Of a DNA stretch of 64,000 nt, positions 1-64,000 are shown piece after piece. The notes beneath the pieces are model-generated. The model ran no database searches. It was given only the letters and a program-made list of their open reading frames with translations, and was not told where the DNA came from. Where the stretch lies: assembly GCF_016772475.1 (NCBI RefSeq), contig NZ_CP068595.1:4960001-5024000 (forward strand). Reading direction: 5' to 3'. Origin of the DNA: Paenibacillus sonchi. Its GTDB lineage: Bacteria > Bacillota > Bacilli > Paenibacillales > Paenibacillaceae. The position numbers were made by a program, and so were the translations under genes. Numbering within the stretch: position 1 is the stretch's first letter; each line of letters begins with the position of its first letter.

Positions 1-2
1 AC

Positions 3-239
3 CATGTGCCCGCTCCAATCGCGGCCACGCTGGAGCTTGATTTCAACGAAGCACTCAGCGCCGAGCTGAAATCCAGCGTCCCGGCGGCAGCTTCCACCGA
101 TGACGGCCACGGCGGCCACAGTGCGCACAGCCATGCCACCGCCTCCCGCGACCTCTGCCCATCCTGCGGCAGCGCCTCGCTGATCAACATCGAAGGCTGC
201 AAGACCTGCAGCAACTGCGGGTATAGCCGGTGCGGGTAA
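3..239 (+). CDS. nrdJ: C-terminal end of adenosylcobalamin-dependent ribonucleotide reductase (partial)
   Basis: Only the last 78 or so residues are inside the window; the frame is open to the first bases, so the gene starts upstream and the GTG at position 6 is not the true start. After a His/Gly/Ala-rich linker the protein ends in a cysteine-rich tail with CPSCG, GCKTC and CGYSRCG. Such a tail is typical of class II (vitamin B12-dependent) ribonucleotide reductases, where C-terminal cysteines re-reduce the active site. The enzyme makes deoxyribonucleotides in the cytoplasm without oxygen dependence. A terminator follows about 65 bases later. Confidence 0.85.
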
Positions 240-304
240 GGGGATAGAGGATTTGAAGTGAAAGTCGCATCATTGAGATCGAGTTTTAAATGAACACAAT
301 AAAA

Positions 305-340
305 GTCCCGACTAGGAATTCCTACATCGGGACCTTTTTG
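305..340 (+). terminator. Rho-independent terminator after nrdJ
   Basis: The arms GTCCCGA and TCGGGAC enclose an inner palindrome (TAGG/CCTA), and the hairpin is followed by CTTTTTG. It lies downstream of the ribonucleotide reductase end on the same strand. Confidence 0.8.
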
Positions 341-427
341 TTGTGATAAATAATGTTATTTGTTTACTGAATGAACAGCTAATAAAACTTGCCCAATTTT
401 TAATCGTTCGAGGATATATCTATACAA

Positions 428-470
428 AAGCCCGCAATCAGCCGATCCGGCCAATTGCGGGCTTCTTTTT
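428..470. terminator. Bidirectional terminator
   Basis: An 11-base stem, AAGCCCGCAAT paired with ATTGCGGGCTT, has T-rich stretches on both sides (CTTTTT on the plus strand, CTTTTG on the minus). It closes the minus-strand HesB-like gene that ends at 485. Confidence 0.8.
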
Positions 471-484
471 CAAATATTACTCCC

Positions 485-784
485 TTACTTCTCAAGGAAT
501 CCGGTTGAAGGGTTTGTGATAAAAAAGCCTTCCTCAGGCACATAGAAAAATTGAATCCATACGCCATCCAGCAGCGGCTCACGCGTATCCAACAGCACCT
601 CAATGTCCTTGTCAGTAGCGACAACTTCATCATGCTCGGTCGGCGTATCAAGTGTGATGGCGTAATGGCCGTGATTGCCATGGTTCTGGGTAATGACAAC
701 ACGGATCTTTTTGCCTTCCGCTTCAGGAGTGCTGAGCATATCTTTCAGAACTTTTGCTGCGTTACGGTTAATTTTACATTTCAT
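485..784 (-). CDS. HesB/IscA-like small protein
   Basis: This 99-residue protein resembles the short HesB/YneR-type relatives of the IscA A-type iron-sulfur carriers found in Bacillales. Visible features are an N-terminal KINRNAAKVL helix, a central beta-rich part (KIRVVITQNHG) and a C-terminal part with GFFITNPSTGF. IscA proteins hold iron through three conserved cysteines near the C-terminus; the only cysteine here is residue 3, so a classical iron-sulfur scaffold role is doubtful. It appears to be a single-gene unit with its own terminator. The family assignment rests on overall pattern and is moderate. Confidence 0.6.
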   Translation of the reverse strand: MKCKINRNAAKVLKDMLSTPEAEGKKIRVVITQNHGNHGHYAITLDTPTEHDEVVATDKDIEVLLDTREPLLDGVWIQFFYVPEEGFFITNPSTGFLEK

Positions 785-890
785 CCTCAGGTGCGCCTCT
801 ATTCTTCATCATATTCAATAAGAAGTTCATTATAACACAATTCAAGGTACTATATATAATTCAGTGAAATTCATGCGGCTAATCATGAGA

Positions 891-929
891 AAAGCCCGCA
901 GCCAGCCATTTCGGCCAGTTACGGACTTT
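891..929 (-). terminator. Terminator of the small helical protein gene
   Basis: On the minus strand a 16-base stem with several G-U pairs and one mismatch (AAGTCCG arm with CGGGCTT arm) ends in TTTTC, about 30 bases after the stop codon of the 58-residue gene. Confidence 0.65.
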
Positions 930-957
930 GTACATTTGTCTGCCGTTCGGAAACTTC

Positions 958-1134
958 TCAACCTGCATTCTTTATATATACATCCTCGTTAGAGACAGGT
1001 ACCGCAAGAATATGGCGGAGAATATAGTTTTTTTCTTCATCCGATAATTGCGATTTTTGCAGCAGTTCGTGAATATTGCGCTCGATGGCCTGAACCTGTC
1101 TGAGAAATTGATCAATTTCGTATTGTTCTGTCAT
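958..1134 (-). CDS. Small hypothetical protein, 58 residues
   Basis: I do not recognise a family. The start is placed at the ATG at 1134, giving MTEQYEIDQF, because GAGGAG lies seven bases upstream; the open frame extends further but without a ribosome binding site. The protein is charged and predicted largely helical by eye, with QAIERNIHELLQ and LSDEEKNYILRHIL stretches and no cysteines or membrane segment. It has its own ribosome binding site and terminator, which supports it being real and monocistronic. Confidence 0.6.
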   Translation of the reverse strand: MTEQYEIDQFLRQVQAIERNIHELLQKSQLSDEEKNYILRHILAVPVSNEDVYIKNAG

Positions 1135-1336
1135 ACTTGACTCCTCTTCGGGGCGCCGGATGCGATTTAACAACTTAAGTGTAACCGCCAATTATTAAAT
1201 TGCAGTAATGAGAAGATTAAGAAAACATAAACATGCAAAAAACTACCTTTAATACGTAACTAAAATAATGGCCTCCGCTTGCTTTACAACTTTTTGGCCA
1301 AGCGATGCAGGAAATTGGGCTCCATCCGCCGACTGG

Positions 1337-1520
1337 AGCGGACAGAGGAGCCCGTATTTTGCCAAAAACCTTACTTTTTCAGCAGTTACGGACTCAGGAG
1401 CCGTTATATCGTTCGAATGAGCCTTGAATAAAGGGAAAAGGGACAAATAAAGGCATCTCGGTCCGTTGTCCTGCGGAATAGCCGAATCCTCCTGCAATAA
1501 CGGCTTTCCTGTCCGCAACG
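1337..1520. repeat. Dispersed intergenic repeat, copy 1 of 2
   Basis: This segment aligns end to end, with scattered mismatches, to 57195-57380. Shared landmarks in the same order are AGCGGACAGAG, the TATTTTGC stretch, the TTATAT.GTTC stretch, GGTCCG/AGTCCG and a CCTGTCC near the end. It fills the 409-base gap between the small protein gene and the phosphatase gene. A long minus-strand open frame crosses it, but the other copy carries no matching frame, so I treat it as non-coding. Confidence 0.6.
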
Positions 1521-1600
1521 GCTGTGGATAGATCGTGAAGGAATAGGGCGGTCCATCTTCAACATGCCCCCGTTGATTTGGGAGCGGTGGGGTTAGAGTT

Positions 1601-2217
1601 TTACAAGTTTTTATAATGCTTGACATCCCCATGCAGTATAATCTCAGCAGCATCATCCGTGATATCGATTCTTGAAAGGCTGGTTGGAAGGATTTCGGGC
1701 GATTTCCATAGCTGCTTCAGTTCGCTTCCGGCAAAATGAGCCATCAGCATCTTTACTACAATGGTATGCGTAACGATGAGCACCGATTTCCCGGGGTGTT
1801 TCTGCACAATTTCATTTAAGAATCCAATGGCTCTGTCATGCACTTGCGTATACGTTTCGCTATCAGTTATTGCAAACTTCTCAGGGTCGTTCCAGAAAAG
1901 ATTCCATTGCTCAGGAAACTGGGCCTCCACGTCAGCGTGAACACGTCCTTCCCAAATCCCAAACCCCATCTCCATCAGCGCTTCGGAAGTTTCCAATGGG
2001 ATATTCCTGTCCCCGCAAATTAATTTAGCCGTCCGAATAGCCCGGGACTCGGACTCGTGTAGACAATGTCTAAGGGAACAGCATCCAAAACGGTTTTTAG
2101 GCTTTCTGCCTGACGGACTCCAAGTGCTGTTAAGGGGGAATCTTCAAAACCTTGCATACGGTGCACAACGTTCCATTCCGTTTCACCGTGTCGTGTCAAA
2201 TAAAGTTTCATACTCAT
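1601..2217 (-). pseudogene. Histidine phosphatase family protein, frameshifted
   Basis: The N-terminal part has the family signature LYLTRHGETEWN near residues 4-15 and YTSP further on; the C-terminal part has LIVTHTIVVK with the second catalytic histidine. These two parts are in different frames. One base is missing at the CCCGGG at 2041-2046: adding it restores a continuous SPSPRAIRTA-type segment and a protein of about 205 residues, the usual size. The start at 2217 is chosen because GGAGG precedes it at a good distance. Members of this superfamily hydrolyse phosphate esters on metabolites; the substrate cannot be told. Intact in the cell if the lost base is a sequencing error. Confidence 0.75.
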
Positions 2218-2330
2218 AAAAATGGCCTCCATCTTTTCATTACAGAAAATTATAACATTATCCTATCCCTGCGAGGGAACAGTATTTATGAAAAAGAGTG
2301 GACAAAATAAATATAATGGGTTATCTTTTT

Positions 2331-2355
2331 ACTTATTACAAGTATTATAATAAGT
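2331..2355. promoter_or_regulatory. Inverted repeat, likely operator of the ROK regulator gene
   Basis: ACTTATTA and TAATAAGT form a perfect 8-base inverted repeat separated by nine bases, ending about 20 bases before the ROK start codon. Upstream, TGGACA (2299-2304) and TATCTT (2322-2327) are 17 bases apart and could be a sigma-A promoter, so a bound protein would sit at the transcription start. ROK repressors bind AT-rich inverted repeats of this kind; autoregulation is inference. Confidence 0.45.
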
Positions 2356-2376
2356 ATTGTATTAAGGGGAATGATG

Positions 2377-3408
2377 ATGAGTCCAATTGCGAATAATACG
2401 ATGCGCGTCAAGAAGATGAACCAGGAGCTTGTTAGGCAGACGCTCAAAGCAAATAAGAAGGCTACAAAAGCTGCTGTGGCTAAATCCACAGGTTTGAGTC
2501 TTGGCACCTGCGGGAGCATTCTGAATGAGCTTTTAGTAGCAGGTGAAGTGCTGGAGCTGGAAACAGAAGAATCTAATGGCGGCCGGCCGGCAAAAGTGTA
2601 TCAATACAATATGGATTTTGCTTTTATTGCTTGCATTATCATCAAAGCCGGATTGAAAAAGCACTCTATTGAATTCACGGTGGCAAACCTGGCTGGGGAA
2701 GTGGTGGAGAAGGGGCGTGAGGAATACATGCCGCTAGATTTTACCGCTATAGATCAAATAACCGGCCGCCTTGTCGCCCGTTATCCCAAGATTCAGGCTA
2801 TAGGCTTTGGTGTTCCTGGGGCAGTTAATCAGGGAATTATGAATATTAGTGATATTGCTGAATTAATTGATGTCGAAATTGAGGCGTTAATTCGTGAGAA
2901 GTATGGCGTAGAGGTTATTTTAGAGAATGATATGAATTTAACCGTGTATGGTTTTTACCACAAACAAGAATATGAAGAAGAGAAGTCTGTTGCTGTTGCA
3001 ACTTTTATCGAAGGCTGCTTCCCTGGATCAGGCATGATGGTGAACGGGCATATTCATAGAGGAAATTCTAGTTTTGCCGGAGAGATTTCTTTCCTGCCTT
3101 ATGGGATGTCCCGTGCAGAGCAATTTCAGCGGTTGCATGACCGCAACACTTTTCATTCTACGGCCGCTCATGCAGTAAGCAGTCTGATCGCCGTCATGAA
3201 TCCTGAAATGATTGCTTTGACAGGAAGCCTGATACAACCTGCAGATATCGCTCTGATTCGTCAGGAATGTCTAAAGGATATACCCGAGATGCATATGCCG
3301 CAGCTTACGCTGCTTAAGCATCCGGAGGAGGACTACATGCATGGTCTAATCCGTATGACGCTAGAAAGTTTATCCTATTCATACCAACTGGTGGAGAAGA
3401 GAATTTGA
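2377..3408 (+). CDS. ROK family transcriptional regulator
   Basis: The protein has an N-terminal winged helix (about residues 10-75, with AAVAKSTGLSLGTCGSILNE) followed by a ROK sugar-kinase-like domain (GFGVPGAVNQG near residue 150, NGHIHRGNSSFAGEISF near 225). It looks like the NagC/XylR branch of the ROK family, which represses sugar genes and releases DNA on ligand binding. Three ATG codons occur in a row; the third is chosen because AAGGGGA lies six bases before it. The MFS transporter gene follows after 23 bases, probably in the same operon. The family's zinc-binding cysteine cluster is not evident. The ligand is unknown. Confidence 0.85.
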   Translation: MSPIANNTMRVKKMNQELVRQTLKANKKATKAAVAKSTGLSLGTCGSILNELLVAGEVLELETEESNGGRPAKVYQYNMDFAFIACIIIKAGLKKHSIEFTVANLAGEVVEKGREEYMPLDFTAIDQITGRLVARYPKIQAIGFGVPGAVNQGIMNISDIAELIDVEIEALIREKYGVEVILENDMNLTVYGFYHKQEYEEEKSVAVATFIEGCFPGSGMMVNGHIHRGNSSFAGEISFLPYGMSRAEQFQRLHDRNTFHSTAAHAVSSLIAVMNPEMIALTGSLIQPADIALIRQECLKDIPEMHMPQLTLLKHPEEDYMHGLIRMTLESLSYSYQLVEKRI

Positions 3409-3431
3409 GGCGAACGAACAGGGGATTTTAA

Positions 3432-4688
3432 ATGGAAGTTCTCAAAAATAAGCATCTTACTTCACGTTCTGTCACCTATATTTTTGCCGGATTAATTTTA
3501 ATTAATATCTGTGCCAACTATATTAGCGGGAGCACGGGGATTTATGCAGCGACGGCCTTTCGGGAATACGATCGAATTGATCTGCTAAGTATACTTTTTG
3601 TAATTGAACCTTTGACAAGAAGCGCAGCGTTGCTTATTTCCGGAAGCGCTGGAGAATACTTCGGACGCAAAAAGCTTTATTTATGGAGTGTAGGCGCATA
3701 TGCCTTTAGTATTTTCCTATGTGCACTATCACCTGATGGTTTTTTGTTTCTGATTGCTCAAGGGGCTTCCGGTTTCTTTTGGGGCCTGTTCTTCTCTAAT
3801 GTTTTCTCTATTCTTAATGATGTGGTTCCTGAAAAAGAGTACCCTGTCCGGCTCGCTACGTTACAGACCGTCAACTTTAGCGTGCTGATTATTGGCCCTG
3901 TTATCTGTGGCCTGTTAACTGAATACTGGAACTGGCGAGTGTCACTATTTGCGTTGTGCCCGTTATTTGCAGCGGGTTTAGCATTTATTTGGTTCTTCAT
4001 GCCTGATTTTAACCAACGAAAATTCTCTGAAGCACAATATGCTCCTCAAAATATATTGAAAGATTTACAGATCAGCGTCTTGCTGAAGCACAGAGGATTC
4101 CTGATCGTTTCGCTGATTACGTTTGTTTTTACTTGTATAACATGTAGCGGTAAATACATTCCACTGTATGCGCAGACTGCACTTAATTCCAGTGCAACTA
4201 TCAGCGCGCTAATATTACTCCCGTGCAACTTACTTGGCATGCTGACAGCCGGTTTATCTGGTTGGTACATTAAAAAGAAGGGGTGCAGCAAACGCTTCAT
4301 GCTGGTAATGGCGGGAGCCGGATTTATGGGCACCCTATTTTACGCGGGAATGATCTTTTTCACCAATTATTCGATCGTCATCCTGTCTACAGCCATCATT
4401 GGGATAGGCTTAGGTATTTATCAAGTGGCTCCTTTCGCCTATGCCCAAGCTTATATGGGAGAACAACTGATTGCTAAAGGCACCGCATTTATTGGTTTTA
4501 TTCAAGGTGCTGCGTCAGTCCTGGGAGGCGTCGTCTTCTCTCTCACCATCGGGAAGGGGGTGGCCTTTGCTCTGGCGACAACTTTCATTTATGGCGTTGT
4601 TTTACTATGGATTACAGTTTTTCACTATAAAGAACCGGCAAAACTAAATGTACTACATCATGAACCATACGAAAGGCAGGAACAGTAA
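3432..4688 (+). CDS. MFS transporter
   Basis: A 418-residue membrane protein with about twelve hydrophobic segments, the first starting near residue 17. The loop after the second segment carries GEYFGRKKLYLWS, which fits the MFS motif between helices 2 and 3. It most resembles drug/solute proton antiporters of the major facilitator superfamily. It sits directly after the ROK regulator and its stop codon is directly followed by the acetyltransferase start, so the three genes probably form one transcript. A sugar or sugar-derivative exporter role is a guess from those neighbours. Confidence 0.85.
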   Translation: MEVLKNKHLTSRSVTYIFAGLILINICANYISGSTGIYAATAFREYDRIDLLSILFVIEPLTRSAALLISGSAGEYFGRKKLYLWSVGAYAFSIFLCALSPDGFLFLIAQGASGFFWGLFFSNVFSILNDVVPEKEYPVRLATLQTVNFSVLIIGPVICGLLTEYWNWRVSLFALCPLFAAGLAFIWFFMPDFNQRKFSEAQYAPQNILKDLQISVLLKHRGFLIVSLITFVFTCITCSGKYIPLYAQTALNSSATISALILLPCNLLGMLTAGLSGWYIKKKGCSKRFMLVMAGAGFMGTLFYAGMIFFTNYSIVILSTAIIGIGLGIYQVAPFAYAQAYMGEQLIAKGTAFIGFIQGAASVLGGVVFSLTIGKGVAFALATTFIYGVVLLWITVFHYKEPAKLNVLHHEPYERQEQ

Positions 4689-5299
4689 ATGAATCAGAAA
4701 GAAAGAATGCTTGCAGGACTCCCGTACAAGGCATGGCTGGATGGATTAAGTGAAGAGCGGACCGCCAACAAGCTGAAAATTCATGAATATAATCTGCTGC
4801 GCCCCGATGAAACGGAGAGAAGGGATGAATTAATCCGCAGCATCCTTGGTCATACAGGCAAAAATGTGTACATTGAACCCCCCTTCCATTGCGACTACGG
4901 CTCAAATATCTCGGTGGGCGAAAACTTCTATGCCAATTTCAATTGCACCATTCTAGATGTCGGCAAGGTTGTAATGGGGAGAATGTCATGTTCGCACCGA
5001 ATGTGTCCATCTATACCGCTGGTCATCCCGTTCATCCGGATTCTAGAAACTCAGGGTATGAATATGGGATTGCGATCACAATCGGAAATAACGTATGGAT
5101 TGGAGGCAATGCTATCATCAATCCCGGCGTGACCATCGGACACAATGTGGTGATTGGGGCAGGCAGTGTAGTAACTAAAGACATACCTGATAATGTTATC
5201 GCAGCAGGAAGTCCTTGCCGGGTTATCCGTGAAATCACGGAAGAGGACCGGAAATATTATTTTAAAGATAAAGAGTTTGACGTGCCGGATTATATTTAA
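4689..5299 (+). pseudogene. Maltose O-acetyltransferase-type hexapeptide transferase, frameshifted
   Basis: The first reading frame encodes MNQKERMLAGLPYKAWLDG, the N-terminal domain of sugar O-acetyltransferases (Maa/LacA), and the start of the left-handed beta helix. The second frame carries the rest: [16 protein letters not shown] with the catalytic histidine, [15 protein letters not shown], and [11 protein letters not shown]. The switch falls in the GGGG at 4976-4979; one more G joins them into about 203 residues, close to the normal 180-200. The enzyme would move acetyl from acetyl-CoA to a sugar. It is the third gene of the ROK-MFS unit, and a terminator follows. Confidence 0.8.
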
Positions 5300-5321
5300 A
5301 TATATACTCCAAAAGATTAAT

Positions 5322-5364
5322 GGCAGTACAGGACTCAGAAGATGAGTTCTGTACTGCCTTTCTT
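5322..5364 (+). terminator. Terminator of the ROK-MFS-acetyltransferase operon
   Basis: GGCAGTACAG pairs with CTGTACTGCC, with an inner GACTC/GAGTT extension, followed by TTTCTT. It begins 23 bases after the acetyltransferase stop. Confidence 0.8.
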
Positions 5365-5370
5365 AAAATA

Positions 5371-5488
5371 TAAGAATTTATATGCTTCACGCTGTAAATT
5401 ATCCTTCTATTTCTCGCTGAAACGGGTACCGTCCTAATAAGGACGGCGTAGCCGTTTCTACTTGTGTGAAGCAAAACCTCTGTTTTGC
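5371..5488. repeat. Composite hairpin element
   Basis: An outer stem, GCTTCAC (5384-5390) with GTGAAGC (5466-5472), encloses an inner stem GAAACGG/CCGTTTC (5419-5425/5452-5458) that continues as CCGTCC/GGACGG around a TAATAA loop. A second small hairpin, GCAAAAC/GTTTTGC (5471-5488), overlaps the 3' arm of the outer stem, so the two cannot fully form together. The leading TAAGAATTTATATG also occurs at about 49538. With the preceding terminator it fills the 336-base gap before the next gene. It may be a dispersed repeat or a leader of the nitronate monooxygenase gene. Confidence 0.5.
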
Positions 5489-5635
5489 AACCCGGATAAA
5501 TTGGGATGATTCATTTTACACGATATCTTGAAGGGATTACAATGATTTTAAAAGGGGAATTCCAAGTTACCGGTTTTGCCTGATTCCTGCTACTTCAGTA
5601 CCCGTTTATCCCACATGATCAGGAGGCGGTCATCC

Positions 5636-6724
5636 GTGTTTGAAACTGGGCTGACACGCACGTTAGAACTTAGATATCCATTATTCCAAGCGCCGATGGC
5701 AGGAGGCCCTACAACACCTGACTTAGTAGCATCCGTTTCAAATGCCGGAGGTTTAGGGAATCTGGGAGCGGGATACTTAACACCGGAACAGACCCGCACC
5801 GCGATCCGAATGATCAGAGAACGGACAGACAAGCCTTTCGGTGTTAATTTGTTTGTACTTGAGCAACCGGACGAAGCGGAAGAATCCATCGTTCAAATGA
5901 CAGCTTATCTTAATAAATACTGTGACCTACTCGGAATTCCTCAAAATCCGTCAATACTGAAGTTTTCAGAATACTTTGACGAGCAGGTACAGCTATTACT
6001 TGAGGAGAAAATCCCCGTTTTCAGCTTCACATTCGGTATACCGCCACAGCATGTGATCCAGGACATGAAACAGCAAGGAATCTTCGTTATGGGGACTGCA
6101 ACAACAGTTGAAGAAGCAAAGCATCTGGAGGCGGCCGGCGTAAACGCAATTGTTGCTCAGGGCTATGAGGCAGGCGGTCACCGGGGGACATTTTTGAAAA
6201 GTGCTTCGGAATCCATGATCGGTACTATGGCTCTTGTTCCACAGATTGTAGATCATGTAGGGCTTCCGGTCATCGCATCAGGGGGCATCATGGATGGAAG
6301 AGGGCTTGTGGCAAGTTTGGCATTAGGAGCCAGTGCTGTACAGATGGGTACTGCATTTTTAGCGTGTCCGGAGAGCGGTGCCCATCCAATATATAAACAG
6401 AAGATTCTCTCTTCAAGCGAGGATTCCACGGAAATTACACATGCATACTCGGGCAAAGCGGCAAGAGGTATTCGAACTAAATTTATGAGTGACATGGATC
6501 AGTATCCGGGAACCATTCCTGCCTATCCGATACAAAACGCGTTAACGCAAACCATTCGGCGGGCAGCTGCAAAAGCAAACAATCCAGAGTATATGTCACT
6601 TTGGGCGGGGCAGGGTCTTAGGTTAGCCAACGGCCAATCCGCTGCGGAAATCGTCAAACAAACCATCGGCCAGGCAGAGGTCCTTGTTAAAAAACTTTCC
6701 CTATGTCCGGAGGAGCGGTTCTGA
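5636..6724 (+). CDS. Nitronate monooxygenase (2-nitropropane dioxygenase family)
   Basis: An FMN-dependent TIM-barrel flavoprotein that oxidises alkyl nitronates, protecting against compounds such as propionate-3-nitronate. It has the N-terminal PLFQAPMAGG, the VNLF strand, GYEAGGHRG (about residue 180) with the catalytic histidine, ASGGI for phosphate binding and AVQMGTAFL near residue 235. The start is set at the GTG at 5636 because AGGAGG lies nine bases upstream; this gives 362 residues, a normal length, whereas the open frame begins further upstream without support. The decayed hydrolase gene follows after about 40 bases and may once have shared its transcript. Confidence 0.87.
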   Translation: MFETGLTRTLELRYPLFQAPMAGGPTTPDLVASVSNAGGLGNLGAGYLTPEQTRTAIRMIRERTDKPFGVNLFVLEQPDEAEESIVQMTAYLNKYCDLLGIPQNPSILKFSEYFDEQVQLLLEEKIPVFSFTFGIPPQHVIQDMKQQGIFVMGTATTVEEAKHLEAAGVNAIVAQGYEAGGHRGTFLKSASESMIGTMALVPQIVDHVGLPVIASGGIMDGRGLVASLALGASAVQMGTAFLACPESGAHPIYKQKILSSSEDSTEITHAYSGKAARGIRTKFMSDMDQYPGTIPAYPIQNALTQTIRRAAAKANNPEYMSLWAGQGLRLANGQSAAEIVKQTIGQAEVLVKKLSLCPEERF

Positions 6725-6765
6725 TTCGAACATTCGAAGCAAATGAGGAAATAGGAGGGTGTAAC

Positions 6766-7515
6766 TTGACGGAGTATCATTATTTAGAGGTAGAAGGCAT
6801 AAATGTTTTTTACCGGGAGGCTGGCCTGATTATCCGGGATTTGGGCAAACCACATCACCTCGTAGAAGCTCATTCAGTTATACATTTGACCATCTAACTG
6901 AAATTATTGCAGCCTTTATTGAACATCTGGGACTTACTAAGTATGCCCTGTATGTCTTTGATTATGGGGCGCCTATTGGCTTTCGTTTAGCTATGAACCA
7001 TCCAGATTGTGTTACGGCGATAATCAGCCAGAATGGTAATATATACGAGGAGGGTTTAGGTAAGAAGTGGGCTGCGCGGGCAGAATATTGGCGTAATCCC
7101 ACACTTGAAAAAAGAGAAAGTTATCGGAGCCCATTTGAAGCTGACACAATTAAGAGTCAATATCTTGATGGAACACAAGCTAACCGGGTTTCTCCTGATG
7201 GGTATACTCTAGATATTGCATATGTCCCGGTCTGAAAATGCTGAGAAGCAATTAGATTTAATTTTTGATTACCAAAATAATGTAAAGATGTACCCCCTCT
7301 TTCAGCAGTATCTTCGCGAATATCAACCCCCGGTTTTGGCAGCTTGGGGTAAAAACGATGTTTCATTTATTCCAGAGGGGGCTAACGCCTTTAAAAAAGA
7401 TGTGCCTAATGCCGAGATTCATCTGTTAGATACCGGCCATTTTGCATTGGAAACACATGCGAATGAAATAGGGGAACTAATGTGGGCTTTCCTTAAGAAA
7501 AATGGTATCTTGTGA
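6766..7515 (+). pseudogene. Alpha/beta hydrolase, decayed
   Basis: A TTG start with GGAGGG upstream opens a frame reading YHYLEVEGINVFYREAG, a typical hydrolase N-terminus. The next recognisable part, DYPGFGQTTSP, is in another frame and lies about 45 residues further into the fold, so the segment with the oxyanion-hole HG motif is deleted. The sequence then continues through VFDYGAPIGFR (nucleophile elbow with Asp, as in haloalkane dehalogenases and epoxide hydrolases) to about 7230, where a second frame change leads to the C-terminus with TGHFALE and the catalytic histidine. A deletion plus a frameshift outside any G/C run points to true gene decay. Confidence 0.75.
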
Positions 7516-7574
7516 GATAAAGCAAGTCTAAATGAATTTAAATTTTAAAATTAGTCATGAGAAGAGTGGAAGTC

Positions 7575-8363
7575 ATGAGAATAGGTTTATTTGATTCGGG
7601 TATAGGCGGAATGACTGTACTTCATCAAGCATTGAAGTTTTTGCCATATGAAGATTATCTTTTTTATGCGGATACTAAACATGTTCCCTATGGAGAAAAA
7701 TCAAAGGAAGAAGTAAGGGAGTATATCATTCAAGCTGTAGAATTTATAGCTAAACATAATGTTAAAGCTTTAGTTATTGCCTGTAATACTGCCACCAGTA
7801 TTGTTATTGAGGAACTCCGCAATCTATATAGCTTTCCTATACTAGGTATAGAACCGGCAGTAAAGCCAGCAATTGATAATATGGCAGGAAGGCAGAAAAA
7901 GGTTTTAGTGCTGGCTACAAATTTAACGTTAAAAGAGAAGAAATATCATGATCTGGTTCAGCGGATTGATTCTGAAGATATTGTGGACAGTTTAGCACTC
8001 CCGGGGCTTGTTCAGTTCGCTGAAAACTTTGAATTTAATGAGAATCGGGTTATTCCTTATCTAGAAAAGGAATTATCCTCATTTGATTTACAACAGTATG
8101 GTACTGTGGTGCTGGGTTGTACTCATTTCCCTTATTTTGAAGGGATATTGAGGAAAGTGTTTCCTGAAGAAGTTGATTTTATCTCAGGCAGCATAGGAAC
8201 AGCAAAAAATCTGCAACGGATTCTTGAATCTAAAAAACTGGTTAACCAGGGAACAGGCGATATTCAATATTTCAAATCAGGTATAGAAGTAAAGGATTCA
8301 TTTTCATTGTCTAATTATCAAAAGCTTTTTCAAATTTTAGACGGCGACTACGCAGGGAATTAA
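7575..8363 (+). CDS. murI: Glutamate racemase
   Basis: Converts L-glutamate to D-glutamate for peptidoglycan. The 262-residue protein begins MRIGLFDSGIGGMT and has both catalytic cysteines: ACNTATS (Cys70) and GCTHFPY (Cys182), plus the YADTKHVPYG motif near residue 31. The ATG at 7575 is preferred over the one at 7557, which has no ribosome binding site; GAAG precedes 7575 only weakly. Codon use is AT-rich compared with most genes in the window, like the other genes from 2.3 kb on. It stands alone, closed by a strong bidirectional terminator; whether it is the only racemase gene of the cell cannot be seen. Confidence 0.93.
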   Translation: MRIGLFDSGIGGMTVLHQALKFLPYEDYLFYADTKHVPYGEKSKEEVREYIIQAVEFIAKHNVKALVIACNTATSIVIEELRNLYSFPILGIEPAVKPAIDNMAGRQKKVLVLATNLTLKEKKYHDLVQRIDSEDIVDSLALPGLVQFAENFEFNENRVIPYLEKELSSFDLQQYGTVVLGCTHFPYFEGILRKVFPEEVDFISGSIGTAKNLQRILESKKLVNQGTGDIQYFKSGIEVKDSFSLSNYQKLFQILDGDYAGN

Positions 8364-8374
8364 ATTAACGGGCG

Positions 8375-8416
8375 AAGAGCAGCCGGCCCAGAATAACTCC
8401 TGAGCCGGCTGCTCTT
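8375..8416. terminator. Bidirectional terminator between murI and the ABC exporter
   Basis: AAGAGCAGCCGGC pairs with GCCGGCTGCTCTT, followed by TTT on the plus strand. It separates the convergent racemase and ABC transporter genes. Confidence 0.8.
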
Positions 8417-8448
8417 TTACATGTTTGTTGTAGGAAGCGCCTCAGCGC

Positions 8449-10209
8449 TTATGAGGCCTGCTCAAATTGGCTGTTGTACAGCTCGGCGTAGAAGCCGTTT
8501 TTGGCCAGCAGCTCGCTGTGGCTTCCGCTTTCCAGGATGTCCCCGTCCTTCAGCACCAGAATGACATCGGCATTCTTGATGGTCGAGAGCCGATGGGCGA
8601 TGACGAAGGAGGTCCGGCCTTCCATCAGCCGGTCCATCGCCTGCTGGATCAGCAGCTCCGTCCGGGTGTCGACCGAGCTGGTCGCCTCGTCGAGAATGAG
8701 CATCGGCGCAGCTTTAAGCATGGCGCGGGCGATGGTCAACTGTTGTTTTTGGCCGGCGGACAGGTTGACTTTGTCGTTCAATACCGTATCGTAGCCGGCG
8801 CTTAAGGTCTGGATGAAGTGGTGCAGGCCCACCGATTTGCATGCCTCCTGAATGTCTTGATCGGTGATGCCGGTTTGGTTGTACATCAGGTTCTCCCGGA
8901 TCGTTCCTTCAAACAGCCAGGTGTCCTGCAGCACCATACAGAACTGGTCATGGATGTTCTCCCGGGTCAGGCTGCTAATCGGCGTATCGTCAATATAAAT
9001 CTCTCCGCCCGTGAGTTCATTGAAGCGGATGAGCAGATTGACGAGCGTGGTTTTGCCGGCGCCGGTCGGGCCGACGATCGCGATCTTTTGCCCCGACTGA
9101 ACCTCGGTGGAGAAGTCTTTGATCACCAGATTATCCGCACCCTCGTAGGCAAATTGCACGTGCTCGAACTTCACTTTGCCCGTTGCAGCTTCCAGTCGTG
9201 CCGTCTTTTGGCTCTCATCGTCCATTTCCTCGGCCTCTAAAAATTCAAAGACACGCTTGCTGGCCGCCGAAGCTGATTGCAGGCTTTGCGCAGCCTGGGC
9301 GATCTGCGAGAGAGGCTGGGTAAAGAAGCGGACGTACATCATAAAGGCGACGATGACCCCGAAGGAAATATCTCCGTTCGTTGCCAGTACAGCCCCAACC
9401 ACACAGACGGCCACGAAACCCAAATTCCCGATAAACATCATGATCGGCATCATCATGCCGGAGAGGAACTGCGCCTTGAACACGCTGTTTTTCAGATTGC
9501 GGTTCAGGTCTTCAAATGCGCCGCGCATCTGCGCTTCGGCATTGTAGGCTTTTACAACAGTATGTCCGGTGTAGACTTCCTCCACATGGCCGTTGATTTT
9601 GCCCAGATACTCTTGCTGGCTCTGAAAATACTTCTGGGACTTCTTCATAATAACCGTCATCAGGCCAAAACCGATGATTGTAGCGACAACTGCGGTAACG
9701 GTCATGATCCAGTTCGTCTTGAGCATCATGACGATGGACCCGACGAACAGCGAGAGGGCGGTGACCAGCGTACCGACGCTTTGATTCAAGGCTTGCCCGA
9801 TCGTATCCACATCATTGGTTACCCGGGAGAGAATGTCGCCGGTTGTTGATTTATTGTAATAAGAGATCGGCAGTCTGTTCATTTTGTGCGACAGATCGCC
9901 TCTTAAACGTTTGGAGACCTTTTGCGTCACCGACGACATGATGAGTCCCTGCAACAGAGAGAGTACAGCACTGATTCCATAGATGATGACCAGATACAAT
10001 CCGATAGAAGCGATCGCCTCCATATCGATTCCGGCAGCGATGCCCTGGGTAATCAGGTCCGTCATCTCGGAGAGCTGATCCGGACCAAGCAAGGTCAACA
10101 CGGTTCCGGCGGCCGCACTGAGCACGGCTACCAGCACCACAGGAATATGATTACGGCAATATCGGAGAAGCTTGCTCCAGGTGCCGGGTTGTTTGTTGTT
10201 TGCAGTCAT
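8449..10209 (-). CDS. ABC exporter half-transporter, catalytic subunit
   Basis: A 586-residue protein with an N-terminal six-helix type IV exporter domain (about residues 20-320) and a C-terminal ATPase. The ATPase has Walker A GPTGAGKTT, signature LSAGQKQQ and Walker B MLILDEATSS with the catalytic glutamate. Its start codon overlaps the stop of the upstream partner gene (TAATG), which implies translational coupling and equal amounts. Together they would form a heterodimeric multidrug or peptide/lipid exporter of the BmrCD/TM287-288 kind in the plasma membrane. The substrate is unknown. A two-component system lies upstream. Confidence 0.9.
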   Translation of the reverse strand: MTANNKQPGTWSKLLRYCRNHIPVVLVAVLSAAAGTVLTLLGPDQLSEMTDLITQGIAAGIDMEAIASIGLYLVIIYGISAVLSLLQGLIMSSVTQKVSKRLRGDLSHKMNRLPISYYNKSTTGDILSRVTNDVDTIGQALNQSVGTLVTALSLFVGSIVMMLKTNWIMTVTAVVATIIGFGLMTVIMKKSQKYFQSQQEYLGKINGHVEEVYTGHTVVKAYNAEAQMRGAFEDLNRNLKNSVFKAQFLSGMMMPIMMFIGNLGFVAVCVVGAVLATNGDISFGVIVAFMMYVRFFTQPLSQIAQAAQSLQSASAASKRVFEFLEAEEMDDESQKTARLEAATGKVKFEHVQFAYEGADNLVIKDFSTEVQSGQKIAIVGPTGAGKTTLVNLLIRFNELTGGEIYIDDTPISSLTRENIHDQFCMVLQDTWLFEGTIRENLMYNQTGITDQDIQEACKSVGLHHFIQTLSAGYDTVLNDKVNLSAGQKQQLTIARAMLKAAPMLILDEATSSVDTRTELLIQQAMDRLMEGRTSFVIAHRLSTIKNADVILVLKDGDILESGSHSELLAKNGFYAELYNSQFEQAS

Positions 10210-11960
10210 TAGGCCAATTCCTCCTTGGACAGCTGCGAATAGGCAATCTCCTGATAAACGCTGCAGGTGTCCATTAATTCCTCATGTGTGCCCATGCCAG
10301 CGATGCGGCCTTCTTCCAGCACGATAATTTTGTCTGCATCCTTAATGGTGCCGATCCGCTGGGCGACAATCAACATTGTGGTTCCGCGGGCACCCTTTTT
10401 CAGTTCGCTGCGCAGTTTGCGGTCCGTCTTGTAATCAAGCGCGGAGAAGGAATCGTCAAAAATCAGAATTTCCGGACGGCGGGCGATCGCCCGGGCAATG
10501 GATAGCCGCTGCTTCTGGCCGCCGGACAGATTGGTGCCGCCCTGGGCGATGTGCGCATCATAGCTGCCTTCCATTTTTTCGACGAAATCTGAAGCCTGGG
10601 AGATATACACCGCATCTACCACTTCAGCGGAAGCATCGCTGCCGTTGTCGCCGAAGGCGATATTGGAAGTCACGGTTCCGCCGAACAACACCGCCTTCTG
10701 CGAGACATAACCCATCTTGTTGCGGAGCGCGCTTTCTTCGTATTGATTGACATTGACCCCGTTGACAAGCACCTCGCCTTCAGTAGCATCATAGAAGCGG
10801 GGGATGAGGTTAACGACAGTGCTTTTGCCGCAGCCGGTCGAACCGATGAAGGCGACGGTTTCGCCTGTTTTGGCTGTAAAGCTGATGTCTTTGAGGACAT
10901 AATCATCCGCATCGGGATATTTGAAGCTGACCTTTCTGAATTCAACCTCGCCGGCAAGCTTGGAGGCAGAGGCGGTCAGCGATCCGTTCATCAGGCTCGG
11001 CTTGGTATCCAGCACTTCGTTGATCCGTTTGGCTGAGACATGGGCGCGGGGCATCAGAATGAAGATCATGATGAGCATCATAAAGGCCATAACTACCTGA
11101 ATAGCATAAGAGGAGAAGACGATCATATCCGAGAACAGTCCCATTTTGGCGCCCATATCGGCGGATTGGATCAGCGACGCGCCTACCCAATAAATGGCGA
11201 GGCTCAGACCGCTCATAATCAGGGTGATGCTTGGCATAAGCACAGCCAGTACGTTGTTTGCGAACAGGTTCGTGCGGGTAAGCACATTGTTGGCCTCACT
11301 GAACTTGTTTTCCTGATAGCCTTCGGCATTATATGCACGGATGATCCGCAGGCCGGTCAGATTTTCTCTGGACACCCGGTTCAGATTATCCGTCAATTGC
11401 TGCAGCTTCTGGAACTTCGGCAGCACAAGCACGACACAGATTCCGACGATCAGGATAAGCACACCGACGGCAATGCCGGTCGTCAGCGACCACTCCCAGC
11501 TTTTGCCGGTAATCTTGAGCAGCGCCCACACCGCAAGGATCGGAGCCTTCACGAGCAGCTGCAATCCGATGACAATCAGCATCTGCACCTGGGTAATATC
11601 GTTGGTCGAACGGGTAATCAGGCTGGCTGTCGAGAAGTTGTTGATTTCCTCCATGGAGAAGGACTGCACCTTATCGAACAGCTTGGAACGGAGCCGGGAA
11701 GAGAAGTTGGCGGCGATTCTTGCGGCGATGCCGGCTACAACGATTGAGGTTGCCAGACTGCCGAGCGCACAGAGCAGCATCCAGCCGCCGGTAGCCATGA
11801 TTTCGCTCATTTCGCTTCCCGGTGTCTGGACGAGCCGGGTAATTTCGCTCATATAATCGGGCAGCTCCAGATCCAGCCACACCTGGGCAACGATGAACAG
11901 GATGCTGATGCCGAAGAGGGCCCATTCTTTCGGGTTCAAGTATTTGAGTATTTTGACCAT
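10209..11960 (-). CDS. ABC exporter half-transporter, degenerate-site subunit
   Basis: A 583-residue partner with six membrane helices then an ATPase. Walker A is GSTGCGKST and the signature is LSGGQKQR, but Walker B reads ILIFDDSFSALD: an aspartate replaces the catalytic glutamate. That is the hallmark of the non-hydrolysing site in asymmetric heterodimers such as TM287/288. It starts from an ATG with AAAGGAGTCAG upstream and is first in its transcript, with tandem terminators separating it from the sensor kinase gene. I infer that one ATP site of the pair is regulatory and the other drives transport. Confidence 0.9.
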   Translation of the reverse strand: MVKILKYLNPKEWALFGISILFIVAQVWLDLELPDYMSEITRLVQTPGSEMSEIMATGGWMLLCALGSLATSIVVAGIAARIAANFSSRLRSKLFDKVQSFSMEEINNFSTASLITRSTNDITQVQMLIVIGLQLLVKAPILAVWALLKITGKSWEWSLTTGIAVGVLILIVGICVVLVLPKFQKLQQLTDNLNRVSRENLTGLRIIRAYNAEGYQENKFSEANNVLTRTNLFANNVLAVLMPSITLIMSGLSLAIYWVGASLIQSADMGAKMGLFSDMIVFSSYAIQVVMAFMMLIMIFILMPRAHVSAKRINEVLDTKPSLMNGSLTASASKLAGEVEFRKVSFKYPDADDYVLKDISFTAKTGETVAFIGSTGCGKSTVVNLIPRFYDATEGEVLVNGVNVNQYEESALRNKMGYVSQKAVLFGGTVTSNIAFGDNGSDASAEVVDAVYISQASDFVEKMEGSYDAHIAQGGTNLSGGQKQRLSIARAIARRPEILIFDDSFSALDYKTDRKLRSELKKGARGTTMLIVAQRIGTIKDADKIIVLEEGRIAGMGTHEELMDTCSVYQEIAYSQLSKEELA

Positions 11961-12048
11961 AAGTCTGACTCCTTTGTGTGATGATGTATGTATGGTACCG
12001 GAAGAACATAAACTGAACGTTAACTTTTCTGAAAAAAGAAAAAGCTTT

Positions 12049-12070
12049 AAAAAAACCTTGCGGTTCTTTC
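12049..12070 (-). terminator. Second terminator downstream of the sensor kinase
   Basis: On the minus strand GAAAGAACC, a GCAA tetraloop and GGTTTTTTT form a short hairpin running into its own T stretch. It sits behind a first terminator and in front of the ABC exporter genes. Confidence 0.6.
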
Positions 12071-12092
12071 AAAGCTTTGTTTAATTTGAAGC

Positions 12093-12118
12093 CAAAACCT
12101 CACTTTGTGGGGTTGTTT
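12093..12118 (-). terminator. First terminator downstream of the sensor kinase
   Basis: AACCCCAC, AAA and GTGAGGTTTT on the minus strand form an 8-base stem with one mismatch, directly after the kinase stop codon. Confidence 0.6.
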
Positions 12119-13174
12119 TTAGGCTTCGGAAGGCAGGGTGACGATAAATGCAGTTCCCTGGAGAGCCCCGCTCTCACAGGCAACCGTCCCGCCATGCAGG
12201 TTCACGATTCGCTGTACAATGGTCAGGCCGAGACCGTTGCCCACCGTCGCGTGGGAGGTGTCCGCCTGATAGAATTTGTCGAAGATTCGGGGAAGGGTCT
12301 CCGGATCGATCACGCTTCCGGTGTTGCTGAACACCATTTCCAGTGAGTTTGCGGTACGCCTCATCTCAATGGTAACCGTTCCATGTTCAGGTGTGAATTT
12401 GATCGCATTATCCAGCAGATTAAGCCAGACCTGATTGAGCATCTCTTTGTTGCCGGACAGGGAATAATCATGAAGACCCAAATTGAGGGAGAGATGTTTT
12501 TTCTCCAGCTTGGTTGTCAGCAGCAGCACGCATTGGCGGATCTGCTCTCCAACGTTAACCTTTTGCTTGTCCGTCAGAATCGTCTGGGTCTCGATCTTCG
12601 ACAGCTCCAGCACATTTGAGGCCAGCGAGGCGAGCCGGGCGGATTCCTCGATGACGATATCGAGGTATTCGTCCCGTTCTTCTTTGGAGAGATCATCGTA
12701 TTTTAGGATTTCGGCAAAACCTTTGATCGAGACAATGGGTGTCTTGAATTCATGGGAGAAATTGTTCACGAAGTCGGTGCGCAAAATCTCGATGCCGCCG
12801 AGCTCATCGGCCATCCGGTTAAAGTTCTCGGACAGAATCCGGTATTCGGGCGGATTCTTCAAATATAGGCGCGTGGAAAAGTCGCCGGCAGCCAGCCGCT
12901 GGGTGGCTTCGATAAACTCGCGGATGGACTTGACCATTCTCCGGCTGGTAAAACCGGATATCGTGGTCCCAATGATGATGCAGGAGACCAAAATAATGAG
13001 CGGTAGTACGGCTCCGCCCTGGGCGACTTCTTCATTTAACAGCCCGAAAAAATGTGCCAGAAAGACCAGTATACCGGTAATCACAACGGTAATGAGGAAA
13101 ATAATGAAAACCATCAGTGAAAATAAGAACGGCAAAGTGATCTTTTCTTTGATCCATGCGCCCAACCTGCTCAT
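12119..13174 (-). CDS. Sensor histidine kinase
   Basis: A 351-residue membrane kinase with two membrane segments (about residues 13-42 and 54-76) and only a very short extracytoplasmic loop, then HAMP, HisKA with NNFSHEFKTP (phospho-accepting His) and an ATPase domain with NLLDNAIKFTPEHG and GNGLGLTIVQ. The short loop resembles intramembrane-sensing kinases that react to envelope stress or to an adjacent transporter. Its start overlaps the response regulator stop by four bases (ATGA). The downstream ABC exporter on the same strand is a likely target, although terminators separate them. Confidence 0.9.
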   Translation of the reverse strand: MSRLGAWIKEKITLPFLFSLMVFIIFLITVVITGILVFLAHFFGLLNEEVAQGGAVLPLIILVSCIIIGTTISGFTSRRMVKSIREFIEATQRLAAGDFSTRLYLKNPPEYRILSENFNRMADELGGIEILRTDFVNNFSHEFKTPIVSIKGFAEILKYDDLSKEERDEYLDIVIEESARLASLASNVLELSKIETQTILTDKQKVNVGEQIRQCVLLLTTKLEKKHLSLNLGLHDYSLSGNKEMLNQVWLNLLDNAIKFTPEHGTVTIEMRRTANSLEMVFSNTGSVIDPETLPRIFDKFYQADTSHATVGNGLGLTIVQRIVNLHGGTVACESGALQGTAFIVTLPSEA

Positions 13175-13845
13175 TGATGCCGCACCGCCTTATATCCGAG
13201 GCCGCGTACAGACACCAGCTCGAATTCGGGATACCCTTCGAACCGCTTCCGCAGGCGGTTGATATGCACGTTGACCGTGGTGTCCGAGCTTTCACTTTCC
13301 ATCCCCCAGATTTCGTCCATCAGCTGGATACGGGTGAAGACACGGTCCGGATAGGACAGCAGCTTGTACAGCAGGTAGAATTCTTTTTGCGGAAGGGTCT
13401 GCTTCTCTTCGCCGTGCGTAACCGTCAAGGCATCGTAATCCAAGACCACATTGCCTACAACCAGCTTACGGGCGCTGGCAATCTGGGAACGGCGGAGCAG
13501 GGCACCAATCCGCAGCAGCATTTCCTCGGTATCGACCGGCTTGGTCATATAATCGTCGATCCCCAGGCGGAAGCCCTTCTTTTTATCCTCCGGGAGATGC
13601 TTGGCCGTAGCCATCAGAACGGGAATCAGGCTGCCGGCATCCCGGAGCTCCCTGGCGAACTCATATCCGTCCATGTTCGGCATCATAATATCAAGAACGA
13701 TGAGGTCGATATGCTGCTGGTCGAGCACGTCCATGGCCCGGGCTCCGTCTTCAGCGGTAGATACCAGGTATCCTTCGCGTTTCAGCACGGCTTCAAACAG
13801 TCTTCTGGCATGCCGGTCATCTTCCACAACTAGTATATGAATCAT
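13171..13845 (-). CDS. OmpR-family response regulator
   Basis: Receiver domain (residues 1-115) with the acidic pair in HILVVEDD, the phospho-acceptor Asp in LIVLDIMMPN and the Lys in DYMTKP, then an OmpR/PhoB winged helix (about 130-222) with TTVNVHINRLRKRF. The start at 13845 (ATG) is chosen over the upstream GTG because GGAG sits eight bases before it. It is co-transcribed with the overlapping kinase gene and should pass the kinase signal to promoters, perhaps that of the ABC exporter. The target is inference. Confidence 0.9.
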   Translation of the reverse strand: MIHILVVEDDRHARRLFEAVLKREGYLVSTAEDGARAMDVLDQQHIDLIVLDIMMPNMDGYEFARELRDAGSLIPVLMATAKHLPEDKKKGFRLGIDDYMTKPVDTEEMLLRIGALLRRSQIASARKLVVGNVVLDYDALTVTHGEEKQTLPQKEFYLLYKLLSYPDRVFTRIQLMDEIWGMESESSDTTVNVHINRLRKRFEGYPEFELVSVRGLGYKAVRHQ

Positions 13846-13980
13846 CGGGTTCACTCCAATGGTTTGGTCATTTGAGATACATAGGCAACCTTATCATAAC
13901 CACCATGAAGAGGATTAGGCAAGAAATGTACACAGTTGTGTCAGTAAGATTTAGAAAGATGATCTTGCTTTGTGATTTGA

Positions 13981-14818
13981 TTACACCACACCCTGCTTCG
14001 CCTTCATACACTTAAGATGATATATCCGCCCATACGCTTTGCCATATTGGACGATCCGGTTAATCATTCGGCGGTCCTTCAGCTTGGTGAACGGACAGGG
14101 ATCAGGGGCTGTATTTACTTCCAGAATCCATGGCTTCAGGTGCCGGTCCAGGGCAAGGTCCACACCGATTTCCTGAAGGCCGGGATAAGCCGTGCTTAGC
14201 TGCCTGGCGGATTTCACGCCAATGTCATGCATAGCTGCGATCAATGCCGTCCGCTTCTCCGGGCTGGTGTAGGGTCTTAATAATACCTCAACCGGATAAA
14301 TCGTTCCCCCTTGGCTGCCGTTGGTAACCACCTTGAGCGGATGCGCCACGCGTCCTGCCACCCCGGTAGCTTCCCACTGGCCCTTGAGATTGCGCTGCAC
14401 CATCACCCGGATATCAAAGGGGCGGCCCTTGTGAAGCAGGAGCCGGATTCCTTTTTGTACCAGATAGGACTTCCCCGGGTTTCCTTATGAATGGCCCGGT
14501 ATGCCGTATCGTAGTCAGAAAAGTTGTGTATTTGCATACCCGCCTGATAGCGGTAATTCCCACTGTCCCCGGGGCATGCTTCCCGCTGTTTTTGCTTCTC
14601 AGGCTGCTGCCGGCAGTTTTTTCAACCCGGATCACTCCCTGCCCCAAAGAACCGCAGCATGGTTTAACGTACACCATCTGATATTTTTGCAGCATCTCCT
14701 GAAGTACACTCTGGTTCATTCTTTTTGTTGCCGGGATATGACTTCTTAACTCCTGGCTCCTGGCCAGCACCCTTGTCTTCGTCAGCTTGTTGGATATCCG
14801 CCGGATCTGCTCCTTCAT
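13981..14818 (-). pseudogene. YheC/YheD family ATP-grasp protein, frameshifted
   Basis: The reading frame is broken twice, at CCCCGGGG (14567-14574) and CCCCGGG (14473-14479); adding one G at each (minus strand) gives a continuous protein of about 279 residues that aligns along its length with the intact 20535-21290 gene. Shared landmarks are MVYVKP, the GVIRVE strand, FDIRVMVQ, WEATGV.GR and WILEVNTAPDP. YheC/YheD are spore-coat-associated ATP-grasp proteins in Bacillus; ATP-grasp enzymes join a carboxylate to an amine or thiol. The gene is divergent from the SbnA fusion gene and has a CATAGACTA box 20 bases before its start. Confidence 0.75.
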
Positions 14819-14837
14819 TGTATCCCTCCGTCTCCAT

Positions 14838-14846
14838 TAGTCTATG
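14838..14846 (-). promoter_or_regulatory. Possible sigma-E/sigma-K -10 box of yheC/D gene 1
   Basis: CATAGACTA on the minus strand matches the CATANNNTA -10 consensus of mother-cell sporulation sigma factors. A start point seven bases on would leave a short leader holding the GGAGGG ribosome binding site. No convincing -35 element is seen. Confidence 0.35.
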
Positions 14847-14920
14847 TAGGCTATATTACGGGAACCGGTCGGCTTTTGACTGGGCGCCACACAATAAAAG
14901 AACACACCCTAGGCGTTCTA

Positions 14921-14929
14921 CATATGATT
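14921..14929 (+). promoter_or_regulatory. Possible sigma-E -10 box of the SbnA-fusion operon
   Basis: CATATGATT fits CATANNNTT and lies 52 bases before the proposed start codon. A good -35 element is not visible. Confidence 0.3.
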
Positions 14930-14981
14930 ATTGCAGGTGATATCTAATGAGGCTGCAGATGCGGCGGAGCAGGAGGCGGCT

Positions 14982-17165
14982 ATGATGCTGCTGGACAAAT
15001 TGCAGGATAAGGTGCTTGAAGTGATTGAATATTTTCCTTGGTACAAAGGGCTGATGGGTGGTGAGACAACGGATTATAAGCTGCAGAACCTCCCGCTGCT
15101 GACGGCGGAAATTCTTGAAACCCATTATTATACAGTTTCTGCCGATCCTTCTCTGGCTGTATACAGGACATCGGGCACAAGCTCAGGCCGCAGAAAGGCG
15201 ATATTCTACTCAGAGGAAGACGAGAAGCACTATGTTGACATCAAAACGAAGCTGTTCGGGGAGCTGATTGCAGGAAGCGGATGTACCAGAGCGATGGCGG
15301 ACATGGGTACCGGACATGCAGCGGACACGGCCCTAACCATTTTTGAACGGCTGGGGCTGGAAAAGAGTGCGATCCCCTTTGAGCTGCCGGTTGAACAGCA
15401 TATTGAACGGATTCAGGCTTTTAAGCCTGACCTGTTGTACACGATGCCCTCCATCCTTGACCATATCGTATATGCCAGCGACAATCCGCGTGCCTTTGGT
15501 CTCCGCAAAATCATTCTGGTCGGGGAAATCGCCACGCCCGAGTGGCAGCGGAATATGGCCCGCCTGTTCGGTATCGATCCGCGCGACATCACCGATACGT
15601 ATGGTTCCATTGAAATCGGCACCATCGCCTATTACTCCCATGATCTGGGCAGGTATATTTTTGCTGACGGCATTTATGCGGAAGGGATCGGGACACAGGA
15701 GTTAGGCGGGGAATTGAGGCCGCTGGGAACAGATGAAAGCATCCTGGTCCTTACCTCCAGCGTCCGCAAGATGCTGCCTGCGGTCCGGTTCGTTACTTAT
15801 GACGTGATCAGGGACTTCAGGTCCGTGATGGTTGGGGGAGTAATGAAGCAGAGCTTTGGTTCTATCGTCAAACGGGTGGGCCGGGAGCTGAAGCACGGGG
15901 AAAAAATCAGCCTGTACGATATCGAACAGGTGGTATACCGCCATCTTGAGGACGCAATCATCCGGGTTCAAGTAAGGAATAATGCGCTGACCGTATCTGT
16001 CAAAAGCAAATCTGCAGATCACACTATCCTTCCGGTCATCCGGGACGAGATCAGAGACTGCATTCCGGAAATCGGCATGATGATCAGGGGCCATCTGCTG
16101 AAGGAGATTGAGGTTATTCTGGCAGCCGGAGACGAACCGCTGGAGAGCGGGCAGGTGAAGAACAAAAAGTTATATTACCAGCAGCAGAAGGACAGGGCAG
16201 GGATCAACCTCAGCGGCGGCATTTTGGCGGCCATCGGAAATACGCCCTTAATCAGGCTGGGCAACCTGTTCCGGAACAGCGGGTTTGAGGTCTATGCCAA
16301 AATGGAGCTGCTGAACCCCGGAGGAAGCGCGAAGGACCGCCCTGCCCTGCGGATGATCCAGGAGGCTTGGAAGGCCGGAGAAATCGGGCCGGGCACTTCC
16401 ATCATTGAATCAAGCTCGGGAAATATGGCGATCAGCCTGGCCATGATCTGCAAATATCTGGGGATGCGGTTTATTAGTGTTGTAGACCCTCGGACAACCG
16501 GGACGAATCTTCAAATCCTTAAAGCACTGGATGCCAAAATAGATGTTGTGGCCGAGCCCGACCCGGACACAGGCGAGTTTTTGCCTGCCCGGCTGAAACG
16601 TGTGCAGCAGCTCCTGGCAGAGCTGCCGGGCAGCTGCTGGCTGAACCAGTATGGTAATCCGAATAATTATTTGTCCCACTACCACACGACAATGAAAGAA
16701 ATCGTAACTGCACTTGACCGGATCGATTATTTGTTTTGCAGCGTCAGTACATGCGGCACCATCCGCGGCCTTGCAGAATATGCAAGGGATCATGGCCTGA
16801 AGACCAGGATTGTGGCCGTTGACGCGGAAGGCAGCGCCATTTTTGGCGGGAATAAGAGCCGGCGGCGGTTCCCGGGACTTGGTGCCGGAATCGTGCCGCC
16901 CTTTTGCAGAACATATCTGATTGACCGGATCGTACATGTCACGGACTCCGAGATCGTTGCAGGCTGCCGGGCACTCGCACAGAACGAATCGGTCCTGGCC
17001 GGCGCATCCTCCGGGGGAATTATTGCCGCAGTGAAGCATATGGAGCAGGAAATAGCTCCGGGATCTGTCTGCGGGGTGATTGTGCATGACAAAGGAGAAC
17101 GGTACCTCGATACCGTGTACTCCGATTCATGGGTGCAGAACCAGTTCGGCCATAGCGAAAGATAA
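14982..17165 (+). CDS. Fusion of adenylate-forming (PaaK-like) domain and SbnA-type PLP synthase
   Basis: About 727 residues in two enzymes. Residues 1-400 resemble phenylacetate-CoA ligase/CoF-synthetase adenylation domains: YRTSGTSSGRRKA is the phosphate loop and DTYGSIEIG the A5-type motif. Residues 410-720 are a fold-type II PLP enzyme like SbnA (O-phosphoserine to N-(2-amino-2-carboxyethyl)-glutamate): GNTPLIRL, the PLP lysine in NPGGSAKDRP, ESSSGNMAIS and GASSGG. The start is set at the ATG at 14982 because AGGAGG is five bases upstream; a longer frame to 14931 lacks one. SbnB follows after 30 bases, so together they should make L-2,3-diaminopropionate. What the first domain activates is unknown. 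Confidence 0.85.
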   Translation: MMLLDKLQDKVLEVIEYFPWYKGLMGGETTDYKLQNLPLLTAEILETHYYTVSADPSLAVYRTSGTSSGRRKAIFYSEEDEKHYVDIKTKLFGELIAGSGCTRAMADMGTGHAADTALTIFERLGLEKSAIPFELPVEQHIERIQAFKPDLLYTMPSILDHIVYASDNPRAFGLRKIILVGEIATPEWQRNMARLFGIDPRDITDTYGSIEIGTIAYYSHDLGRYIFADGIYAEGIGTQELGGELRPLGTDESILVLTSSVRKMLPAVRFVTYDVIRDFRSVMVGGVMKQSFGSIVKRVGRELKHGEKISLYDIEQVVYRHLEDAIIRVQVRNNALTVSVKSKSADHTILPVIRDEIRDCIPEIGMMIRGHLLKEIEVILAAGDEPLESGQVKNKKLYYQQQKDRAGINLSGGILAAIGNTPLIRLGNLFRNSGFEVYAKMELLNPGGSAKDRPALRMIQEAWKAGEIGPGTSIIESSSGNMAISLAMICKYLGMRFISVVDPRTTGTNLQILKALDAKIDVVAEPDPDTGEFLPARLKRVQQLLAELPGSCWLNQYGNPNNYLSHYHTTMKEIVTALDRIDYLFCSVSTCGTIRGLAEYARDHGLKTRIVAVDAEGSAIFGGNKSRRRFPGLGAGIVPPFCRTYLIDRIVHVTDSEIVAGCRALAQNESVLAGASSGGIIAAVKHMEQEIAPGSVCGVIVHDKGERYLDTVYSDSWVQNQFGHSER

Positions 17166-17195
17166 GTTCATCACACTGGTAAAAGGAGGAGGAGC

Positions 17196-18160
17196 ATGCT
17201 GTACTTAAACGACCGGGATCTCCGGGCCGTCGGGCTGGATTGGCCTGCCTTGGTGGACTCCGTAGAATCTGCCGTGCGCATTCTTGATTCCGGTGATTAC
17301 GCACAGCCGGTTAAGCCCTACTTAAGATATAACAATCTTAACAACCGTATTATAGCAATGCCAGCTTACGTAGGTGGAGAGGTGAGCGCGGCGGGAATCA
17401 AGTGGATTTCCAGCTTCCCGGATAATCTTAAGGCCGGTCTTCCCCGGGCCCATAGCATCATCGTGCTGAATGACCCCCTTACGGGCCAGCCCTCAGCAAT
17501 CCTGAATTCACCGGTCCCCAGCCTCGTCAGGACAGCTTCCATCAGCGGGCTGATGATCCGCCACTGGCTGCAGGCGCGCCCGCCGGAGCGGATTCAGCTC
17601 GGGATTATCGGCTGGGGACCGGTTGGACAGTATCATTTTCAAATGGCTGCGGCTCTGTACGGTGAACGGATTGAGAGCATCCGGATCTATGATATCCGGG
17701 GAGCGGATTTGGCGGAAATCCCGCCTCTTTACAGAGACAGGACGGAAGCGGCCGCCACGTGGGCAGAGGTCTATTTGCATTCCAATATCTTTATCACATG
17801 TACTGTATCCAACCACCGGTATATCGATCTTCCCCTGCCCGGGGCAGTCTTCTGCTGAATGTTTCACTGCGGGATTACAAGCCGGAGGCGTTAGCGGCGG
17901 TAACTGCCGTCATCGTCGACGACTGGGATGAAGTCTGCCGGGAGAATACGGACATTGAGCGGCTCCATCTGGAACGGGGACTGACTCAGGGCGGCACGGG
18001 AAAGATTACCGATGTCGTCGTCCGGCATTGCCTGGACGATTTCGCTGAAGCCGAGCCGGTCTTTTTCTGCCCGATGGGCATGGCCGTTTTCGATATTGCT
18101 ACAGCGGTGTATTACGTGAAGAAGGCAAGGGAGAAAGGGATCGGCAACGAGCTGGAGTAG
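17196..18160 (+). pseudogene. sbnB: SbnB-type 2,3-diaminopropionate biosynthesis protein, frameshifted
   Basis: An ornithine cyclodeaminase/mu-crystallin family enzyme. SbnB oxidises N-(2-amino-2-carboxyethyl)-glutamate with NAD to release 2,3-diaminopropionate and 2-oxoglutarate. Visible are KWISSFPDN, the NAD-binding LGIIGWGPVGQYHF near residue 135 and, in the second frame, VVIVDDWDE-like and TDVV segments. The frame breaks at CCCGGGG (17838-17844); one extra G gives PLPGGSLLLNV and about 321 residues, the family length. A strong AGGAGG precedes the ATG. It directly follows the SbnA fusion gene. The neighbouring manC gene converges on it 17 bases later. Confidence 0.8.
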
Positions 18161-18177
18161 CTGAGGTTTCTGCAACA

Positions 18178-19497
18178 TTAGCTGTAGATCTTTTGCTCAT
18201 CATCTTGTCCGCAAGTTCTGATCTCTATCAGCTTCAGGGCAGTAAAAGCCCTAATCCCATGACTGTCTCCTCTGGCGATTGTAAAGATTCCGCCGGTCTG
18301 TACCGCAGCGGGCAGCCCGTTCAGCATGATTTCTCCTTGACCGGACACGATGACCCAGCTTTTGCCGGTATGCTGACATTGCAATTCAGGCAGGTCATGG
18401 CCCGGCAGCAGGGATAAGGCAAGGGTCAGAATAAGCTCCGGTCCGCTGAAGGTCCGGTCGAGGACGGTATAGCTTCCCCATCCGGTTTCCCCATACCTCG
18501 GTTCCTCTGCAGCCTGTTGCAGGATATCTTTGATGGCATTTGCTTCCCCTTTGCCGGCAATCAGAATGCCCTCTGGACTTCCTGCAGCGATAATGCCGGA
18601 TACCCCGATCACATGCAGCGGAATCCCCAGGTCGTTAACAATATGAGTATCCCGGGAGCTGCCCCAAATCCCGCCTTCCCCAATTACCGGATCGGTCAGG
18701 CGCGCGGTCATTGCATCCCAGCTGCCCAAATCGCGCCATTCTCCTTCATGCCTCAGCACGACAGCTTTCCGGCTGCGCTCCGCCACTTCCTGGTCGAAGC
18801 TGCGGACCGGGAATCCGGGGTACAGATCTGTAAATGCAGCGGGTTCAGCAGGCAGACCCATGCGCTCCAAATGTGACAGCATGAAGCTTAGGCGAAAAGC
18901 AAAAATGCCGCAGTTCCATAATGCCTGCTGCTGTATAAGCTCCACGGCCCTGGCGCTGTCCGGCTTTTCCTGAAACGACAGGACGGGGGCATAGGCTCCC
19001 GGTCCAGCGCTCCCCGGGATGATATAGCCGTACTGGTCCGAAGGGTGAGTGGGCCTTGTCCCAAGCAGGACAAGTTCGGCCTGTGAATCGGCCAGAATGT
19101 CTGGGAACCGGTGAAAACAATCGAAGAAGGCATCATCCGTGTACATATCGGCTGGAGCGACACATAACGTGTCTTCCGGTTTGGCTTTTCCTGCGGAATG
19201 CAAATAGAGCGCCCCGAGCGCGGCTGCTGTGAATGTGCCCCGTTTGTGGGGCTCTCCAATCACCGGATACCGGTTCCGGGTGTGCCGCCGCGTCAGGGCC
19301 AGCTGATCCTCATGTGCGACGAACAATGCCGATGCACCGAGACCGGCATGATCCAATTGGCGGCATACCCGCCCGATCATGGACTCCTTGCCCCCATCCG
19401 GTGCGGGAAGCAGCTCCAGAAACATTTTGGAACGGATGCGGCCCGACAGCGGCCACAGCCGCTGGCCGGAACCGCCGCATAGAAGAATGGTATGCAC
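18178..19497 (-). CDS. Mannose-1-phosphate guanylyltransferase-like protein
   Basis: A 439-residue nucleotidyltransferase. It opens with MHTILLCGGSGQRLWPLS, the nucleotide-binding loop of sugar-phosphate nucleotidyltransferases, followed by CVAPADMYTDD and GYIIPG, then FQEKPD and WNCGIFAF, all typical of ManC. A C-terminal part (about 340-439) has cupin-like strands (WVIVSGQGEIMLNG), as in two-domain ManC/ManA-type proteins. It would make GDP-mannose from mannose-1-phosphate and GTP. It follows the putative glycosyltransferase gene by 14 bases on the same strand, so GDP-mannose may feed that enzyme. The lysine and signature loop are slightly divergent (IRSKMFLEL instead of YPKQFL), so the sugar is not certain. 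Confidence 0.8.
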   Translation of the reverse strand: MHTILLCGGSGQRLWPLSGRIRSKMFLELLPAPDGGKESMIGRVCRQLDHAGLGASALFVAHEDQLALTRRHTRNRYPVIGEPHKRGTFTAAALGALYLHSAGKAKPEDTLCVAPADMYTDDAFFDCFHRFPDILADSQAELVLLGTRPTHPSDQYGYIIPGSAGPGAYAPVLSFQEKPDSARAVELIQQQALWNCGIFAFRLSFMLSHLERMGLPAEPAAFTDLYPGFPVRSFDQEVAERSRKAVVLRHEGEWRDLGSWDAMTARLTDPVIGEGGIWGSSRDTHIVNDLGIPLHVIGVSGIIAAGSPEGILIAGKGEANAIKDILQQAAEEPRYGETGWGSYTVLDRTFSGPELILTLALSLLPGHDLPELQCQHTGKSWVIVSGQGEIMLNGLPAAVQTGGIFTIARGDSHGIRAFTALKLIEIRTCGQDDEQKIYS

Positions 19498-19511
19498 AGC
19501 TGTCTGCCTCC

Positions 19512-20324
19512 TTAGTGCCTGGCTGGAGTGGAGTATCCTTTGCGCTGATGGAAGGAAAGTGAACGGAACGTGCGGGCAAGCCGCAGAGTCTGCGCTTTCC
19601 CCAGAGACGCAAATGAGCTTTTCAGCGATTTATTATGGGCAGTCTTCAAAATTACAGAGCTGCTGTCTCCGCTGTACACATAATTGGCGTAGGTTTCGTA
19701 CTCTGAGAAGCCAAACTGCTTCTTCTTGTCGATACTGCGGATAATGGCGGCGTGCCAGGACATGCCGTGGCGGTCTTCGATTTTTCGTTTTAATCCGGCC
19801 AGCTTTGCCTTCTCAAACAGCATGTAATGGGTGACAAATGATCTGGGAGCGGGCGGCCGGGTACCCATCAGCTTCCGGTAGGTGCGGAAATATTCCGGCT
19901 GGCTCCAGCTGCGGCAGTAGAAAATGCTGCTGTTCCCGGAACGGAAACGGTGGGGACGGATCAGTACAGTATCGGCATCAATAACCAGAAAATAGCTCTC
20001 CCGGCAGATATGATCCCCGTTCATCTTCAGCAGCTGCTGATACAGCCAGCCTGACCGGTTCCACCGGGCGGAGGAATAACGGATGTCCTTTTTGGTAAAC
20101 GGCAGCACACGGGTTTCGTCGACAAAGATACAGCTTTTCCGTGCGCACAGAGACCTGATTTTGCTGCTGTTCGGCGAGACAATGTAAATATTGCTGATCG
20201 GATGGCGGACATAGCGGCGAAGGCTGTCTATCACATGAGGGAGGGTTGCCAGATCTTTTTCAATGGCCGGGATCAGGACATCGATTGCCGGCCCGCTGTT
20301 CGTTAAGCCTGATATTGCTGACAT
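19512..20324 (-). CDS. Putative glycosyltransferase (DUF6492-like)
   Basis: A soluble protein of 270 residues with a GT-A-like layout: IDVLIPAIEKDL at the N-terminus, VIDADTVLIRP as the DxD metal/nucleotide-sugar motif near residue 115, and FSEYETYANYVY near 205, a motif typical of the DUF6492 group. The start at 20324 is preferred because GGAG lies eight bases upstream; the open frame extends six codons further. It is the first gene of a two-gene unit with the ManC-like enzyme and has a CATACATTA box upstream. I infer transfer of a sugar, perhaps mannose, onto a spore or cell-surface acceptor. Confidence 0.6.
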   Translation of the reverse strand: MSAISGLTNSGPAIDVLIPAIEKDLATLPHVIDSLRRYVRHPISNIYIVSPNSSKIRSLCARKSCIFVDETRVLPFTKKDIRYSSARWNRSGWLYQQLLKMNGDHICRESYFLVIDADTVLIRPHRFRSGNSSIFYCRSWSQPEYFRTYRKLMGTRPPAPRSFVTHYMLFEKAKLAGLKRKIEDRHGMSWHAAIIRSIDKKKQFGFSEYETYANYVYSGDSSSVILKTAHNKSLKSSFASLGKAQTLRLARTFRSLSFHQRKGYSTPARH

Positions 20325-20368
20325 AGCTTCATCTCCGGACACATATTGACACTTAAGGCGTCTGCAAC

Positions 20369-20377
20369 TAATGTATG
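20369..20377 (-). promoter_or_regulatory. Possible sigma-E/sigma-K -10 box of the glycosyltransferase-manC unit
   Basis: CATACATTA on the minus strand matches CATANNNTA, 45 bases before the start codon. Confidence 0.35.
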
Positions 20378-20467
20378 CTGCTGCAAGCGTTCAGGACCGG
20401 GCAAGGGCCGCAGAAAAGTTAATCTTCCCTACGGGATAGATGCTTAATTCAACAAGGGCTGCTTCTG

Positions 20468-20476
20468 CATAGGATA
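20468..20476 (+). promoter_or_regulatory. Possible sigma-E/sigma-K -10 box of yheC/D gene 2
   Basis: CATAGGATA matches CATANNNTA, 59 bases before the GTG start of the intact ATP-grasp gene. Confidence 0.35.
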
Positions 20477-20534
20477 CAGTGACGTTGTATATCAGGGAGG
20501 GCGCAATGCCCTTACCGGATGGGAGAGTGCGAGC

Positions 20535-21290
20535 GTGAAGGCAAACACAGCTAACTTAGTGCAGAGCAAATGGGTGAAGACAAAGCTGCTGCTGCGCAGC
20601 AATGCGGTCAGACCTTTTATCCCGGATACCCGGAAATTCTCCAGACGCAATCTGGAGGAGATGATTCGCAGCTATGGAATGGTCTATGTCAAGCCCGAAC
20701 GGGGAACCTATGGCAACGGGGTTATACGGGCCGAGCGGGGGGAGCACAAGGGCTACACGTACCAGTATGAGGAAACGGTCCGCCATTTTGATACCTTTGA
20801 AGCCTTTCACAAAAGCCTGGCCCAAAAAACAGGCAAAAGAAGTTATTTGATTCAGAAAGGCATCCACCTGCTGAAGCATAACCGCCGCCGCTTTGATATC
20901 CGGGTGATGGTGCAGCTAAGCCCGAAGGGAGTCTGGGAAGCTACCGGAATCATCGGACGGCTGGGCCATCCGCGCAAAATTGTTACGAATTACCACAGCG
21001 GCGGCAGGCCGATGGCGATTGAAACCCTGCTCTCGACCCATCTGACCCGCCAACAGCTTGCACATCTGACCGGGGAATTGGATCTGCTTGGCACCCGCAT
21101 GGCGGCCCATATGCAGAAAACCTATCCCCGCATCCGCAAAATCGGCGTAGATGTCGGCCTGGACCGGTCACTGACACCTTGGGTAATTGAAGTGAATATG
21201 AACCCCGACCCTTATATCTTCAATCAGCTGAAGGATAAATCCATGTACAGGAAGGTTATGAAATACCGGCGTTATTGGATGGAAAAGTAA
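20535..21290 (+). CDS. YheC/YheD family ATP-grasp protein
   Basis: A 251-residue ATP-grasp ligase-like protein. Landmarks are MVYVKPERGTYGNGVIR (nucleotide-binding strand and glycine-rich loop, about residues 50-66), FDIRVMVQLS near 120, and the metal-site segment WVIEVNMNPDPYIF near 220. Homologues YheC and YheD associate with the Bacillus spore coat; no chemical activity is established for them. The GTG start has GGGAGAG upstream. It is homologous to the broken gene at 13981-14818 on the other side of the diaminopropionate genes, so the cluster is flanked by two related ligase-like genes. A 17-base perfect hairpin follows. Confidence 0.87.
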   Translation: MKANTANLVQSKWVKTKLLLRSNAVRPFIPDTRKFSRRNLEEMIRSYGMVYVKPERGTYGNGVIRAERGEHKGYTYQYEETVRHFDTFEAFHKSLAQKTGKRSYLIQKGIHLLKHNRRRFDIRVMVQLSPKGVWEATGIIGRLGHPRKIVTNYHSGGRPMAIETLLSTHLTRQQLAHLTGELDLLGTRMAAHMQKTYPRIRKIGVDVGLDRSLTPWVIEVNMNPDPYIFNQLKDKSMYRKVMKYRRYWMEK

Positions 21291-21331
21291 AGCTGCCGCC
21301 CTGAATCAGGCTGCCGTTTGAAGTGGCTCTG

Positions 21332-21370
21332 CATGCAAATAACCCCACTTGATGTGGGGTTATTTGCATG
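21332..21370. terminator. Strong hairpin terminator between convergent genes
   Basis: CATGCAAATAACCCCAC and its exact complement form a 17-base perfect stem with a 5-base loop. Only a short T stretch follows (TTTATG), but the position between convergent genes fits a terminator for both. Confidence 0.75.
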
Positions 21371-21403
21371 TTTATGGGAGTGCAGGTCCTGAACGGCGGA
21401 CGC

Positions 21404-22720
21404 TCAGGCCTTTACAGGCAAATGGATGCAGGCAGAATAGATATCTTCAGTTCGGGTGACCGCCAGGGAACCCTTGTGCTGCTTGATAATTTTCTCACAG
21501 GTTTTCATGCCGATTCCTGTGCTGTCTACTGTTTCCAGATTAGGGCTAATGTGATTTTGAATATCCAGCCGTAACTTTTGATTGGCAATACAGCATTTAA
21601 TGATTACTGGTTTTGAGGTGCCGGCATATTTTGTAATGTTGGAGAACAGATTATCGAACACTCTGCGCATAGCTGTCAAATTGATGTCGATCTGAAAGGG
21701 GGTGCCGCATGGAAGATACTCAAACTGAATCCGGTGATTCTGCAGTCCCAGAAGCTGCTCATCGATTAGCTGATCGATCAATGGCATCCCGTCGAAGGTG
21801 TCCAGCGCCAAATCCTCCTCATCGGTATTGAACACCGTAAAATACTCAAACAATTGGTCGGACAGCGTTTTGATTTGATAGGCTTTTTCACGGCTGTTGT
21901 GAATATACTTGTTCAGGTTGTCTTCGGTGCCATATTTCTGGTACGCAATGATATCCAGATAACCTACAAGCGCTGTGAGCGGTGTTCTCAGATCATGCGA
22001 CATCGCCGTGACCAGTTCACTGTTGGCCAACCTCGCCCGGTCCTCGCTGTTCAGTCTTTCCATAAACGACTTTCTCATTTCATTGATGCTTTGGGCCAGT
22101 GAAGATAGCTCATCATCGCCGCTGACCGTAATGGGGTAATCCAGATAGCCCCCCTCCAGTATTTTGATTTCATTTTCCAGTACTCCGATATAAGAGGTTT
22201 TCCGGTTGATAAAGAACAGCATGATGCAGATAAAGCAGATAAAGGAGAGGGTGAGGGTTACAAAGCCTATGATGTTAATATACTTGTATTCAAAAAAGCA
22301 TTCCATATATAGCTGGACGTTGGTGTCGGCAAAGGCGACAGGCACAAGCGGAATCCCTTTGAGAATCGGGTTAATCATGTAATTCCCGTTGCCGGCAGCA
22401 GCCTCTTCACGATCCGAGCTATATACCAGGTTATCATCTTTGAAAAGATAGACCGTTACATATTTCATTTTGCCAACCCATTTGGTTAGCTGTTCATGAT
22501 CGCTCAGGGCCAGCCTGTTATCGGACACATATTCCTTGAATTCGGCAATGGCTTGATTTTGTTGATTCTCGATGAAGGAGCTTTGATCGAAATAGTCCTC
22601 CGCAATGTCTTCCGCAGTGAATTGCAGCAACAGGAAGATACCTACAGAAACGGCAAATGAGAACAACAGGGAGAGAATTAATTTGATTCTCAGCTTGCCG
22701 GATACAAACCTCTTAATCAA
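21404..22720 (-). CDS. Sensor histidine kinase, VanS-like
   Basis: A 438-residue kinase with a first membrane segment at about 12-32, an extracytoplasmic sensor region of roughly 130 residues, a second membrane segment at about 165-190, HAMP, then HisKA with AMSHDLRTPLTALVGYLD and an ATPase domain with NLFSNITKYA and STGIGMKTCEKI. The HDLRTPLT box is typical of the VanS group. The start overlaps the response regulator stop by eight bases. The divergent VTT and phosphatidylserine synthase genes suggest a role in membrane lipid or antimicrobial-peptide response; that is inference from position. Confidence 0.9.
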   Translation of the reverse strand: MIKRFVSGKLRIKLILSLLFSFAVSVGIFLLLQFTAEDIAEDYFDQSSFIENQQNQAIAEFKEYVSDNRLALSDHEQLTKWVGKMKYVTVYLFKDDNLVYSSDREEAAAGNGNYMINPILKGIPLVPVAFADTNVQLYMECFFEYKYINIIGFVTLTLSFICFICIMLFFINRKTSYIGVLENEIKILEGGYLDYPITVSGDDELSSLAQSINEMRKSFMERLNSEDRARLANSELVTAMSHDLRTPLTALVGYLDIIAYQKYGTEDNLNKYIHNSREKAYQIKTLSDQLFEYFTVFNTDEEDLALDTFDGMPLIDQLIDEQLLGLQNHRIQFEYLPCGTPFQIDINLTAMRRVFDNLFSNITKYAGTSKPVIIKCCIANQKLRLDIQNHISPNLETVDSTGIGMKTCEKIIKQHKGSLAVTRTEDIYSACIHLPVKA

Positions 22721-23411
22721 TGCGGTACCCCTTTCCCCAGACCGTTTTGATATACTCCGGGTTCTGCGGATCGGCCTCCAATTTGCTTCTCAGGTTGCGG
22801 ATATGCACCATGACCGTATTGTTGCAGCTATAGAAATAAGGTTCGTTCCACACGCTTTCATATAAATTTTGTGCAGAGAATATTTTCATCCTGTTTTGTG
22901 CCAGCAGCAGCAGAATTTGATATTCGGTTTCCGTCAGCGTAATCTCCTGCTGAGCCATAGTCACCTCATTGGAGGCGGTGTTGATGCTCAGATCATGAAT
23001 GTGGATTTTATCCGGAGAAGGCACACTGTCCTTCCCTTTGTACACATAATATCTTCTCAGCAGCGCCTTCACTCTGGAGACAAGCTCTGTATAAGAAAAC
23101 GGTTTGGACAGGTAGTCATCGCTTCCCGCCGAGAAGGCCATGTATTTATCGGAGTCCTGCGTTTTTGCCGTTAAAAACAAGATAGGAGCGCTTGATTTCT
23201 CGCGGATTTCTACGCATGCCTTAAATCCGGATTTTCCAGGCATCATAATATCCAGAATGAATAAATCTATTGTTTCATCGGCCTTATGGACAGCATCGTC
23301 TCCGTCTACAGCTTCGATTATATGGAACCCTTCGCTTTTCAAAAGAACACGGACAATCTCCCGGATTTCATCGTTGTCATCGGCGATCAGAATATTTGTT
23401 GTATGGTTCAT
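22713..23411 (-). CDS. OmpR-family response regulator, VanR-like
   Basis: The start at 23411 has GGAGGAAG upstream, giving 232 residues; the open frame runs 12 codons further without support. The receiver has NILIADDNDE, the phospho-acceptor in LFILDIMMPG and YLSKPF; the C-terminal winged helix has NNTVMVHIRNLRSKLE. It pairs with the overlapping kinase. Three CTTAAG boxes between this gene and the divergent VTT gene are good candidates for its binding sites. Confidence 0.9.
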   Translation of the reverse strand: MNHTTNILIADDNDEIREIVRVLLKSEGFHIIEAVDGDDAVHKADETIDLFILDIMMPGKSGFKACVEIREKSSAPILFLTAKTQDSDKYMAFSAGSDDYLSKPFSYTELVSRVKALLRRYYVYKGKDSVPSPDKIHIHDLSINTASNEVTMAQQEITLTETEYQILLLLAQNRMKIFSAQNLYESVWNEPYFYSCNNTVMVHIRNLRSKLEADPQNPEYIKTVWGKGYRID

Positions 23412-23476
23412 TGATCTTCCTCCGTTCGTTCTCAGTATATAATTCAATATTGATTTAATCTAGCGGATGGAGAGGA

Positions 23477-23531
23477 CTTAAGAATTCTTAAGATTCTCTT
23501 CAGGTCAAGCTTAAGATCCTCCTCGTATACT
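23477..23531 (+). promoter_or_regulatory. CTTAAG boxes and promoter before the VTT gene
   Basis: CTTAAG occurs at 23477, 23487 and 23510; the first two are exactly ten bases apart, as for tandem OmpR-family half-sites. A good -10 (TATACT, 23526-23531) has no recognisable -35 at 17 bases, which suggests dependence on an activator, plausibly the divergent response regulator. Confidence 0.5.
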
Positions 23532-23566
23532 GCTAACTACACTACGCAAGAAAGGATCACATACCT

Positions 23567-24265
23567 ATGGCCCCATCCAGAAAGATCTTAATCAGCAGAA
23601 TATCATTGTTAATACTGGCAGGTGCGGCAGTTATTCTGATGCTGAAATATCTGCCGGATATCCTTCAATTGACCGTGTCTTTTGATGAATTCCGAAAGTA
23701 TATCCTCTCAACGGGCAAAGCGGGACCGGCGGTATTAATTCTGTTTCAGATCCTCCAAACCGTAATTGCTCCGATTCCGGGAGAGGTCGTGCAAATTGCC
23801 GGAGGCTACATATATGGAGTCACGCTGGGAACAATTTATGTAACAGCCGGGATGTTGACAGGCTCCGCTATTGCCTTTTATTTCACCAGGTTTATGGGAG
23901 GCTTCCTGATTGGGAGATTAATAGAAAAGAAAAAGCTGAAGTGGATGACAGATATGATGGAGAGAAAGAATTTTTCGGTATTTTTGTTTATTTTCTTCCT
24001 GATTCCCGGACTGCCGAAGGATTTCCTCGTGTATATTGCAGGGCTGACGCCGATGAAGCCGCTCAGGCTCTTCGGAATATTGCTTGCGGGAAGATTGCCC
24101 TGGCTGATCGCGTCTGTAGCAGTCGGAGCTAACATTTATCAGAAAAATTATACCTCCACCATCATCCTTTCCGTGCTGGCCGTGGTGGCTTTTGTATTGG
24201 GATTGATTTATAAAGATAAGCTGATTCACAGATTCGGGGCCGGCAAGAGCGCCGGCCGTTCATAA
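23567..24265 (+). CDS. TVP38/TMEM64 (VTT/DedA-type) membrane protein
   Basis: A 232-residue membrane protein with about six hydrophobic segments. It carries the SNARE-associated/VTT core: APIPGEVVQIAGGYIYG (about residues 66-82), GSAIAFYFTRFMGG and FFLIPGLPKDFLVYIAGL near 140-157. Family members act in lipid distribution and proton-coupled membrane homeostasis. AAAGGATC precedes the ATG. The gene is divergent from the VanRS-like pair and is followed after 26 bases by the phosphatidylserine synthase gene, so the two probably share a transcript concerned with membrane lipids. Confidence 0.85.
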   Translation: MAPSRKILISRISLLILAGAAVILMLKYLPDILQLTVSFDEFRKYILSTGKAGPAVLILFQILQTVIAPIPGEVVQIAGGYIYGVTLGTIYVTAGMLTGSAIAFYFTRFMGGFLIGRLIEKKKLKWMTDMMERKNFSVFLFIFFLIPGLPKDFLVYIAGLTPMKPLRLFGILLAGRLPWLIASVAVGANIYQKNYTSTIILSVLAVVAFVLGLIYKDKLIHRFGAGKSAGRS

Positions 24266-24291
24266 TTTATTGCTGAAGGCGGAGGAGAAGT

Positions 24292-24813
24292 ATGGTTAAA
24301 AAGTCTATACCCAATGTGCTCACGTTCCTGAACTTATCTTTTGGCGTTCTGGCCATTCTTGAGATTGTGGGCGGGAACTACTTTATCAGCGGGGTGTTTC
24401 TAATCTGTGCGGCAGTAGTGGATAGATATGACGGCAGAATCGCCCGTTTCTTGAACGTATCCAGCATACTCGGCAAAGAACTGGATTCCCTGGCGGATCT
24501 GGTCTCCTTCGGGGTTGCGCCGGCGCTGTTAATATTCTGTAAATTCAATTTTCTGAACCTGGGCCATATCAAAGGAATCGGCATCTGCGTGTTATTGCTG
24601 TATGTCATCAGCGGTTCTTATCGGTTGGCCAAATATAACATCGGTCATTTCGACAATGTATTTATCGGCATGCCCATCACCGTCGCGGGTTTTATTCTCG
24701 CCGCGTATTCATTGGCTGTACCTGTCAATAGTGCTTTTACAACGGGTTCCGTTGTGCTGCTGCTGTTTCTTGCCTGCTTCATGGTCTCCAAATACAAATT
24801 CAACAAAAGATAA
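24292..24813 (+). CDS. pssA: CDP-diacylglycerol--serine O-phosphatidyltransferase
   Basis: A 173-residue membrane enzyme of the CDP-alcohol phosphatidyltransferase family. The complete family signature is present at about residues 44-69: DRYDGRIAR, eight residues, then GKELDSLAD. Type II Pss enzymes of Bacillales, 170-180 residues long, make phosphatidylserine from CDP-diacylglycerol and serine. GGAGGAG precedes the start. No decarboxylase gene is next to it, unlike in B. subtilis, so this copy may serve the stress response of the adjacent two-component system; that is inference. Confidence 0.85.
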   Translation: MVKKSIPNVLTFLNLSFGVLAILEIVGGNYFISGVFLICAAVVDRYDGRIARFLNVSSILGKELDSLADLVSFGVAPALLIFCKFNFLNLGHIKGIGICVLLLYVISGSYRLAKYNIGHFDNVFIGMPITVAGFILAAYSLAVPVNSAFTTGSVVLLLFLACFMVSKYKFNKR

Positions 24814-24991
24814 AGCTCCAGAAGCGTTTGGGGTACTTGTGGCAACTTTGTTAATCCCGGTCCGGGGAGGCTGGTTCCGGCAACAGCAACGCCGTTAATT
24901 ATCTTGCAAAACTGATGAAAATAGCCGATAACTATAGAGGTAGAGTAAATGGATTGAACAAGCGGTATATCAGTTGAACGGGGGAACGATT

Positions 24992-26179
24992 GTGGATTTA
25001 TTGGACGAAATCATGCTGCTCCACAAAGGCGGGAAGCTTGAGACAACATTAAAAAATCCGATCCGGACAAAAGAAGACTTGTCCAAGGTATATACACCGG
25101 GTGTTGCGGAGGTCTGTCAGGCGATCGCACAGGATCAGGCGCAGGCCTATGAACTGACAACGAAGAAGAACACCGTAGCTGTGGTATCCGATGGAACTGC
25201 AGTACTGGGTCTGGGAGATATCGGCCCGAGAGCCGCCATGCCGGTGATGGAAGGCAAAGCGGCGCTGTTCAAACAGTTCGCCAATGTGGATGCCGTCCCC
25301 ATCTGCCTCGACACGAAAGGTACGGAAGAGATTATTGCTATTGTAAAAGCGCTCGCCCCTACATTCGGAGGCATTAATCTTGAAGATATTTCCTCTCCGC
25401 GGTGTTTTGAGATTGAGAAAAGGCTCCGGAAGGAGCTGGACATTCCGGTATTCCATGACGACCAGCACGGGACGGCCATCGTAGTGCTTGCCGGGCTGCT
25501 GAACGCCCTGAAGGTATGCGGCAAAAACATCAAGGATGTCAAAATCGTGGTCAACGGTATCGGTGCAGCAGGCATCTCCGTTTCCAAAATGCTGCTCCAT
25601 GCAGGGGCTGTGAACCTGATCGGTGTGGATCGGGAAGGTGCCCTCAACCGGCAGGTTGCCTACAGCCGGACACACTGGAACGAATATGCCCGGATGACGA
25701 ATCCCCGCCTGGAAACGGGCCAGCTGTCGGATGTGATCAAGGATGCCGATGTATTTATCGGTGTTTCCGCCCCGGATGTGCTGAAGCTGGAAGATGTGCT
25801 GAACATGGCTAAGGACCCCATCGTGTTCGCCATGGCGAATCCGACACCGGAAATCGATCCAGCCATCGCTGCGCCCCATGTAAGAGTCATGGCGACAGGC
25901 CGTTCAGATTACCCGAATCAGATTAACAATGTGCTGTGCTTTCCCGGTATTTTCAGAGGGGCGCTGGATTGTGAAGCCACCGACATCAACGATGAAATGA
26001 AGCTGGCAGCGGCGCAAGCAATTTCCTCGGTCATTGATGCTGCGGATCTTCATGAGACGTATATCATTCCGGATGCCTTTGATCCGCGCGTGGTGGAACG
26101 AATCCGCGTTGCCGTTGCCGAAGCGGCGTACAATAGCGGTGCTGCCCGTAAAAATCTGCTGATCGGGGCGAATACATAA
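24992..26179 (+). CDS. NAD(P)-dependent malic enzyme
   Basis: Oxidatively decarboxylates malate to pyruvate. The protein of about 395 residues has the short bacterial malic-enzyme layout: VYTPGVAEVC with the catalytic tyrosine (about residue 30), GDIGPRAAMPVMEGK with the lysine near 75, FHDDQHGTA (metal site, about 150) and the nucleotide fold VNGIGAAGIS near 180. The GTG at 24992 is chosen because GGGGGA precedes it by six bases; a TTG six codons earlier has no such site. It stands alone, closed by a bidirectional terminator. Confidence 0.92.
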   Translation: MDLLDEIMLLHKGGKLETTLKNPIRTKEDLSKVYTPGVAEVCQAIAQDQAQAYELTTKKNTVAVVSDGTAVLGLGDIGPRAAMPVMEGKAALFKQFANVDAVPICLDTKGTEEIIAIVKALAPTFGGINLEDISSPRCFEIEKRLRKELDIPVFHDDQHGTAIVVLAGLLNALKVCGKNIKDVKIVVNGIGAAGISVSKMLLHAGAVNLIGVDREGALNRQVAYSRTHWNEYARMTNPRLETGQLSDVIKDADVFIGVSAPDVLKLEDVLNMAKDPIVFAMANPTPEIDPAIAAPHVRVMATGRSDYPNQINNVLCFPGIFRGALDCEATDINDEMKLAAAQAISSVIDAADLHETYIIPDAFDPRVVERIRVAVAEAAYNSGAARKNLLIGANT

Positions 26180-26230
26180 CAGGGTGTGAGCTGCTGCGGG
26201 CGGGCGAGTGTCAACCCGGCAGATTGCAAG

Positions 26231-26274
26231 AAAAAGAGTACTCCAGCTAATTCAGCTGTGGAGTACTCTTTTTT
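26231..26274. terminator. Bidirectional terminator between malic enzyme and dhaKL
   Basis: AAAAAGAGTACTCC pairs with GGAGTACTCTTTTT around an inner AGCT/AGCT; T stretches run out on both strands. Confidence 0.85.
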
Positions 26275-26275
26275 C

Positions 26276-28036
26276 TTACTGAACAGCTTCCGCCAGGGCC
26301 GTGAAGATGACGCCGAGCGCGTAGGCTCCGGCATCCGGGTAGCCGATGCTGCGTTCGCCGACGGTTCCCGCCCGGCCCATCCGGGCGACGATGCCCTCCG
26401 TGCTTTTGGCACCTTGAACGGCGGCTTGGGCGGCCTTCATGAATGCCGTATGCAGCGTGTCATTCTGCGCTGCACTGCTCTGCCACGCTTCGGCACAAGG
26501 AACGAGGGCGTCAATCAGCGTTTTGTCGCCGACAACCGCTCCCCGGCCGAAGGAACGCTCGCCGGTATCCTGAATCCCCTTGACGGCGGCGGACAGCAGG
26601 TCAGCGACTTCCTGAATGGAGAGGGAGGTTTTATTACCTGCGGATTTGCCTGCTGCCCGGAACGCGGAGCCCCAGATCGGGCCTGATGCGCCGCCGCAGT
26701 GCTCCATAATAATCAGCGAGCAGGCCTGCAGGAAGCTGCCGGTGTCCGTGGCGTGATTCTCAAGCAGATCATGCCACTCGCTCTTGAGCTGCCTGAAGCC
26801 TTTGGCCACACTCATGCCGAAATCCCCGTCTCCGGCATGGGCGTCCAGCTCGCAGAACGGCACCTCGTTCGTGATAATCACTTCGCTCATCTGGTCAACA
26901 AGATAGATGATATTGGCTGTCGACAGGCGTTCGTCCCGGATCACGGCATGGGCGGGGTCAGTTTCGTTGGTATAGCTAACCTCGCCGGACTCCGCCTGCC
27001 GTTCCAACGGATCAGCATAATGGACAGGTTCGAGGGGTCCCGTAATTCTCAGGGCCGGTGTGTCACACGGGGCGGACAGCCATTGGTTCAGCTCATCGTC
27101 GAGCTTCAGGAGAGTAACGGAGGCTCCGGCCATATCAATGCTGGTCATATAGTTGCCTACGAGCGTGCGGCGGACCGTTATGCCGCGTTCCGACAGCTCA
27201 CGCATTACAGCGTGGTTCAGAACGTACAATTCCTGCAGCGGCGTTGCCCCGAAGCCGTTGACGAGTACGGCCACCTCCTGGCCCCCTGCCTCGCCAAGCT
27301 GGAGACTGTTCAGCAGAGCGGATATCATGCGCCCGGCAAGCTCGCCGGCACTGACCACCTTTTCTCTGCGGATCCCCGGCTCCCCGTGGATGCCGACGCC
27401 ATATTCCATTTCATCCTCCGCAAGCTGGAAGGTGGGAGTGCCTTTGGCCGGAACCGTACAGGAGGTAAAAGCAAAGCCGATGCTGCGCACCCGGTCGGCC
27501 GCATGCTGGGCTGCGCGTTTCACTTCTTCCAGGGACAGGCCGGCCTCTGCTGCGGCCCCGGCGACTTTGTGGACGAACAGGGTTCCGGCCACACCGCGTC
27601 TGCCGACAGTATACAGGCTGTCTTCTACCGCGATATCGTCCTCCACCTTCACGTAGTCGACGGCAATGCCGTCTTCCCGGGCAAGCTGCGCCGCGTTCTG
27701 GAAGTTCATCATATCGCCGCTGTAATTTTTGATGATCAGCAGGGCGCCCTTGCTGCCCGCAGAGCTGCGGAGGGCTTGGTATACCTGGATCTGGGAAGGG
27801 GAGGCGAAGACATCCCCGCACACCGCGGCATCCAGCATGCCCAGGCCCACAAAGCCCGCATGGGCAGGCTCATGTCCGCTGCCGCCGCCGCTGATCAGGG
27901 TGACCTTGTCCCCGTTGAGCGCTTTTTTGGCAATGATCTTGTATTTGCGGTCAAAAGCCAGCTCCGGATGGGCCATCACCATGCCGCTGCCCATTTCGCG
28001 GACTAAGGTTTCCGGCTGATTGATTATCTTCTTCAT
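26276..28036 (-). CDS. Dihydroxyacetone kinase, fused DhaK-DhaL
   Basis: Phosphorylates dihydroxyacetone to DHAP. The 586-residue protein begins MKKIINQPETLVREM; the DhaK part (1-330) has GGGSGHEPAHAGFVG, KNYSGDMMNF and GIHGEPGIRR with the histidine that binds substrate covalently. A linker of about 45 residues leads to the DhaL part (about 380-586) with DAHAGDGDFGMSVAKGF, the ADP-binding aspartates, and RMGRAGTVGERS. This two-domain form with both modules in one chain is the ATP-dependent type rather than the PTS-dependent three-protein type. It lies eight bases after gldA, giving glycerol to DHA to DHAP in one operon. Confidence 0.9.
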   Translation of the reverse strand: MKKIINQPETLVREMGSGMVMAHPELAFDRKYKIIAKKALNGDKVTLISGGGSGHEPAHAGFVGLGMLDAAVCGDVFASPSQIQVYQALRSSAGSKGALLIIKNYSGDMMNFQNAAQLAREDGIAVDYVKVEDDIAVEDSLYTVGRRGVAGTLFVHKVAGAAAEAGLSLEEVKRAAQHAADRVRSIGFAFTSCTVPAKGTPTFQLAEDEMEYGVGIHGEPGIRREKVVSAGELAGRMISALLNSLQLGEAGGQEVAVLVNGFGATPLQELYVLNHAVMRELSERGITVRRTLVGNYMTSIDMAGASVTLLKLDDELNQWLSAPCDTPALRITGPLEPVHYADPLERQAESGEVSYTNETDPAHAVIRDERLSTANIIYLVDQMSEVIITNEVPFCELDAHAGDGDFGMSVAKGFRQLKSEWHDLLENHATDTGSFLQACSLIIMEHCGGASGPIWGSAFRAAGKSAGNKTSLSIQEVADLLSAAVKGIQDTGERSFGRGAVVGDKTLIDALVPCAEAWQSSAAQNDTLHTAFMKAAQAAVQGAKSTEGIVARMGRAGTVGERSIGYPDAGAYALGVIFTALAEAVQ

Positions 28037-28043
28037 GGTGTGT

Positions 28044-29176
28044 TTACACCTTGCCTTTCTTGAAGGCCTGACCCAACTGGTCGGCAACGGTAATCGCTGC
28101 GGCTACGGCCTCTGGTGTGACCGGGAACGGCATCGAATGGATCGATTCCTCCGGAATGCAGGCCTTGCGGGCCACTTCCAGCAGCTCTTCCCTGGTGATC
28201 GAGTGCACGCCGATATCAGCCAGGCATACAGGAAGGCCTACGGAAGCGCAGAAAGCAAGCACTTCCTGGATTTCGCAGCTGTCCGCATTTTCCAGCACCA
28301 GCTGGGCCAATGTACTGAAGGCCACTTTTTCGCCATGGTAATAATGATGGCTGCCTTCCAGAACCGTCAGTCCGTTGTGGATGGCATGGGCTGCCGCAAG
28401 TCCGCTGCTCTCAAAACCGAGGCCGGACAGCAGGATGTTGGTCTCAATAATATTTTCCAGTGCCGGGGTCACAACATTCTGATCACAGGCCAGCTTGGCT
28501 TTGACGCCATCTTCCAGCAGGGTTTCATAGCAGACGCGGGCCAGGGCAAGCGCAGCCTTGGTGCCTTTGGCTTCCGGGCTGACGCCTTCACGGACTCCGC
28601 AGGGGAGCCCGGCATTGACATTGGAGAAGGATCTCGAAGTGGCCCGGGCTTCAAAATAGGTGGACAAAGCGTCCCCCATGCCGGACACCAGGAATCGGGC
28701 AGGGGCTTCAGCGATGATGGTTGTATCGATCATGACCACGGAGGGGCTTTGTTTGAAATAAGCATAGTCGTCAAAAGCGCCTTCCGGTGTATAGAGGACC
28801 GCAGAATGGCTGGTGGGAGCGTCCGTTGCGGCAATCGTGGGCACGATGATCAAGGCATCGCCTTCGGCTACGCATTTCGCCGTGTCAATGGCTTTGCCTC
28901 CCCCGAGGCCAATCGTACAGGCACAAGCATGTTCACGGGCCAGCGCCTGCAGCCTGGCGACTTCCTGGCGGGAGCACTCTCCCTGGAAATTTCCCGTGAT
29001 CAGGGTAATACCGAACTTGCTGCTGGTGGCATCCAGCTTGGCCTTGACCCGCTGCACATCATCGGGGTGGGCAATCAGCAGGGCGGAGTCTCCGAAGGTC
29101 TTCACAAAATACCCCAGGTTAAGCAGCTCGTCTTCCCCTGAATATATTTGGTCGGGCTGATGAACACTTTTCTCAT
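28044..29176 (-). pseudogene. gldA: Glycerol dehydrogenase, frameshifted near the N-terminus
   Basis: An iron-type alcohol dehydrogenase that oxidises glycerol to dihydroxyacetone. From the ATG at 29176 (AGGAGG upstream) the frame reads MRKVFISPTKYIQG, then shifts at CCCC (29135-29138; GGGG on the coding strand). One extra G gives QGEDELLNLGYFVKTFGD and a 377-residue protein. Further on are GLGGGKAIDTAK (NAD site), the VVPTIAATDAPTS-like segment, and the metal histidines in AAHAIHNGL and EGSHHYYHGEKVAF. It is co-transcribed with dhaKL. A 63-base tandem repeat lies in its leader. Confidence 0.87.
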
Positions 29177-29192
29177 GGCTTTTTCCTCCTAA

Positions 29193-29334
29193 AAGTTTTG
29201 TGAGCTTAACTTCCTGAATGCACTTCGTACAAAACTCGCTTCGAAAGCATACGCTAAGTTTTGTGAGCCTAACTTCCTGAATACACTTCGTACAAAACCC
29301 GCTTCGAAAGCATATGCTAAGTTTTGTGAGCCTA
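29193..29334 (-). repeat. 63-base tandem repeat in the gldA leader
   Basis: A unit beginning AAGTTTTGTGAGC recurs at 29193, 29256 and 29319 (period 63): two full copies with a few substitutions and the start of a third. Inside each copy GCTTCGAAAGC is nearly palindromic and AAAAC/GTTTT arms flank it, so each copy can fold. On the minus strand the array sits immediately before the gldA ribosome binding site. With the cre-like site and the plus-strand promoter below it fills the 335-base gap. Confidence 0.8.
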
Positions 29335-29385
29335 TCCTCATTATAGACACGGGCTAAATTAGATGCATGGAAGGAAATTGACAGA

Positions 29386-29400
29386 TTTAAGCGTTTTCAG
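29386..29400 (-). promoter_or_regulatory. cre-like site between gldA and the PocR regulator gene
   Basis: CTGAAAACGCTTAAA on the minus strand matches 13 of 15 positions of WTGAAARCGYTTWCA. It would let CcpA repress glycerol catabolism when better sugars are present. Confidence 0.5.
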
Positions 29401-29440
29401 ATCGTAAATTTTTGTCATCCTCCGAAAAAATATAATTATC

Positions 29441-29470
29441 TTGTTCTCTTACGCCAGGTTTCGCTATAAT
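29441..29470 (+). promoter_or_regulatory. Sigma-A promoter of the PocR/AraC regulator gene
   Basis: TTGTTC and TATAAT are separated by 18 bases, 45 bases before the start codon. Confidence 0.5.
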
Positions 29471-29515
29471 TCAGTATAGAACAGGCATATTTGCCGGGGA
29501 TGGAGACAAACGGCT

Positions 29516-30571
29516 ATGATGTTATCCAAATATGATCTGAAGTCGATTATTGATCTTGAGAAATGGCAGGCGCTGCAGGATTCTCTGTCTCTCGTCACAC
29601 AAATGGCGATCATTACCGTCGATTACAAAGGAGTTCCGGTTACCCGGCACAGCCGCTGCCAAGCCTTCTGCCAGGCGGTACGCCGGGATGCCGAGCTGTC
29701 CTCCTACTGCCAGAAATGTGATGCGCGCGGCGGACTGGAGGCGGTCCGGCTGAACCAACCTTATGTGTATTTATGCCACTTCAGCATTCTGGATATAGCT
29801 ATACCCATAACGGTGGACAATCAATATGTCGGAGCTGTGATGGCGGGGCAGGTGCGGCTTGCAGACAATGACGGATCACGGCTGGAGCAGATTGTAACCC
29901 GTCCGACAACACCGGAGAGCGCCGGGGCATTCGCAGCATTAAGGCAGGAGTATGAGCAGCTGCCCGTTATGCCGTATGCTCAAGTGGTCACCATCGCCGA
30001 AATGCTGTCCCATCTGTGCAATTATATCGTTGAGGAAGCAAGCCGGAAAAATGAAATTATGGATTTGTACCAGCAGGCCCTCGCTGCACCAGCCGTAGAT
30101 ATTCTGCCCCACAAGACGCTGGCAGATTCGTCCTGTCCCGCACCTCAAGCGGTGCAGCAAGAGCTGTCCGATTCCGCTGCACCCATAGAAAGCGGGAACA
30201 AAGCAGCGGCCATTCCGGACCTATCCGCTGTCAGCTGTTCCAACCCAACGCTGCAGCCGGCCTTCGATTATATCTACAGCCGCAAGCATGAGAATTTCTC
30301 TCTGGAGGCGATGGCCCGGCTCTGTCACATCAGCCCCAGTTATTTCAGCCGGCTGTTCGTGCGGGAGAGCGGAGAGAACTTCTCGGCTTATGTCTCCCGG
30401 CTCAAAATCGGACAGGCCAAGCAGCTGCTGGAAACGACCGGGCTGTCGGTTAATGAGATCAGCGATCATCTGAGCTTTTGCGATGCTGGCTATTTTATCA
30501 AAATTTTCAAAAAATACGAACAGCGCACCCCTGCAGCCTACCGCTCATTTATCAAAGGTGAGCAGGGCTAA
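29516..30571 (+). CDS. PocR-domain AraC-family regulator
   Basis: A 351-residue regulator. Residues 1-175 form a PocR sensory domain, with CQAFCQAVR, CQKCDARGG and VYLCHFSILDIAIPI; this domain is thought to bind small hydrocarbon derivatives such as propanediol or glycerol. After a variable linker, residues 245-350 hold two AraC helix-turn-helix motifs (SLEAMARLCHISPSYFSRLF and SVNEISDHLSFCDAGYFIKI). It is divergent from gldA-dhaKL and is the obvious candidate activator of that operon. The cysteine-rich segment could bind a metal; this is inferred. Confidence 0.87.
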   Translation: MMLSKYDLKSIIDLEKWQALQDSLSLVTQMAIITVDYKGVPVTRHSRCQAFCQAVRRDAELSSYCQKCDARGGLEAVRLNQPYVYLCHFSILDIAIPITVDNQYVGAVMAGQVRLADNDGSRLEQIVTRPTTPESAGAFAALRQEYEQLPVMPYAQVVTIAEMLSHLCNYIVEEASRKNEIMDLYQQALAAPAVDILPHKTLADSSCPAPQAVQQELSDSAAPIESGNKAAAIPDLSAVSCSNPTLQPAFDYIYSRKHENFSLEAMARLCHISPSYFSRLFVRESGENFSAYVSRLKIGQAKQLLETTGLSVNEISDHLSFCDAGYFIKIFKKYEQRTPAAYRSFIKGEQG

Positions 30572-30613
30572 GCATACAGCAGAATGCGATTCGTATCCGG
30601 AACACTGAGCGTA

Positions 30614-30695
30614 CTATTGCACAAAGTACAGTCAGGCAACAAATCCACTATTGTTATCCCAAATGAAGACTACGGATTTCAAGTTCAATCTATAT
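30614..30695. repeat. Dispersed repeat of about 80 bases, copy 1 of 2
   Basis: It begins CTATTGCACAAAGTACAG and ends ACGGATTTCAAGTTCAAT plus CTATAT; the copy at 52064-52138 has the same beginning and end with a shorter middle. Both lie in gaps between unrelated genes. Confidence 0.6.
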
Positions 30696-30711
30696 CCTAT
30701 GTAATAACCTT

Positions 30712-30876
30712 CCGGGAAAAAGGGGATATTACAGGTGTTATGTAAACCTAACGCTTGTGGCGGTGAAGCCAACGGCTGACCCGCTTGTTCCTTTACAATC
30801 TTCCCGGTAGCCTATATAATCAATGTAATTGTATATGGATTTACCCGGAGGAGCCTGCCAACAGCGGGCTCTTTTT
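30712..30876 (+). promoter_or_regulatory. Structured leader with terminator before the USP-Mrp operon
   Basis: CCGGGAA (30712-30718) pairs exactly with TTCCCGG (30801-30807), closing a domain that holds an AGGT/ACCT hairpin (30733-30749) and a longer hairpin with GCGGT, AGCC, GGCT and ACCCGC (30760-30784). Downstream, GAGCCTGC and GCGGGCTC (30851-30871) followed by TTTTT make an intrinsic terminator placed before the ribosome binding site. This is the layout of a riboswitch or attenuator. I could not match the aptamer to a known class; ion-sensing classes are the natural suspects. Much of the domain also overlaps a promoter at 30792-30820, so the folding may be fortuitous. Confidence 0.4.
30792..30820 (+). 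promoter_or_regulatory. Sigma-A promoter of the USP-Mrp operon
   Basis: TTTACA, 17 bases, TATAAT: a near-consensus promoter. Transcripts from it would meet the terminator hairpin at 30851-30876 after some 25 bases. Confidence 0.6.
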
Positions 30877-30915
30877 GTGTTTTTTTATGGGAATTTAAGG
30901 CAGGAGGCGGAGCGT

Positions 30916-31557
30916 ATGAACCTCAGATCGAACAGTGAAAGCATTATGGTATGTGTACATTATGGACCGCACGGACAGCGGCTGATTCAAAGAGGAAGCC
31001 AGTTATCTCAGTTGTTGAATGCTCCTTTATGTGTACTCACTGTGGATTCATCTAAGGATAATGAGTACAACCATGGGAAGGAGCAATATATCTCCGGGTG
31101 GGAGACACTCACTAAGGAAGCCGGAGGAGAATTTCTGGTCCGGAAATGTATGGGGAAGAAAACAGCCGAAGTGATCGTGGACACCGCCCGGGAACGGGGA
31201 GTCACGCAGATTATCATTGGCCAGTCCGGCCAGACGCTGTGGCAGGAGATCACCCGCGGTAATTTTATCAATGACTTGATTGAGCTGCTTGGTCCTATTG
31301 ATCTCCACATAGTAGCTGTACAGCGCTACCCCGATCTCCTGGAACAGTCCCATGAAAAGGGTTTTACCGCTTATCTGGTGAAGAAAGGCGATGCTTATGT
31401 GCTTGTGGATGAGCCCGAAGGAGAAGAAGCGGTAAAGGGTTTATTTTTCCGTGAACTGGACACCGATTTCAACAGCGGCTTATTCAAAATCGTTAAGAAT
31501 GGTGAAGCGCAGTACCTAAGGATTGTACAGGGGGTCTGGGTTAAGCCGGGTAAATAG
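30916..31557 (+). CDS. Universal stress protein-type domain protein (KdpD-like USP)
   Basis: A soluble protein of 213 residues. Its first 150 residues resemble the UspA-like domain of KdpD sensor kinases: IMVCVHYGPHGQRLIQRGSQL, LCVLTVDSS, and ARERGVTQIIIGQSG, the nucleotide-binding loop region. No kinase domain follows. The last 60 residues (after PDLLEQ) are not recognised. The start is the ATG at 30916, eight bases after AGGAGG. It is the first gene before the Mrp antiporter genes with 33 bases between, so a sensory role in Na+/K+ or pH homeostasis, possibly by binding ATP or a cyclic dinucleotide, is a reasonable inference. Confidence 0.7.
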   Translation: MNLRSNSESIMVCVHYGPHGQRLIQRGSQLSQLLNAPLCVLTVDSSKDNEYNHGKEQYISGWETLTKEAGGEFLVRKCMGKKTAEVIVDTARERGVTQIIIGQSGQTLWQEITRGNFINDLIELLGPIDLHIVAVQRYPDLLEQSHEKGFTAYLVKKGDAYVLVDEPEGEEAVKGLFFRELDTDFNSGLFKIVKNGEAQYLRIVQGVWVKPGK

Positions 31558-31590
31558 TTTACTGATTTGAAAGAGGGGGAGTGCGAAGCT

Positions 31591-34447
31591 GTGCTGCATG
31601 CTGCAATCTTAATACCATTTCTGCTGGCTGTTCTGATCCCGCTCGTCAAGCGTTTTCCGCGTCTTCACGCCGGGTGGGCGGTGCTGCCTGCTCCTATGGC
31701 TCTTTTTGTGTATTTCCTGCTGCAGATCCGGTCCGTTCAATCCGGGAAAATACTGTGGCCACGGTAGCGTGGATGCCTTCGCTGGGGATTGATATTACCC
31801 TGGTGCTGGATGGGCTGAGCCTGCTGTTCGCCCTGCTGATTACAGGGATGGGAGCTTTGGTAGTTTTATATTCGATTTATTATCTGGAAAAGCGGATGGA
31901 ATCCATCCATAACTTCTACATGTATCTGCTTATGTTCATGGGAGCCATGCTGGGAGTCACGCTGTCTGATAATTTAATGGTGCTCTACGGGTTCTGGGAA
32001 CTGACCAGTATTACTTCCTTCCTGCTGATTGCCTTCTGGCACCGCCGGGAGAGATCGCGCTACGGAGCGCTCAAGTCGATGCTGATCACCGTGTTTGGCG
32101 GACTGGCGATGTTTGCCGGGTTCAACCTGCTGTATGTGATGAGCGGAACCTACAGTATCCGGGAGATTACCCTGCAAGCCGGAGAGCTGTCCCTGGAACC
32201 GGTGTTCATTCCGGCTATGCTGCTGATTCTGCTGGGAGCGTTCACCAAATCCGCACAATTTCCGTTTCATATCTGGCTTCCCGATGCCATGGAGGCGCCG
32301 ACTCCGGTCAGTGCCTATCTCCATTCAGCGACGATGGTCAAGGCGGGGCTGTATCTGGTGGCACGGCTGACGCCCGTCTTCGCCGGACAGTCCGAATGGT
32401 TCTGGCTGGTCTCCGTGTGCGGACTGGCCACTCTGTTATATGGCTCGTTCAAAGCCATTAAGCAAACTGATCTGAAGGCGATGCTCGCCTTTTCTACAGT
32501 TAGCCAGCTGGGCTTGATCATGTGCCTGCTGGGACTGGGCTCGGCGGCGGCCTTCTTTACAGGTACAGAAGAGTCTCTATTCTATGCTATGGCTACTGCG
32601 GCGGCTGTCTTTCATCTGATCAACCATGCGGTGTTCAAGGGAACCCTGTTTATGGTGGTTGGCATTGTAGACCACGAGACGAATACGAGGGATCTGCGCA
32701 AGCTGGGCGGATTAATGTCCCTGATGCCGGTTACCTTTTCCGTGGCGCTCATCGGCGCCTTGTCCATGGCCGGGCTTCCGCCGTTCAGTGGCTTCCTGAG
32801 CAAAGAGATGTTTTTTACCGCTGTGCTTGATATCCGGGAGCTGCATGTATGGAGTACACAGTTCTGGTTGCTGCTGTTTCCGGTTCTTGCCTGGATAGCA
32901 AGCGTATTTACCTTTGTATACAGCATGATCTTGGTCTTCCGGACGTTCACCGGCAAGCTGCAGCCGGAGAAGCTGGACAAAGTGCCGCATGAAGCGCCGC
33001 CGGGGCTATTATTTTCCCCAGTGCTGCTAGTTTCCCTGGCGGTGATCTTCGCCTTTTTCCCGGACCTCTTAAGCTCTTCCTTAATTGAGCCGGCAGTAGC
33101 TTCGATTCAATATGGGCTGCTGCCGCCGGAGGAAAACCTTCATGTTCCGATCCATTTCTGGCATGGCTGGACTCCGGAAATCTTTATGACCCTTGGCGTA
33201 ATCGCTGCCGGAACGCTTTTGTATAGGGGCTATAGCAGACTGCGGATCCTGGAGCGTGAATGGAGCGGGAGGGATTCGCTTAACCGTATATATAACCTCA
33301 GCATTCGCGCGCTGGAAGGCGGATCAGCCCGCTTCACCAACCTCTATATGACTGGCAGCAACCGGCATTATCTGCTGTACATTTTCGGGTTCTTCATCAT
33401 TGCCCTGGGGAGTACGCTGCTTGGAGCGCAGGGGATAACCCTGGGCATGACGGACTACGCTCCGGTATCGATGTACGAAGCGGCGGTGGTTGCGGTCATG
33501 CTGGCAGCAGCGTTTGCCGTCCCTTTTGCCAAGTCGAGAGTAAATGCCATTTTGTTCACAGGTACGGTCGGATACATGGTGACCCTGCTGTTTGTGATCT
33601 TCCGTGCGCCAGACCTTGCCTTGACGCAGATGATCGTGGAGACGGTGTCGGTGATCCTGTTCCTGCTGTGCTTCAGATATTTGCCGAAGCTGAAGCGGGA
33701 GAAGGACAAAGCTTCCTTTAAATGGCCGAATCTCATTATAGCTGTGGGAGTTGGTCTGACGATGACACTGATTGCACTGGCGGCGATGGGCAGCAGTCCT
33801 TTTGCGCCGATCTCAGAATTTTTCCTTAAAGAAAGCTATTCCCTGGCTGGCGGCAAAAATGTAGTAAATGTCATTCTGGTAGATTTCAGGGGCTTCGATA
33901 CCCTGTTTGAAATCATGGTTCTCGGCATTGCATCCCTTGGCATTTATGCGCTGGTCCACCTGAGAATGGAGCCAGGGGCGCTGACCCCGGCGGAAAAAAA
34001 CAAACCGTCACCCTATCTGTTTCCGCTGCGCAGCAATGATGTGATTCTGCGGACGATGTCCAAAGTGATTGTAGTCATTATCCTTACCTTTTCGCTGTAT
34101 TTGTTTTTTGCCGGACACAATCATCCGGGCGGAGGTTTTATCGGCGCTTTAATGACGTCCGCAGGTCTGATGCTGATGGCGATTTCACTGGGAGTGGATA
34201 CGGTCCGCAAACTTCTCCCGGTTAATTACCGCGTCCTCACGGCGGCGGGGCTGCTGACCGCGATTCTGACAGCGGCAGGCTCCTTTGCGTTTGGCGCGCC
34301 GTTCCTGAGCCATTCCTTTGGCCATTTTGATCTGCCGCTGCTTGGCGATACTGAACTTGCGACAGCGGTTCTGTTCGATCTGGGTGTATATCTGGCAGTC
34401 ATTGGCGTGACCATGAACGTTATTTTTACCATAGGGGGGATGAGTGA
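31591..34447 (+). CDS. mrpA: Mrp Na+/H+ antiporter subunit A with fused subunit B domain (frameshifts)
   Basis: The large NuoL-like subunit. From the GTG at 31591 (GAGGGGGAG upstream) it reads MLHAAILIPFLLA, then shifts at GGG (31744-31746); one more G joins it to the long frame with WMPSLGIDI, YGFWELTS with the key glutamate near residue 137, HIWLPDAMEAPTPVSA, and HSATMVKAG. After the MrpA C-terminal domain it continues in frame into an MrpB domain (FFAGHNHPGGGFIGAL). The run of six G at 34434-34439 removes the expected TGA at 34445-34447, so the frame reads on into MrpC. The fusion of A with B may be real; that with C is probably an artefact. Confidence 0.8.
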
Positions 34448-34448
34448 A

Positions 34449-34784
34449 ATGGAATGGATGATGGCTGTAGCGGTCGGTGTTTTATTTACGGTCGGCGTGT
34501 ATCTGATTTTGTCCAAAACCCTGCTGCGGATTGTACTCGGTACTTCCCTGCTTACGCATGGCGTCCATCTGCTTCTCCTGACTATGGCCGGACTAAAAAA
34601 AGGGGCAGCACCAGTATTAGGCGGCAAGGCGGATGCCTATGTGGACCCGCTGCCGCAGGCGCTGATTCTGACGTCCATCGTGATCAGCTTCGGGGTTACC
34701 GCGTTCTTCTTCGTACTGGCCTATCGTGCGTACCAGGCTCACGGGACCGATGAATTGGATAACGTCCGGGAGGAGGAGCAATGA
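34449..34784 (+). CDS. mrpC: Mrp Na+/H+ antiporter subunit C
   Basis: A NuoK-like protein with three membrane helices. From the ATG at 34449 it has 111 residues, the usual MrpC length, and the family segments VGVYLILSKTLLRIVLG, THGVHLLLLTMAG and DPLPQALILTSIVISFG. As read it is continuous with the preceding gene because one G seems missing at 34434-34439. Its last four bases overlap the mrpD start. Confidence 0.85.
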   Translation: MEWMMAVAVGVLFTVGVYLILSKTLLRIVLGTSLLTHGVHLLLLTMAGLKKGAAPVLGGKADAYVDPLPQALILTSIVISFGVTAFFFVLAYRAYQAHGTDELDNVREEEQ

Positions 34785-36256
34785 ATAATCTCTTGGTCAT
34801 GCCGGTTCTGATTCCCCTGTGTACGGCTGTTCTATTGATGTTTCTGAAAGAGCAGGTGCTGGTGCAGCGGTGGATAAGCACACTGGGCGGAATTCTGAAT
34901 CTTGTTGTGTCGGTTATACTGGCCGCGCGCATCCATCATGAGGGCATACAAACCTTGCACATGGGGGGCTGGGCTCCGCCTTATGGCATTGTGTTTGTAG
35001 GAGACATGTTTGCAGCACTGCTGGTATTGACGGCGTCGGTGGTGAGCCTGGGGATTCTGCTGTATTCCTTCACCAGCATCGGTGCGGAGCGGGAAAAATT
35101 TTATTACTATACCTTTTTTCATTTTCTGCTTGTGGGCGTATACGGTTCTTTTCTGACCGGAGACATCTTCAATCTGTTCGTGTTCTTTGAAGTGATGCTA
35201 ATCTCGTCCTACGCGCTGATATCCCTGGGTGGAATCAGGTTGCAGCTCCGGGAAACCTCTAAGTATCTGCTGATTAACATTGTGTCCTCAACGCTGTTTG
35301 TAGCAGCAGTTGCTTACCTGTATGCAGCGGTGGGCACACTGAATATGGCTCACCTGTCCCAGCGTATTCACGAGGCAGGGCAGGGCGGTGTTCTTAATGT
35401 GATCGCTGTGCTGTTTCTGATCGTCTTTGCTCTAAAGGCCGGGCTGTTCCTGTTCTTCTGGCTCCCCGGCTCCTACAGTGCGCCGCCGGCAGCAGTCCGG
35501 GCCTTGTTCGGGGCGCTGCTTACCAAAGTGGGGCTGTACGCCATTATAAGAACTTTTACGCTTATCTTTGCCGAAGATCCTGATTTCACGAATGGCTGGA
35601 TCGCCTGGATGGCGGCGGCTACGATGATTCTCGGCTCACTGGGTGCCGTTGCATACAATGATATCCCGCGCATCCTCAACTACAATGTCATTGTCAGTGT
35701 GGGTTTTGTCGCCTTCGGATTGTCTGCGGGAACACCGGATGCACTGGATGGAGCTGTTTTTTATCTATTGCACGATATGCTGGGCAAGGCCCTTATGTTC
35801 ATTCTCGGAGGGTTAATGATTGCCGCTGCGGGTACGGATCGGCTTGAGCACATGGGAGGGCTGATCAAACGTTACCCGCTGCTGGGCTGGAGCTTTTTCG
35901 CACTGGCACTGGCACTTGCCGGCATCCCCCCATTCAGCGGATTTCCCGGTAAAGTGCTGATCATCCGGGGAGGACTGGATGCTGGAATGCTGACGTTATC
36001 CCTCATCGGACTGGGTTCTAGCCTGCTCGTGCTGTACTCGCTGATCAAGGTGTTCAGACTTGCCTTCTGGGGCAATATGCCGGACACGGAACCGCCCAAG
36101 GTTAAACTAAAAAGCGGGACGGCGGTGGCTGCCGGACTCCTCGTTCTGGTCATCCTGATGGGCCTTGGAGCAGAGCGGGTGAATACCTATGTATCACAGG
36201 CGGGGGAAGTGCTTGGTTCGCCCCGGCTTTACATTGAAGCTGTATTGAAGGAGTAG
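34781..36256 (+). CDS. mrpD: Mrp Na+/H+ antiporter subunit D
   Basis: A 491-residue NuoM/N-like proton-channel subunit with about 14 membrane helices. It has GDIFNLFVFFEVMLIS with the conserved glutamate at residue 137, the lysine in FALKAGLFLFFWLPG, and YSAPPAAVRALFG. AGGAGGAG ends five bases before its ATG, and the start overlaps the mrpC stop (ATGA). Confidence 0.93.
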   Translation: MNNLLVMPVLIPLCTAVLLMFLKEQVLVQRWISTLGGILNLVVSVILAARIHHEGIQTLHMGGWAPPYGIVFVGDMFAALLVLTASVVSLGILLYSFTSIGAEREKFYYYTFFHFLLVGVYGSFLTGDIFNLFVFFEVMLISSYALISLGGIRLQLRETSKYLLINIVSSTLFVAAVAYLYAAVGTLNMAHLSQRIHEAGQGGVLNVIAVLFLIVFALKAGLFLFFWLPGSYSAPPAAVRALFGALLTKVGLYAIIRTFTLIFAEDPDFTNGWIAWMAAATMILGSLGAVAYNDIPRILNYNVIVSVGFVAFGLSAGTPDALDGAVFYLLHDMLGKALMFILGGLMIAAAGTDRLEHMGGLIKRYPLLGWSFFALALALAGIPPFSGFPGKVLIIRGGLDAGMLTLSLIGLGSSLLVLYSLIKVFRLAFWGNMPDTEPPKVKLKSGTAVAAGLLVLVILMGLGAERVNTYVSQAGEVLGSPRLYIEAVLKE

Positions 36257-36262
36257 ATGAAG

Positions 36263-36742
36263 ATGGCTGTTCAAATCTTATTAAACCTGATGACTGCGTT
36301 TCTGTGGATGATGCTGAGCGGCGACGGGTCAGGCTCAAGCTTTGTAATCGGCTATCTGCTGGGAAGCGGAATTCTGATGGTGCTGCACAAGTTCCTTCCT
36401 GAGCCGCTTTATTTGAACCGCGTGTGGTCCATAGTGAAGCTGCTGGCACTGTTTCTGCGGGAACTGGTCTGGTCCAGCTTTGCGGTCATCCGGCAAATTA
36501 TTCGTCCCAGACTGACCGTTCGTCCGGGCATCTTCGCCTATGAAACCGCACTTCGATCCGATTTTGAGGTCACCCTGCTCTCATGCCTCATCTGTCTGAC
36601 ACCGGGGACGCTAACGCTGGAGGTGTCGGGAAGCGGCCGGACCCTCTATATTCACGCTATGGATATTGAGGACGCCGGCCAGCTCTCCCGCCAGATCGAG
36701 GGAACCTTTGAAAAAGCGATTATGGAGGTGACCCGGCAATGA
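36263..36742 (+). CDS. mrpE: Mrp Na+/H+ antiporter subunit E
   Basis: A small membrane subunit of 159 residues with two or three N-terminal helices and a cytoplasmic tail. It reads MAVQILLNLMTAFLWMML, TLLSCLICLTPGTLTLEV-like segments and YIHAMDIED, all typical. The second of two nearby ATG codons is chosen because the N-terminus then matches the family; GAAGGAG lies nine bases before it. It starts just after the mrpD stop. Confidence 0.9.
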   Translation: MAVQILLNLMTAFLWMMLSGDGSGSSFVIGYLLGSGILMVLHKFLPEPLYLNRVWSIVKLLALFLRELVWSSFAVIRQIIRPRLTVRPGIFAYETALRSDFEVTLLSCLICLTPGTLTLEVSGSGRTLYIHAMDIEDAGQLSRQIEGTFEKAIMEVTRQ

Positions 36743-37032
36743 TTCCGATACTTCTTAATATTTCACTGACGATCCTGGCACTGGCCATGCTGGCCTGCCT
36801 GTACAGGCTGATTCAAGGCCCAACCCGTTCAGACCGGATTGCTGCGCTGGACACCATCGGCATCAATCTGCTGGCGGTGGTCGCGGTACTGAGCATGCGG
36901 CAGAAGACAGAGGATTATTTCGAAATTGTCCTTGTAATCGGAATTCTGACGTTTATCGGGACTACGGCATTAGCCAGATATATTGAAAGAGACACGGTTA
37001 TGGAGCATGGAGGTGATAAGCTTGATCGGTGA
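36739..37032 (+). CDS. mrpF: Mrp Na+/H+ antiporter subunit F
   Basis: A 97-residue three-helix subunit with YRLIQGPTRSDRIAALDTIG, the family's conserved loop with the aspartate-arginine pair. It overlaps mrpE by four bases and mrpG by eleven. Confidence 0.9.
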   Translation: MIPILLNISLTILALAMLACLYRLIQGPTRSDRIAALDTIGINLLAVVAVLSMRQKTEDYFEIVLVIGILTFIGTTALARYIERDTVMEHGGDKLDR

Positions 37033-37393
37033 GCTGCTAATTGTGATACTGGTATTGCTGGGCGCATTGTTTTGCGGGCTTGGCGCGTTTGGACTGGTCC
37101 GGCTGCCGGATGTCTATTTACGTTCCCATGCCGCCACCAAAAGTGCTACACTGGGTGTATTGTGTGTGCTGACAGGAGCCTTTCTGTTTTTTTACTTCTA
37201 TATAGACATAGTCAGCATCAAGCTGCTGCTCGCGATTGTATTCGTCTTCATCACTTCTCCGGTTGCAGGGCATCTGAATGGCCGGTCGGCTTACCGCTCG
37301 GGTGTGCCATTATGGAAGGGCAGCGTGCAGGATGATCTGAAGCCGGTGCTGGAAAAGAATGAGACGAAGGAGAATGATTCACAGTATAAATAA
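37022..37393 (+). CDS. mrpG: Mrp Na+/H+ antiporter subunit G
   Basis: The last antiporter subunit, with three helices. The TTG at 37022 is chosen because GGAGGTGAT lies four bases before it and the length of 123 residues then matches MrpG; a longer frame starts inside mrpF. It has GLGAFGLVRLPDVYLRSHAA and FVFITSPVAGH. With it the operon holds all seven Mrp functions, A to G. Confidence 0.88.
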   Translation: MIGELLIVILVLLGALFCGLGAFGLVRLPDVYLRSHAATKSATLGVLCVLTGAFLFFYFYIDIVSIKLLLAIVFVFITSPVAGHLNGRSAYRSGVPLWKGSVQDDLKPVLEKNETKENDSQYK

Positions 37394-37415
37394 TAGTAAA
37401 CTAAAGAATATTGTC

Positions 37416-37560
37416 TTTTTCGCTGAATTCTGTAAAAGAAGCGGGGGAACCACCGCGTGTGCAGTTTTGCAACTGGCATGCCAAGGGGTGAATCTCGAAC
37501 ATTCGAGTAGGGCTACTCTTCAGGCCCGAATCCGTCAGCTAACCCCGTAAGCGTAGAAGA
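37416..37560 (+). ncRNA. c-di-AMP riboswitch (ydaO-yuaA)
   Basis: The conserved blocks appear in order: GCGGGGGAACC (37441-37451), GGGGTGAATC (37485-37494), a GGGCTACTCTTCAGGCCC hairpin, and CCGAATCCGTCAGCTAACC then CCGTAAGCGT (37526-37554). A weak P1 can form between CGCT at 37421 and AGCG at the 3' end. The aptamer ends within about ten bases of the GAGGAG of the next gene and no terminator hairpin lies between, so control may be at translation. It follows the Mrp operon and precedes an alpha/beta hydrolase. Confidence 0.9.
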
Positions 37561-37575
37561 GAGGAGACGAATGGA

Positions 37576-38400
37576 TTGCCGCAAATTCAACTAAATGGAA
37601 CTACTATCTACTACGAAACCTATGGTACAGGGGTGCCGGTTGTTTTTATTCATGATCACCTGACCTCGCATCATCTGTTTGAGCCGCAAATTGAGTATTT
37701 TCGTGACCGTGTTCAAGTGATTGTTCTGGATCTGAGAGGGAACGGGTTGTCCGGAAAAATGGATGTCGAGGTTCACCGCATTCTGGATACCCAGTGTGAG
37801 GATCTGAAGGAGCTGCTCCGCCGTCTGAGGCTGCTGAGCGTGATTCTCGTCGCAAGCTCCGGCGGGGGTGTGCTGGCCCAGAAATTCGCTGTGCAGAACC
37901 CGGAGCTGGTACGTGCGCTGGTGCTGGTGGACAACTGTTCGAACGGACATGATTCCACGTTAAATAACCGGTTATGGGGAATTGTCGAGAGATGCTCATG
38001 GATATCGTATTATTTGCCGCCTGAGCTGCTTCTGCGCTCCCTGAGAATCGCCTATAACAAATGGCTGCCCGCTTATCATATCCTCCGGAATGAGCTGCTG
38101 CATAAACGGCCAACCGAAGGGATCAAACAGCGGATTGCCCTGCGCCAGATTGATATTCTTGCCTATGCGGCCAAGCTGCAGGTTCCTGTGCTGTGTGTAA
38201 CCGGAAGCCAGAATGAGTGGAGGCTGGCGCAGGCGAGCAAGAACGCCTCCATGCTGCCTTCGGCGCAGCTGGTGGTGCTGGATGATGCCATGTACCCCAG
38301 CCATCTGTGCCAGCCGCAGCTTTTTAACCGCCTGCTGTTAAATTTCCTGATCGACCAGCATGCCATTCATCAGCGGGGCGACGGGCTGGAGGGCGGATGA
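37576..38400 (+). CDS. Alpha/beta hydrolase
   Basis: A 274-residue alpha/beta-fold protein starting at a TTG with GAGGAG nine bases upstream. It has VVFIHDHLTS (oxyanion strand; HD instead of the common HG), VIVLDLRGNGLSG, the nucleophile elbow VASSGGGVLA (serine near residue 98), and a probable acid in CVTGSQNEW. The final histidine is likely in DAMYPSHLCQP near 240. The substrate is unknown. It is placed directly behind a c-di-AMP riboswitch, unusual for this family and suggestive of a link to turgor, cell wall or dinucleotide signalling. Confidence 0.8.
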   Translation: MPQIQLNGTTIYYETYGTGVPVVFIHDHLTSHHLFEPQIEYFRDRVQVIVLDLRGNGLSGKMDVEVHRILDTQCEDLKELLRRLRLLSVILVASSGGGVLAQKFAVQNPELVRALVLVDNCSNGHDSTLNNRLWGIVERCSWISYYLPPELLLRSLRIAYNKWLPAYHILRNELLHKRPTEGIKQRIALRQIDILAYAAKLQVPVLCVTGSQNEWRLAQASKNASMLPSAQLVVLDDAMYPSHLCQPQLFNRLLLNFLIDQHAIHQRGDGLEGG

Positions 38401-38518
38401 TACCGCCCTGCTGAGCCATCAGTCAGAAAGGGCAGCTTGCAGCAATAGATCCTCGGAAGCCGAAAACATGCCTGTTGCCTGCACAGGTCTGTTCCAGTGC
38501 TCCTCTTTGCCGGGCAAA

Positions 38519-39132
38519 TCATCGAACCACCGGACAGTCCAGAATCATGAACTTGCCGTATTCCCCGTCTCTGGATTGGTGATACTTGAGATACGCCTTG
38601 CCTTGATCAATCGCCAGAATCTCTATTTTTCCGGAGGAATGGCTCATGGCCAGCCGCACTCTTTTGCCCAGACCGGAGGTTCGTGATTTGGCTTGCTCAA
38701 CAATGCGATAGACACGTTCAAGGGGGAGAACAAACTCCCGGTTGCCGGCGACTGGCCGGTTAACGAAGAAATAATAGGGAGTGACTCCGGCCCAGGATAG
38801 ACGGAGCAGTTCTCCGAGAACTTCCGGGTCATCATTGATTCCTTTCAGGACAGGGGTTTGATTGACGACAATGGCACCGGCATGGTGAAGGGCTTGAAAT
38901 GCTTTGCGGGCTTCGGCTGTGATTTCATGGGGATGATTAATATGCGCCATTACATAGATCCGGTGTTCTTCAGTCGAGTAAGTCCGAATGATATTCAGGA
39001 AATCCTCATCCTCATAAATGCGCATGGGATTGAAGACGGGGATTTTGGAGCCGAGACGGATAATCTTGACATGCTCAGATCTGACAGCTTAGCAATCTTG
39101 CTGATATCCGTTATGTACTTTACCTTTTGCAT
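38519..39132 (-). pseudogene. KamA-family radical SAM protein, internally deleted
   Basis: The ATG at 39132 (GGGAGAG upstream) opens MQKVKYITDISKIAKLSD, an N-terminus like lysine 2,3-aminomutase-type proteins. After about 18 residues the reading frame of the remainder changes and the sequence jumps to VKIIRLGSKIPVFNPMRI and on through VMAHINHPHEI, VVNQTPVLKGIND and YYFFVNRP, the C-terminal half of the family. Roughly 170 residues, including the CxxxCxxC cluster motif, are missing. The protein cannot be functional. It lies behind a c-di-AMP riboswitch. Confidence 0.75.
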
Positions 39133-39220
39133 GTACATCTCTCCCTAGTCTTATTTAGTGATAAGAAGGGGGAATCGTGTCAAAAGCCAAACTGCAGCCA
39201 GCAGGGTCTGAAAAGCACAA

Positions 39221-39404
39221 AAAGAGACCCTTAACAAGGGTCTCTGGTTATGTGAAATAACTAAAAAAGCAGACCCGTCCACTACTGACGAGGTTAGCTG
39301 ACGGACTCGGGTAAGATGGTACCCTAACATTCTGATGCTTAATGATTCGCCCCAATTGACTGGTTCCCCCGCTTTCCAGCTGAAAATGCTGGGAATTAAG
39401 CGCT
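39221..39404 (-). ncRNA. c-di-AMP riboswitch with terminator, minus strand
   Basis: Read on the minus strand the ydaO blocks appear in order: GCGGGGGAACC, GGGGCGAATC, a GGGTA/TACCC hairpin, and GTCCGTCAGCTAACCTCGT. A perfect terminator follows, AGAGACCCTT/AAGGGTCTCT with TTTTTG (39219-39245). Its own promoter lies at 39410-39439. Downstream on this strand is only the decayed KamA-type gene. The antiporter gene to the right is on the other strand and is not controlled by this RNA in the ordinary way. Confidence 0.87.
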
Positions 39405-39406
39405 GT

Positions 39407-39439
39407 TAGAGTATACTCTATAAAGTTTGTTAAAGTCAA
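39407..39439 (-). promoter_or_regulatory. Promoter of the minus-strand riboswitch in a perfect palindrome
   Basis: TTGACT (39439-39434) and TATACT (39415-39410) are 18 bases apart on the minus strand; the start point would fall at the aptamer's 5' end. The -10 lies inside TAGAGTATACTCTA, a 14-base perfect palindrome, so a second TATACT faces the antiporter gene. Confidence 0.6.
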
Positions 39440-39461
39440 AATTCAATAGCTGAGGTGACAA

Positions 39462-40694
39462 ATGAATCATTTCGATGAAATCTTCATTCAGGTTCTAATC
39501 CTGCTTGCTGTATCCATGGGCGTTATAGCGGTTGCCAAAAAGCTTAACCAGCCATATTCCATTGCACTGGTAGTGGTTGGACTGCTGCTGGGTTTTGTGC
39601 ATATTCCCGTCTTGGAGGAGGCGGAGGTTTTTATCACACAGTCGCATGTGTTTCAAGCAATTATCATTTCTTTATTCCTGCCGATCCTTTTGGGTGACGC
39701 CACACTGAAGCTGCCCTTTTCGCATTTGAAAGAACAGAGCAAACCGGTGCTTGCTTTGGCTTTTGGCGGAACGCTGCTGTCATTTCTGATTATCGGTCTT
39801 GCGGTATATTTCGGCTTGGGACTGCCCTTGATTGTATCCTTTACATTTGCGGCGCTGATGAGCGCAACAGACCCGATAAGCGTCATATCCATCTTCAAAT
39901 CTCTCGGTGTGCCCAAAAATGTGGTAACCATCATTGAAGGGGAGTCTCTTTTCAATGACGGTATTGCTGTTGTACTGTTCCAGATTTCCTCTGTGTACCT
40001 GCTCTCATACATGGAAATGGGATGGGCGGGAATCGGCAGCGGTATTCTGCTGTTTCTGAAGTTTGCGCTCGGGGGCATCCTGGTTGGTGCCATTATGGGT
40101 TATTTGTTCTCACAGCTGATCCGCCTGTATGATGATTTTCCGCTGGAGATTGGTTTTTCCATGCTGCTGTTTTTTGGGAGCTACTTCATTTCAGAGCACT
40201 TCCATGTCTCCGGAGTTATAGCGGTTGCCGTTAGCGGGTTGATCTTCGGCAATTATGGAGCACGGATCGGCATGTCCGAAACTACGAAGACGAACATTAA
40301 TTCCTTTTGGGATGTGATCACCCTCGTGGCGAATTCCTTGATCTTCCTGATGATTGGGCTGGAAATTAAAAATATTGATTTCTCGGACAAATGGTGGCTG
40401 ATGCTGGCTGCGATTGTTATCGTATTACTTGGCAGAACCATCGCACTCTACTCAAGTCTTGCGTTCTTGAAGAATTTCCCCGGCTCCTGGAAGGCAGTGC
40501 TGAATTGGGGCGGATTGAAGGGAAGCCTGTCGATTGCGCTCGCCTTAAGTCTGCCCATGTCTTTTGAAGGGAGGCAGGACATCTTGGTGCTGACGTTCAG
40601 CGTGGTCCTGTTCTCACTTCTGGTGCAAGGCTTGTCGATCAAGCCGCTGGTGAAGAAGCTTGGGTTAAGTCAGGATTCCCGGTCAACGCCATAA
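39462..40694 (+). CDS. CPA1 family Na+(K+)/H+ antiporter (NhaK-like)
   Basis: A 410-residue antiporter with about 12 membrane helices. It has SATDPISVISIF near residue 130 and EGESLFNDGIAVVLF near 165, where the Asn-Asp pair forms the ion site, and NWGGLKGSLSIALALSLP near 350. It resembles NhaK-type exchangers that expel Na+, K+ or Li+. GAGGTGAC precedes the ATG. Lying near the Mrp operon and two c-di-AMP riboswitches, it fits a local theme of ion and turgor control. A terminator follows. Confidence 0.88.
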   Translation: MNHFDEIFIQVLILLAVSMGVIAVAKKLNQPYSIALVVVGLLLGFVHIPVLEEAEVFITQSHVFQAIIISLFLPILLGDATLKLPFSHLKEQSKPVLALAFGGTLLSFLIIGLAVYFGLGLPLIVSFTFAALMSATDPISVISIFKSLGVPKNVVTIIEGESLFNDGIAVVLFQISSVYLLSYMEMGWAGIGSGILLFLKFALGGILVGAIMGYLFSQLIRLYDDFPLEIGFSMLLFFGSYFISEHFHVSGVIAVAVSGLIFGNYGARIGMSETTKTNINSFWDVITLVANSLIFLMIGLEIKNIDFSDKWWLMLAAIVIVLLGRTIALYSSLAFLKNFPGSWKAVLNWGGLKGSLSIALALSLPMSFEGRQDILVLTFSVVLFSLLVQGLSIKPLVKKLGLSQDSRSTP

Positions 40695-40718
40695 TCTTGC
40701 TTGATCAGCCCCCCAATT

Positions 40719-40766
40719 CCCCCTTGTCCTGTGTGCGGATGCCAACCGCAGAATAAGGGGGTTTTT
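40719..40766 (+). terminator. Terminator of the CPA1 antiporter gene
   Basis: CCCCCTT pairs with AAGGGGG around an inner TGCGG/CCGCA hairpin, followed by TTTTT. Confidence 0.8.
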
Positions 40767-41100
40767 GTGCCTTGCAGGCATAAAAAGGCGTGTTCTGAAA
40801 AAAATTCGCCCGAATTTTGGCGGGCCGCAAAGCAGGCGGATTCATTCACTTCCTGCGCACTGCTGGCTGAAGCCTTGCAAGTCCAGAGGTATTAAGGGTT
40901 TCAGGCGTTTTCAGCCCTGCCCAAACTCCGCTTATGATAGCGCTCACAAAATAAGCTGGAATGGGCTTGTTCTGTTCTGTTTGCAAACGCAATCAGGCTG
41001 TGTTATCTTATCTGCCGCTCTTGACGCGCTTAGAAAGCCTTTGTTTTGGTTTTTACAAGCAGACGCCAACAGCAAGTCAATTTCACAGCGCTGAGCTTGA
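40767..41100. other. Gap with a single cre-like site
   Basis: No open frame, RNA or repeat is recognised here. The only signal is ATGATAGCGCTCACA at 40934-40948, which matches 13 of 15 positions of the CcpA site consensus. It stands upstream of the dehydrogenase-like gene remnant and may be a relic of its promoter region. Confidence 0.4.
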
Positions 41101-41379
41101 CTGGGTCTGGAGACAGACTGTCTGGTCTCGGCGATCACTTCAGCCCTCTTTTTTGACCATTATTCAGACCCGGATGCTTTGCAGCTTCAGGATTCGATCC
41201 GAAATATGGGACTCAGCGAAGTCCTGTCCTCCCAGTTACAAATTCCTGCCGATCATCCGCTTCACGAACGTATCGTTCAGGAATATCAAAAGCTCTGCAT
41301 GAGCTATCCTCACATGGCCAGCAACGGTTTTGAATCACTGATCCACAGCATTGGCGGAGCAGCCTTCTTGAAGCATTGA
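41101..41379 (+). pseudogene. C-terminal remnant of a dehydrogenase, possibly mannitol-1-phosphate dehydrogenase
   Basis: About 92 residues with normal coding character (LVSAITSALFFDHYSDPD, then LSEVLSSQLQIPADHPLHE) but no start codon with a ribosome binding site and a stop just upstream. The pattern of a helical bundle with DPDALQLQDSI and a terminal HPLHERIVQEY resembles the C-terminus of mannitol-1-phosphate 5-dehydrogenase. The rest of the gene is absent. The family call is tentative; that it is a fragment is more certain. Confidence 0.45.
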
Positions 41380-41401
41380 AATTTATAAATTCATTCTAAA
41401 A

Positions 41402-41450
41402 AAACGGAAGTCCGGAACTTCATGTGATGTTTTTGGGCTTCCGTTTTTTT
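41402..41450. terminator. Terminator after the dehydrogenase remnant
   Basis: AAACGGAAG and CTTCCGTTT form a stem with a 27-base loop, with A and T runs on both sides. Confidence 0.7.
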
Positions 41451-41579
41451 GGTGCGCATATATAATTAGCAGTGTGTTTTTATTTCTGAAAATAGGTTGA
41501 TAACCTATGTACTTTGTGATTTAATGCAGTAGGGGATTGATAACACGAGCGGGGCAGTCCATCATTTTTTTGAAAGGAA

Positions 41580-43460
41580 ATGAATTGTTTCATGAAGAAA
41601 TCATTGAATAGCATTTTAAACCGGCCGATTCTATTATTCACCTTCGTGCTGCTGCTCAAAAGCGCCGTGGCCTGGTTTGTCGTGTTCAGCGACGGTCCGA
41701 ACTGGAGTATGGTCTTCACCGAAATTCCCTTTTTCATCATTGTATTCAGTCTGATTGAATGGCTGTCCTCCAAACGGAAGATTCTGTACTACATGATTGC
41801 GAATTTGTTCATCACGGTGATTTATTTTGCCGTCCTGATGTATTACAAATATTATGGTGTGATTGCGACCTATCATGCACTGCAGCAAGCGGATAAGGTT
41901 ACTAAGGTCGGAGAGAGCACCTATTCCCTGATTACGCCGTATTATCTGTTTATTTTTGTGGATATCGTCTTCTTCCTGTTTTTTATGTTCCGGCCTAAAT
42001 ATATTGCCAAATGGAAGGAGAGAGGCACATACCGCATCAGCCGCCCAGTCCTGCTTACCGTGGCCGCCGTTTCGCTCGCGCTGTGCTTCTTCAATATCTG
42101 GCCTAACCATGCGAGCATGAACGAGATAAAAAAAGCGGAGAGCATGGGGATTCTGAACTATGAAGTTTACACGCTGTTCGCGGACAGCACGGAGAACGAA
42201 GAGCTTATAGACAGCAAGGAGATTACCCAGCAGGCCGTGGATACGGTTAAAGGGGTTCAACCCCCGCAGCAGCCGCAGTACGCCGGGGCTGACAAGGGCA
42301 AAAACCTGATTATCGTGCAGATGGAATCGTTCCAGAACTTTCTGATCGGACTGACCATTGACGGGCAGGAGATCACACCGAACATCAACAAGCTGGCGCA
42401 CAGCAATACGTACTTCAATAATTTTTACACCAATGCGGGCCAGGGGACGACCTCGGATGCCGAGTTCGTGGTGAACTCCTCATTCTATGTGCCCAAGAAT
42501 GAACCGGCAACGTCATCGCCTTATATGAACAAATCCGTGCCCAGCCTGCCGAAGCTGCTGAGTGCGAACGGTTATTTTACAGCTACTTTTCACACCAACA
42601 GTGTGGAATTCTGGAACCGCAAGGCTCTGTACCAGGCGATAGGCTTTGACAAGTATTATGACCAGAGCTTCTATGGCGATGATGATCATATCGCATTCGG
42701 ATCTTCGGATGAGGTGCTGTTCGCCAAAACGGTTCCGGAGCTGGCCGCACTTGATGCCAAGGATCAGCCGTTCTATGCGATGGTCATTTCCATGAGCGCC
42801 CACCATCCGTTCCGCATTCCCGAGGAGAAGTTCAAGATGAAGCTGCCGGAGCGCTTAGAAGGTACGCTGCTGGGGGACTATATTCAAGCCCAGAATTATG
42901 CCGACTATGCGATGGGGCAGTTTCTGAAGGACCTGAAGACCAGCGGACTGTGGGATGACAGCCTGATTGTGTTTTACGGAGATCATCAAGGCGTGCCGAT
43001 GTACACCCTGGGTGAGGATGAGAAGGCTCTGCTGCAAGAGATGATCGGACATGAGTACGGTTATACGGATATGTTCAATATTCCGTTCATCGTCCACTCG
43101 CCGGGCGGCTCTCTGCCTGCGGTTGTAGACCGGACGGGCGGACAGATTGATATTCTGCCGACAGTATCCAATTTGCTGGGCGTGCCGCTGCAGAATCAGC
43201 TGCATTTCGGGGAGGATTTGCTCAACTCGGACTCGAACCTTATCCCGTTCAGACATTTCCTGCCTACAGGTTCCTTCGTGAATAATACGAGCATTTATCT
43301 GACGGGGAATGATTACGCGGATGGAAGCAACTATAGTCTAAGCGATAATTCGGTCGTCCAGGGCGGCTCTACAGAAGCGCAGTTCGAAGCTGCGGAGCGG
43401 CTGCTGAACCTGTCGAACAGCTATCTGCTGCAATTGCCGGACCGTCCGGACCAGCAGTAA
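41580..43460 (+). CDS. Lipoteichoic acid synthase-type phosphoglycerol transferase
   Basis: A 626-residue membrane enzyme of the LtaS family, which polymerises glycerol phosphate from phosphatidylglycerol onto a lipid anchor outside the membrane. Five N-terminal membrane helices (residues 1-185) precede a sulfatase-fold domain with QMESFQN (metal glutamate), NFYTNAGQGTTSDAEF with the nucleophilic threonine, MSAHHPF and VFYGDHQG with metal ligands. AAAGGA lies three bases before the first ATG and 13 before an ATG four codons later; neither spacing is ideal. It is a single gene with terminators on both sides. Confidence 0.9.
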   Translation: MNCFMKKSLNSILNRPILLFTFVLLLKSAVAWFVVFSDGPNWSMVFTEIPFFIIVFSLIEWLSSKRKILYYMIANLFITVIYFAVLMYYKYYGVIATYHALQQADKVTKVGESTYSLITPYYLFIFVDIVFFLFFMFRPKYIAKWKERGTYRISRPVLLTVAAVSLALCFFNIWPNHASMNEIKKAESMGILNYEVYTLFADSTENEELIDSKEITQQAVDTVKGVQPPQQPQYAGADKGKNLIIVQMESFQNFLIGLTIDGQEITPNINKLAHSNTYFNNFYTNAGQGTTSDAEFVVNSSFYVPKNEPATSSPYMNKSVPSLPKLLSANGYFTATFHTNSVEFWNRKALYQAIGFDKYYDQSFYGDDDHIAFGSSDEVLFAKTVPELAALDAKDQPFYAMVISMSAHHPFRIPEEKFKMKLPERLEGTLLGDYIQAQNYADYAMGQFLKDLKTSGLWDDSLIVFYGDHQGVPMYTLGEDEKALLQEMIGHEYGYTDMFNIPFIVHSPGGSLPAVVDRTGGQIDILPTVSNLLGVPLQNQLHFGEDLLNSDSNLIPFRHFLPTGSFVNNTSIYLTGNDYADGSNYSLSDNSVVQGGSTEAQFEAAERLLNLSNSYLLQLPDRPDQQ

Positions 43461-43464
43461 ACCG

Positions 43465-43506
43465 GAACAGTAAGTATGGGGCTTACCCTGTGCTTACTGT
43501 TTTTTT
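43465..43506 (+). terminator. Terminator of the LtaS-type gene
   Basis: AACAGTAAG pairs with CTTACTGTT, followed by TTTTTTG. Confidence 0.85.
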
Positions 43507-43525
43507 GTGCGGAACATAAGATTTC

Positions 43526-43990
43526 TCAGTCCTCCAGCTGCCCGTTGATTTCTTCAAAATAGTGATAGACCCCGTTCAACAGCTCAATCAGCGCTCTGCT
43601 GCGCTCCTTGCCGAGATAGTCAATCATCCCCTTGAACGTATCACGGATTCTGGCCACAGCAGCGTCGGCCAAACGTACGCCTTTGTCTGTCAGAGCAATC
43701 CCGCTGACCCGCTTATCCTGGGCATCGCTGGTGCGGACCACATAGCCCTGCGCCAGCAGGCTGTTCACCATTTGGGTGATGGTGGGGGAGGTGACCTTGT
43801 GCATTTTGCTGATGTCGGAGATGGTAAGCACCGGCTTCCCGGATTTCTCGGTCCCTAATCTGATCGTGATCAGCACGCGTATCTCACTGGGCTTTAGCAG
43901 CGATGGATTGTTCTTCTGCCAGTTGATCTTGGAGAATTGCTGAAATGCTTCCATCAGCTCGTCGATTTTGTCATATCTGTCTTCGTTCAT
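43526..43990 (-). CDS. MarR family transcriptional regulator
   Basis: A 154-residue winged-helix regulator. The core reads SDISKMHKVTSPTITQMVNSL (recognition helix region, about residues 58-78), then GYVVRTSDAQDKRVSGIALT, the wing with the DxRxxxxxLT motif. MarR proteins act as dimers and release DNA on binding small phenolic or oxidising compounds. It stands alone between the LtaS-type gene and the fucose regulator with no obvious target next to it. Confidence 0.88.
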   Translation of the reverse strand: MNEDRYDKIDELMEAFQQFSKINWQKNNPSLLKPSEIRVLITIRLGTEKSGKPVLTISDISKMHKVTSPTITQMVNSLLAQGYVVRTSDAQDKRVSGIALTDKGVRLADAAVARIRDTFKGMIDYLGKERSRALIELLNGVYHYFEEINGQLED

Positions 43991-44105
43991 CTGTACACCT
44001 CATGGACTTGTTTCCTCTAATTATAGGGCATGGGCTGAAATAAAATAAAGCAAAGGATACGAAACCGGGCCCTTGACATGTCCGCCTCTTTCGCTGTGCG
44101 CCTGC

Positions 44106-44876
44106 TTACTCTGCGGGATTATGGAGAAGCGATACCTGATATTTGTTCAGAAAAGAGATCCACTCGTCCGAGGGCTTCCCGTCGGTAACGATATAATCAA
44201 TCTCGTCAAAGCTAAACAGCCTGACAAAAGCAATCCGGTCAAACTTGGAATGGTCGGCCAGAAGGACGGCTTTGCTCGCCTGCTGCCGCATAAGAATCTT
44301 AAGCTCGCTTTCGGCTTCATTGGAATCGCTCAGTCCCCCCGTCATCGAGAGGGCTTTGCAGCTGAACAGCGCCGCATCCACGTTATACCGCTGAATGGTA
44401 TGGGAAGCGCTCGGCCCGACAAAAGAGTTGGTCTCCGCTCCCAGCACACCGCCGGTGGAAATCAGCTTGTGCCCGGAATGCTGAAACTCGGAGAGGACGA
44501 CCAGTGAATTGGTAATGATCGTCAGGTTTTTTTTGGCTTCGGTAATTTTCTTCAGCGCCTCGAAGGCGGTAGAGCTGGTATCTGTCATCAGGCTGTCGCC
44601 GTCATTGATCAGGTCCAGGACACTTTCGGCAATGGCCCGCTTGGCTTCAATATTCACCGCATGTCTGTGGGAGTAGGAAGGGTCCTCGTTGGTGTGGACA
44701 TTCAGGATGGCCCCGCCATAGCTTTTTTTCGCAATGCCCTCTTTGTCCAGCTTCTCCAGATCTCTGCGGATCGTTTCTTCGGAAACATCGAAATCCTGGG
44801 CCAGGTCAGCGACATGGACTTTTTTGTGGCGGTACAGCTTATTGATAATGAGTTCTCGGCGTTCGAACGCTCTCAC
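44106..44876 (-). CDS. DeoR-family regulator, likely of L-fucose use
   Basis: A 256-residue DeoR/GlpR-type repressor: helix-turn-helix at about residues 20-50 (VADLAQDFDVSEETIRRDL) and a ribose-5-phosphate-isomerase-like sensing domain with TDTSSTAFEALK and TNSLVVLSEF. The GTG at 44876 is chosen because AGGAGG ends eight bases upstream; an ATG six codons earlier lies inside that site's leader. It is divergent from fucI, and a perfect inverted repeat lies between, so it probably represses the operon until a sugar phosphate such as fuculose-1-phosphate appears. Confidence 0.88.
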   Translation of the reverse strand: MRAFERRELIINKLYRHKKVHVADLAQDFDVSEETIRRDLEKLDKEGIAKKSYGGAILNVHTNEDPSYSHRHAVNIEAKRAIAESVLDLINDGDSLMTDTSSTAFEALKKITEAKKNLTIITNSLVVLSEFQHSGHKLISTGGVLGAETNSFVGPSASHTIQRYNVDAALFSCKALSMTGGLSDSNEAESELKILMRQQASKAVLLADHSKFDRIAFVRLFSFDEIDYIVTDGKPSDEWISFLNKYQVSLLHNPAE

Positions 44877-44976
44877 GAAGACGGCCTCCTGCATAGTTAA
44901 TCTTTTTTTCTATTTTACTATAAAGCGAAGAATAAATAAAAGGGAATTCCACAGAATAATCCACATTTATATTTCA

Positions 44977-45010
44977 AAAACCACAAAAATACACAATAAA
45001 ATGTGGTTTT
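44977..45010. promoter_or_regulatory. Inverted-repeat operator of the fucose operon
   Basis: AAAACCACA and TGTGGTTTT are exact inverted repeats 16 bases apart, ending three bases before the -35 box of the fucI promoter. Related CCACA motifs nearby (44961, 44981) suggest more than one DeoR-type contact. Confidence 0.6.
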
Positions 45011-45013
45011 ATG

Positions 45014-45042
45014 TTGACATCACATGATTATGATTTTATGAT
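45014..45042 (+). promoter_or_regulatory. Sigma-A promoter of the fucose operon
   Basis: TTGACA, 17 bases, TATGAT: essentially consensus. The predicted start lies near 45049. Confidence 0.8.
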
Positions 45043-45050
45043 AGGAGGAG

Positions 45051-45065
45051 ATGCAAGCGCTTAAT
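45051..45065 (+). promoter_or_regulatory. cre-like site in the fucI leader
   Basis: ATGCAAGCGCTTAAT matches 12 of 15 consensus positions with an intact GCAAGCGCTT core. Placed just after the start point it would act as a roadblock for CcpA-mediated repression. Confidence 0.6.
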
Positions 45066-45098
45066 ATTGTTCTTATTATTCTTAGGAGGTTATAAGGC

Positions 45099-46865
45099 AT
45101 GACAACTCATTATCCCAAAATCGGCATCCGCCCAACGATTGACGGGAGACGCCGCGGCGTACGCGAATCACTGGAAGTCCAGACGATGGGCATGGCGGAG
45201 CGGGTCGCGGCTTTTCTGCAGGACAATCTGCGTTACCCTGACGGTTCACCTGTAGAATGTGTGATTGCTGATTCTACGATCGGCGGTGTGAAGGAAGCTT
45301 CGGCCGCACAGGCCAAATTCTCAAGTGCCAATGTAGGCGTATCCATTACCGTGACACCTTGCTGGTGTTATGGCTCGGAAACGATGGATATGGATGCCAC
45401 CATCCCGCATGCGGTATGGGGGTTCAATGGTACGGAACGGCCCGGTGCGGTCTATCTTGCCGCTGTCTTGTCGGCGTACGCCCAGAAGGGCATTCCGGCT
45501 TTTGGGATCTATGGGGAGGATGTGCAGGATTCCGGCAGCGAGGAAATCCCGGCTGATGTGCAGACCAAGCTGCTGCGGTTCGCCAAGTCGGCACTTGCCG
45601 TTGCCTTGATGAAGGGGAACTCCTACCTGTCTATGGGTTCGGTTTCCATGGGCATCGCCGGTTCGATTGTCAATGACCAGTTCTTTCAGGAGTACCTGGG
45701 CATGCGCAATGAATATATCGATATGTCCGAGTTCGTCCGCCGTTTCGAGGAAGGGATTTACGATCAGGAGGAATTTGCCCGCGCGCTGCAGTGGACGAAG
45801 GAAAACTGCCGGATTGGACCCGACAATAACCCGGCGCACCTGCAGGTCAGCAGCGAAGAGAAGGCAGTCCAGCTGGAAACCTGCGTCAAGATGGCGCTCA
45901 TCGGCCGCGACCTGATGATCGGCAATCCGGTACTGGCTGAGCTGGGATTTGCAGAAGAAGCTCAAGGCCACAACGCGCTCGCCGCCGGTTTCCAGGGGCA
46001 GCGGCAATGGACGGATCATTTCCCGAACGGTGACTTCATGGAGACGATCCTGAATTCCTCCTTCGACTGGAACGGTAAGCGCGCGCCTTATATTCTGGCT
46101 ACGGAGAATGACAGCCTGAACGGGGTGACTATGCTGTTCAATTACTTGCTGACGAATACGGCGCAGATATTTGCCGATGTCCGCACCTACTGGAGCCCGG
46201 CCGCAGTGAAGCGGGTCACCGGATATGAGCTGCAGGGCGAGGCGGCGGGCGGCCTGCTCCATCTGATCAATTCAGGCTCCGCCGCGCTGGACGGCGCAGG
46301 TGAACAGAGCAGGGACGGTAAGCCGGTAATCAAGCCGTTCTGGGAGATCACAGATGAAGAGGTGGAAGCTACCCTGAAGGCAACACAGTTCCGTGCGGCA
46401 TCGCAGGAATACTTCCGCGGCGGCGGCTTCTCTACCGATTATCTGACCAAAGGCGGTATGCCTGTAACGATGGCGCGCCTTAATCTGGTTAAGGGGCTGG
46501 GGCCTGTTCTGCAGCTGGCGGAAGGTTATACTGTGGAGCTTCCTGAGGAGGTACACCGCACGCTGGATGAACGGACCGATCCTACCTGGCCGACAACCTG
46601 GTTCGCCCCTGTTCTGACCGGTTCCGGTTCGTTCAGCTCGGTATACGATGTGATGAACAATTGGGGGGCCAATCACGGAGCAATCAGCTATGGGCATATT
46701 GGTGCGGACCTGATTACACTGGCATCCATGCTGCGCATCCCGGTGAGTATGCACAATGTGGAGGAATCACGGATCTTCAGACCGCGCGTCTGGTCGCTGT
46801 TCGGAACGGAGAGCCTCGAAGCTGCCGACTACCGGGCCTGCCGGAATTTCGGACCGCTATATTAA
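45099..46865 (+). CDS. fucI: L-fucose isomerase
   Basis: Converts L-fucose to L-fuculose. The 588-residue length matches the enzyme. It begins [20 protein letters not shown], the typical FucI N-terminus, and has [14 protein letters not shown], the metal-site segment [11 protein letters not shown] near residue 337 and [16 protein letters not shown] near 525 with the C-terminal histidine ligand. The isomerase may also take D-arabinose. AGGAGG precedes the ATG. First of four genes in the order isomerase, kinase, aldolase, mutarotase. Confidence 0.93.
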
Positions 46866-46891
46866 TATCCGGGAACGGGCAGGTGGATGAG

Positions 46892-48319
46892 ATGAGCAAG
46901 CTGAAGAAGCTGCTGGCCGTTGACCTTGGGGCAAGCTCGGGTAGAGTGATTCTCGGCACCTATGACGGAAGCAGGATTGTTACGGAGGAGCTGCACCGGT
47001 TTGCCAATACCCCGGTGGAGGCCGGGGGCCATTTGTACTGGAACGTTCCGGAGCTGCTTAAGGAGATCAAGCAGGGAATTCTGCTGGCGGTCCAGGCTGG
47101 CAATGAAATTGCTAGTCTAAGTGTGGATACCTGGGGAGTAGATTATGGCTTTGTGGATCATGCGGGGAAGCTGCTGAATGCCCCGCATCATTACCGCGAC
47201 CAGCGGGTAGGCAAATACCGTGCCCGGCTGGAGGAGCTGCTGCCGCCGGAGGAGCAGTTCCGTCTGACCGGCAATCAGCCGGACCCGATCAATACGGTCT
47301 ATCAGTTGTTCGCCGATTTGCAGGAGGACCCCATGCTTCAGGAGCAGGTTGGCCACATTCTCATGATGCCGGATTTGTTCCTGTACCTGCTGTCTGGAGC
47401 CTCTTCTGCGGAGCGGACGATACTGAGCACAAGCGGGCTGCTGGACGCCGTTACGGGTGAACCTTCTTCGGAGGTATTCGGCAGACTTGGCATCCCAACC
47501 AGGCTGATTCCGCCCCGTGTTGAAGCGGGAATCGCTATCGGCACGCTGCGGCCCGAGCTCTGTGCCAAGCTCGGATGCGGGCCCATCCGCGTGATTGCCG
47601 GCGCTTCCCATGATACGGCTTCAGCCGTAGCTTCGATTCCTTACGCGGACAAGGACGGCGCGGCGTTTATCAGCTGCGGCACCTGGTCCTTGGTCGGGAT
47701 GGAAACGAAGGCGCCGGTCATTACCCCGTTAAGCTATGAATATGGCTTCACGAATGAAGGCTGCTGCGGCAACGGCAACCGGCTGCTTAAGAACATTACC
47801 GGCCTGTGGCTGCTGCAGGAAACGCGGAGGGTCTGGGCTGAAGCCGGTGAAGCGCTCAGCTTCAGCGAGATGACCGCGCTTGCCGGGAAGGAGGGGGCGG
47901 CACAGTCTTTTATTGAGCCTAATGATCCGCTCTTCAGCACGCCCGGCGATATGCCGGGACGGATCGCGGAATACTGCCGGAGCAGCGGCCAACGGGTGCC
48001 GGAAACCAAAGGAGCCATCCTCCGCACGATTCTGGATAGCCTCGCCAAGTCCTACGCATCCACGCTTCAGGAGCTGGAGGAAATAACAGGCACCCGGATC
48101 CGCAAGGTTCATATGGTCGGAGGGGGCATACAGAACAAGCTCCTCTGCCAGTTGACGGCGGATGCGTCCGGAAGAGAGATTATCGCCGGTCCCGTTGAAG
48201 CCAGTGCGCTGGGGAATCTGCTGGTACAGCTGGCTGCGCTGGGGGAACTGGATTTCAGCCGCGCCGCTGAAGTCGTTGGCGCATCCGAGACCCTGACGGT
48301 GTACCGGCCGAATAAATGA
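46892..48319 (+). CDS. FGGY-family L-fuculokinase (rhamnulokinase-like)
   Basis: A 475-residue sugar kinase. It has LLAVDLGASSGRVILG at the N-terminus (phosphate loop), SVDTWGVDYGF near 75, RDQR near 105, and the second nucleotide loop MVGGGIQNKLLCQLTAD near 405. In sequence it looks more like rhamnulokinase than E. coli FucK, but its place between FucI and FucA argues that it phosphorylates L-fuculose. The ATG at 46892 is preceded by AGGTGG. A longer frame reaches back into fucI and is not used. Confidence 0.85.
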   Translation: MSKLKKLLAVDLGASSGRVILGTYDGSRIVTEELHRFANTPVEAGGHLYWNVPELLKEIKQGILLAVQAGNEIASLSVDTWGVDYGFVDHAGKLLNAPHHYRDQRVGKYRARLEELLPPEEQFRLTGNQPDPINTVYQLFADLQEDPMLQEQVGHILMMPDLFLYLLSGASSAERTILSTSGLLDAVTGEPSSEVFGRLGIPTRLIPPRVEAGIAIGTLRPELCAKLGCGPIRVIAGASHDTASAVASIPYADKDGAAFISCGTWSLVGMETKAPVITPLSYEYGFTNEGCCGNGNRLLKNITGLWLLQETRRVWAEAGEALSFSEMTALAGKEGAAQSFIEPNDPLFSTPGDMPGRIAEYCRSSGQRVPETKGAILRTILDSLAKSYASTLQELEEITGTRIRKVHMVGGGIQNKLLCQLTADASGREIIAGPVEASALGNLLVQLAALGELDFSRAAEVVGASETLTVYRPNK

Positions 48320-48338
48320 GAATTGAGGAGAGTAAACC

Positions 48339-48989
48339 ATGGATGAGCTGGAAAAGAAACTGCGTCTGCAAATTTGTGATATCGGCAAAAATCTGTTCAA
48401 TAAGGATTTTATTGCCGCGAATGACGGCAACATCTCTGCCCGTTTGAGCGAAACTGAGGTGCTGGCTACCCCGACCGGGGTCAGCAAAGGCTACCTGGAG
48501 CCGCATATGCTGGTCAAGGTCAACCTTCAGGGAGAGATTCTGGAGGCCCAGGAAGGCTATAGACCTTCAACGGAAGTCAAAATGCATTTGCGGATATACC
48601 GCGAGCTTCCCGAGATGAACGGGGTGGTCCATGCGCACCCGCCATTTGGCACTGCTTTTGCCATTAAGGGGGAAGCGCTCGACAAAATGATGATGCCGGA
48701 ATCCGTAATTGCCATGGGCGAGATCCCGCTGGCTAAATACGGCACGCCTTCCACAGAGGAGGTTCCTGACTCCATCATGCCGTTCCTGGGCAAGAAAACA
48801 GCCGTACTGCTGGAAAGCCATGGGGCTTTGACCTGGGGCAAGGATGTAATGGGAGCTTATATGAATATGGAACGGCTGGAATACACCGCCAAGCTGACCT
48901 TTTTGACCCGCATGATCCACGGGGAGCGGGAGCTGCCGCCGAACCGGATTGAAGAGCTGGTGGCGCTGCGGTCCTTCTACGGAATGTAA
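48339..48989 (+). CDS. fucA: L-fuculose-1-phosphate aldolase
   Basis: A class II zinc aldolase of 216 residues, the size of FucA and shorter than RhaD. Zinc ligands are in VVHAHPPFG (two histidines, about residue 92) and ESHGALTWG (about 155), and the catalytic glutamate in STEVKMHL. It splits fuculose-1-phosphate into DHAP and L-lactaldehyde. GAGGAG precedes the ATG. No lactaldehyde reductase or dehydrogenase is next to it. Confidence 0.88.
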   Translation: MDELEKKLRLQICDIGKNLFNKDFIAANDGNISARLSETEVLATPTGVSKGYLEPHMLVKVNLQGEILEAQEGYRPSTEVKMHLRIYRELPEMNGVVHAHPPFGTAFAIKGEALDKMMMPESVIAMGEIPLAKYGTPSTEEVPDSIMPFLGKKTAVLLESHGALTWGKDVMGAYMNMERLEYTAKLTFLTRMIHGERELPPNRIEELVALRSFYGM

Positions 48990-49004
48990 AGGAGAGAGCG
49001 GCAG

Positions 49005-49436
49005 ATGCTGAACAAAATCCCCAAGCTGCTCTCTCCCGAACTGGTGAAGGCCATGATGGAAATGGGCCACGGCGACGAACTTGTGCTTGCCGACGCCAAC
49101 TTCCCCGGACATGCGCTGCATTCCAGAGTCATCCGCTGCGACGGCACCGGTATTCCAGAGCTGCTGGACGCGATTCTGGAGCTGTTCCCGCTGGATCATT
49201 ATGCGGACTATCAGGCCGCCCTGATGAGTGTCGTACCGGGAGATTCCACAGTCCCCGTGGTCTGGGACACCTATAAGGAAATCATTTCGGGACATGACAA
49301 GGAAGCGGTAATCACTCATGAAGAACGTTTTGCCTTCTATACCCGCGCCCGAAGTGCTTATGCCATTGTGGTGACCGGGGAGGAAGCGCTGTACGGCAAT
49401 ATCATCCTGAAAAAAGGTGTTATAAAGAGCGTTTGA
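49005..49436 (+). CDS. fucU: L-fucose mutarotase (RbsD/FucU family)
   Basis: A 143-residue protein that interconverts alpha and beta L-fucose so the isomerase receives its preferred anomer. It has MEMGHGDELVLADANFPG (catalytic His and Asp, about residues 17-34) and FAFYTRARSAYAIVVTGE with the Tyr/Arg segment. AAAGGAGAG precedes the ATG. Last gene of the operon; a strong terminator follows. No transporter gene is present, so L-fucose must enter by a system encoded elsewhere. Confidence 0.9.
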   Translation: MLNKIPKLLSPELVKAMMEMGHGDELVLADANFPGHALHSRVIRCDGTGIPELLDAILELFPLDHYADYQAALMSVVPGDSTVPVVWDTYKEIISGHDKEAVITHEERFAFYTRARSAYAIVVTGEEALYGNIILKKGVIKSV

Positions 49437-49474
49437 GAAAAAGGTGCTGACATTGGCGCTTCACCCGAAAGATT

Positions 49475-49529
49475 AAACCTGCCCCTGACGGATTCTCCAA
49501 GTGAGAATGCAACGGGGGCAGGTTTTTTT
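49475..49529 (+). terminator. Terminator of the fucose operon
   Basis: AAACCTGCCCC pairs with GGGGCAGGTTT, followed by a run of seven T. Confidence 0.88.
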
Positions 49530-49712
49530 GAAAGATAAGAATTTATATGTTTTGGGGAAGCGAAGCTTTATTGTATAGGAAACCTCCGCAAGTGGATAAA
49601 ATTATGCTTAAAGTTGTAGAATAAATAAATTTGTTACGAGCAACGGCAGAAATACCGTTGTTAGGGCTGCGAAGGCCGGGTTCTGAGGGGGAGTTGGTCT
49701 AAATATCCTAAT

Positions 49713-50175
49713 TCCAACTAGCAATTACTTACCGGTTTCTTCGCAGGTGCTAGTTGGAAAAAGGGAACTTATTTTTCCGGAAAGTAAAAAATCCTAAGAT
49801 TTAAGTGGAAAAAGTAAACTTAATTGGACTACTTTTCTTGAATAATGGCGAAATGAGCTGAATTAGTGTCCCTTTTTCCACTTAGACCTGCCCGAGGATG
49901 GGTATTCCGGCAAATTAGTTAACCTTTTTCCACTTAAAGGGTTGCCGTAGGATTCATTGGGTCAGTAGATGAAATCATAAAAAGGACAGATCATTTTGAT
50001 CAAGTTCTTTTTTATTGCTGCGCACCTAGCTAAGCTAGGTATAACTAACCGGTGAAAGTCCTGTCGAGGTAAGAGCCAAGTCGCCTCGTAGCTTTTCGTA
50101 AGGAGCAACCCTATAAGCCCGAAAGGTGGAATGGCGAGCTGGGACGTGGGGGAATTAAGTCCCCTTTTCCCACTT
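49713..50175. repeat. Cluster of short CTTTTTCCACTT repeats
   Basis: A motif close to AATTAGTNNCCTTTTTCCAC followed by TTA occurs five times: on the minus strand at 49749-49772 and 49801-49825, on the plus strand at 49861-49884, 49913-49936 and 50153-50175. TCCAACTAGC (49713-49722) also pairs with GCTAGTTGGA (49749-49758). The opposed copies can form long hairpins. This explains much of the 896-base gap between fucU and the serine hydrolase; 49530-49712 holds only a TAAGAATTTATATG also found at 5371. Confidence 0.6.
50021..50145 (+). mobile_element. Probable 5' fragment of a group II intron
   Basis: The segment TGCGCACCTAGCTAAGCTAG followed shortly by CCGGTGAAAGTCCTGTCGAG, AGCCAAGTCGCCTCGT and GCCCGAAAGGTGGA resembles the start of domain I of bacterial group II introns, which begin GTGCG and contain a GTGAAAGTCC element. 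No reverse transcriptase, domain V or 3' end is present, so it is at most a relic. It lies inside the short-repeat cluster. Recognition is from memory of such introns and is uncertain. Confidence 0.4.
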
Positions 50176-50276
50176 GAGCTTGCCTCCCGGAACCATGAAG
50201 CAATAGGATGACAAACAGTCACTAAGATTTCCCCTGGAGCAGCGGCTGCAAGGTTCACGGACAGCACCGGCTTCAA

Positions 50277-50311
50277 ACGGCTGCGCCTTTCAGGGAAGGA
50301 GGCGCAGCCGT
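50277..50311 (-). terminator. Terminator of the serine hydrolase gene
   Basis: ACGGCTGCGCCT pairs with AGGCGCAGCCGT, followed by TTTG on the minus strand, just after the stop codon. Confidence 0.7.
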
Positions 50312-50332
50312 TCTAATCTTAGCAGGTTGCTG

Positions 50333-51838
50333 TCACTTCCGTATTCTGGTCTTCGGGAAAAAGCCGGCGGCGAGCAAAATGAGATGCCAGGCAAAAACCA
50401 CGAGTACGATGTTTTTTAAGCCGGACTGGAGACCCAAAATGCTCCAGGAATAAGAGACCAGGAACAATAAAGTACCGGTTGCTGTAAGCAGAACCACGCG
50501 TATCCCGAGCCGGATAAAAGGCTGCTGTGAATGCTTCGTTATGAACACTCTTCTCCGCTTGCGCAAGCGGATGGAAAAGATAACCAGATATAGGCCGAGC
50601 GCGGCTGCAAGTCCTTGCGTGATGTATGCATTAGTCTGTCTTCCGGCGGCAAGTGCATCGGCTCCATCGGGTACAGAACCGGTAAGTGACCGGACCCATG
50701 CATTATAAATATCCTGCCGCAAGTCAATTCCGTTCTCGCTGTTTGTCAGAACTGCAAGCCCGTCGCCGGACTCCGGGACGAACCCGTAAAAGCTATGGAA
50801 TCCGCGGTTATCCCCCGGATGATACAACATCACCTGACCGTCCGGCAGGGTTCTTGTGAAGATTCCTAAACCGCTGTCAGTCAGAACCGGTGTCTGCATC
50901 TCCTGAATAAGCGGTTTTGCGGCCACTTGGTTGACCGGCAGCTGTCCATTCCGCCCATTCATGCTGTCTATAATCAATGACACCAGATCAGCAGAGGTGG
51001 TGGATAGGCCGGCGGCGGCTTTTTCGGTAAATTGATAATCCGGCAGCGCCTGACCGAAATATCCATATCCAGTAGACATGAAGGGACTGCCGGTGGTTGC
51101 TGCGAAGGTGCTGTGCTTCATCCCTAACGGCTTCAGCACCTGCTCGTCCATGTACTGTTCAAACGGCTGGCCGGTCACTTCCTCGATCACCAGCTGCAGC
51201 AGTGTATAACCTGCACCTGAATACACTTCCTGAGTGCCGGGAGCTACGGCCACTCTTACAGGATCGTTGGACCAACCGGCTCCGGATAACGATTCCTCCA
51301 GTGCCGGAAGCTTTTTTCCCGGAGCGGTTCCCAGATAGCCTCGGTGCGCAGGCAAGCCTGCGGTATGGCTAAGCAACCGCCGGATTGTCACCTGGCTCGG
51401 ATCAAACCTGGAATCCGGCAGCTTCCACCGCGTAAGGTATTTTGCCGCCGGATCATCCAGGGAGAGCAGACCTTGGTCTACAAGATGCAGGATGCCCCAT
51501 GCGGTCAGGCTTTTGGAGATCGACCCTGCCTCGAATAGTGTATCCTTACCCACAGGCTGGTGACTTTTAGTATCGGCAACCCCATAATTCAGAGTGTAGG
51601 CGACTTTCCCGTTATGTATCACACCTACTGCCACACCAGGTACCCCGTAAGTCTCCTGCCACTGGGGGACTTTGCGGTCCAGCAATTGCTTGAATTCCTC
51701 TGTGCTTCCGGCAGTGGGCGGCTGAGCGGACTCGGCTTTCATGTGGGTGGAGAAGCCCCATAGAACTGTCAAGCTTGCGGCAATCATCATGCTGAGGGCA
51801 AGCCCCCGGAAAAATATTGTTTTTTCTTTACGCTTCAT
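50333..51838 (-). CDS. Penicillin-binding-like serine hydrolase with C-terminal membrane region
   Basis: A 501-residue class C beta-lactamase-fold protein. A signal peptide or N-terminal anchor (residues 10-30) precedes a catalytic domain with AGSISKSLTAWG (SxxK, serine near residue 105), YSGAGYTLLQ (YxN-like position) and HPGDNRGF (HxG in place of KTG). After about residue 400 there are three hydrophobic helices. This arrangement is seen in Bacillales PbpE/FmtA-like and esterase-like proteins that act outside the membrane on peptides or teichoic-acid D-alanyl esters. The substrate is unknown. Monocistronic. Confidence 0.85.
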   Translation of the reverse strand: MKRKEKTIFFRGLALSMMIAASLTVLWGFSTHMKAESAQPPTAGSTEEFKQLLDRKVPQWQETYGVPGVAVGVIHNGKVAYTLNYGVADTKSHQPVGKDTLFEAGSISKSLTAWGILHLVDQGLLSLDDPAAKYLTRWKLPDSRFDPSQVTIRRLLSHTAGLPAHRGYLGTAPGKKLPALEESLSGAGWSNDPVRVAVAPGTQEVYSGAGYTLLQLVIEEVTGQPFEQYMDEQVLKPLGMKHSTFAATTGSPFMSTGYGYFGQALPDYQFTEKAAAGLSTTSADLVSLIIDSMNGRNGQLPVNQVAAKPLIQEMQTPVLTDSGLGIFTRTLPDGQVMLYHPGDNRGFHSFYGFVPESGDGLAVLTNSENGIDLRQDIYNAWVRSLTGSVPDGADALAAGRQTNAYITQGLAAALGLYLVIFSIRLRKRRRVFITKHSQQPFIRLGIRVVLLTATGTLLFLVSYSWSILGLQSGLKNIVLVVFAWHLILLAAGFFPKTRIRK

Positions 51839-52063
51839 GTTTCTGAACTCCTTCGGTATGAAGTTAAATGAACACTATATCCAGCATAGTCCACACGAAG
51901 TTCAGCACCCATAGATTTAGCTTACGTCCACCTTTAAAGTTTCTTAAAGGAAGCTTACACGGCTGTAAGGTAGTGGACAGTAGACAAGTCTCCGTGGTGA
52001 GGAGAGGTATTAAGAGAAGGAGCAGTATGCGAATCCCCTTCAAACTAGGCCGGAATTCGCTTT

Positions 52064-52138
52064 CTATTGCACGAAGTGCAGCCATGCGAAACATCAACTG
52101 ATCCACAATAATAGTACGGATTCAAGTTCAACCTATAT
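52064..52138. repeat. Dispersed repeat of about 80 bases, copy 2 of 2
   Basis: It begins CTATTGCACGAAGTGCAG and ends with ACGGATTCAAGTTCAAC and CTATAT, matching 30614-30695. TGCAC/GTGCA can form a small hairpin. The 650-base gap here otherwise holds the gene remnant and terminator listed next, and nothing recognisable at 51839-52063 or 52306-52488. Confidence 0.6.
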
Positions 52139-52152
52139 AGAAAGTTTTCGGG

Positions 52153-52266
52153 TGTCGACAGCTTCGACTGGCTTTGCATCATGGGCGGGCCGATGAACTT
52201 TTATGAGAAAGAGAAGCTTTCCGTGGCTGGCGGAGTCTTGAGCCGGATGGCATGCAGCTTAGAATA
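52153..52266 (+). pseudogene. Fragment of a class I glutamine amidotransferase-like gene
   Basis: One frame reads VDSFDWLCIMGGPMNFYEKE, which matches the MGGPM...YE region of GMP-synthase-like glutamine amidotransferase proteins, then continues only 18 more residues to a stop. No start codon with a ribosome binding site and no Cys-His-Glu triad is present. A terminator follows directly, perhaps the one of the former gene. Confidence 0.45.
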
Positions 52267-52269
52267 GCA

Positions 52270-52305
52270 AAACAGCCTTCTGATTCGTAGAGGGCTGTTT
52301 TTTTT
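52270..52305 (+). terminator. Terminator after the amidotransferase fragment
   Basis: AAACAGCC pairs with GGCTGTTT, followed by T stretches. Confidence 0.8.
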
Positions 52306-52488
52306 GTTTATTATGTCATGATGCATAACATTCAAACGATATTTTTAGTCAATAATACAAAACAGAACCTACTGTAATTGATTTTTTTAACGAAAAAAGA
52401 TTAAAATACACACAATAAGTTATATAATCTGACATATATAATAAATTATCTTTATGAAGTTTAGTGTGAGTGGAGAGGTGAAACGATC

Positions 52489-53535
52489 ATGATAGAGGAA
52501 AAGAAGAAACCGGTGCAAGAAATCGAACTTCCCCGTGATTGCACGTTCTCCCCTGAGGACTGGCGGGTACTGGCTGAATACTGGTATCCGGTGGCAATTG
52601 CGGACGAAGTACAGGACAAACCGCTGGCGGTGAAGCTGCTGGATATGAAGCTGGTGTGCTACCGCAGTGAAGGCAAGGTGGTGATCGCCCGTGATCTTTG
52701 CTTCCACCGGGGAGCGCCGCTGAGCAAAGGCTGGATGGAGAACGGAGAAATTGTCTGTCCGTATCATGGCTTCCGTTACAACTGTGAAGGCAAATGTACC
52801 GCTGTACCGGCCCATCCCAGCTCCAAAATCTCACCCAAGCTGAAGCTGATTGTCTATCCGGCGGTGGAGCGCTACGGCCTGATCTGGACCTGCCTGGGTT
52901 CTGCGGCGGAGCAGATTCCGGATTTCCCGGGCTGGGAAGACCCGGACTATATCAATATTTTGCCGCCGGGCTTCGATATTGCCGGTTCGTCCGGCCGCCA
53001 GATGGAGGGATTCCTCGACGTCTCCCATTTCGCTTATGTGCATACAGCCACCTTTGGTGACCGGAACAACACTGAGGTTCCACAGTACAAGGTCAGACGC
53101 GAGGGCAACGAGCTGGTCGCTGAATACTGGAGTACAGTAAGCAACTATGGAAAAGGCCAAGAGAACCCGGCACCGGAGGGCTTCATGTGGCTGCGTGAAT
53201 TCCGTGTGTTCCCGCCATTTGCGGCTTCCCTTACCGTGTATTTCCCGGACGAAGGCAGGCTCAACATTCTAAACTGTGCTTCCCCGGTATCCGCACGCTA
53301 TACGCGATTGTTCTGTCCGATTTCCAGAAACTTCGACAAGAGTGCGCCGGTCGAGGATACGATTAAGTTCAATCTGCAGGTCTTTGCAGAAGACGCGGAA
53401 ATGGTGGAGGCGCAGACCCCGGAGGATCTGCCGCTTGATCTGCAGGCCGAAGCGCATATCCCGGCTGACCGCACATCCATCGCTTACCGCCAGCTGCTGA
53501 CTGAACTGGGCCTGGGCCGGTCTTATACGTCATAA
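52489..53535 (+). CDS. Rieske non-heme iron oxygenase, alpha-type
   Basis: A 348-residue oxygenase. The Rieske 2Fe-2S ligands are Cys71 and His73 (DLCFHRG) and Cys90 and His93 (CPYHGF). The mononuclear iron site is in EGFLDVSHFAYVH (His180 and His185, with Asp177 bridging). This matches Rieske oxygenases that hydroxylate or demethylate ring compounds using electrons from a reductase. No ferredoxin or reductase gene is adjacent, so the electron source and substrate are unknown. GAGAGGTGAAACG precedes the ATG. Confidence 0.87.
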   Translation: MIEEKKKPVQEIELPRDCTFSPEDWRVLAEYWYPVAIADEVQDKPLAVKLLDMKLVCYRSEGKVVIARDLCFHRGAPLSKGWMENGEIVCPYHGFRYNCEGKCTAVPAHPSSKISPKLKLIVYPAVERYGLIWTCLGSAAEQIPDFPGWEDPDYINILPPGFDIAGSSGRQMEGFLDVSHFAYVHTATFGDRNNTEVPQYKVRREGNELVAEYWSTVSNYGKGQENPAPEGFMWLREFRVFPPFAASLTVYFPDEGRLNILNCASPVSARYTRLFCPISRNFDKSAPVEDTIKFNLQVFAEDAEMVEAQTPEDLPLDLQAEAHIPADRTSIAYRQLLTELGLGRSYTS

Positions 53536-53758
53536 ATAGTGGAGCATTCTATCACTTGGTACCCACAATCCCTTTCTGTATCTGTTCTCCGGAGCAGCGT
53601 GCGGGGAGGGTTTTTGTGTTTTCTACCGTCCACTGGAGAATGTAGGCCCATGTCTGATAAAATAGAAATGCAGATGGTAGAATGAATACACAATGATTCC
53701 AGACTGTACCGGCGGCGGCGCAATGCAGGACCGGCATCAACCCAAAGGAGACTTGATT

Positions 53759-54667
53759 GTGGACGAGAAATTGAAGCAGGCTTATGAAAGGTTGGGGGTT
53801 CCTGAAACCGTAACCAGAGAGGAATTGAACAAAAGGTTCGATCTGCTGCTAAGACGGCGGCGCTCCTTAACCACTGAAGCGGAAATTGCCGCCTATGAAG
53901 AGGAGTTTCAGGCCATCAAGTTTATTCTCGATGCGAGAGACCAGCAGGAAATTCAAGAGGCTGAAGACCAGCGGCTGGCCAAATACGGCAGTCTTGCGGG
54001 CGGAGCGCGTAAATGGGAACGCTTTATGCGGCTCTATAAGACCCACGTCATCATTTCCATTATCGCGGTAATCGTGCTTATCTTTGCCGGCAACGCGCTA
54101 TATAACAACTGGCAGCATAAAAAGTATCTGGCCACCCTGCCGCCGGTTGATGCGAAGATTATGTTCATAGGCAATTTCGGCGTGAAGGACGAAGACGGCA
54201 AAATGGATGCGCTGAACCAGGCGATCATCGAGCAGTACCCGGAATGGAAGCGGGTGGACAGCAGCATGGTCTATCTTCCCAAGACCGGCGAGGGCTCGGA
54301 TACCCTGGATATGAATTATTTGCAAAAAGCCGTAGTCGAGCTGGCAGCGAACACGCCGGATATTCTGATCCTCGATGAAGCTACGCTTGAATGGATCGGC
54401 AAGCAGGATGGATTTCAGAATCTGGAGCCCATTCTGGCGGATGGCAAGATTTCCAAAGACGATCCCCGCCTGAAGTGGGGAAAGGTGGGAGAGAGCACTG
54501 AGGAACAGCTGTACGCTGTTAACATCACGGACTCGAAGTTTGTGTCCTCCCTGCCGATCAACCATAACACCAAGTCTATTGAAATTGGAGTGCTGGGCGG
54601 GGATGAACCGAAGGAGAAAATCATTCAATTTGTGAAGCATATCGCCGAGGAGGGCGCAGCGCAGTAG
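53759..54667 (+). CDS. Uncharacterised membrane protein with J-like N-terminus
   Basis: About 302 residues from a GTG with AAAGGAG upstream. Residues 1-60 (LKQAYERLGVPETVTREELN) look like a shortened J-domain-like helical pair without the HPD motif. One membrane helix follows at about 94-116. The rest (about 200 residues) lies on the other side and has a periplasmic-binding-like pattern: DAKIMFIGNFGVKDEDGKMD, LILDEATLEWIGKQDG, and VNITDSKFVSSLP. I cannot assign a function. Similar single-pass proteins of unknown role occur in Paenibacillus. Monocistronic. Confidence 0.75.
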   Translation: MDEKLKQAYERLGVPETVTREELNKRFDLLLRRRRSLTTEAEIAAYEEEFQAIKFILDARDQQEIQEAEDQRLAKYGSLAGGARKWERFMRLYKTHVIISIIAVIVLIFAGNALYNNWQHKKYLATLPPVDAKIMFIGNFGVKDEDGKMDALNQAIIEQYPEWKRVDSSMVYLPKTGEGSDTLDMNYLQKAVVELAANTPDILILDEATLEWIGKQDGFQNLEPILADGKISKDDPRLKWGKVGESTEEQLYAVNITDSKFVSSLPINHNTKSIEIGVLGGDEPKEKIIQFVKHIAEEGAAQ

Positions 54668-54730
54668 GAGGCTTTGTTGCAGGAGTATTCCTGCAGCAAG
54701 TAATTGCATCCTCAATAGATGGATAACAAG

Positions 54731-54774
54731 AATGGCGGAACAGAAGGGCACAATGCCTTTCAAGTTCCGCCATT
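54731..54774. terminator. Bidirectional terminator before pdxK
   Basis: AATGGCGGAAC pairs with GTTCCGCCATT and encloses AAGGGCA/TGCCTTT with a CAA loop, giving a long two-part stem between convergent genes. Confidence 0.8.
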
Positions 54775-54854
54775 CTTTGTGTTCAAGCATCTGCCGCTGT
54801 GCGCTGAAGGATCAACTGCAGCAGGTGTACACCTTGCTATGTCTTGTCCCGGTA

Positions 54855-55667
54855 TTAACGCTCCAGCCGGTAGCCGCCGTGGAAGACAGGGCCGACATAT
54901 TGGTTAAACGCGTAGCCCCTGCGGATGGCAGCAGAGACGAAGTCCTTGGCTTTTACCACTGCATCATGCACAGACAAGCCGTTGGCCAGACCGCCTGTGA
55001 TGGCAGCGGCAAAGGTGCAGCCTGCTCCGTGGTTGTAGGCCGGTTCGATTTTGGCTGTTTCCAGCACAGTATATTCAGAGCCGTCAAAGAACACATCTAT
55101 GGCCAGATCGCCGCCCAGCGCTTTGCCGCCTTTGACGACAACATTTTGGGTGCCAAGCGCATGGATCAGGCGTGCAGCTTCTTTCATTTCGTCTATGGAC
55201 GTCAGCTTGCCCAGCCCGGACAACACACCGGCTTCGAACAGATTGGGTGTAGCCACTGTGGCGAGCGGCAGCAGCAGATCACGGATCGCATTTGCGCTCT
55301 CCGGATTCAGGACTTCATCTTCCCCTTTGCAGACCATAACCGGGTCAATGACTACGTTGGTCTGCAGATTCTCCTTGATCGCTTTTTCTGCCACCTTAAC
55401 GATATCCACACTGCCCAGCATGCCGGTCTTCATGGCATCGACAGGACCCCCTGCGAACACGGTTTTCAGCTGCTCTGCAACGATGGCCGCATCAATCGGA
55501 TAGACATTGTGATGCCAGCCGTTATCCGGGTCCATCGTAACAATAGTGGTCAAAGCGCTGAAGCCGTAGGTGCCATACTCCTCAAAGGTTTTGAGGTCGG
55601 CCTGGATGCCGGCGCCTCCGCTGGAGTCACTTCCGGCAATGGTTAGAGCTTTAATAATTTTTGACAA
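54855..55667 (-). CDS. pdxK: Pyridoxine kinase / hydroxymethylpyrimidine kinase family protein
   Basis: A 270-residue ribokinase-fold kinase. It has [20 protein letters not shown] at the N-terminus, [13 protein letters not shown] near 110, and the anion hole [12 protein letters not shown] near 215 with a Gly-x-Gly-Cys segment. The cysteine in place of the usual aspartate-preceding residue is characteristic of the Bacillus PdxK group, which phosphorylates pyridoxine, pyridoxal and pyridoxamine. It stands alone, away from thiamine genes, which favours the vitamin B6 role. Confidence 0.87.
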
Positions 55668-55799
55668 AGCGAACGTCCCCTTCTGGTATATGAATAGATA
55701 AAGCTTGATTCAGGTAGAATCTTTTAAACTCTACGATATTATAACAAAAAACATTCCCGGTGTCCGCACTCCGGCAGGAGGTTGTACGCTAAGGTATGT

Positions 55800-55913
55800 C
55801 TATTTGCTGTCCAGGCTGCTTAACGCAAGCTTGATGGCCTTGTCATAACGGTAAGGCTCGGCACTGTCGCCGCCCATCCAATACACTGCAAGAAACTTGC
55901 CGCCCCGGAAGAT
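55800..55913 (-). pseudogene. Possible C-terminal gene remnant
   Basis: Within a 370-base gap the minus strand encodes FRGGKFLAVYWMGGDSAEP and a lysine-rich end in a frame with coding-like codon use, but its upstream part is not protein-like and no ribosome binding site is seen. I read it as the tail of a lost gene. The remainder of the gap, 55668-55799 and 55914-56037, holds only the leaders of the flanking genes. Confidence 0.25.
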
Positions 55914-56037
55914 ATGGGATATGGGTAAAAAAATAGAAGGGAAATGGAAACAGGCGGAAAGGGCGGTGGGTAGGAGGCGGGTTCTCACCGGAGCAAACTG
56001 CATATCCATATAGAAGCACAATGTTTAGGAGGCTGCC

Positions 56038-57149
56038 ATGATCGAAATCAGTTTATGCATGATCGTCCGCAACGAAGAGAACAGTCTGCCCCGCTGCCTG
56101 TCTTCCGCAGCATCCTTTGCAGATGAGATCGTTGTCGTAGATACGGGGTCGACAGACCGGACCAAGGAAGTTGCCGCGTCTTTTGGGGCGGTGATTTATG
56201 ATTTTACGTGGATCGAGGATTTCTCGGCGGCCCGGAACTTTGCCTTCAGCAAGGCCGCCAAGGACTATATCCTGTGGCTGGATGCCGATGATTACCTGAA
56301 GGATAAGGATCAGGAGCTTTTCAGAGGACTCAAAACCAGTCTTCCGGGACATGTGGACAGCGTAAATATGCCATATAATCTTGCTTTTGATGCTGCCGGC
56401 AATGTGGTGACCTCACTTCGCCGCAACCGGCTGGTCCGCCGCAGCTGCAATTTCAAATGGATAGGGCCGGTGCACGAACATCTGGAGGTGTACGGCCCAT
56501 CCTACAGCAGCGATGTCTGCATTACACACGAAAAAGACAAGGCCTACACGGACCGCAATCTGCGGATTTACCAGAAACGGGCCGCAGCCGGCGAAGCCTT
56601 CTCCCCCGGGACCAGTACTATTACGCGAATGAGCTGCGGGACCACGGGATGCATGAGGAGGCGTGCCGGTACTATACCCTTTTTCTGGAAGGGGGACAGG
56701 GCTGGATCGAGGATAATTACCAGGCCTGCCTGCGGCTGGCCGAATGCCAGGAACGGTTGGGGAACAGGGAGGAAGCTTTTCAGGCACTCTGCCGGACACT
56801 GAAGATCGATAAGCCGCGGGCGGAATTCTGCTGCAGACTGGGTGCCTGGAACCTGGAGAAGAATCAGCTGCATCAGGCCGTCTACTGGTATGAGCTCGCT
56901 GTGATGCTGCCCCGGCAGAATGACTCCATGGGCATACGCAATGAAAGCTACAGCACCTGGCTGCCGAATCTGCAGCTGGCTTTATGTTATGACCGTCTTG
57001 GACAGCACGAGAAGGCTAACCTGTTCAATGAAACGGCATTGCGTTATCATCCGGCCCATCCCAGCATGCTGTATAACCGGAATTATTTCAAAACCCTGCT
57101 CGGTGATAAATATGTCGCGCTGCAGCCCATTGCAGAGCAGGCAGAGTAA
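56038..57149 (+). pseudogene. Family 2 glycosyltransferase with TPR-like tail, frameshifted
   Basis: The first frame has ISLCMIVRNEENSLPRCLSS and DEIVVVDTGSTDRTKEVA, the GT2 donor site, and LWLDADDYL (DxD-like, about residue 82). It breaks at CCCCCGGG (56603-56610); one more C gives FSPRDQYYYANELRDHGM and the remaining 180 residues, which contain TPR-like helices. The restored length is about 370, usual for SunS-like and related glycosyltransferases of Bacillales. AGGAGG precedes the ATG. The acceptor is unknown. Confidence 0.8.
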
Positions 57150-57194
57150 GAGCGGTTAGAGAGGTGTCTTTGGACTGTACCCTCTGTGAAGTGA

Positions 57195-57380
57195 AGCGGA
57201 CAGAGCAGACGTTATTTTGCAGAAAAGTATTTATTTCCGGCGCTCGCGGACACAGAAGCCCTTATATTGTTCATTTGAGTCCAAAATGATGGGTAATGAG
57301 ATGTTTAGCGGATTCTCAGTCCGGATAATCTGCAGGACCCGCTGATCCGCCTCAGTAACGGATCTCCTGTCCTCAATAGA
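57195..57380. repeat. Dispersed intergenic repeat, copy 2 of 2
   Basis: Aligned with 1337-1520 over about 185 bases. It occupies most of the 346-base gap between the glycosyltransferase and SGNH hydrolase genes; the rest is the hydrolase terminator. Confidence 0.6.
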
Positions 57381-57400
57381 AAGTAATCGGCTGGTTTAAA

Positions 57401-57436
57401 AGAACCCGCTGCACGTCCGGATGTGCAGCGGGTTCT
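57401..57436 (-). terminator. Terminator of the SGNH hydrolase gene
   Basis: AGAACCCGCTGCAC and its exact complement form a 14-base stem with an 8-base loop, followed by TTTTAAA on the minus strand. Confidence 0.85.
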
Positions 57437-57495
57437 GCCTGTTCCATTAAATTCTGTTCCATTAAATAAGGGAACAGGCTGCCGGCGGCAATGGA

Positions 57496-58263
57496 TCAGC
57501 GGCCGTGCAGAGCCTGTCCCTTGCCGTCGAGCAGCAAATGGGGTTCGCTGCTGGAGAGAAACTCCAGCACCTTGTCATAGATAATGCGGTGCCCTGCCCG
57601 GTTGGGGTGGATCCCGTCACGGCAGATGAACTTTGTATAATCCGGCTGCTGAAGAAAAGCGCTCCGGACATCAATAATCTTTGTCTTGGTGCTCTCGGCG
57701 ACCCTGATAATGGTGGAATTGTACCGTTCCTGCCACCAGTAGATTTTGGTGACACTGCCGAGGAATTTCATAATGTTCGCTTCCGAAGCCGGATTGTTTC
57801 CGCTCACCCATTTGAAGTAGTTGTCCGCATTCAGCGGCGGCAGGCTCATCAGAATCGGCATAATCCCTTGGGTGCTCAGGAAGTCGATCATATCCCGGAG
57901 CATGCTTTCGAATGCCGGGAAATCGGTTTTGGGATTATGCTCAGCTTCAGGGTTATTCACAATCTCTTCCCAGTGGAAATCGCAGTCATTCCCCCCGTAT
58001 TCAATCAGCACCATATCCGGCTTCTCCTTCAGCACATCCCGTTTGAGATTGCCGAAGCCCTTGAGCAGCGTATTGCCGAATCTGGCAGTGTTGCGCAGCG
58101 CCCCCTTCAGCTTGCCTTGCAGCAGGGAGACATAATTGTCCTCCAGAATTACATATTTGCTTCTGGCCTCGTCATAGACTACACCCTTCGAAATGGAGTC
58201 TCCGCTCACCATATACTTATATTCAAGCTCTGCAGCCGCCGAATGATTTTCGATCTGATGCAT
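57496..58263 (-). CDS. SGNH/GDSL hydrolase
   Basis: A 255-residue esterase-fold protein with the family blocks in order: block I SGDSISKGV (serine near residue 21), block III EYGGNDCDFHW and block V CRDGIHPNRAGH with the catalytic aspartate and histidine. No signal peptide is evident. It starts at the ATG at 58263, with GGAGG seven bases upstream. Family members remove acyl or acetyl groups from lipids and sugars; between two glycosyltransferases it may act on a surface glycan, which is inference. Confidence 0.85.
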   Translation of the reverse strand: MHQIENHSAAAELEYKYMVSGDSISKGVVYDEARSKYVILEDNYVSLLQGKLKGALRNTARFGNTLLKGFGNLKRDVLKEKPDMVLIEYGGNDCDFHWEEIVNNPEAEHNPKTDFPAFESMLRDMIDFLSTQGIMPILMSLPPLNADNYFKWVSGNNPASEANIMKFLGSVTKIYWWQERYNSTIIRVAESTKTKIIDVRSAFLQQPDYTKFICRDGIHPNRAGHRIIYDKVLEFLSSSEPHLLLDGKGQALHGR

Positions 58264-58438
58264 GGCCACACCTCCGAAACTATATTGTACTTAATCTTAG
58301 TGTAAACCATTCATGAAGGCATTGCCTATGTATAAACGTCATTGGTTATGCGAACAAGCAGCTGCGAAATCCGCGATTCGGGCAGCAGCTGCTTCATTTT
58401 AGCTTCAGGTTAATGGCCTTTGCTTATTCTATATCCGG

Positions 58439-59514
58439 CTATCCGGCGCAATAAGGGGTCCGGGCTGGTTCATTATGGGGGATATTCTGCATGAACCGTA
58501 CGACAGCCTGCTCCATACTGTTAACACTATTATCCCAGGTCCAGGCCAAAGAATCAGCTTCACCTTGTTCAGCGAGCCGGGCTCTGAGCGCAGGATCAGC
58601 AATCAGGCGCAGCACATCCTGGGCCAGCCGGTTCTCATAACGGTAGGAGAGCAGGCAATTCTCCTCGTGGCGGGCATACTGGAGATTTCCCCGGAGTATA
58701 TAGACACTAGCGCTGCCCCGCAGCGCATGGCTTCCAGTCCCGGCAGGGAACCGGCATCGAAGGCACTGGCGCTGACAAAGATATCCGCCCCGTTATAGTG
58801 ATAACAGAGCTCTTCATCATTTTTCGGAGTGAAAAACCGGTATTTGCCTTCGGCCTTCATCCTCTGCAGGGATTCCGAGGAATAGAACTCATCCGGCGGG
58901 CAGATGAAGTTGATGTTCACCTGCGGGGCGTTATGCCTGACGATATCGAGCTGTTTCACCAAATAGCCCTGTTCACGGTGCGAGGCAAAGCCGTTCTCCT
59001 CCTTGCGCAGAATCGCCGTGATATTCAGCGGCTCCTGCAGCATGTGGCGGATATTCTGGTTTCGAAACCCTGTACTTATGCCGACCGGCACAATGCTCCC
59101 GGTAATTCCATGGCTCAAAGCAATTAATTCCTGCTGCCATTGTGACAAAACAAGCAGCTTGTCAGTGATATGATAAGAAGGAAAGGATACTTCATTCTCC
59201 GGCAGGAAGAGCGGCTCATAGCATAGAGACAGGCGGATATGCATACCTTTTCCCTGTTGGCTTGCCGCCTCGGACACGGGAACCGTTGTATAGAAATTGG
59301 ACACAATAATATCACTGACAGGGAAATCAGATTCTCGCAGCACAGTTTGGTCTGTAGTTAGTATGCTAGAATGGACCTCATAGGAAATGTCGCCCCCTAA
59401 TGGCATGAGGATCACAACATCATGACCCCGGGCGGCAAGCCCGTTGGTGAGTTCTACCAGCATACGCTGCGCCCCGCCATGGCATAAGGTGAGAATGGGA
59501 AATGTAAACCTCAT
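58439..59514 (-). pseudogene. GT4-type glycosyltransferase, frameshifted near the C-terminus
   Basis: From the ATG at 59514 the protein reads FPILTLCHGGAQRMLVEL, the donor-site loop of GT-B glycosyltransferases, and later YNGADIFVSASAFDAGSLPG with the conserved glutamate region ahead (LEAMRCGAALVS). The frame then breaks at CCCCGG (58689-58694); one more G restores YSGGNLQYARHEEN and a C-terminus ending at 58439, about 358 residues in all. This is the normal GT4 length. Substrate unknown. It is the third sugar-related gene in this stretch. Confidence 0.78.
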
Positions 59515-59653
59515 GAATGATCTCTTCCCTTCTACAATATAGCTGAAAATAGCAAACACTGGTTATGAATACTATTTTATTCAGCGAATGTTGAAGAGTG
59601 CCGGGACGGCAGCCTTAAAATTGTAACGGGTTCCCCAAAGAGGAGGCAGTAAA

Positions 59654-59942
59654 GTGAATGAGATTATTAGCGAATGTATGAGAAGAACTGCTGGAGTTAT
59701 TGCGGGAAGTAAGACGGGAGAGCCGGGCTGTAGTCAATGGATTAACCGAAAAGGATCTGGAACGGGTCGTCACCGTGCATTATCCTGAGAATTCAGAAAT
59801 GGAGAGTTACAGCTGGAGTATTCAAAAGATACTGATCGGTACGGCAGAGCATTATGCCTGCCATACCGGCCAGATTGTGTATCTCGCGAAATGGATGCAG
59901 GAAGAGGATGTGTATCTGCTGAACTGGAAGCACTACGACTGA
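59654..59942 (+). pseudogene. DinB/DUF1572-like remnant
   Basis: A GTG with AGGAGG seven bases upstream opens VNEIISECM, which soon leaves the frame of the rest. The second frame reads LREVRRESRAVVNGL and then WSIQKILIGTAEHYACHTGQ and IVYLAKWMQ, matching the C-terminal helices of DinB-fold proteins with the metal histidine. Total length is about 95 residues against about 160 for the family, so a central deletion as well as a frame change is likely. Its end overlaps the next gene's end by ten bases. Confidence 0.5.
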
Positions 59943-60778
59943 GGGCCTCTTAGTCGTTCCAGCAGCGCCACCGTTTCGCGGATTGCCGGGCCTTGAATAT
60001 CCTCCAGCGAGACATCGATCATCGGTTTGTGGGCCTGGAGCTTATTCAGGAACTCCGCAGTGTGGAACAATCCCCGGCCAGCCTGGCCATGGCGGATGCG
60101 GATTCCCTCGGCATACATATCCTTCAGGTGGGCCAAAATGATCCGGTCCCCGAACAGGCTGAAGGCGTCGTCCACAATCTCATCCTGGTTCTGGACATGA
60201 TCTCCGATCAAGTTGCAGGGATCGAAGACTACGCCAATTGCGCTGGAGGGGACTTCGTCGAGAATCCGGCGCACTTTGGCCGGAGTGGACAACGTATGGG
60301 TGCTTACGCCTTCCAGCCCGAGGAAGACTCCCCATTTTTCCGCTTCCTCGGCCAGCTCCTCGACCGTGGCCCGAAGGGTTTCCCAGCCCAGCTCCTCATA
60401 GCGGTAAGGCTCAAATTCGGCAAAAGTGGTCAAGGCTCCGGTCTCCGTAGCGACCATCGGTGCGCCGAACTGCCGGGCATAACGCAGATGCTCCTTGAAC
60501 CGCCCGATCTCCAGCCGGCGGATGGCCGGATCGGGATGAATCGGATTAATGTAACAGCCGAGCACACCGATGCGGATTCCCGCGCGGTCAAACTGTTCAG
60601 CGATATAATTGGCGAGGCCCGGGCTAAGCTTGCCGGTTGAGGTATCGATATCCTGTATAGCTTTGGACAAGGCCAGTTGGACGAAATCAATTCCATAGTC
60701 TTGAAGCGCGGCAGTCAGCTCTTTCAGGGGCAGACAGCCTGCGGTGTGGGCCAAAGTTCCGTAACGGATGGTAAACAT
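59933..60778 (-). CDS. Sugar phosphate isomerase/epimerase (TIM barrel)
   Basis: A xylose-isomerase-like barrel protein of 281 residues. Metal-ligand segments are GLEGVSTHTL (glutamate, about residue 150), VVFDPCNLIGD (aspartate, about 185) and LAHLKDMYAEG (histidine, about 215). Such proteins isomerise or epimerise keto sugars or act on inositol derivatives. The ATG at 60778 fits the family N-terminus (MFTIRYGTLAHTAG), but AAAAGGAG touches it directly, an unusually short spacing. It is divergent from an acetyl-xylan esterase with two operator-like repeats between, suggesting common control in plant polysaccharide use. Confidence 0.82.
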   Translation of the reverse strand: MFTIRYGTLAHTAGCLPLKELTAALQDYGIDFVQLALSKAIQDIDTSTGKLSPGLANYIAEQFDRAGIRIGVLGCYINPIHPDPAIRRLEIGRFKEHLRYARQFGAPMVATETGALTTFAEFEPYRYEELGWETLRATVEELAEEAEKWGVFLGLEGVSTHTLSTPAKVRRILDEVPSSAIGVVFDPCNLIGDHVQNQDEIVDDAFSLFGDRIILAHLKDMYAEGIRIRHGQAGRGLFHTAEFLNKLQAHKPMIDVSLEDIQGPAIRETVALLERLRGPQS

Positions 60779-60821
60779 CTCCTTTTGGAAAATAGCGATT
60801 TGTATTATTATTAACTTTATA

Positions 60822-60863
60822 TTAATAGCGCTTACAGTTACTTGCAATCATAAAGCGCTGACA
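60822..60863. promoter_or_regulatory. Two cre-like boxes between divergent sugar genes
   Basis: TTAATAGCGCTTACA (60822-60836, 13 of 15 cre positions) and CATAAAGCGCTGACA (60849-60863, 11 of 15) contain AGCGCTNACAG 27 bases apart, about 2.5 helical turns. CcpA or another LacI-type regulator could bind and control both genes. Confidence 0.5.
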
Positions 60864-60880
60864 GAATAGGAGAGTATGCA

Positions 60881-61852
60881 ATGAATACGATAGAGCTCCG
60901 CAAGCAGGAACTCGAGAACTGCCGTCCTGAACCGACACTGGAACAGGGAGTAGTCAACGAATTTTGGGATGGCATCCTTGCAGAGTATGCCCGCAAACCG
61001 CTGGAGATTATTTCTGTGCCCGAAGTGACGCCATATCCGGGAATGCGGGTAGACAAAGTCAGTTTCCAGAGCTTTGATGAAACAAGGGTCCATGCCTGGC
61101 ATATTCAGCCTGCACAGGCGGGGAATGGCGGGGGGCCGCTTCCTTGCATCATTACCTTTCCCGGCTATACCGGGGACAGGGGATATCCGGAGCGTTACGC
61201 TTCCTGGGTGCTGCTCGGCTATTCCGTTCTGGCCGTGGATGTGCGGGGACAACTGGGAGAGACCGGAAATCTGCTGCCCATGGAGAGCGGTGTGGCCAAG
61301 GGCTGGATTACGCAGGGACTGCTGGAGAAGGAACATTCTTATTATATGGCAGTGGCTATGGATACCGTCCGCGCAGTGGAAACGGCTGCGCAGCTTCCGG
61401 GCGTGGACCCGTCGCGCATCGCGATTACCGGCGGCAGCCAGGGCGGGGGCATTGCTCTGCTGGCTGGTGCCCTGAGCAGCAAGATCGCCGCTGTGGCTGC
61501 AGACATCCCCAATCTCTGCCGGCTGGATTTCGGCGTGCTGAATTCAACCAGCTCCCTGACCGAGATCGGCGCTTATGTGCGGCGTTATCCGGAGCATCTG
61601 GAGCGGGTGCTGGATACGCTTGCTTACTTCGATATCGTGAACCTTGCCCCGCGCATTACGGCCCCGGTTCTGATTTCTGTCGGCTGGAAGGATACCGTCT
61701 GCATGCCGGAAAGCGTATATGCCGCGTATAACCGCATAGAGTCGGATAAGCAGATTATGGATTATCCCTTCTCCGGGCATGAGGTTAGTGAATTTCATCT
61801 CCGCCAGAAGGTGTTGTTCTTACAAAAGCATCTGGGTCAGGCGGTACGCTAG
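60881..61852 (+). CDS. Acetyl-xylan esterase / cephalosporin-C deacetylase (CE7)
   Basis: A 323-residue CE7 esterase. It has the family's VDVRGQLGETGN (RGQ motif, about residue 120), the nucleophile ITGGSQGGGIAL (serine near 188), an aspartate in SVGWKDTVCMPES and the histidine-glutamate pair in FSGHEV near 305. It removes acetyl groups from xylo-oligosaccharides or similar sugars in the cytoplasm; no signal peptide is present. AGGAGAG precedes the ATG. Terminated by a strong hairpin. Confidence 0.9.
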   Translation: MNTIELRKQELENCRPEPTLEQGVVNEFWDGILAEYARKPLEIISVPEVTPYPGMRVDKVSFQSFDETRVHAWHIQPAQAGNGGGPLPCIITFPGYTGDRGYPERYASWVLLGYSVLAVDVRGQLGETGNLLPMESGVAKGWITQGLLEKEHSYYMAVAMDTVRAVETAAQLPGVDPSRIAITGGSQGGGIALLAGALSSKIAAVAADIPNLCRLDFGVLNSTSSLTEIGAYVRRYPEHLERVLDTLAYFDIVNLAPRITAPVLISVGWKDTVCMPESVYAAYNRIESDKQIMDYPFSGHEVSEFHLRQKVLFLQKHLGQAVR

Positions 61853-61881
61853 ACGAAGAAAGCTGTCTCCTGAGATCAACA

Positions 61882-61910
61882 AAGAGGCGCCCCCTGTGGG
61901 CGCCTCTTCT
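61882..61910 (+). terminator. Terminator of the esterase gene
   Basis: AAGAGGCGCCC pairs with GGGCGCCTCTT around a short loop, followed by CTT. Confidence 0.85.
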
Positions 61911-61954
61911 TAGATGGACATCATAAGCTGGCTGGTTATAGCGGATCATCCTTG

Positions 61955-63043
61955 TTAGCTTGTGATCCGGGCATACACGGCAAAGAACAGCGCCATTTCG
62001 CCCATGATCAGCACATCCGGCACGTGAACTGCCATGTCCAGAATGTAAAAGCAGACCAGGACCGCTGTAAGCACCGCCAGATGAACGATTCCCAGCCGGT
62101 GCTGCTTATGCCGGTACACGTGGAAGACCAGTGTTGTGGAGGCGAAGTAGAGCAGCACGGAGCCGAAAAGCAGATTCACCATCAGCCCGTAATGAAGCTT
62201 GTTCAGGAACAGCAGCTGGATTGAAGCAGCCAGCATGCACAGCGACAGGAAGATGAACAGATGTCCATAAATGATCGTCTGTCCGGCTGTATGAACATTT
62301 TTATCCACCTTTTTCTCCAGATTATCGTAATACTGCCACCACATGGCTATAATCAGCACGAAGGTCAGGCCCGCGAAGCCTACTGACTGCAGGGTCCAGG
62401 TGCTGGATTGCAGCACGGCAAGAATGCTCACAACGGACTCCCCCAGGAGAATCAAGGCAAACAGGGAGAAACGCTCCAGCAGATGGTGAGTATTGGCAGG
62501 TGTCCGGACCAGAATTTTTCTGCCCGCCAGCGGCAGGATGATGTCGACGGCAATTCCGGCGTACAGCACGGCATAACGGACCCAGGAATCAAAGAACAGG
62601 GAACAGGCGGATATCACCAGTCCGATCCAAAAGCGGCTGCCTAAATAATGAGCGGTGGCTCTAAGATGCCCGTTTTCCTTGGAGCGTACGTAATGATACT
62701 GTACCGCAGTCATCGCCCGCAGCCCGAGGTAGCCTGTCAGAAACGAATAATAGGTCTGATCGAAATCCACGGACAGGCTTGCCGTCATAATCAGCACAAA
62801 GAACAATTGAATAATCAGAAAAATCCGGTGAGAGACAATGTCCTGCCCATAGCGGTTGACAAACAGCGTCTGGCCCACCCAGGCCCACCAGATCGGGATA
62901 AAAATCAGCACGAATTTGCCCAGCGTTTCAAGCGAAAGGGTTTCGTCCTCTACATGCAGCAGCACATGGCTGGCTTTGGACACGGCGGCAACATACAGCA
63001 GATCATAGAAGAGCTCCAGCCAGGTTACTTTTTTTACAGTCAT
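61955..63043 (-). CDS. Low temperature requirement protein A (LtrA)
   Basis: A 362-residue membrane protein with about ten helices. It has the LtrA N-terminus VTWLELFYDLLYVAAVSK, IWWAWVGQTLFVNRYG near 55, HHLLERFSLFALILLGESVV near 190 and WWQYYDN near 240. LtrA was first tied to growth of Listeria at low temperature; its molecular activity is not known. AAAGGAGCG precedes the ATG. It is a single gene. Confidence 0.88.
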   Translation of the reverse strand: MTVKKVTWLELFYDLLYVAAVSKASHVLLHVEDETLSLETLGKFVLIFIPIWWAWVGQTLFVNRYGQDIVSHRIFLIIQLFFVLIMTASLSVDFDQTYYSFLTGYLGLRAMTAVQYHYVRSKENGHLRATAHYLGSRFWIGLVISACSLFFDSWVRYAVLYAGIAVDIILPLAGRKILVRTPANTHHLLERFSLFALILLGESVVSILAVLQSSTWTLQSVGFAGLTFVLIIAMWWQYYDNLEKKVDKNVHTAGQTIIYGHLFIFLSLCMLAASIQLLFLNKLHYGLMVNLLFGSVLLYFASTTLVFHVYRHKQHRLGIVHLAVLTAVLVCFYILDMAVHVPDVLIMGEMALFFAVYARITS

Positions 63044-63179
63044 ATAACGCTCCTTTGTTGTTCGGATGAATGCAGTTCTGCAGGTTCTGTTTACCCGGAG
63101 CGGTCCCGGTTATATGTTATAATAAAGGCACTCTACCGATGAGCGCAAGACAATCCGAGCATTAGAGGAGGAAACGCAG

Positions 63180-63554
63180 ATGGAGAAGGACAGGGATAAG
63201 CTGCCGGCGGAAATCGCCGTGGAGAATTTCAAATACAGTGAGAAGAACGAGCAGCTGGTGAAAAAGAGCTTTTGGAGCAAAACCCGGAAGTTTGCCGGAA
63301 AAATCCCGTTTACCAAAGATGCTGTGGCGATGTATTACTGTGCCATAGATGCCAAAACCCCTTTGTGGGCCAAAGGCATTGCCTTCGGGGCATTGGCTTA
63401 TTTCATTTCCCCCATTGACGCGATTCCAGATGCGCTGATCGGCCTGGGCCTCACCGATGACGCAGCAATCATTGCCGCAGGTGTAAGGGCGATTGCCGGC
63501 CAGGTAACGGAGGAGCACCGGCAGAAGTCAGAGGAATTTTTTGAGAAGGAATAA
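63180..63554 (+). CDS. YkvA family protein (DUF1232)
   Basis: A 124-residue protein whose second half holds the DUF1232 core: LWAKGIAFGALAYFISPIDA and IPDALIGLGLTDDAAII, giving one or two hydrophobic helices. The charged N-terminus (LPAEIAVENFKYSEKNEQLV) is typical of YkvA. Function is unknown. AGGAGGAAACG precedes the ATG. It converges with the HxlR regulator gene 28 bases away. Confidence 0.85.
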   Translation: MEKDRDKLPAEIAVENFKYSEKNEQLVKKSFWSKTRKFAGKIPFTKDAVAMYYCAIDAKTPLWAKGIAFGALAYFISPIDAIPDALIGLGLTDDAAIIAAGVRAIAGQVTEEHRQKSEEFFEKE

Positions 63555-63582
63555 ATCATTCGATATAAGCTTGGCTGCACCT

Positions 63583-63966
63583 TCACAGAGTCTCCGCCCG
63601 AGAGCTTTCTCCGGAAAGCTGTTTGGTCTGGTATTCTACGCCCCAATCCCTCATTAGCCGGATGATGGGGATGAGGGTCCGGCCGAACTCGGTCAGGGAG
63701 TATTCGACCTTCGGCGGAACCTGCTGATAGACCTCGCGGTGAACAACGCCATCCTCTTCCAGCTCCCGGAGCTGCAGGGTCAGCATCCGCTGGGTGATTC
63801 CGGGACAGATCCGGCGGAATTCGCTGAACCGTTTCTTTTCCTCCATCATGTGGTACAGCAGCACGCCTTTCCACTTGCCGCCGATCACATCAAGGGTGAA
63901 TTCCACAGGGCAGGCTGCCTGGTCGCAGCCCGGAGCATTACCGAAGCCGCCTTTACGATCGCGCAT
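63583..63966 (-). CDS. HxlR family transcriptional regulator
   Basis: A 127-residue winged-helix regulator. It has CPVEFTLDVIGGKWKGVLLY (the family start with its conserved cysteine, residue 19), FSEFRRICPGITQRMLTLQL (recognition helix) and VPPKVEYSLTEFGRTL (wing). HxlR regulators respond to aldehydes or oxidative modification of the cysteine. The extra cysteine at residue 14 (GCDQAAC) could allow a disulfide switch; that is inference. Its target is beyond the window or unknown. Confidence 0.9.
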   Translation of the reverse strand: MRDRKGGFGNAPGCDQAACPVEFTLDVIGGKWKGVLLYHMMEEKKRFSEFRRICPGITQRMLTLQLRELEEDGVVHREVYQQVPPKVEYSLTEFGRTLIPIIRLMRDWGVEYQTKQLSGESSRAETL

Positions 63967-64000
63967 AATAACGTCACTCCTTCAGTATCATTTTGTATAC

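Follow-up and report, generated by a model that had tools for sequence, protein, structure and literature searches.

The locus and its genes

The window, by which we mean the whole 64,000-nucleotide stretch of Paenibacillus sonchi DNA that was analyzed (genome G000, 7.78 Mb), contains genes for synthesis of L-2,3-diaminopropionate (Dap) beside genes of the YheC/YheD family. The features of the region are as follows.

13981..14818, minus strand: yheCD1, short YheC/YheD-type ATP-grasp ligase gene; core; PF14398 matches both pieces
14852..14860, minus strand: putative -10 element of the yheCD1 promoter, sigma-K-like, CGTAATATA; pattern C[AG]TAnnnTA; -35 element not evident
14900..14930, plus strand: putative sigma-K-type promoter of the ligase operon; GAAC at 14900-14903, 17-nt spacer, CATATGATTA at 14921-14930
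14982..16205, plus strand: DdaG-like, PaaK-fold adenylate-forming ligase domain, N-terminal part of a fusion; NF041596, 38% identity to DdaG, PaaK-type model
16206..17165, plus strand: SbnA domain, PLP enzyme of Dap synthesis, C-terminal part of the fusion; TIGR03945
17196..18160, plus strand: sbnB, second Dap synthesis enzyme; core; TIGR03944 matches both pieces; frameshifted in this strain
18178..19497, minus strand: ManC-like nucleotidyltransferase; not core; PF00483, TIGR01479
19512..20342, minus strand: DUF6492 protein, possibly a glycosyltransferase; not core; PF20102
20468-20476: sigma-K-like -10 element CATAGGATA before the second yheCD
20535..21290, plus strand: second short YheC/YheD gene, one open frame; not core; PF14398, 197.7 bits

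Four genes make up the core: yheCD1, the ligase gene from which it diverges, sbnA (here fused to the ligase) and sbnB. The fused gene most likely starts at the ATG at 14982, which is preceded by AGGAGG. Since the ManC-like and DUF6492 genes lie on the minus strand, convergent with sbnB, the region is not a single operon. Elsewhere in the window are two c-di-AMP riboswitches (RF00379), at 37411-37568 on the plus strand (111.6 bits) and 39268-39412 on the minus strand (68.9 bits).

The six gene regions named by an earlier note on this DNA are all present, and profile matches place each in the family that it gave. The regions lie where it put them, except that the DUF6492 gene, which it called GT-A-like, reaches to 20342 and not to 20324. 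It had missed that yheCD1 and sbnB are both frameshifted, yheCD1 into open reading frames at 14414-14818 and 13981-14406, and sbnB into frames at 17196-17858 and 17759-18160. The yheCD1 orthologue is unbroken in genome G028 (locus L055, 279 aa) and in Paenibacillus jilunlii, the nearest named relative found (fused protein 93% identical, among the best 120 of 451 matches listed), and sbnB is a single 321-aa open frame in loci L009 and L055. The fused protein of G028 is 98% identical to that of the window, with 96.9% DNA identity over 17.6 kb, and compared with G028 the window has single-base indels that shift the frame of genes, two in yheCD1 and one each in sbnB and an ABC transporter gene. 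The damage to two of the four core genes may represent decay in this strain or assembly errors. Because these two genes are frameshifted, the module is probably inactive in this strain, unless the frameshifts are errors of assembly.

By sequence, the closest characterized relative of the ligase is DdaG, the fumarate-diaminopropionate ligase of dapdiamide antibiotics. Pantoea vagans DdaG is 38% identical to it over 364 columns, and the DdaG model NF041596 matches residues 34-395 with 273.9 bits. As this score is well under the equivalog cut-off of 700, we do not claim that the ligase belongs to the DdaG family and say only that it may work like DdaG. The ligase profile retrieves PaaK-type chains, and the best structural alignments of its predicted model (pLDDT 80) are to PaaK-type ligases. 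Also listed are NatL2, AjiA1, ClxA and McbA, the last titled an amide bond synthetase in the structure list. The domain fused to the ligase scores 404.5 bits against TIGR03945 (cut-off 349.95) and is thus an SbnA. The fusion of an adenylation domain to SbnA had been recognized in the earlier note, but the likeness to DdaG, which suggests a pointer to possible chemistry, had been missed. Against TIGR03944 (cut-off 326.9), the SbnB pieces in the window, from a gene broken by frameshift, score 198.8 and 98.7 bits; the SbnB of the Ammoniphilus module, at 327.0 bits, is barely above the cut-off.

The YheCD proteins belong to the YheC/D family: both pieces of yheCD1 exceed the PF14398 cut-off and the intact orthologue scores 204.1 bits. 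B. subtilis is among the control genomes with matches to this family. Residues K52, D136, R138, D221, E234 and N236 are invariant across 20 homologues, and presumably have the active-site roles typical of ATP-grasp catalysis. The model of the P. jilunlii orthologue (pLDDT 89) is predicted to have an ATP-grasp fold; Foldseek places it closest to tubulin tyrosine ligase, and VIA-align ranks Ddl, LysX/ArgX and RimK first and carbamoyl phosphate synthetase shortly after them. Tubulin tyrosine ligase, RimK and LysX/ArgX attach amino acids to the ends or side chains of proteins. They share the ATP-grasp fold with the YheCD model, but their N-terminal part has no aligning counterpart in it.

The module YheCD is a short form, which a tree built without B. 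subtilis proteins separates from the tandem YheC/D paralogues of this genome. A run of further YheC/YheD genes (G000:C1:4591141-4615323, L001-L005) is far from the module type in this tree. Another short gene (G000:C1:1876785-1877597, L008) groups with the second YheCD of the window and lies between gyrB- and gyrA-like genes, labels that come from reading translations. In B. subtilis, yheC and yheD belong to the sigma-E regulon and are raised by SpoIIID (PMC517825), and YheD surrounds the spore and binds itself, its function being given as undetermined where that source describes it (PMC7911427). The module YheCD shares with these proteins the PF14398 ATP-grasp family and a link to sporulation, but is short, lies beside Dap genes and has sigma-K-type rather than sigma-E signals.

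Conservation of the core and supply of Dap

Among 392 genomes representing the order Paenibacillales, which were searched with an alignment of the ligase, 145 from 30 of the 49 genera match it at E 1e-60 or better. The ligase is present in 11 of 398 genomes of the class sample and in 2 of 398 of the phylum sample, namely the window's genome and another of its genus. Beyond Pantoea, our searches, including a listing of the best 120 of 451 matches, found the ligase in Paenibacillales and two further families of Bacilli. Among the same best 120 of 451 matches, obtained by a protein search with the fused gene, many are fusions from Paenibacillus, and unfused relatives come from Paenibacillaceae.

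Our comparison covered one ligase locus from each of 109 genomes: 103 of the 145 ligase-positive genomes of the order and 6 from other searches. A yheCD gene is divergent from and adjacent to the ligase in 108, an arrangement far beyond chance; in the sole locus without it (L117), only 97 bases of contig precede the ligase. The ligase is followed by sbnA in 107 loci (28 fused, 79 separate), and sbnB is present in 99. Among the named loci, the 11 that have an upstream flank all show yheCD directly divergent from the ligase (L015 and L021 have no such flank). In Ammoniphilus resinae (L020) the genes are rearranged, with yheCD, sbnA and sbnB in one run and the ligase divergent. The association of Dap genes with YheC/YheD that the earlier note had proposed searching for is thus conserved among spore formers and independent of siderophore genes, and with the yheCD-ligase pair in 108 genomes it is not a peculiarity of this one.

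Around 40 of these loci (the window and 39 others), each core family was counted at 36 to 39, followed in frequency by response regulators (17) and histidine kinases (10). Apart from these and ManC with DUF6492 (7 loci), no family occurs in more than 6 of the 40. As no further gene is conserved beside the core, there is no sign that the module has an exporter or resistance gene of its own.

ManC, the candidate glycosyltransferase DUF6492 and the second YheCD are not core. ManC and DUF6492 directly adjoin the module in the window, L009, L055 and L056, and a second YheCD accompanies the pair in five of its seven loci. The block in which ManC-like and DUF6492 genes diverge from a short YheCD (18178-21290 in the window) recurs in L009, L055, L056 and L077, and the ManC-DUF6492 pair also lies near the core in L017 and L018. 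The earlier note had the Dap genes flanked by a pair of YheC/YheD genes, of which the first alone proves to be a conserved partner.

Among the 10 of 109 ligase loci without a local sbnB, 8 are in genomes with a module-type SbnB elsewhere (G353, G446, G473, G558, G592, G619, G675 and G756; 47-52% identity to module SbnBs). Two genomes, judged by their sequences, are out of line with the proposed Dap supply. G049 lacks a module-type SbnB and has instead just a second sbnA-sbnB pair, whose SbnB resembles that type at about 32%, and G206, with neither sbnA nor sbnB at the site, gives a weak SbnB match alone (E 4.8e-5). Ligase and YheCD remain paired without sbnA or sbnB at the site in L072 (G206) and L073 (G446); G446 has both elsewhere. 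In G437, which is outside the 109, sbnA and a module-type sbnB are both distant from the ligase.

Sigma-K-type promoter sequences between the divergent genes

In B. subtilis, yabG and dpaA depend on sigma-K and spoIVA on sigma-E. The sigma-K consensus letters that we used were calibrated on the yabG and dpaA genes found in this order. We examined 108 intergenic regions, with 60 rounds of dinucleotide shuffling and 377 upstream regions of other genes in the 40 loci as background. Towards the ligase, GAAC-N14-17-CATA occurs in 83 of the 108 regions and is lacking in 25, compared with 1.4 in shuffles (maximum 4 in 60 rounds) and 3 of 377 background regions. The strict form, AC-N15-18-CATAnnnTA, is found in 47 of 108 (shuffles 1.4, maximum 5; background 5 of 377). 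AC-N-CATA alone is a loose pattern, present in 99 of the ligase regions yet also in 64 of the 377. Of the 94 occurrences counted, 82 have a spacer of 16 or 17 nt; the B. subtilis sigma-K promoter is described as having a -35 element of 5 nt separated by 14-16 nt from a -10 element of 10 nt (PMC517825). In the strain studied here, the ligase -10 is one base off the strict CATAnnnTA.

Among the reference genes, AC-N-CATA precedes yabG in 27 of 27 cases and dpaA in 29 of 30, compared with 8 of 30 for spoIVA; GAAC-N-CATA precedes yabG in 19 of 27 and dpaA and spoIVA in 0 of 30 each; and the strict pattern is found in 8 of 27, 4 of 30 and 0 of 30, respectively. A sigma-E-like pattern occurs before spoIVA in 28 of 30 cases versus 1 of 108 ligase regions. 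As related intergenic sequences are not independent, we also counted by kinship: they form 41 clusters, with AC-N-CATA in most members of 33 and GAAC-N-CATA in most members of 24. By these sequence signals, the upstream regions of the ligase carry promoters of the sigma-K type.

Towards yheCD, C[AG]TAnnnTA is present in 76 of 108 regions (10.8 in shuffles), preceded by AC at 15-18 nt in 27 of 108 (1.7 in shuffles). The second block also contains CATAnnnTA, towards YheCD in 5 of 5 loci and towards DUF6492 in 6 of 7 (L077 has other letters), with no recognized -35. At the level of sequence, both the linkage of the core genes and the sigma-K-type promoter are solid, and they support the late-sporulation link that had been drawn for the Dap and YheC/YheD genes.

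A possible spore pathway and its alternatives

We propose, with a probability of about 0.6, that the core is a late-sporulation module of the mother cell, in which an N-acyl-Dap is made and joined through YheCD to a spore amino acid or protein. The pathway is a reasoned guess by analogy with dapdiamide, whose first amide bond is described as made by DdaG and its second by the ATP-grasp enzyme DdaF (PMC12568646); the substrates, the succession of reactions, their timing and the destination of the product are what we infer. SbnA and SbnB would make Dap. The DdaG-like ligase would adenylate a small carboxylic acid, for which fumarate is our best guess, and couple it to an amino group of Dap, with the fusion of ligase and SbnA perhaps permitting direct hand-over of Dap. 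YheCD would then, in the manner of ATP-grasp ligases, form another amide bond and thereby join the acyl-Dap to an amino acid or protein. Since no further adjoining gene is conserved and the promoters are of the sigma-K type, the product would be expected to stay in the sporangium, ending in or on the spore.

The module resembles the Pantoea dda cluster, as described in PMC12568646, in combining Dap synthesis of the SbnA/SbnB type with two kinds of enzyme for the two amide bonds, one a DdaG-like ligase and the other of the ATP-grasp type. It differs in its sigma-K-type promoter and in its ATP-grasp partner, which is YheCD and not DdaF-like: BLASTP finds no similarity between YheCD and Pantoea DdaF, and their Pfam families differ, so that for the second step the parallel is a functional analogy alone. 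The other dda genes are also largely missing. By tblastn at E 1e-5, the Pantoea dioxygenase, AsnB-type amidotransferase and DdaF are found at none of the 40 loci, and the NRPS gene and hydrolase at one, near the ligase module of L074 (G449; 30% and 25% identity). By these features, the 40 loci do not qualify as dapdiamide-type clusters.

It is possible, if doubtful, that the product is instead a soluble dapdiamide-like antibiotic, an N-acyl-Dap dipeptide that would be made in the late mother cell, be freed at lysis and protect the surroundings of the spore. The closeness of the ligase to DdaG would fit, as would the presence of two amide-forming enzyme types, an arrangement described for dapdiamide and E-64 assembly (PMC12568646), and Michael addition of N3-fumaroyl-type Dap compounds to Cys1 is reported to inactivate glucosamine-6-phosphate synthase (PMC9272926). 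However, the near absence of other dda genes and of any family conserved beyond the core in the 40 loci argues against an antibiotic, and 145 of 392 genomes is a distribution that we judge wide for one. A staphyloferrin B-like siderophore, with synthetases encoded elsewhere, is mostly refuted. SbnA and SbnB are shared with the sbn operon, but this genome has no match to an IucA/IucC synthetase anywhere at E 0.001; the earlier note had seen none nearby, and completion of a siderophore pathway elsewhere in the genome fails on that point. IucA/IucC occurs in 3 of 30 related genomes (G039, G044 and G047), of which only G044 carries the ligase module. In G039 and G047 it lies about 1.6 kb from sbnA, as would be expected of a siderophore cluster, and the sbnA matches listed there come without a ligase match. 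The sigma-K-type promoter also argues against a siderophore.

Two further readings concern YheCD, and we consider both very unlikely. One, built on the earlier note, is that two YheC/YheD enzymes attach Dap to a mannose-containing glycan made with ManC and DUF6492. These genes do adjoin the module directly in four loci, and the CATAnnnTA sequences of the second block are conserved, but ManC and DUF6492 are near the module in only 7 of 40 loci, and the ManC-like protein scores 142.4 bits against TIGR01479 (GMP_PMI), far below the cut-off of 372.95. Alternatively, YheCD1 could serve only in the coat, its gene sharing the divergent promoter region of a Dap pathway to which it is unrelated, as might be thought from the account of B. 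subtilis YheD coating the spore and binding itself (PMC7911427). Against this, the pairing of yheCD with the ligase holds in 108 of 109 loci, survives rearrangement in Ammoniphilus, persists in L072 and L073 and is accompanied by invariant residues of the kind that we take to be catalytic in ATP-grasp enzymes.

Within the proposed spore module, the resemblance of YheCD to RimK and tubulin tyrosine ligase raises a more specific idea, which we regard as improbable: an N-fumaroyl-type Dap might be put on spore-surface proteins and then, by reaction with thiols or amines, cross-link the coat. Because a fumaramide is a Michael acceptor, such a tag could react in this way. If this were so, both the protein modification and the coat cross-link would be of a new kind.

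The enzymes and chemistry of sulfolactate are unrelated to those of the module. The likeness lies in sulfolactate (yitBA-yisZ, yitCD) being a small molecule, made by late mother-cell genes, that is a major part of B. subtilis spores (PMC517825). A full-text literature search found no paper linking Dap, YheC/YheD and sporulation. Because the partner ligase has a characterized relative, the amino-acid precursor is defined and the promoter signal is clean, the function of YheC/YheD-type ATP-grasp enzymes becomes assayable. If our proposal is correct, more than one-third of the sampled Paenibacillales genomes (the 145 of 392 with the ligase) would devote a late-sporulation pathway to a compound that, judging by this literature search, is undescribed in spores.
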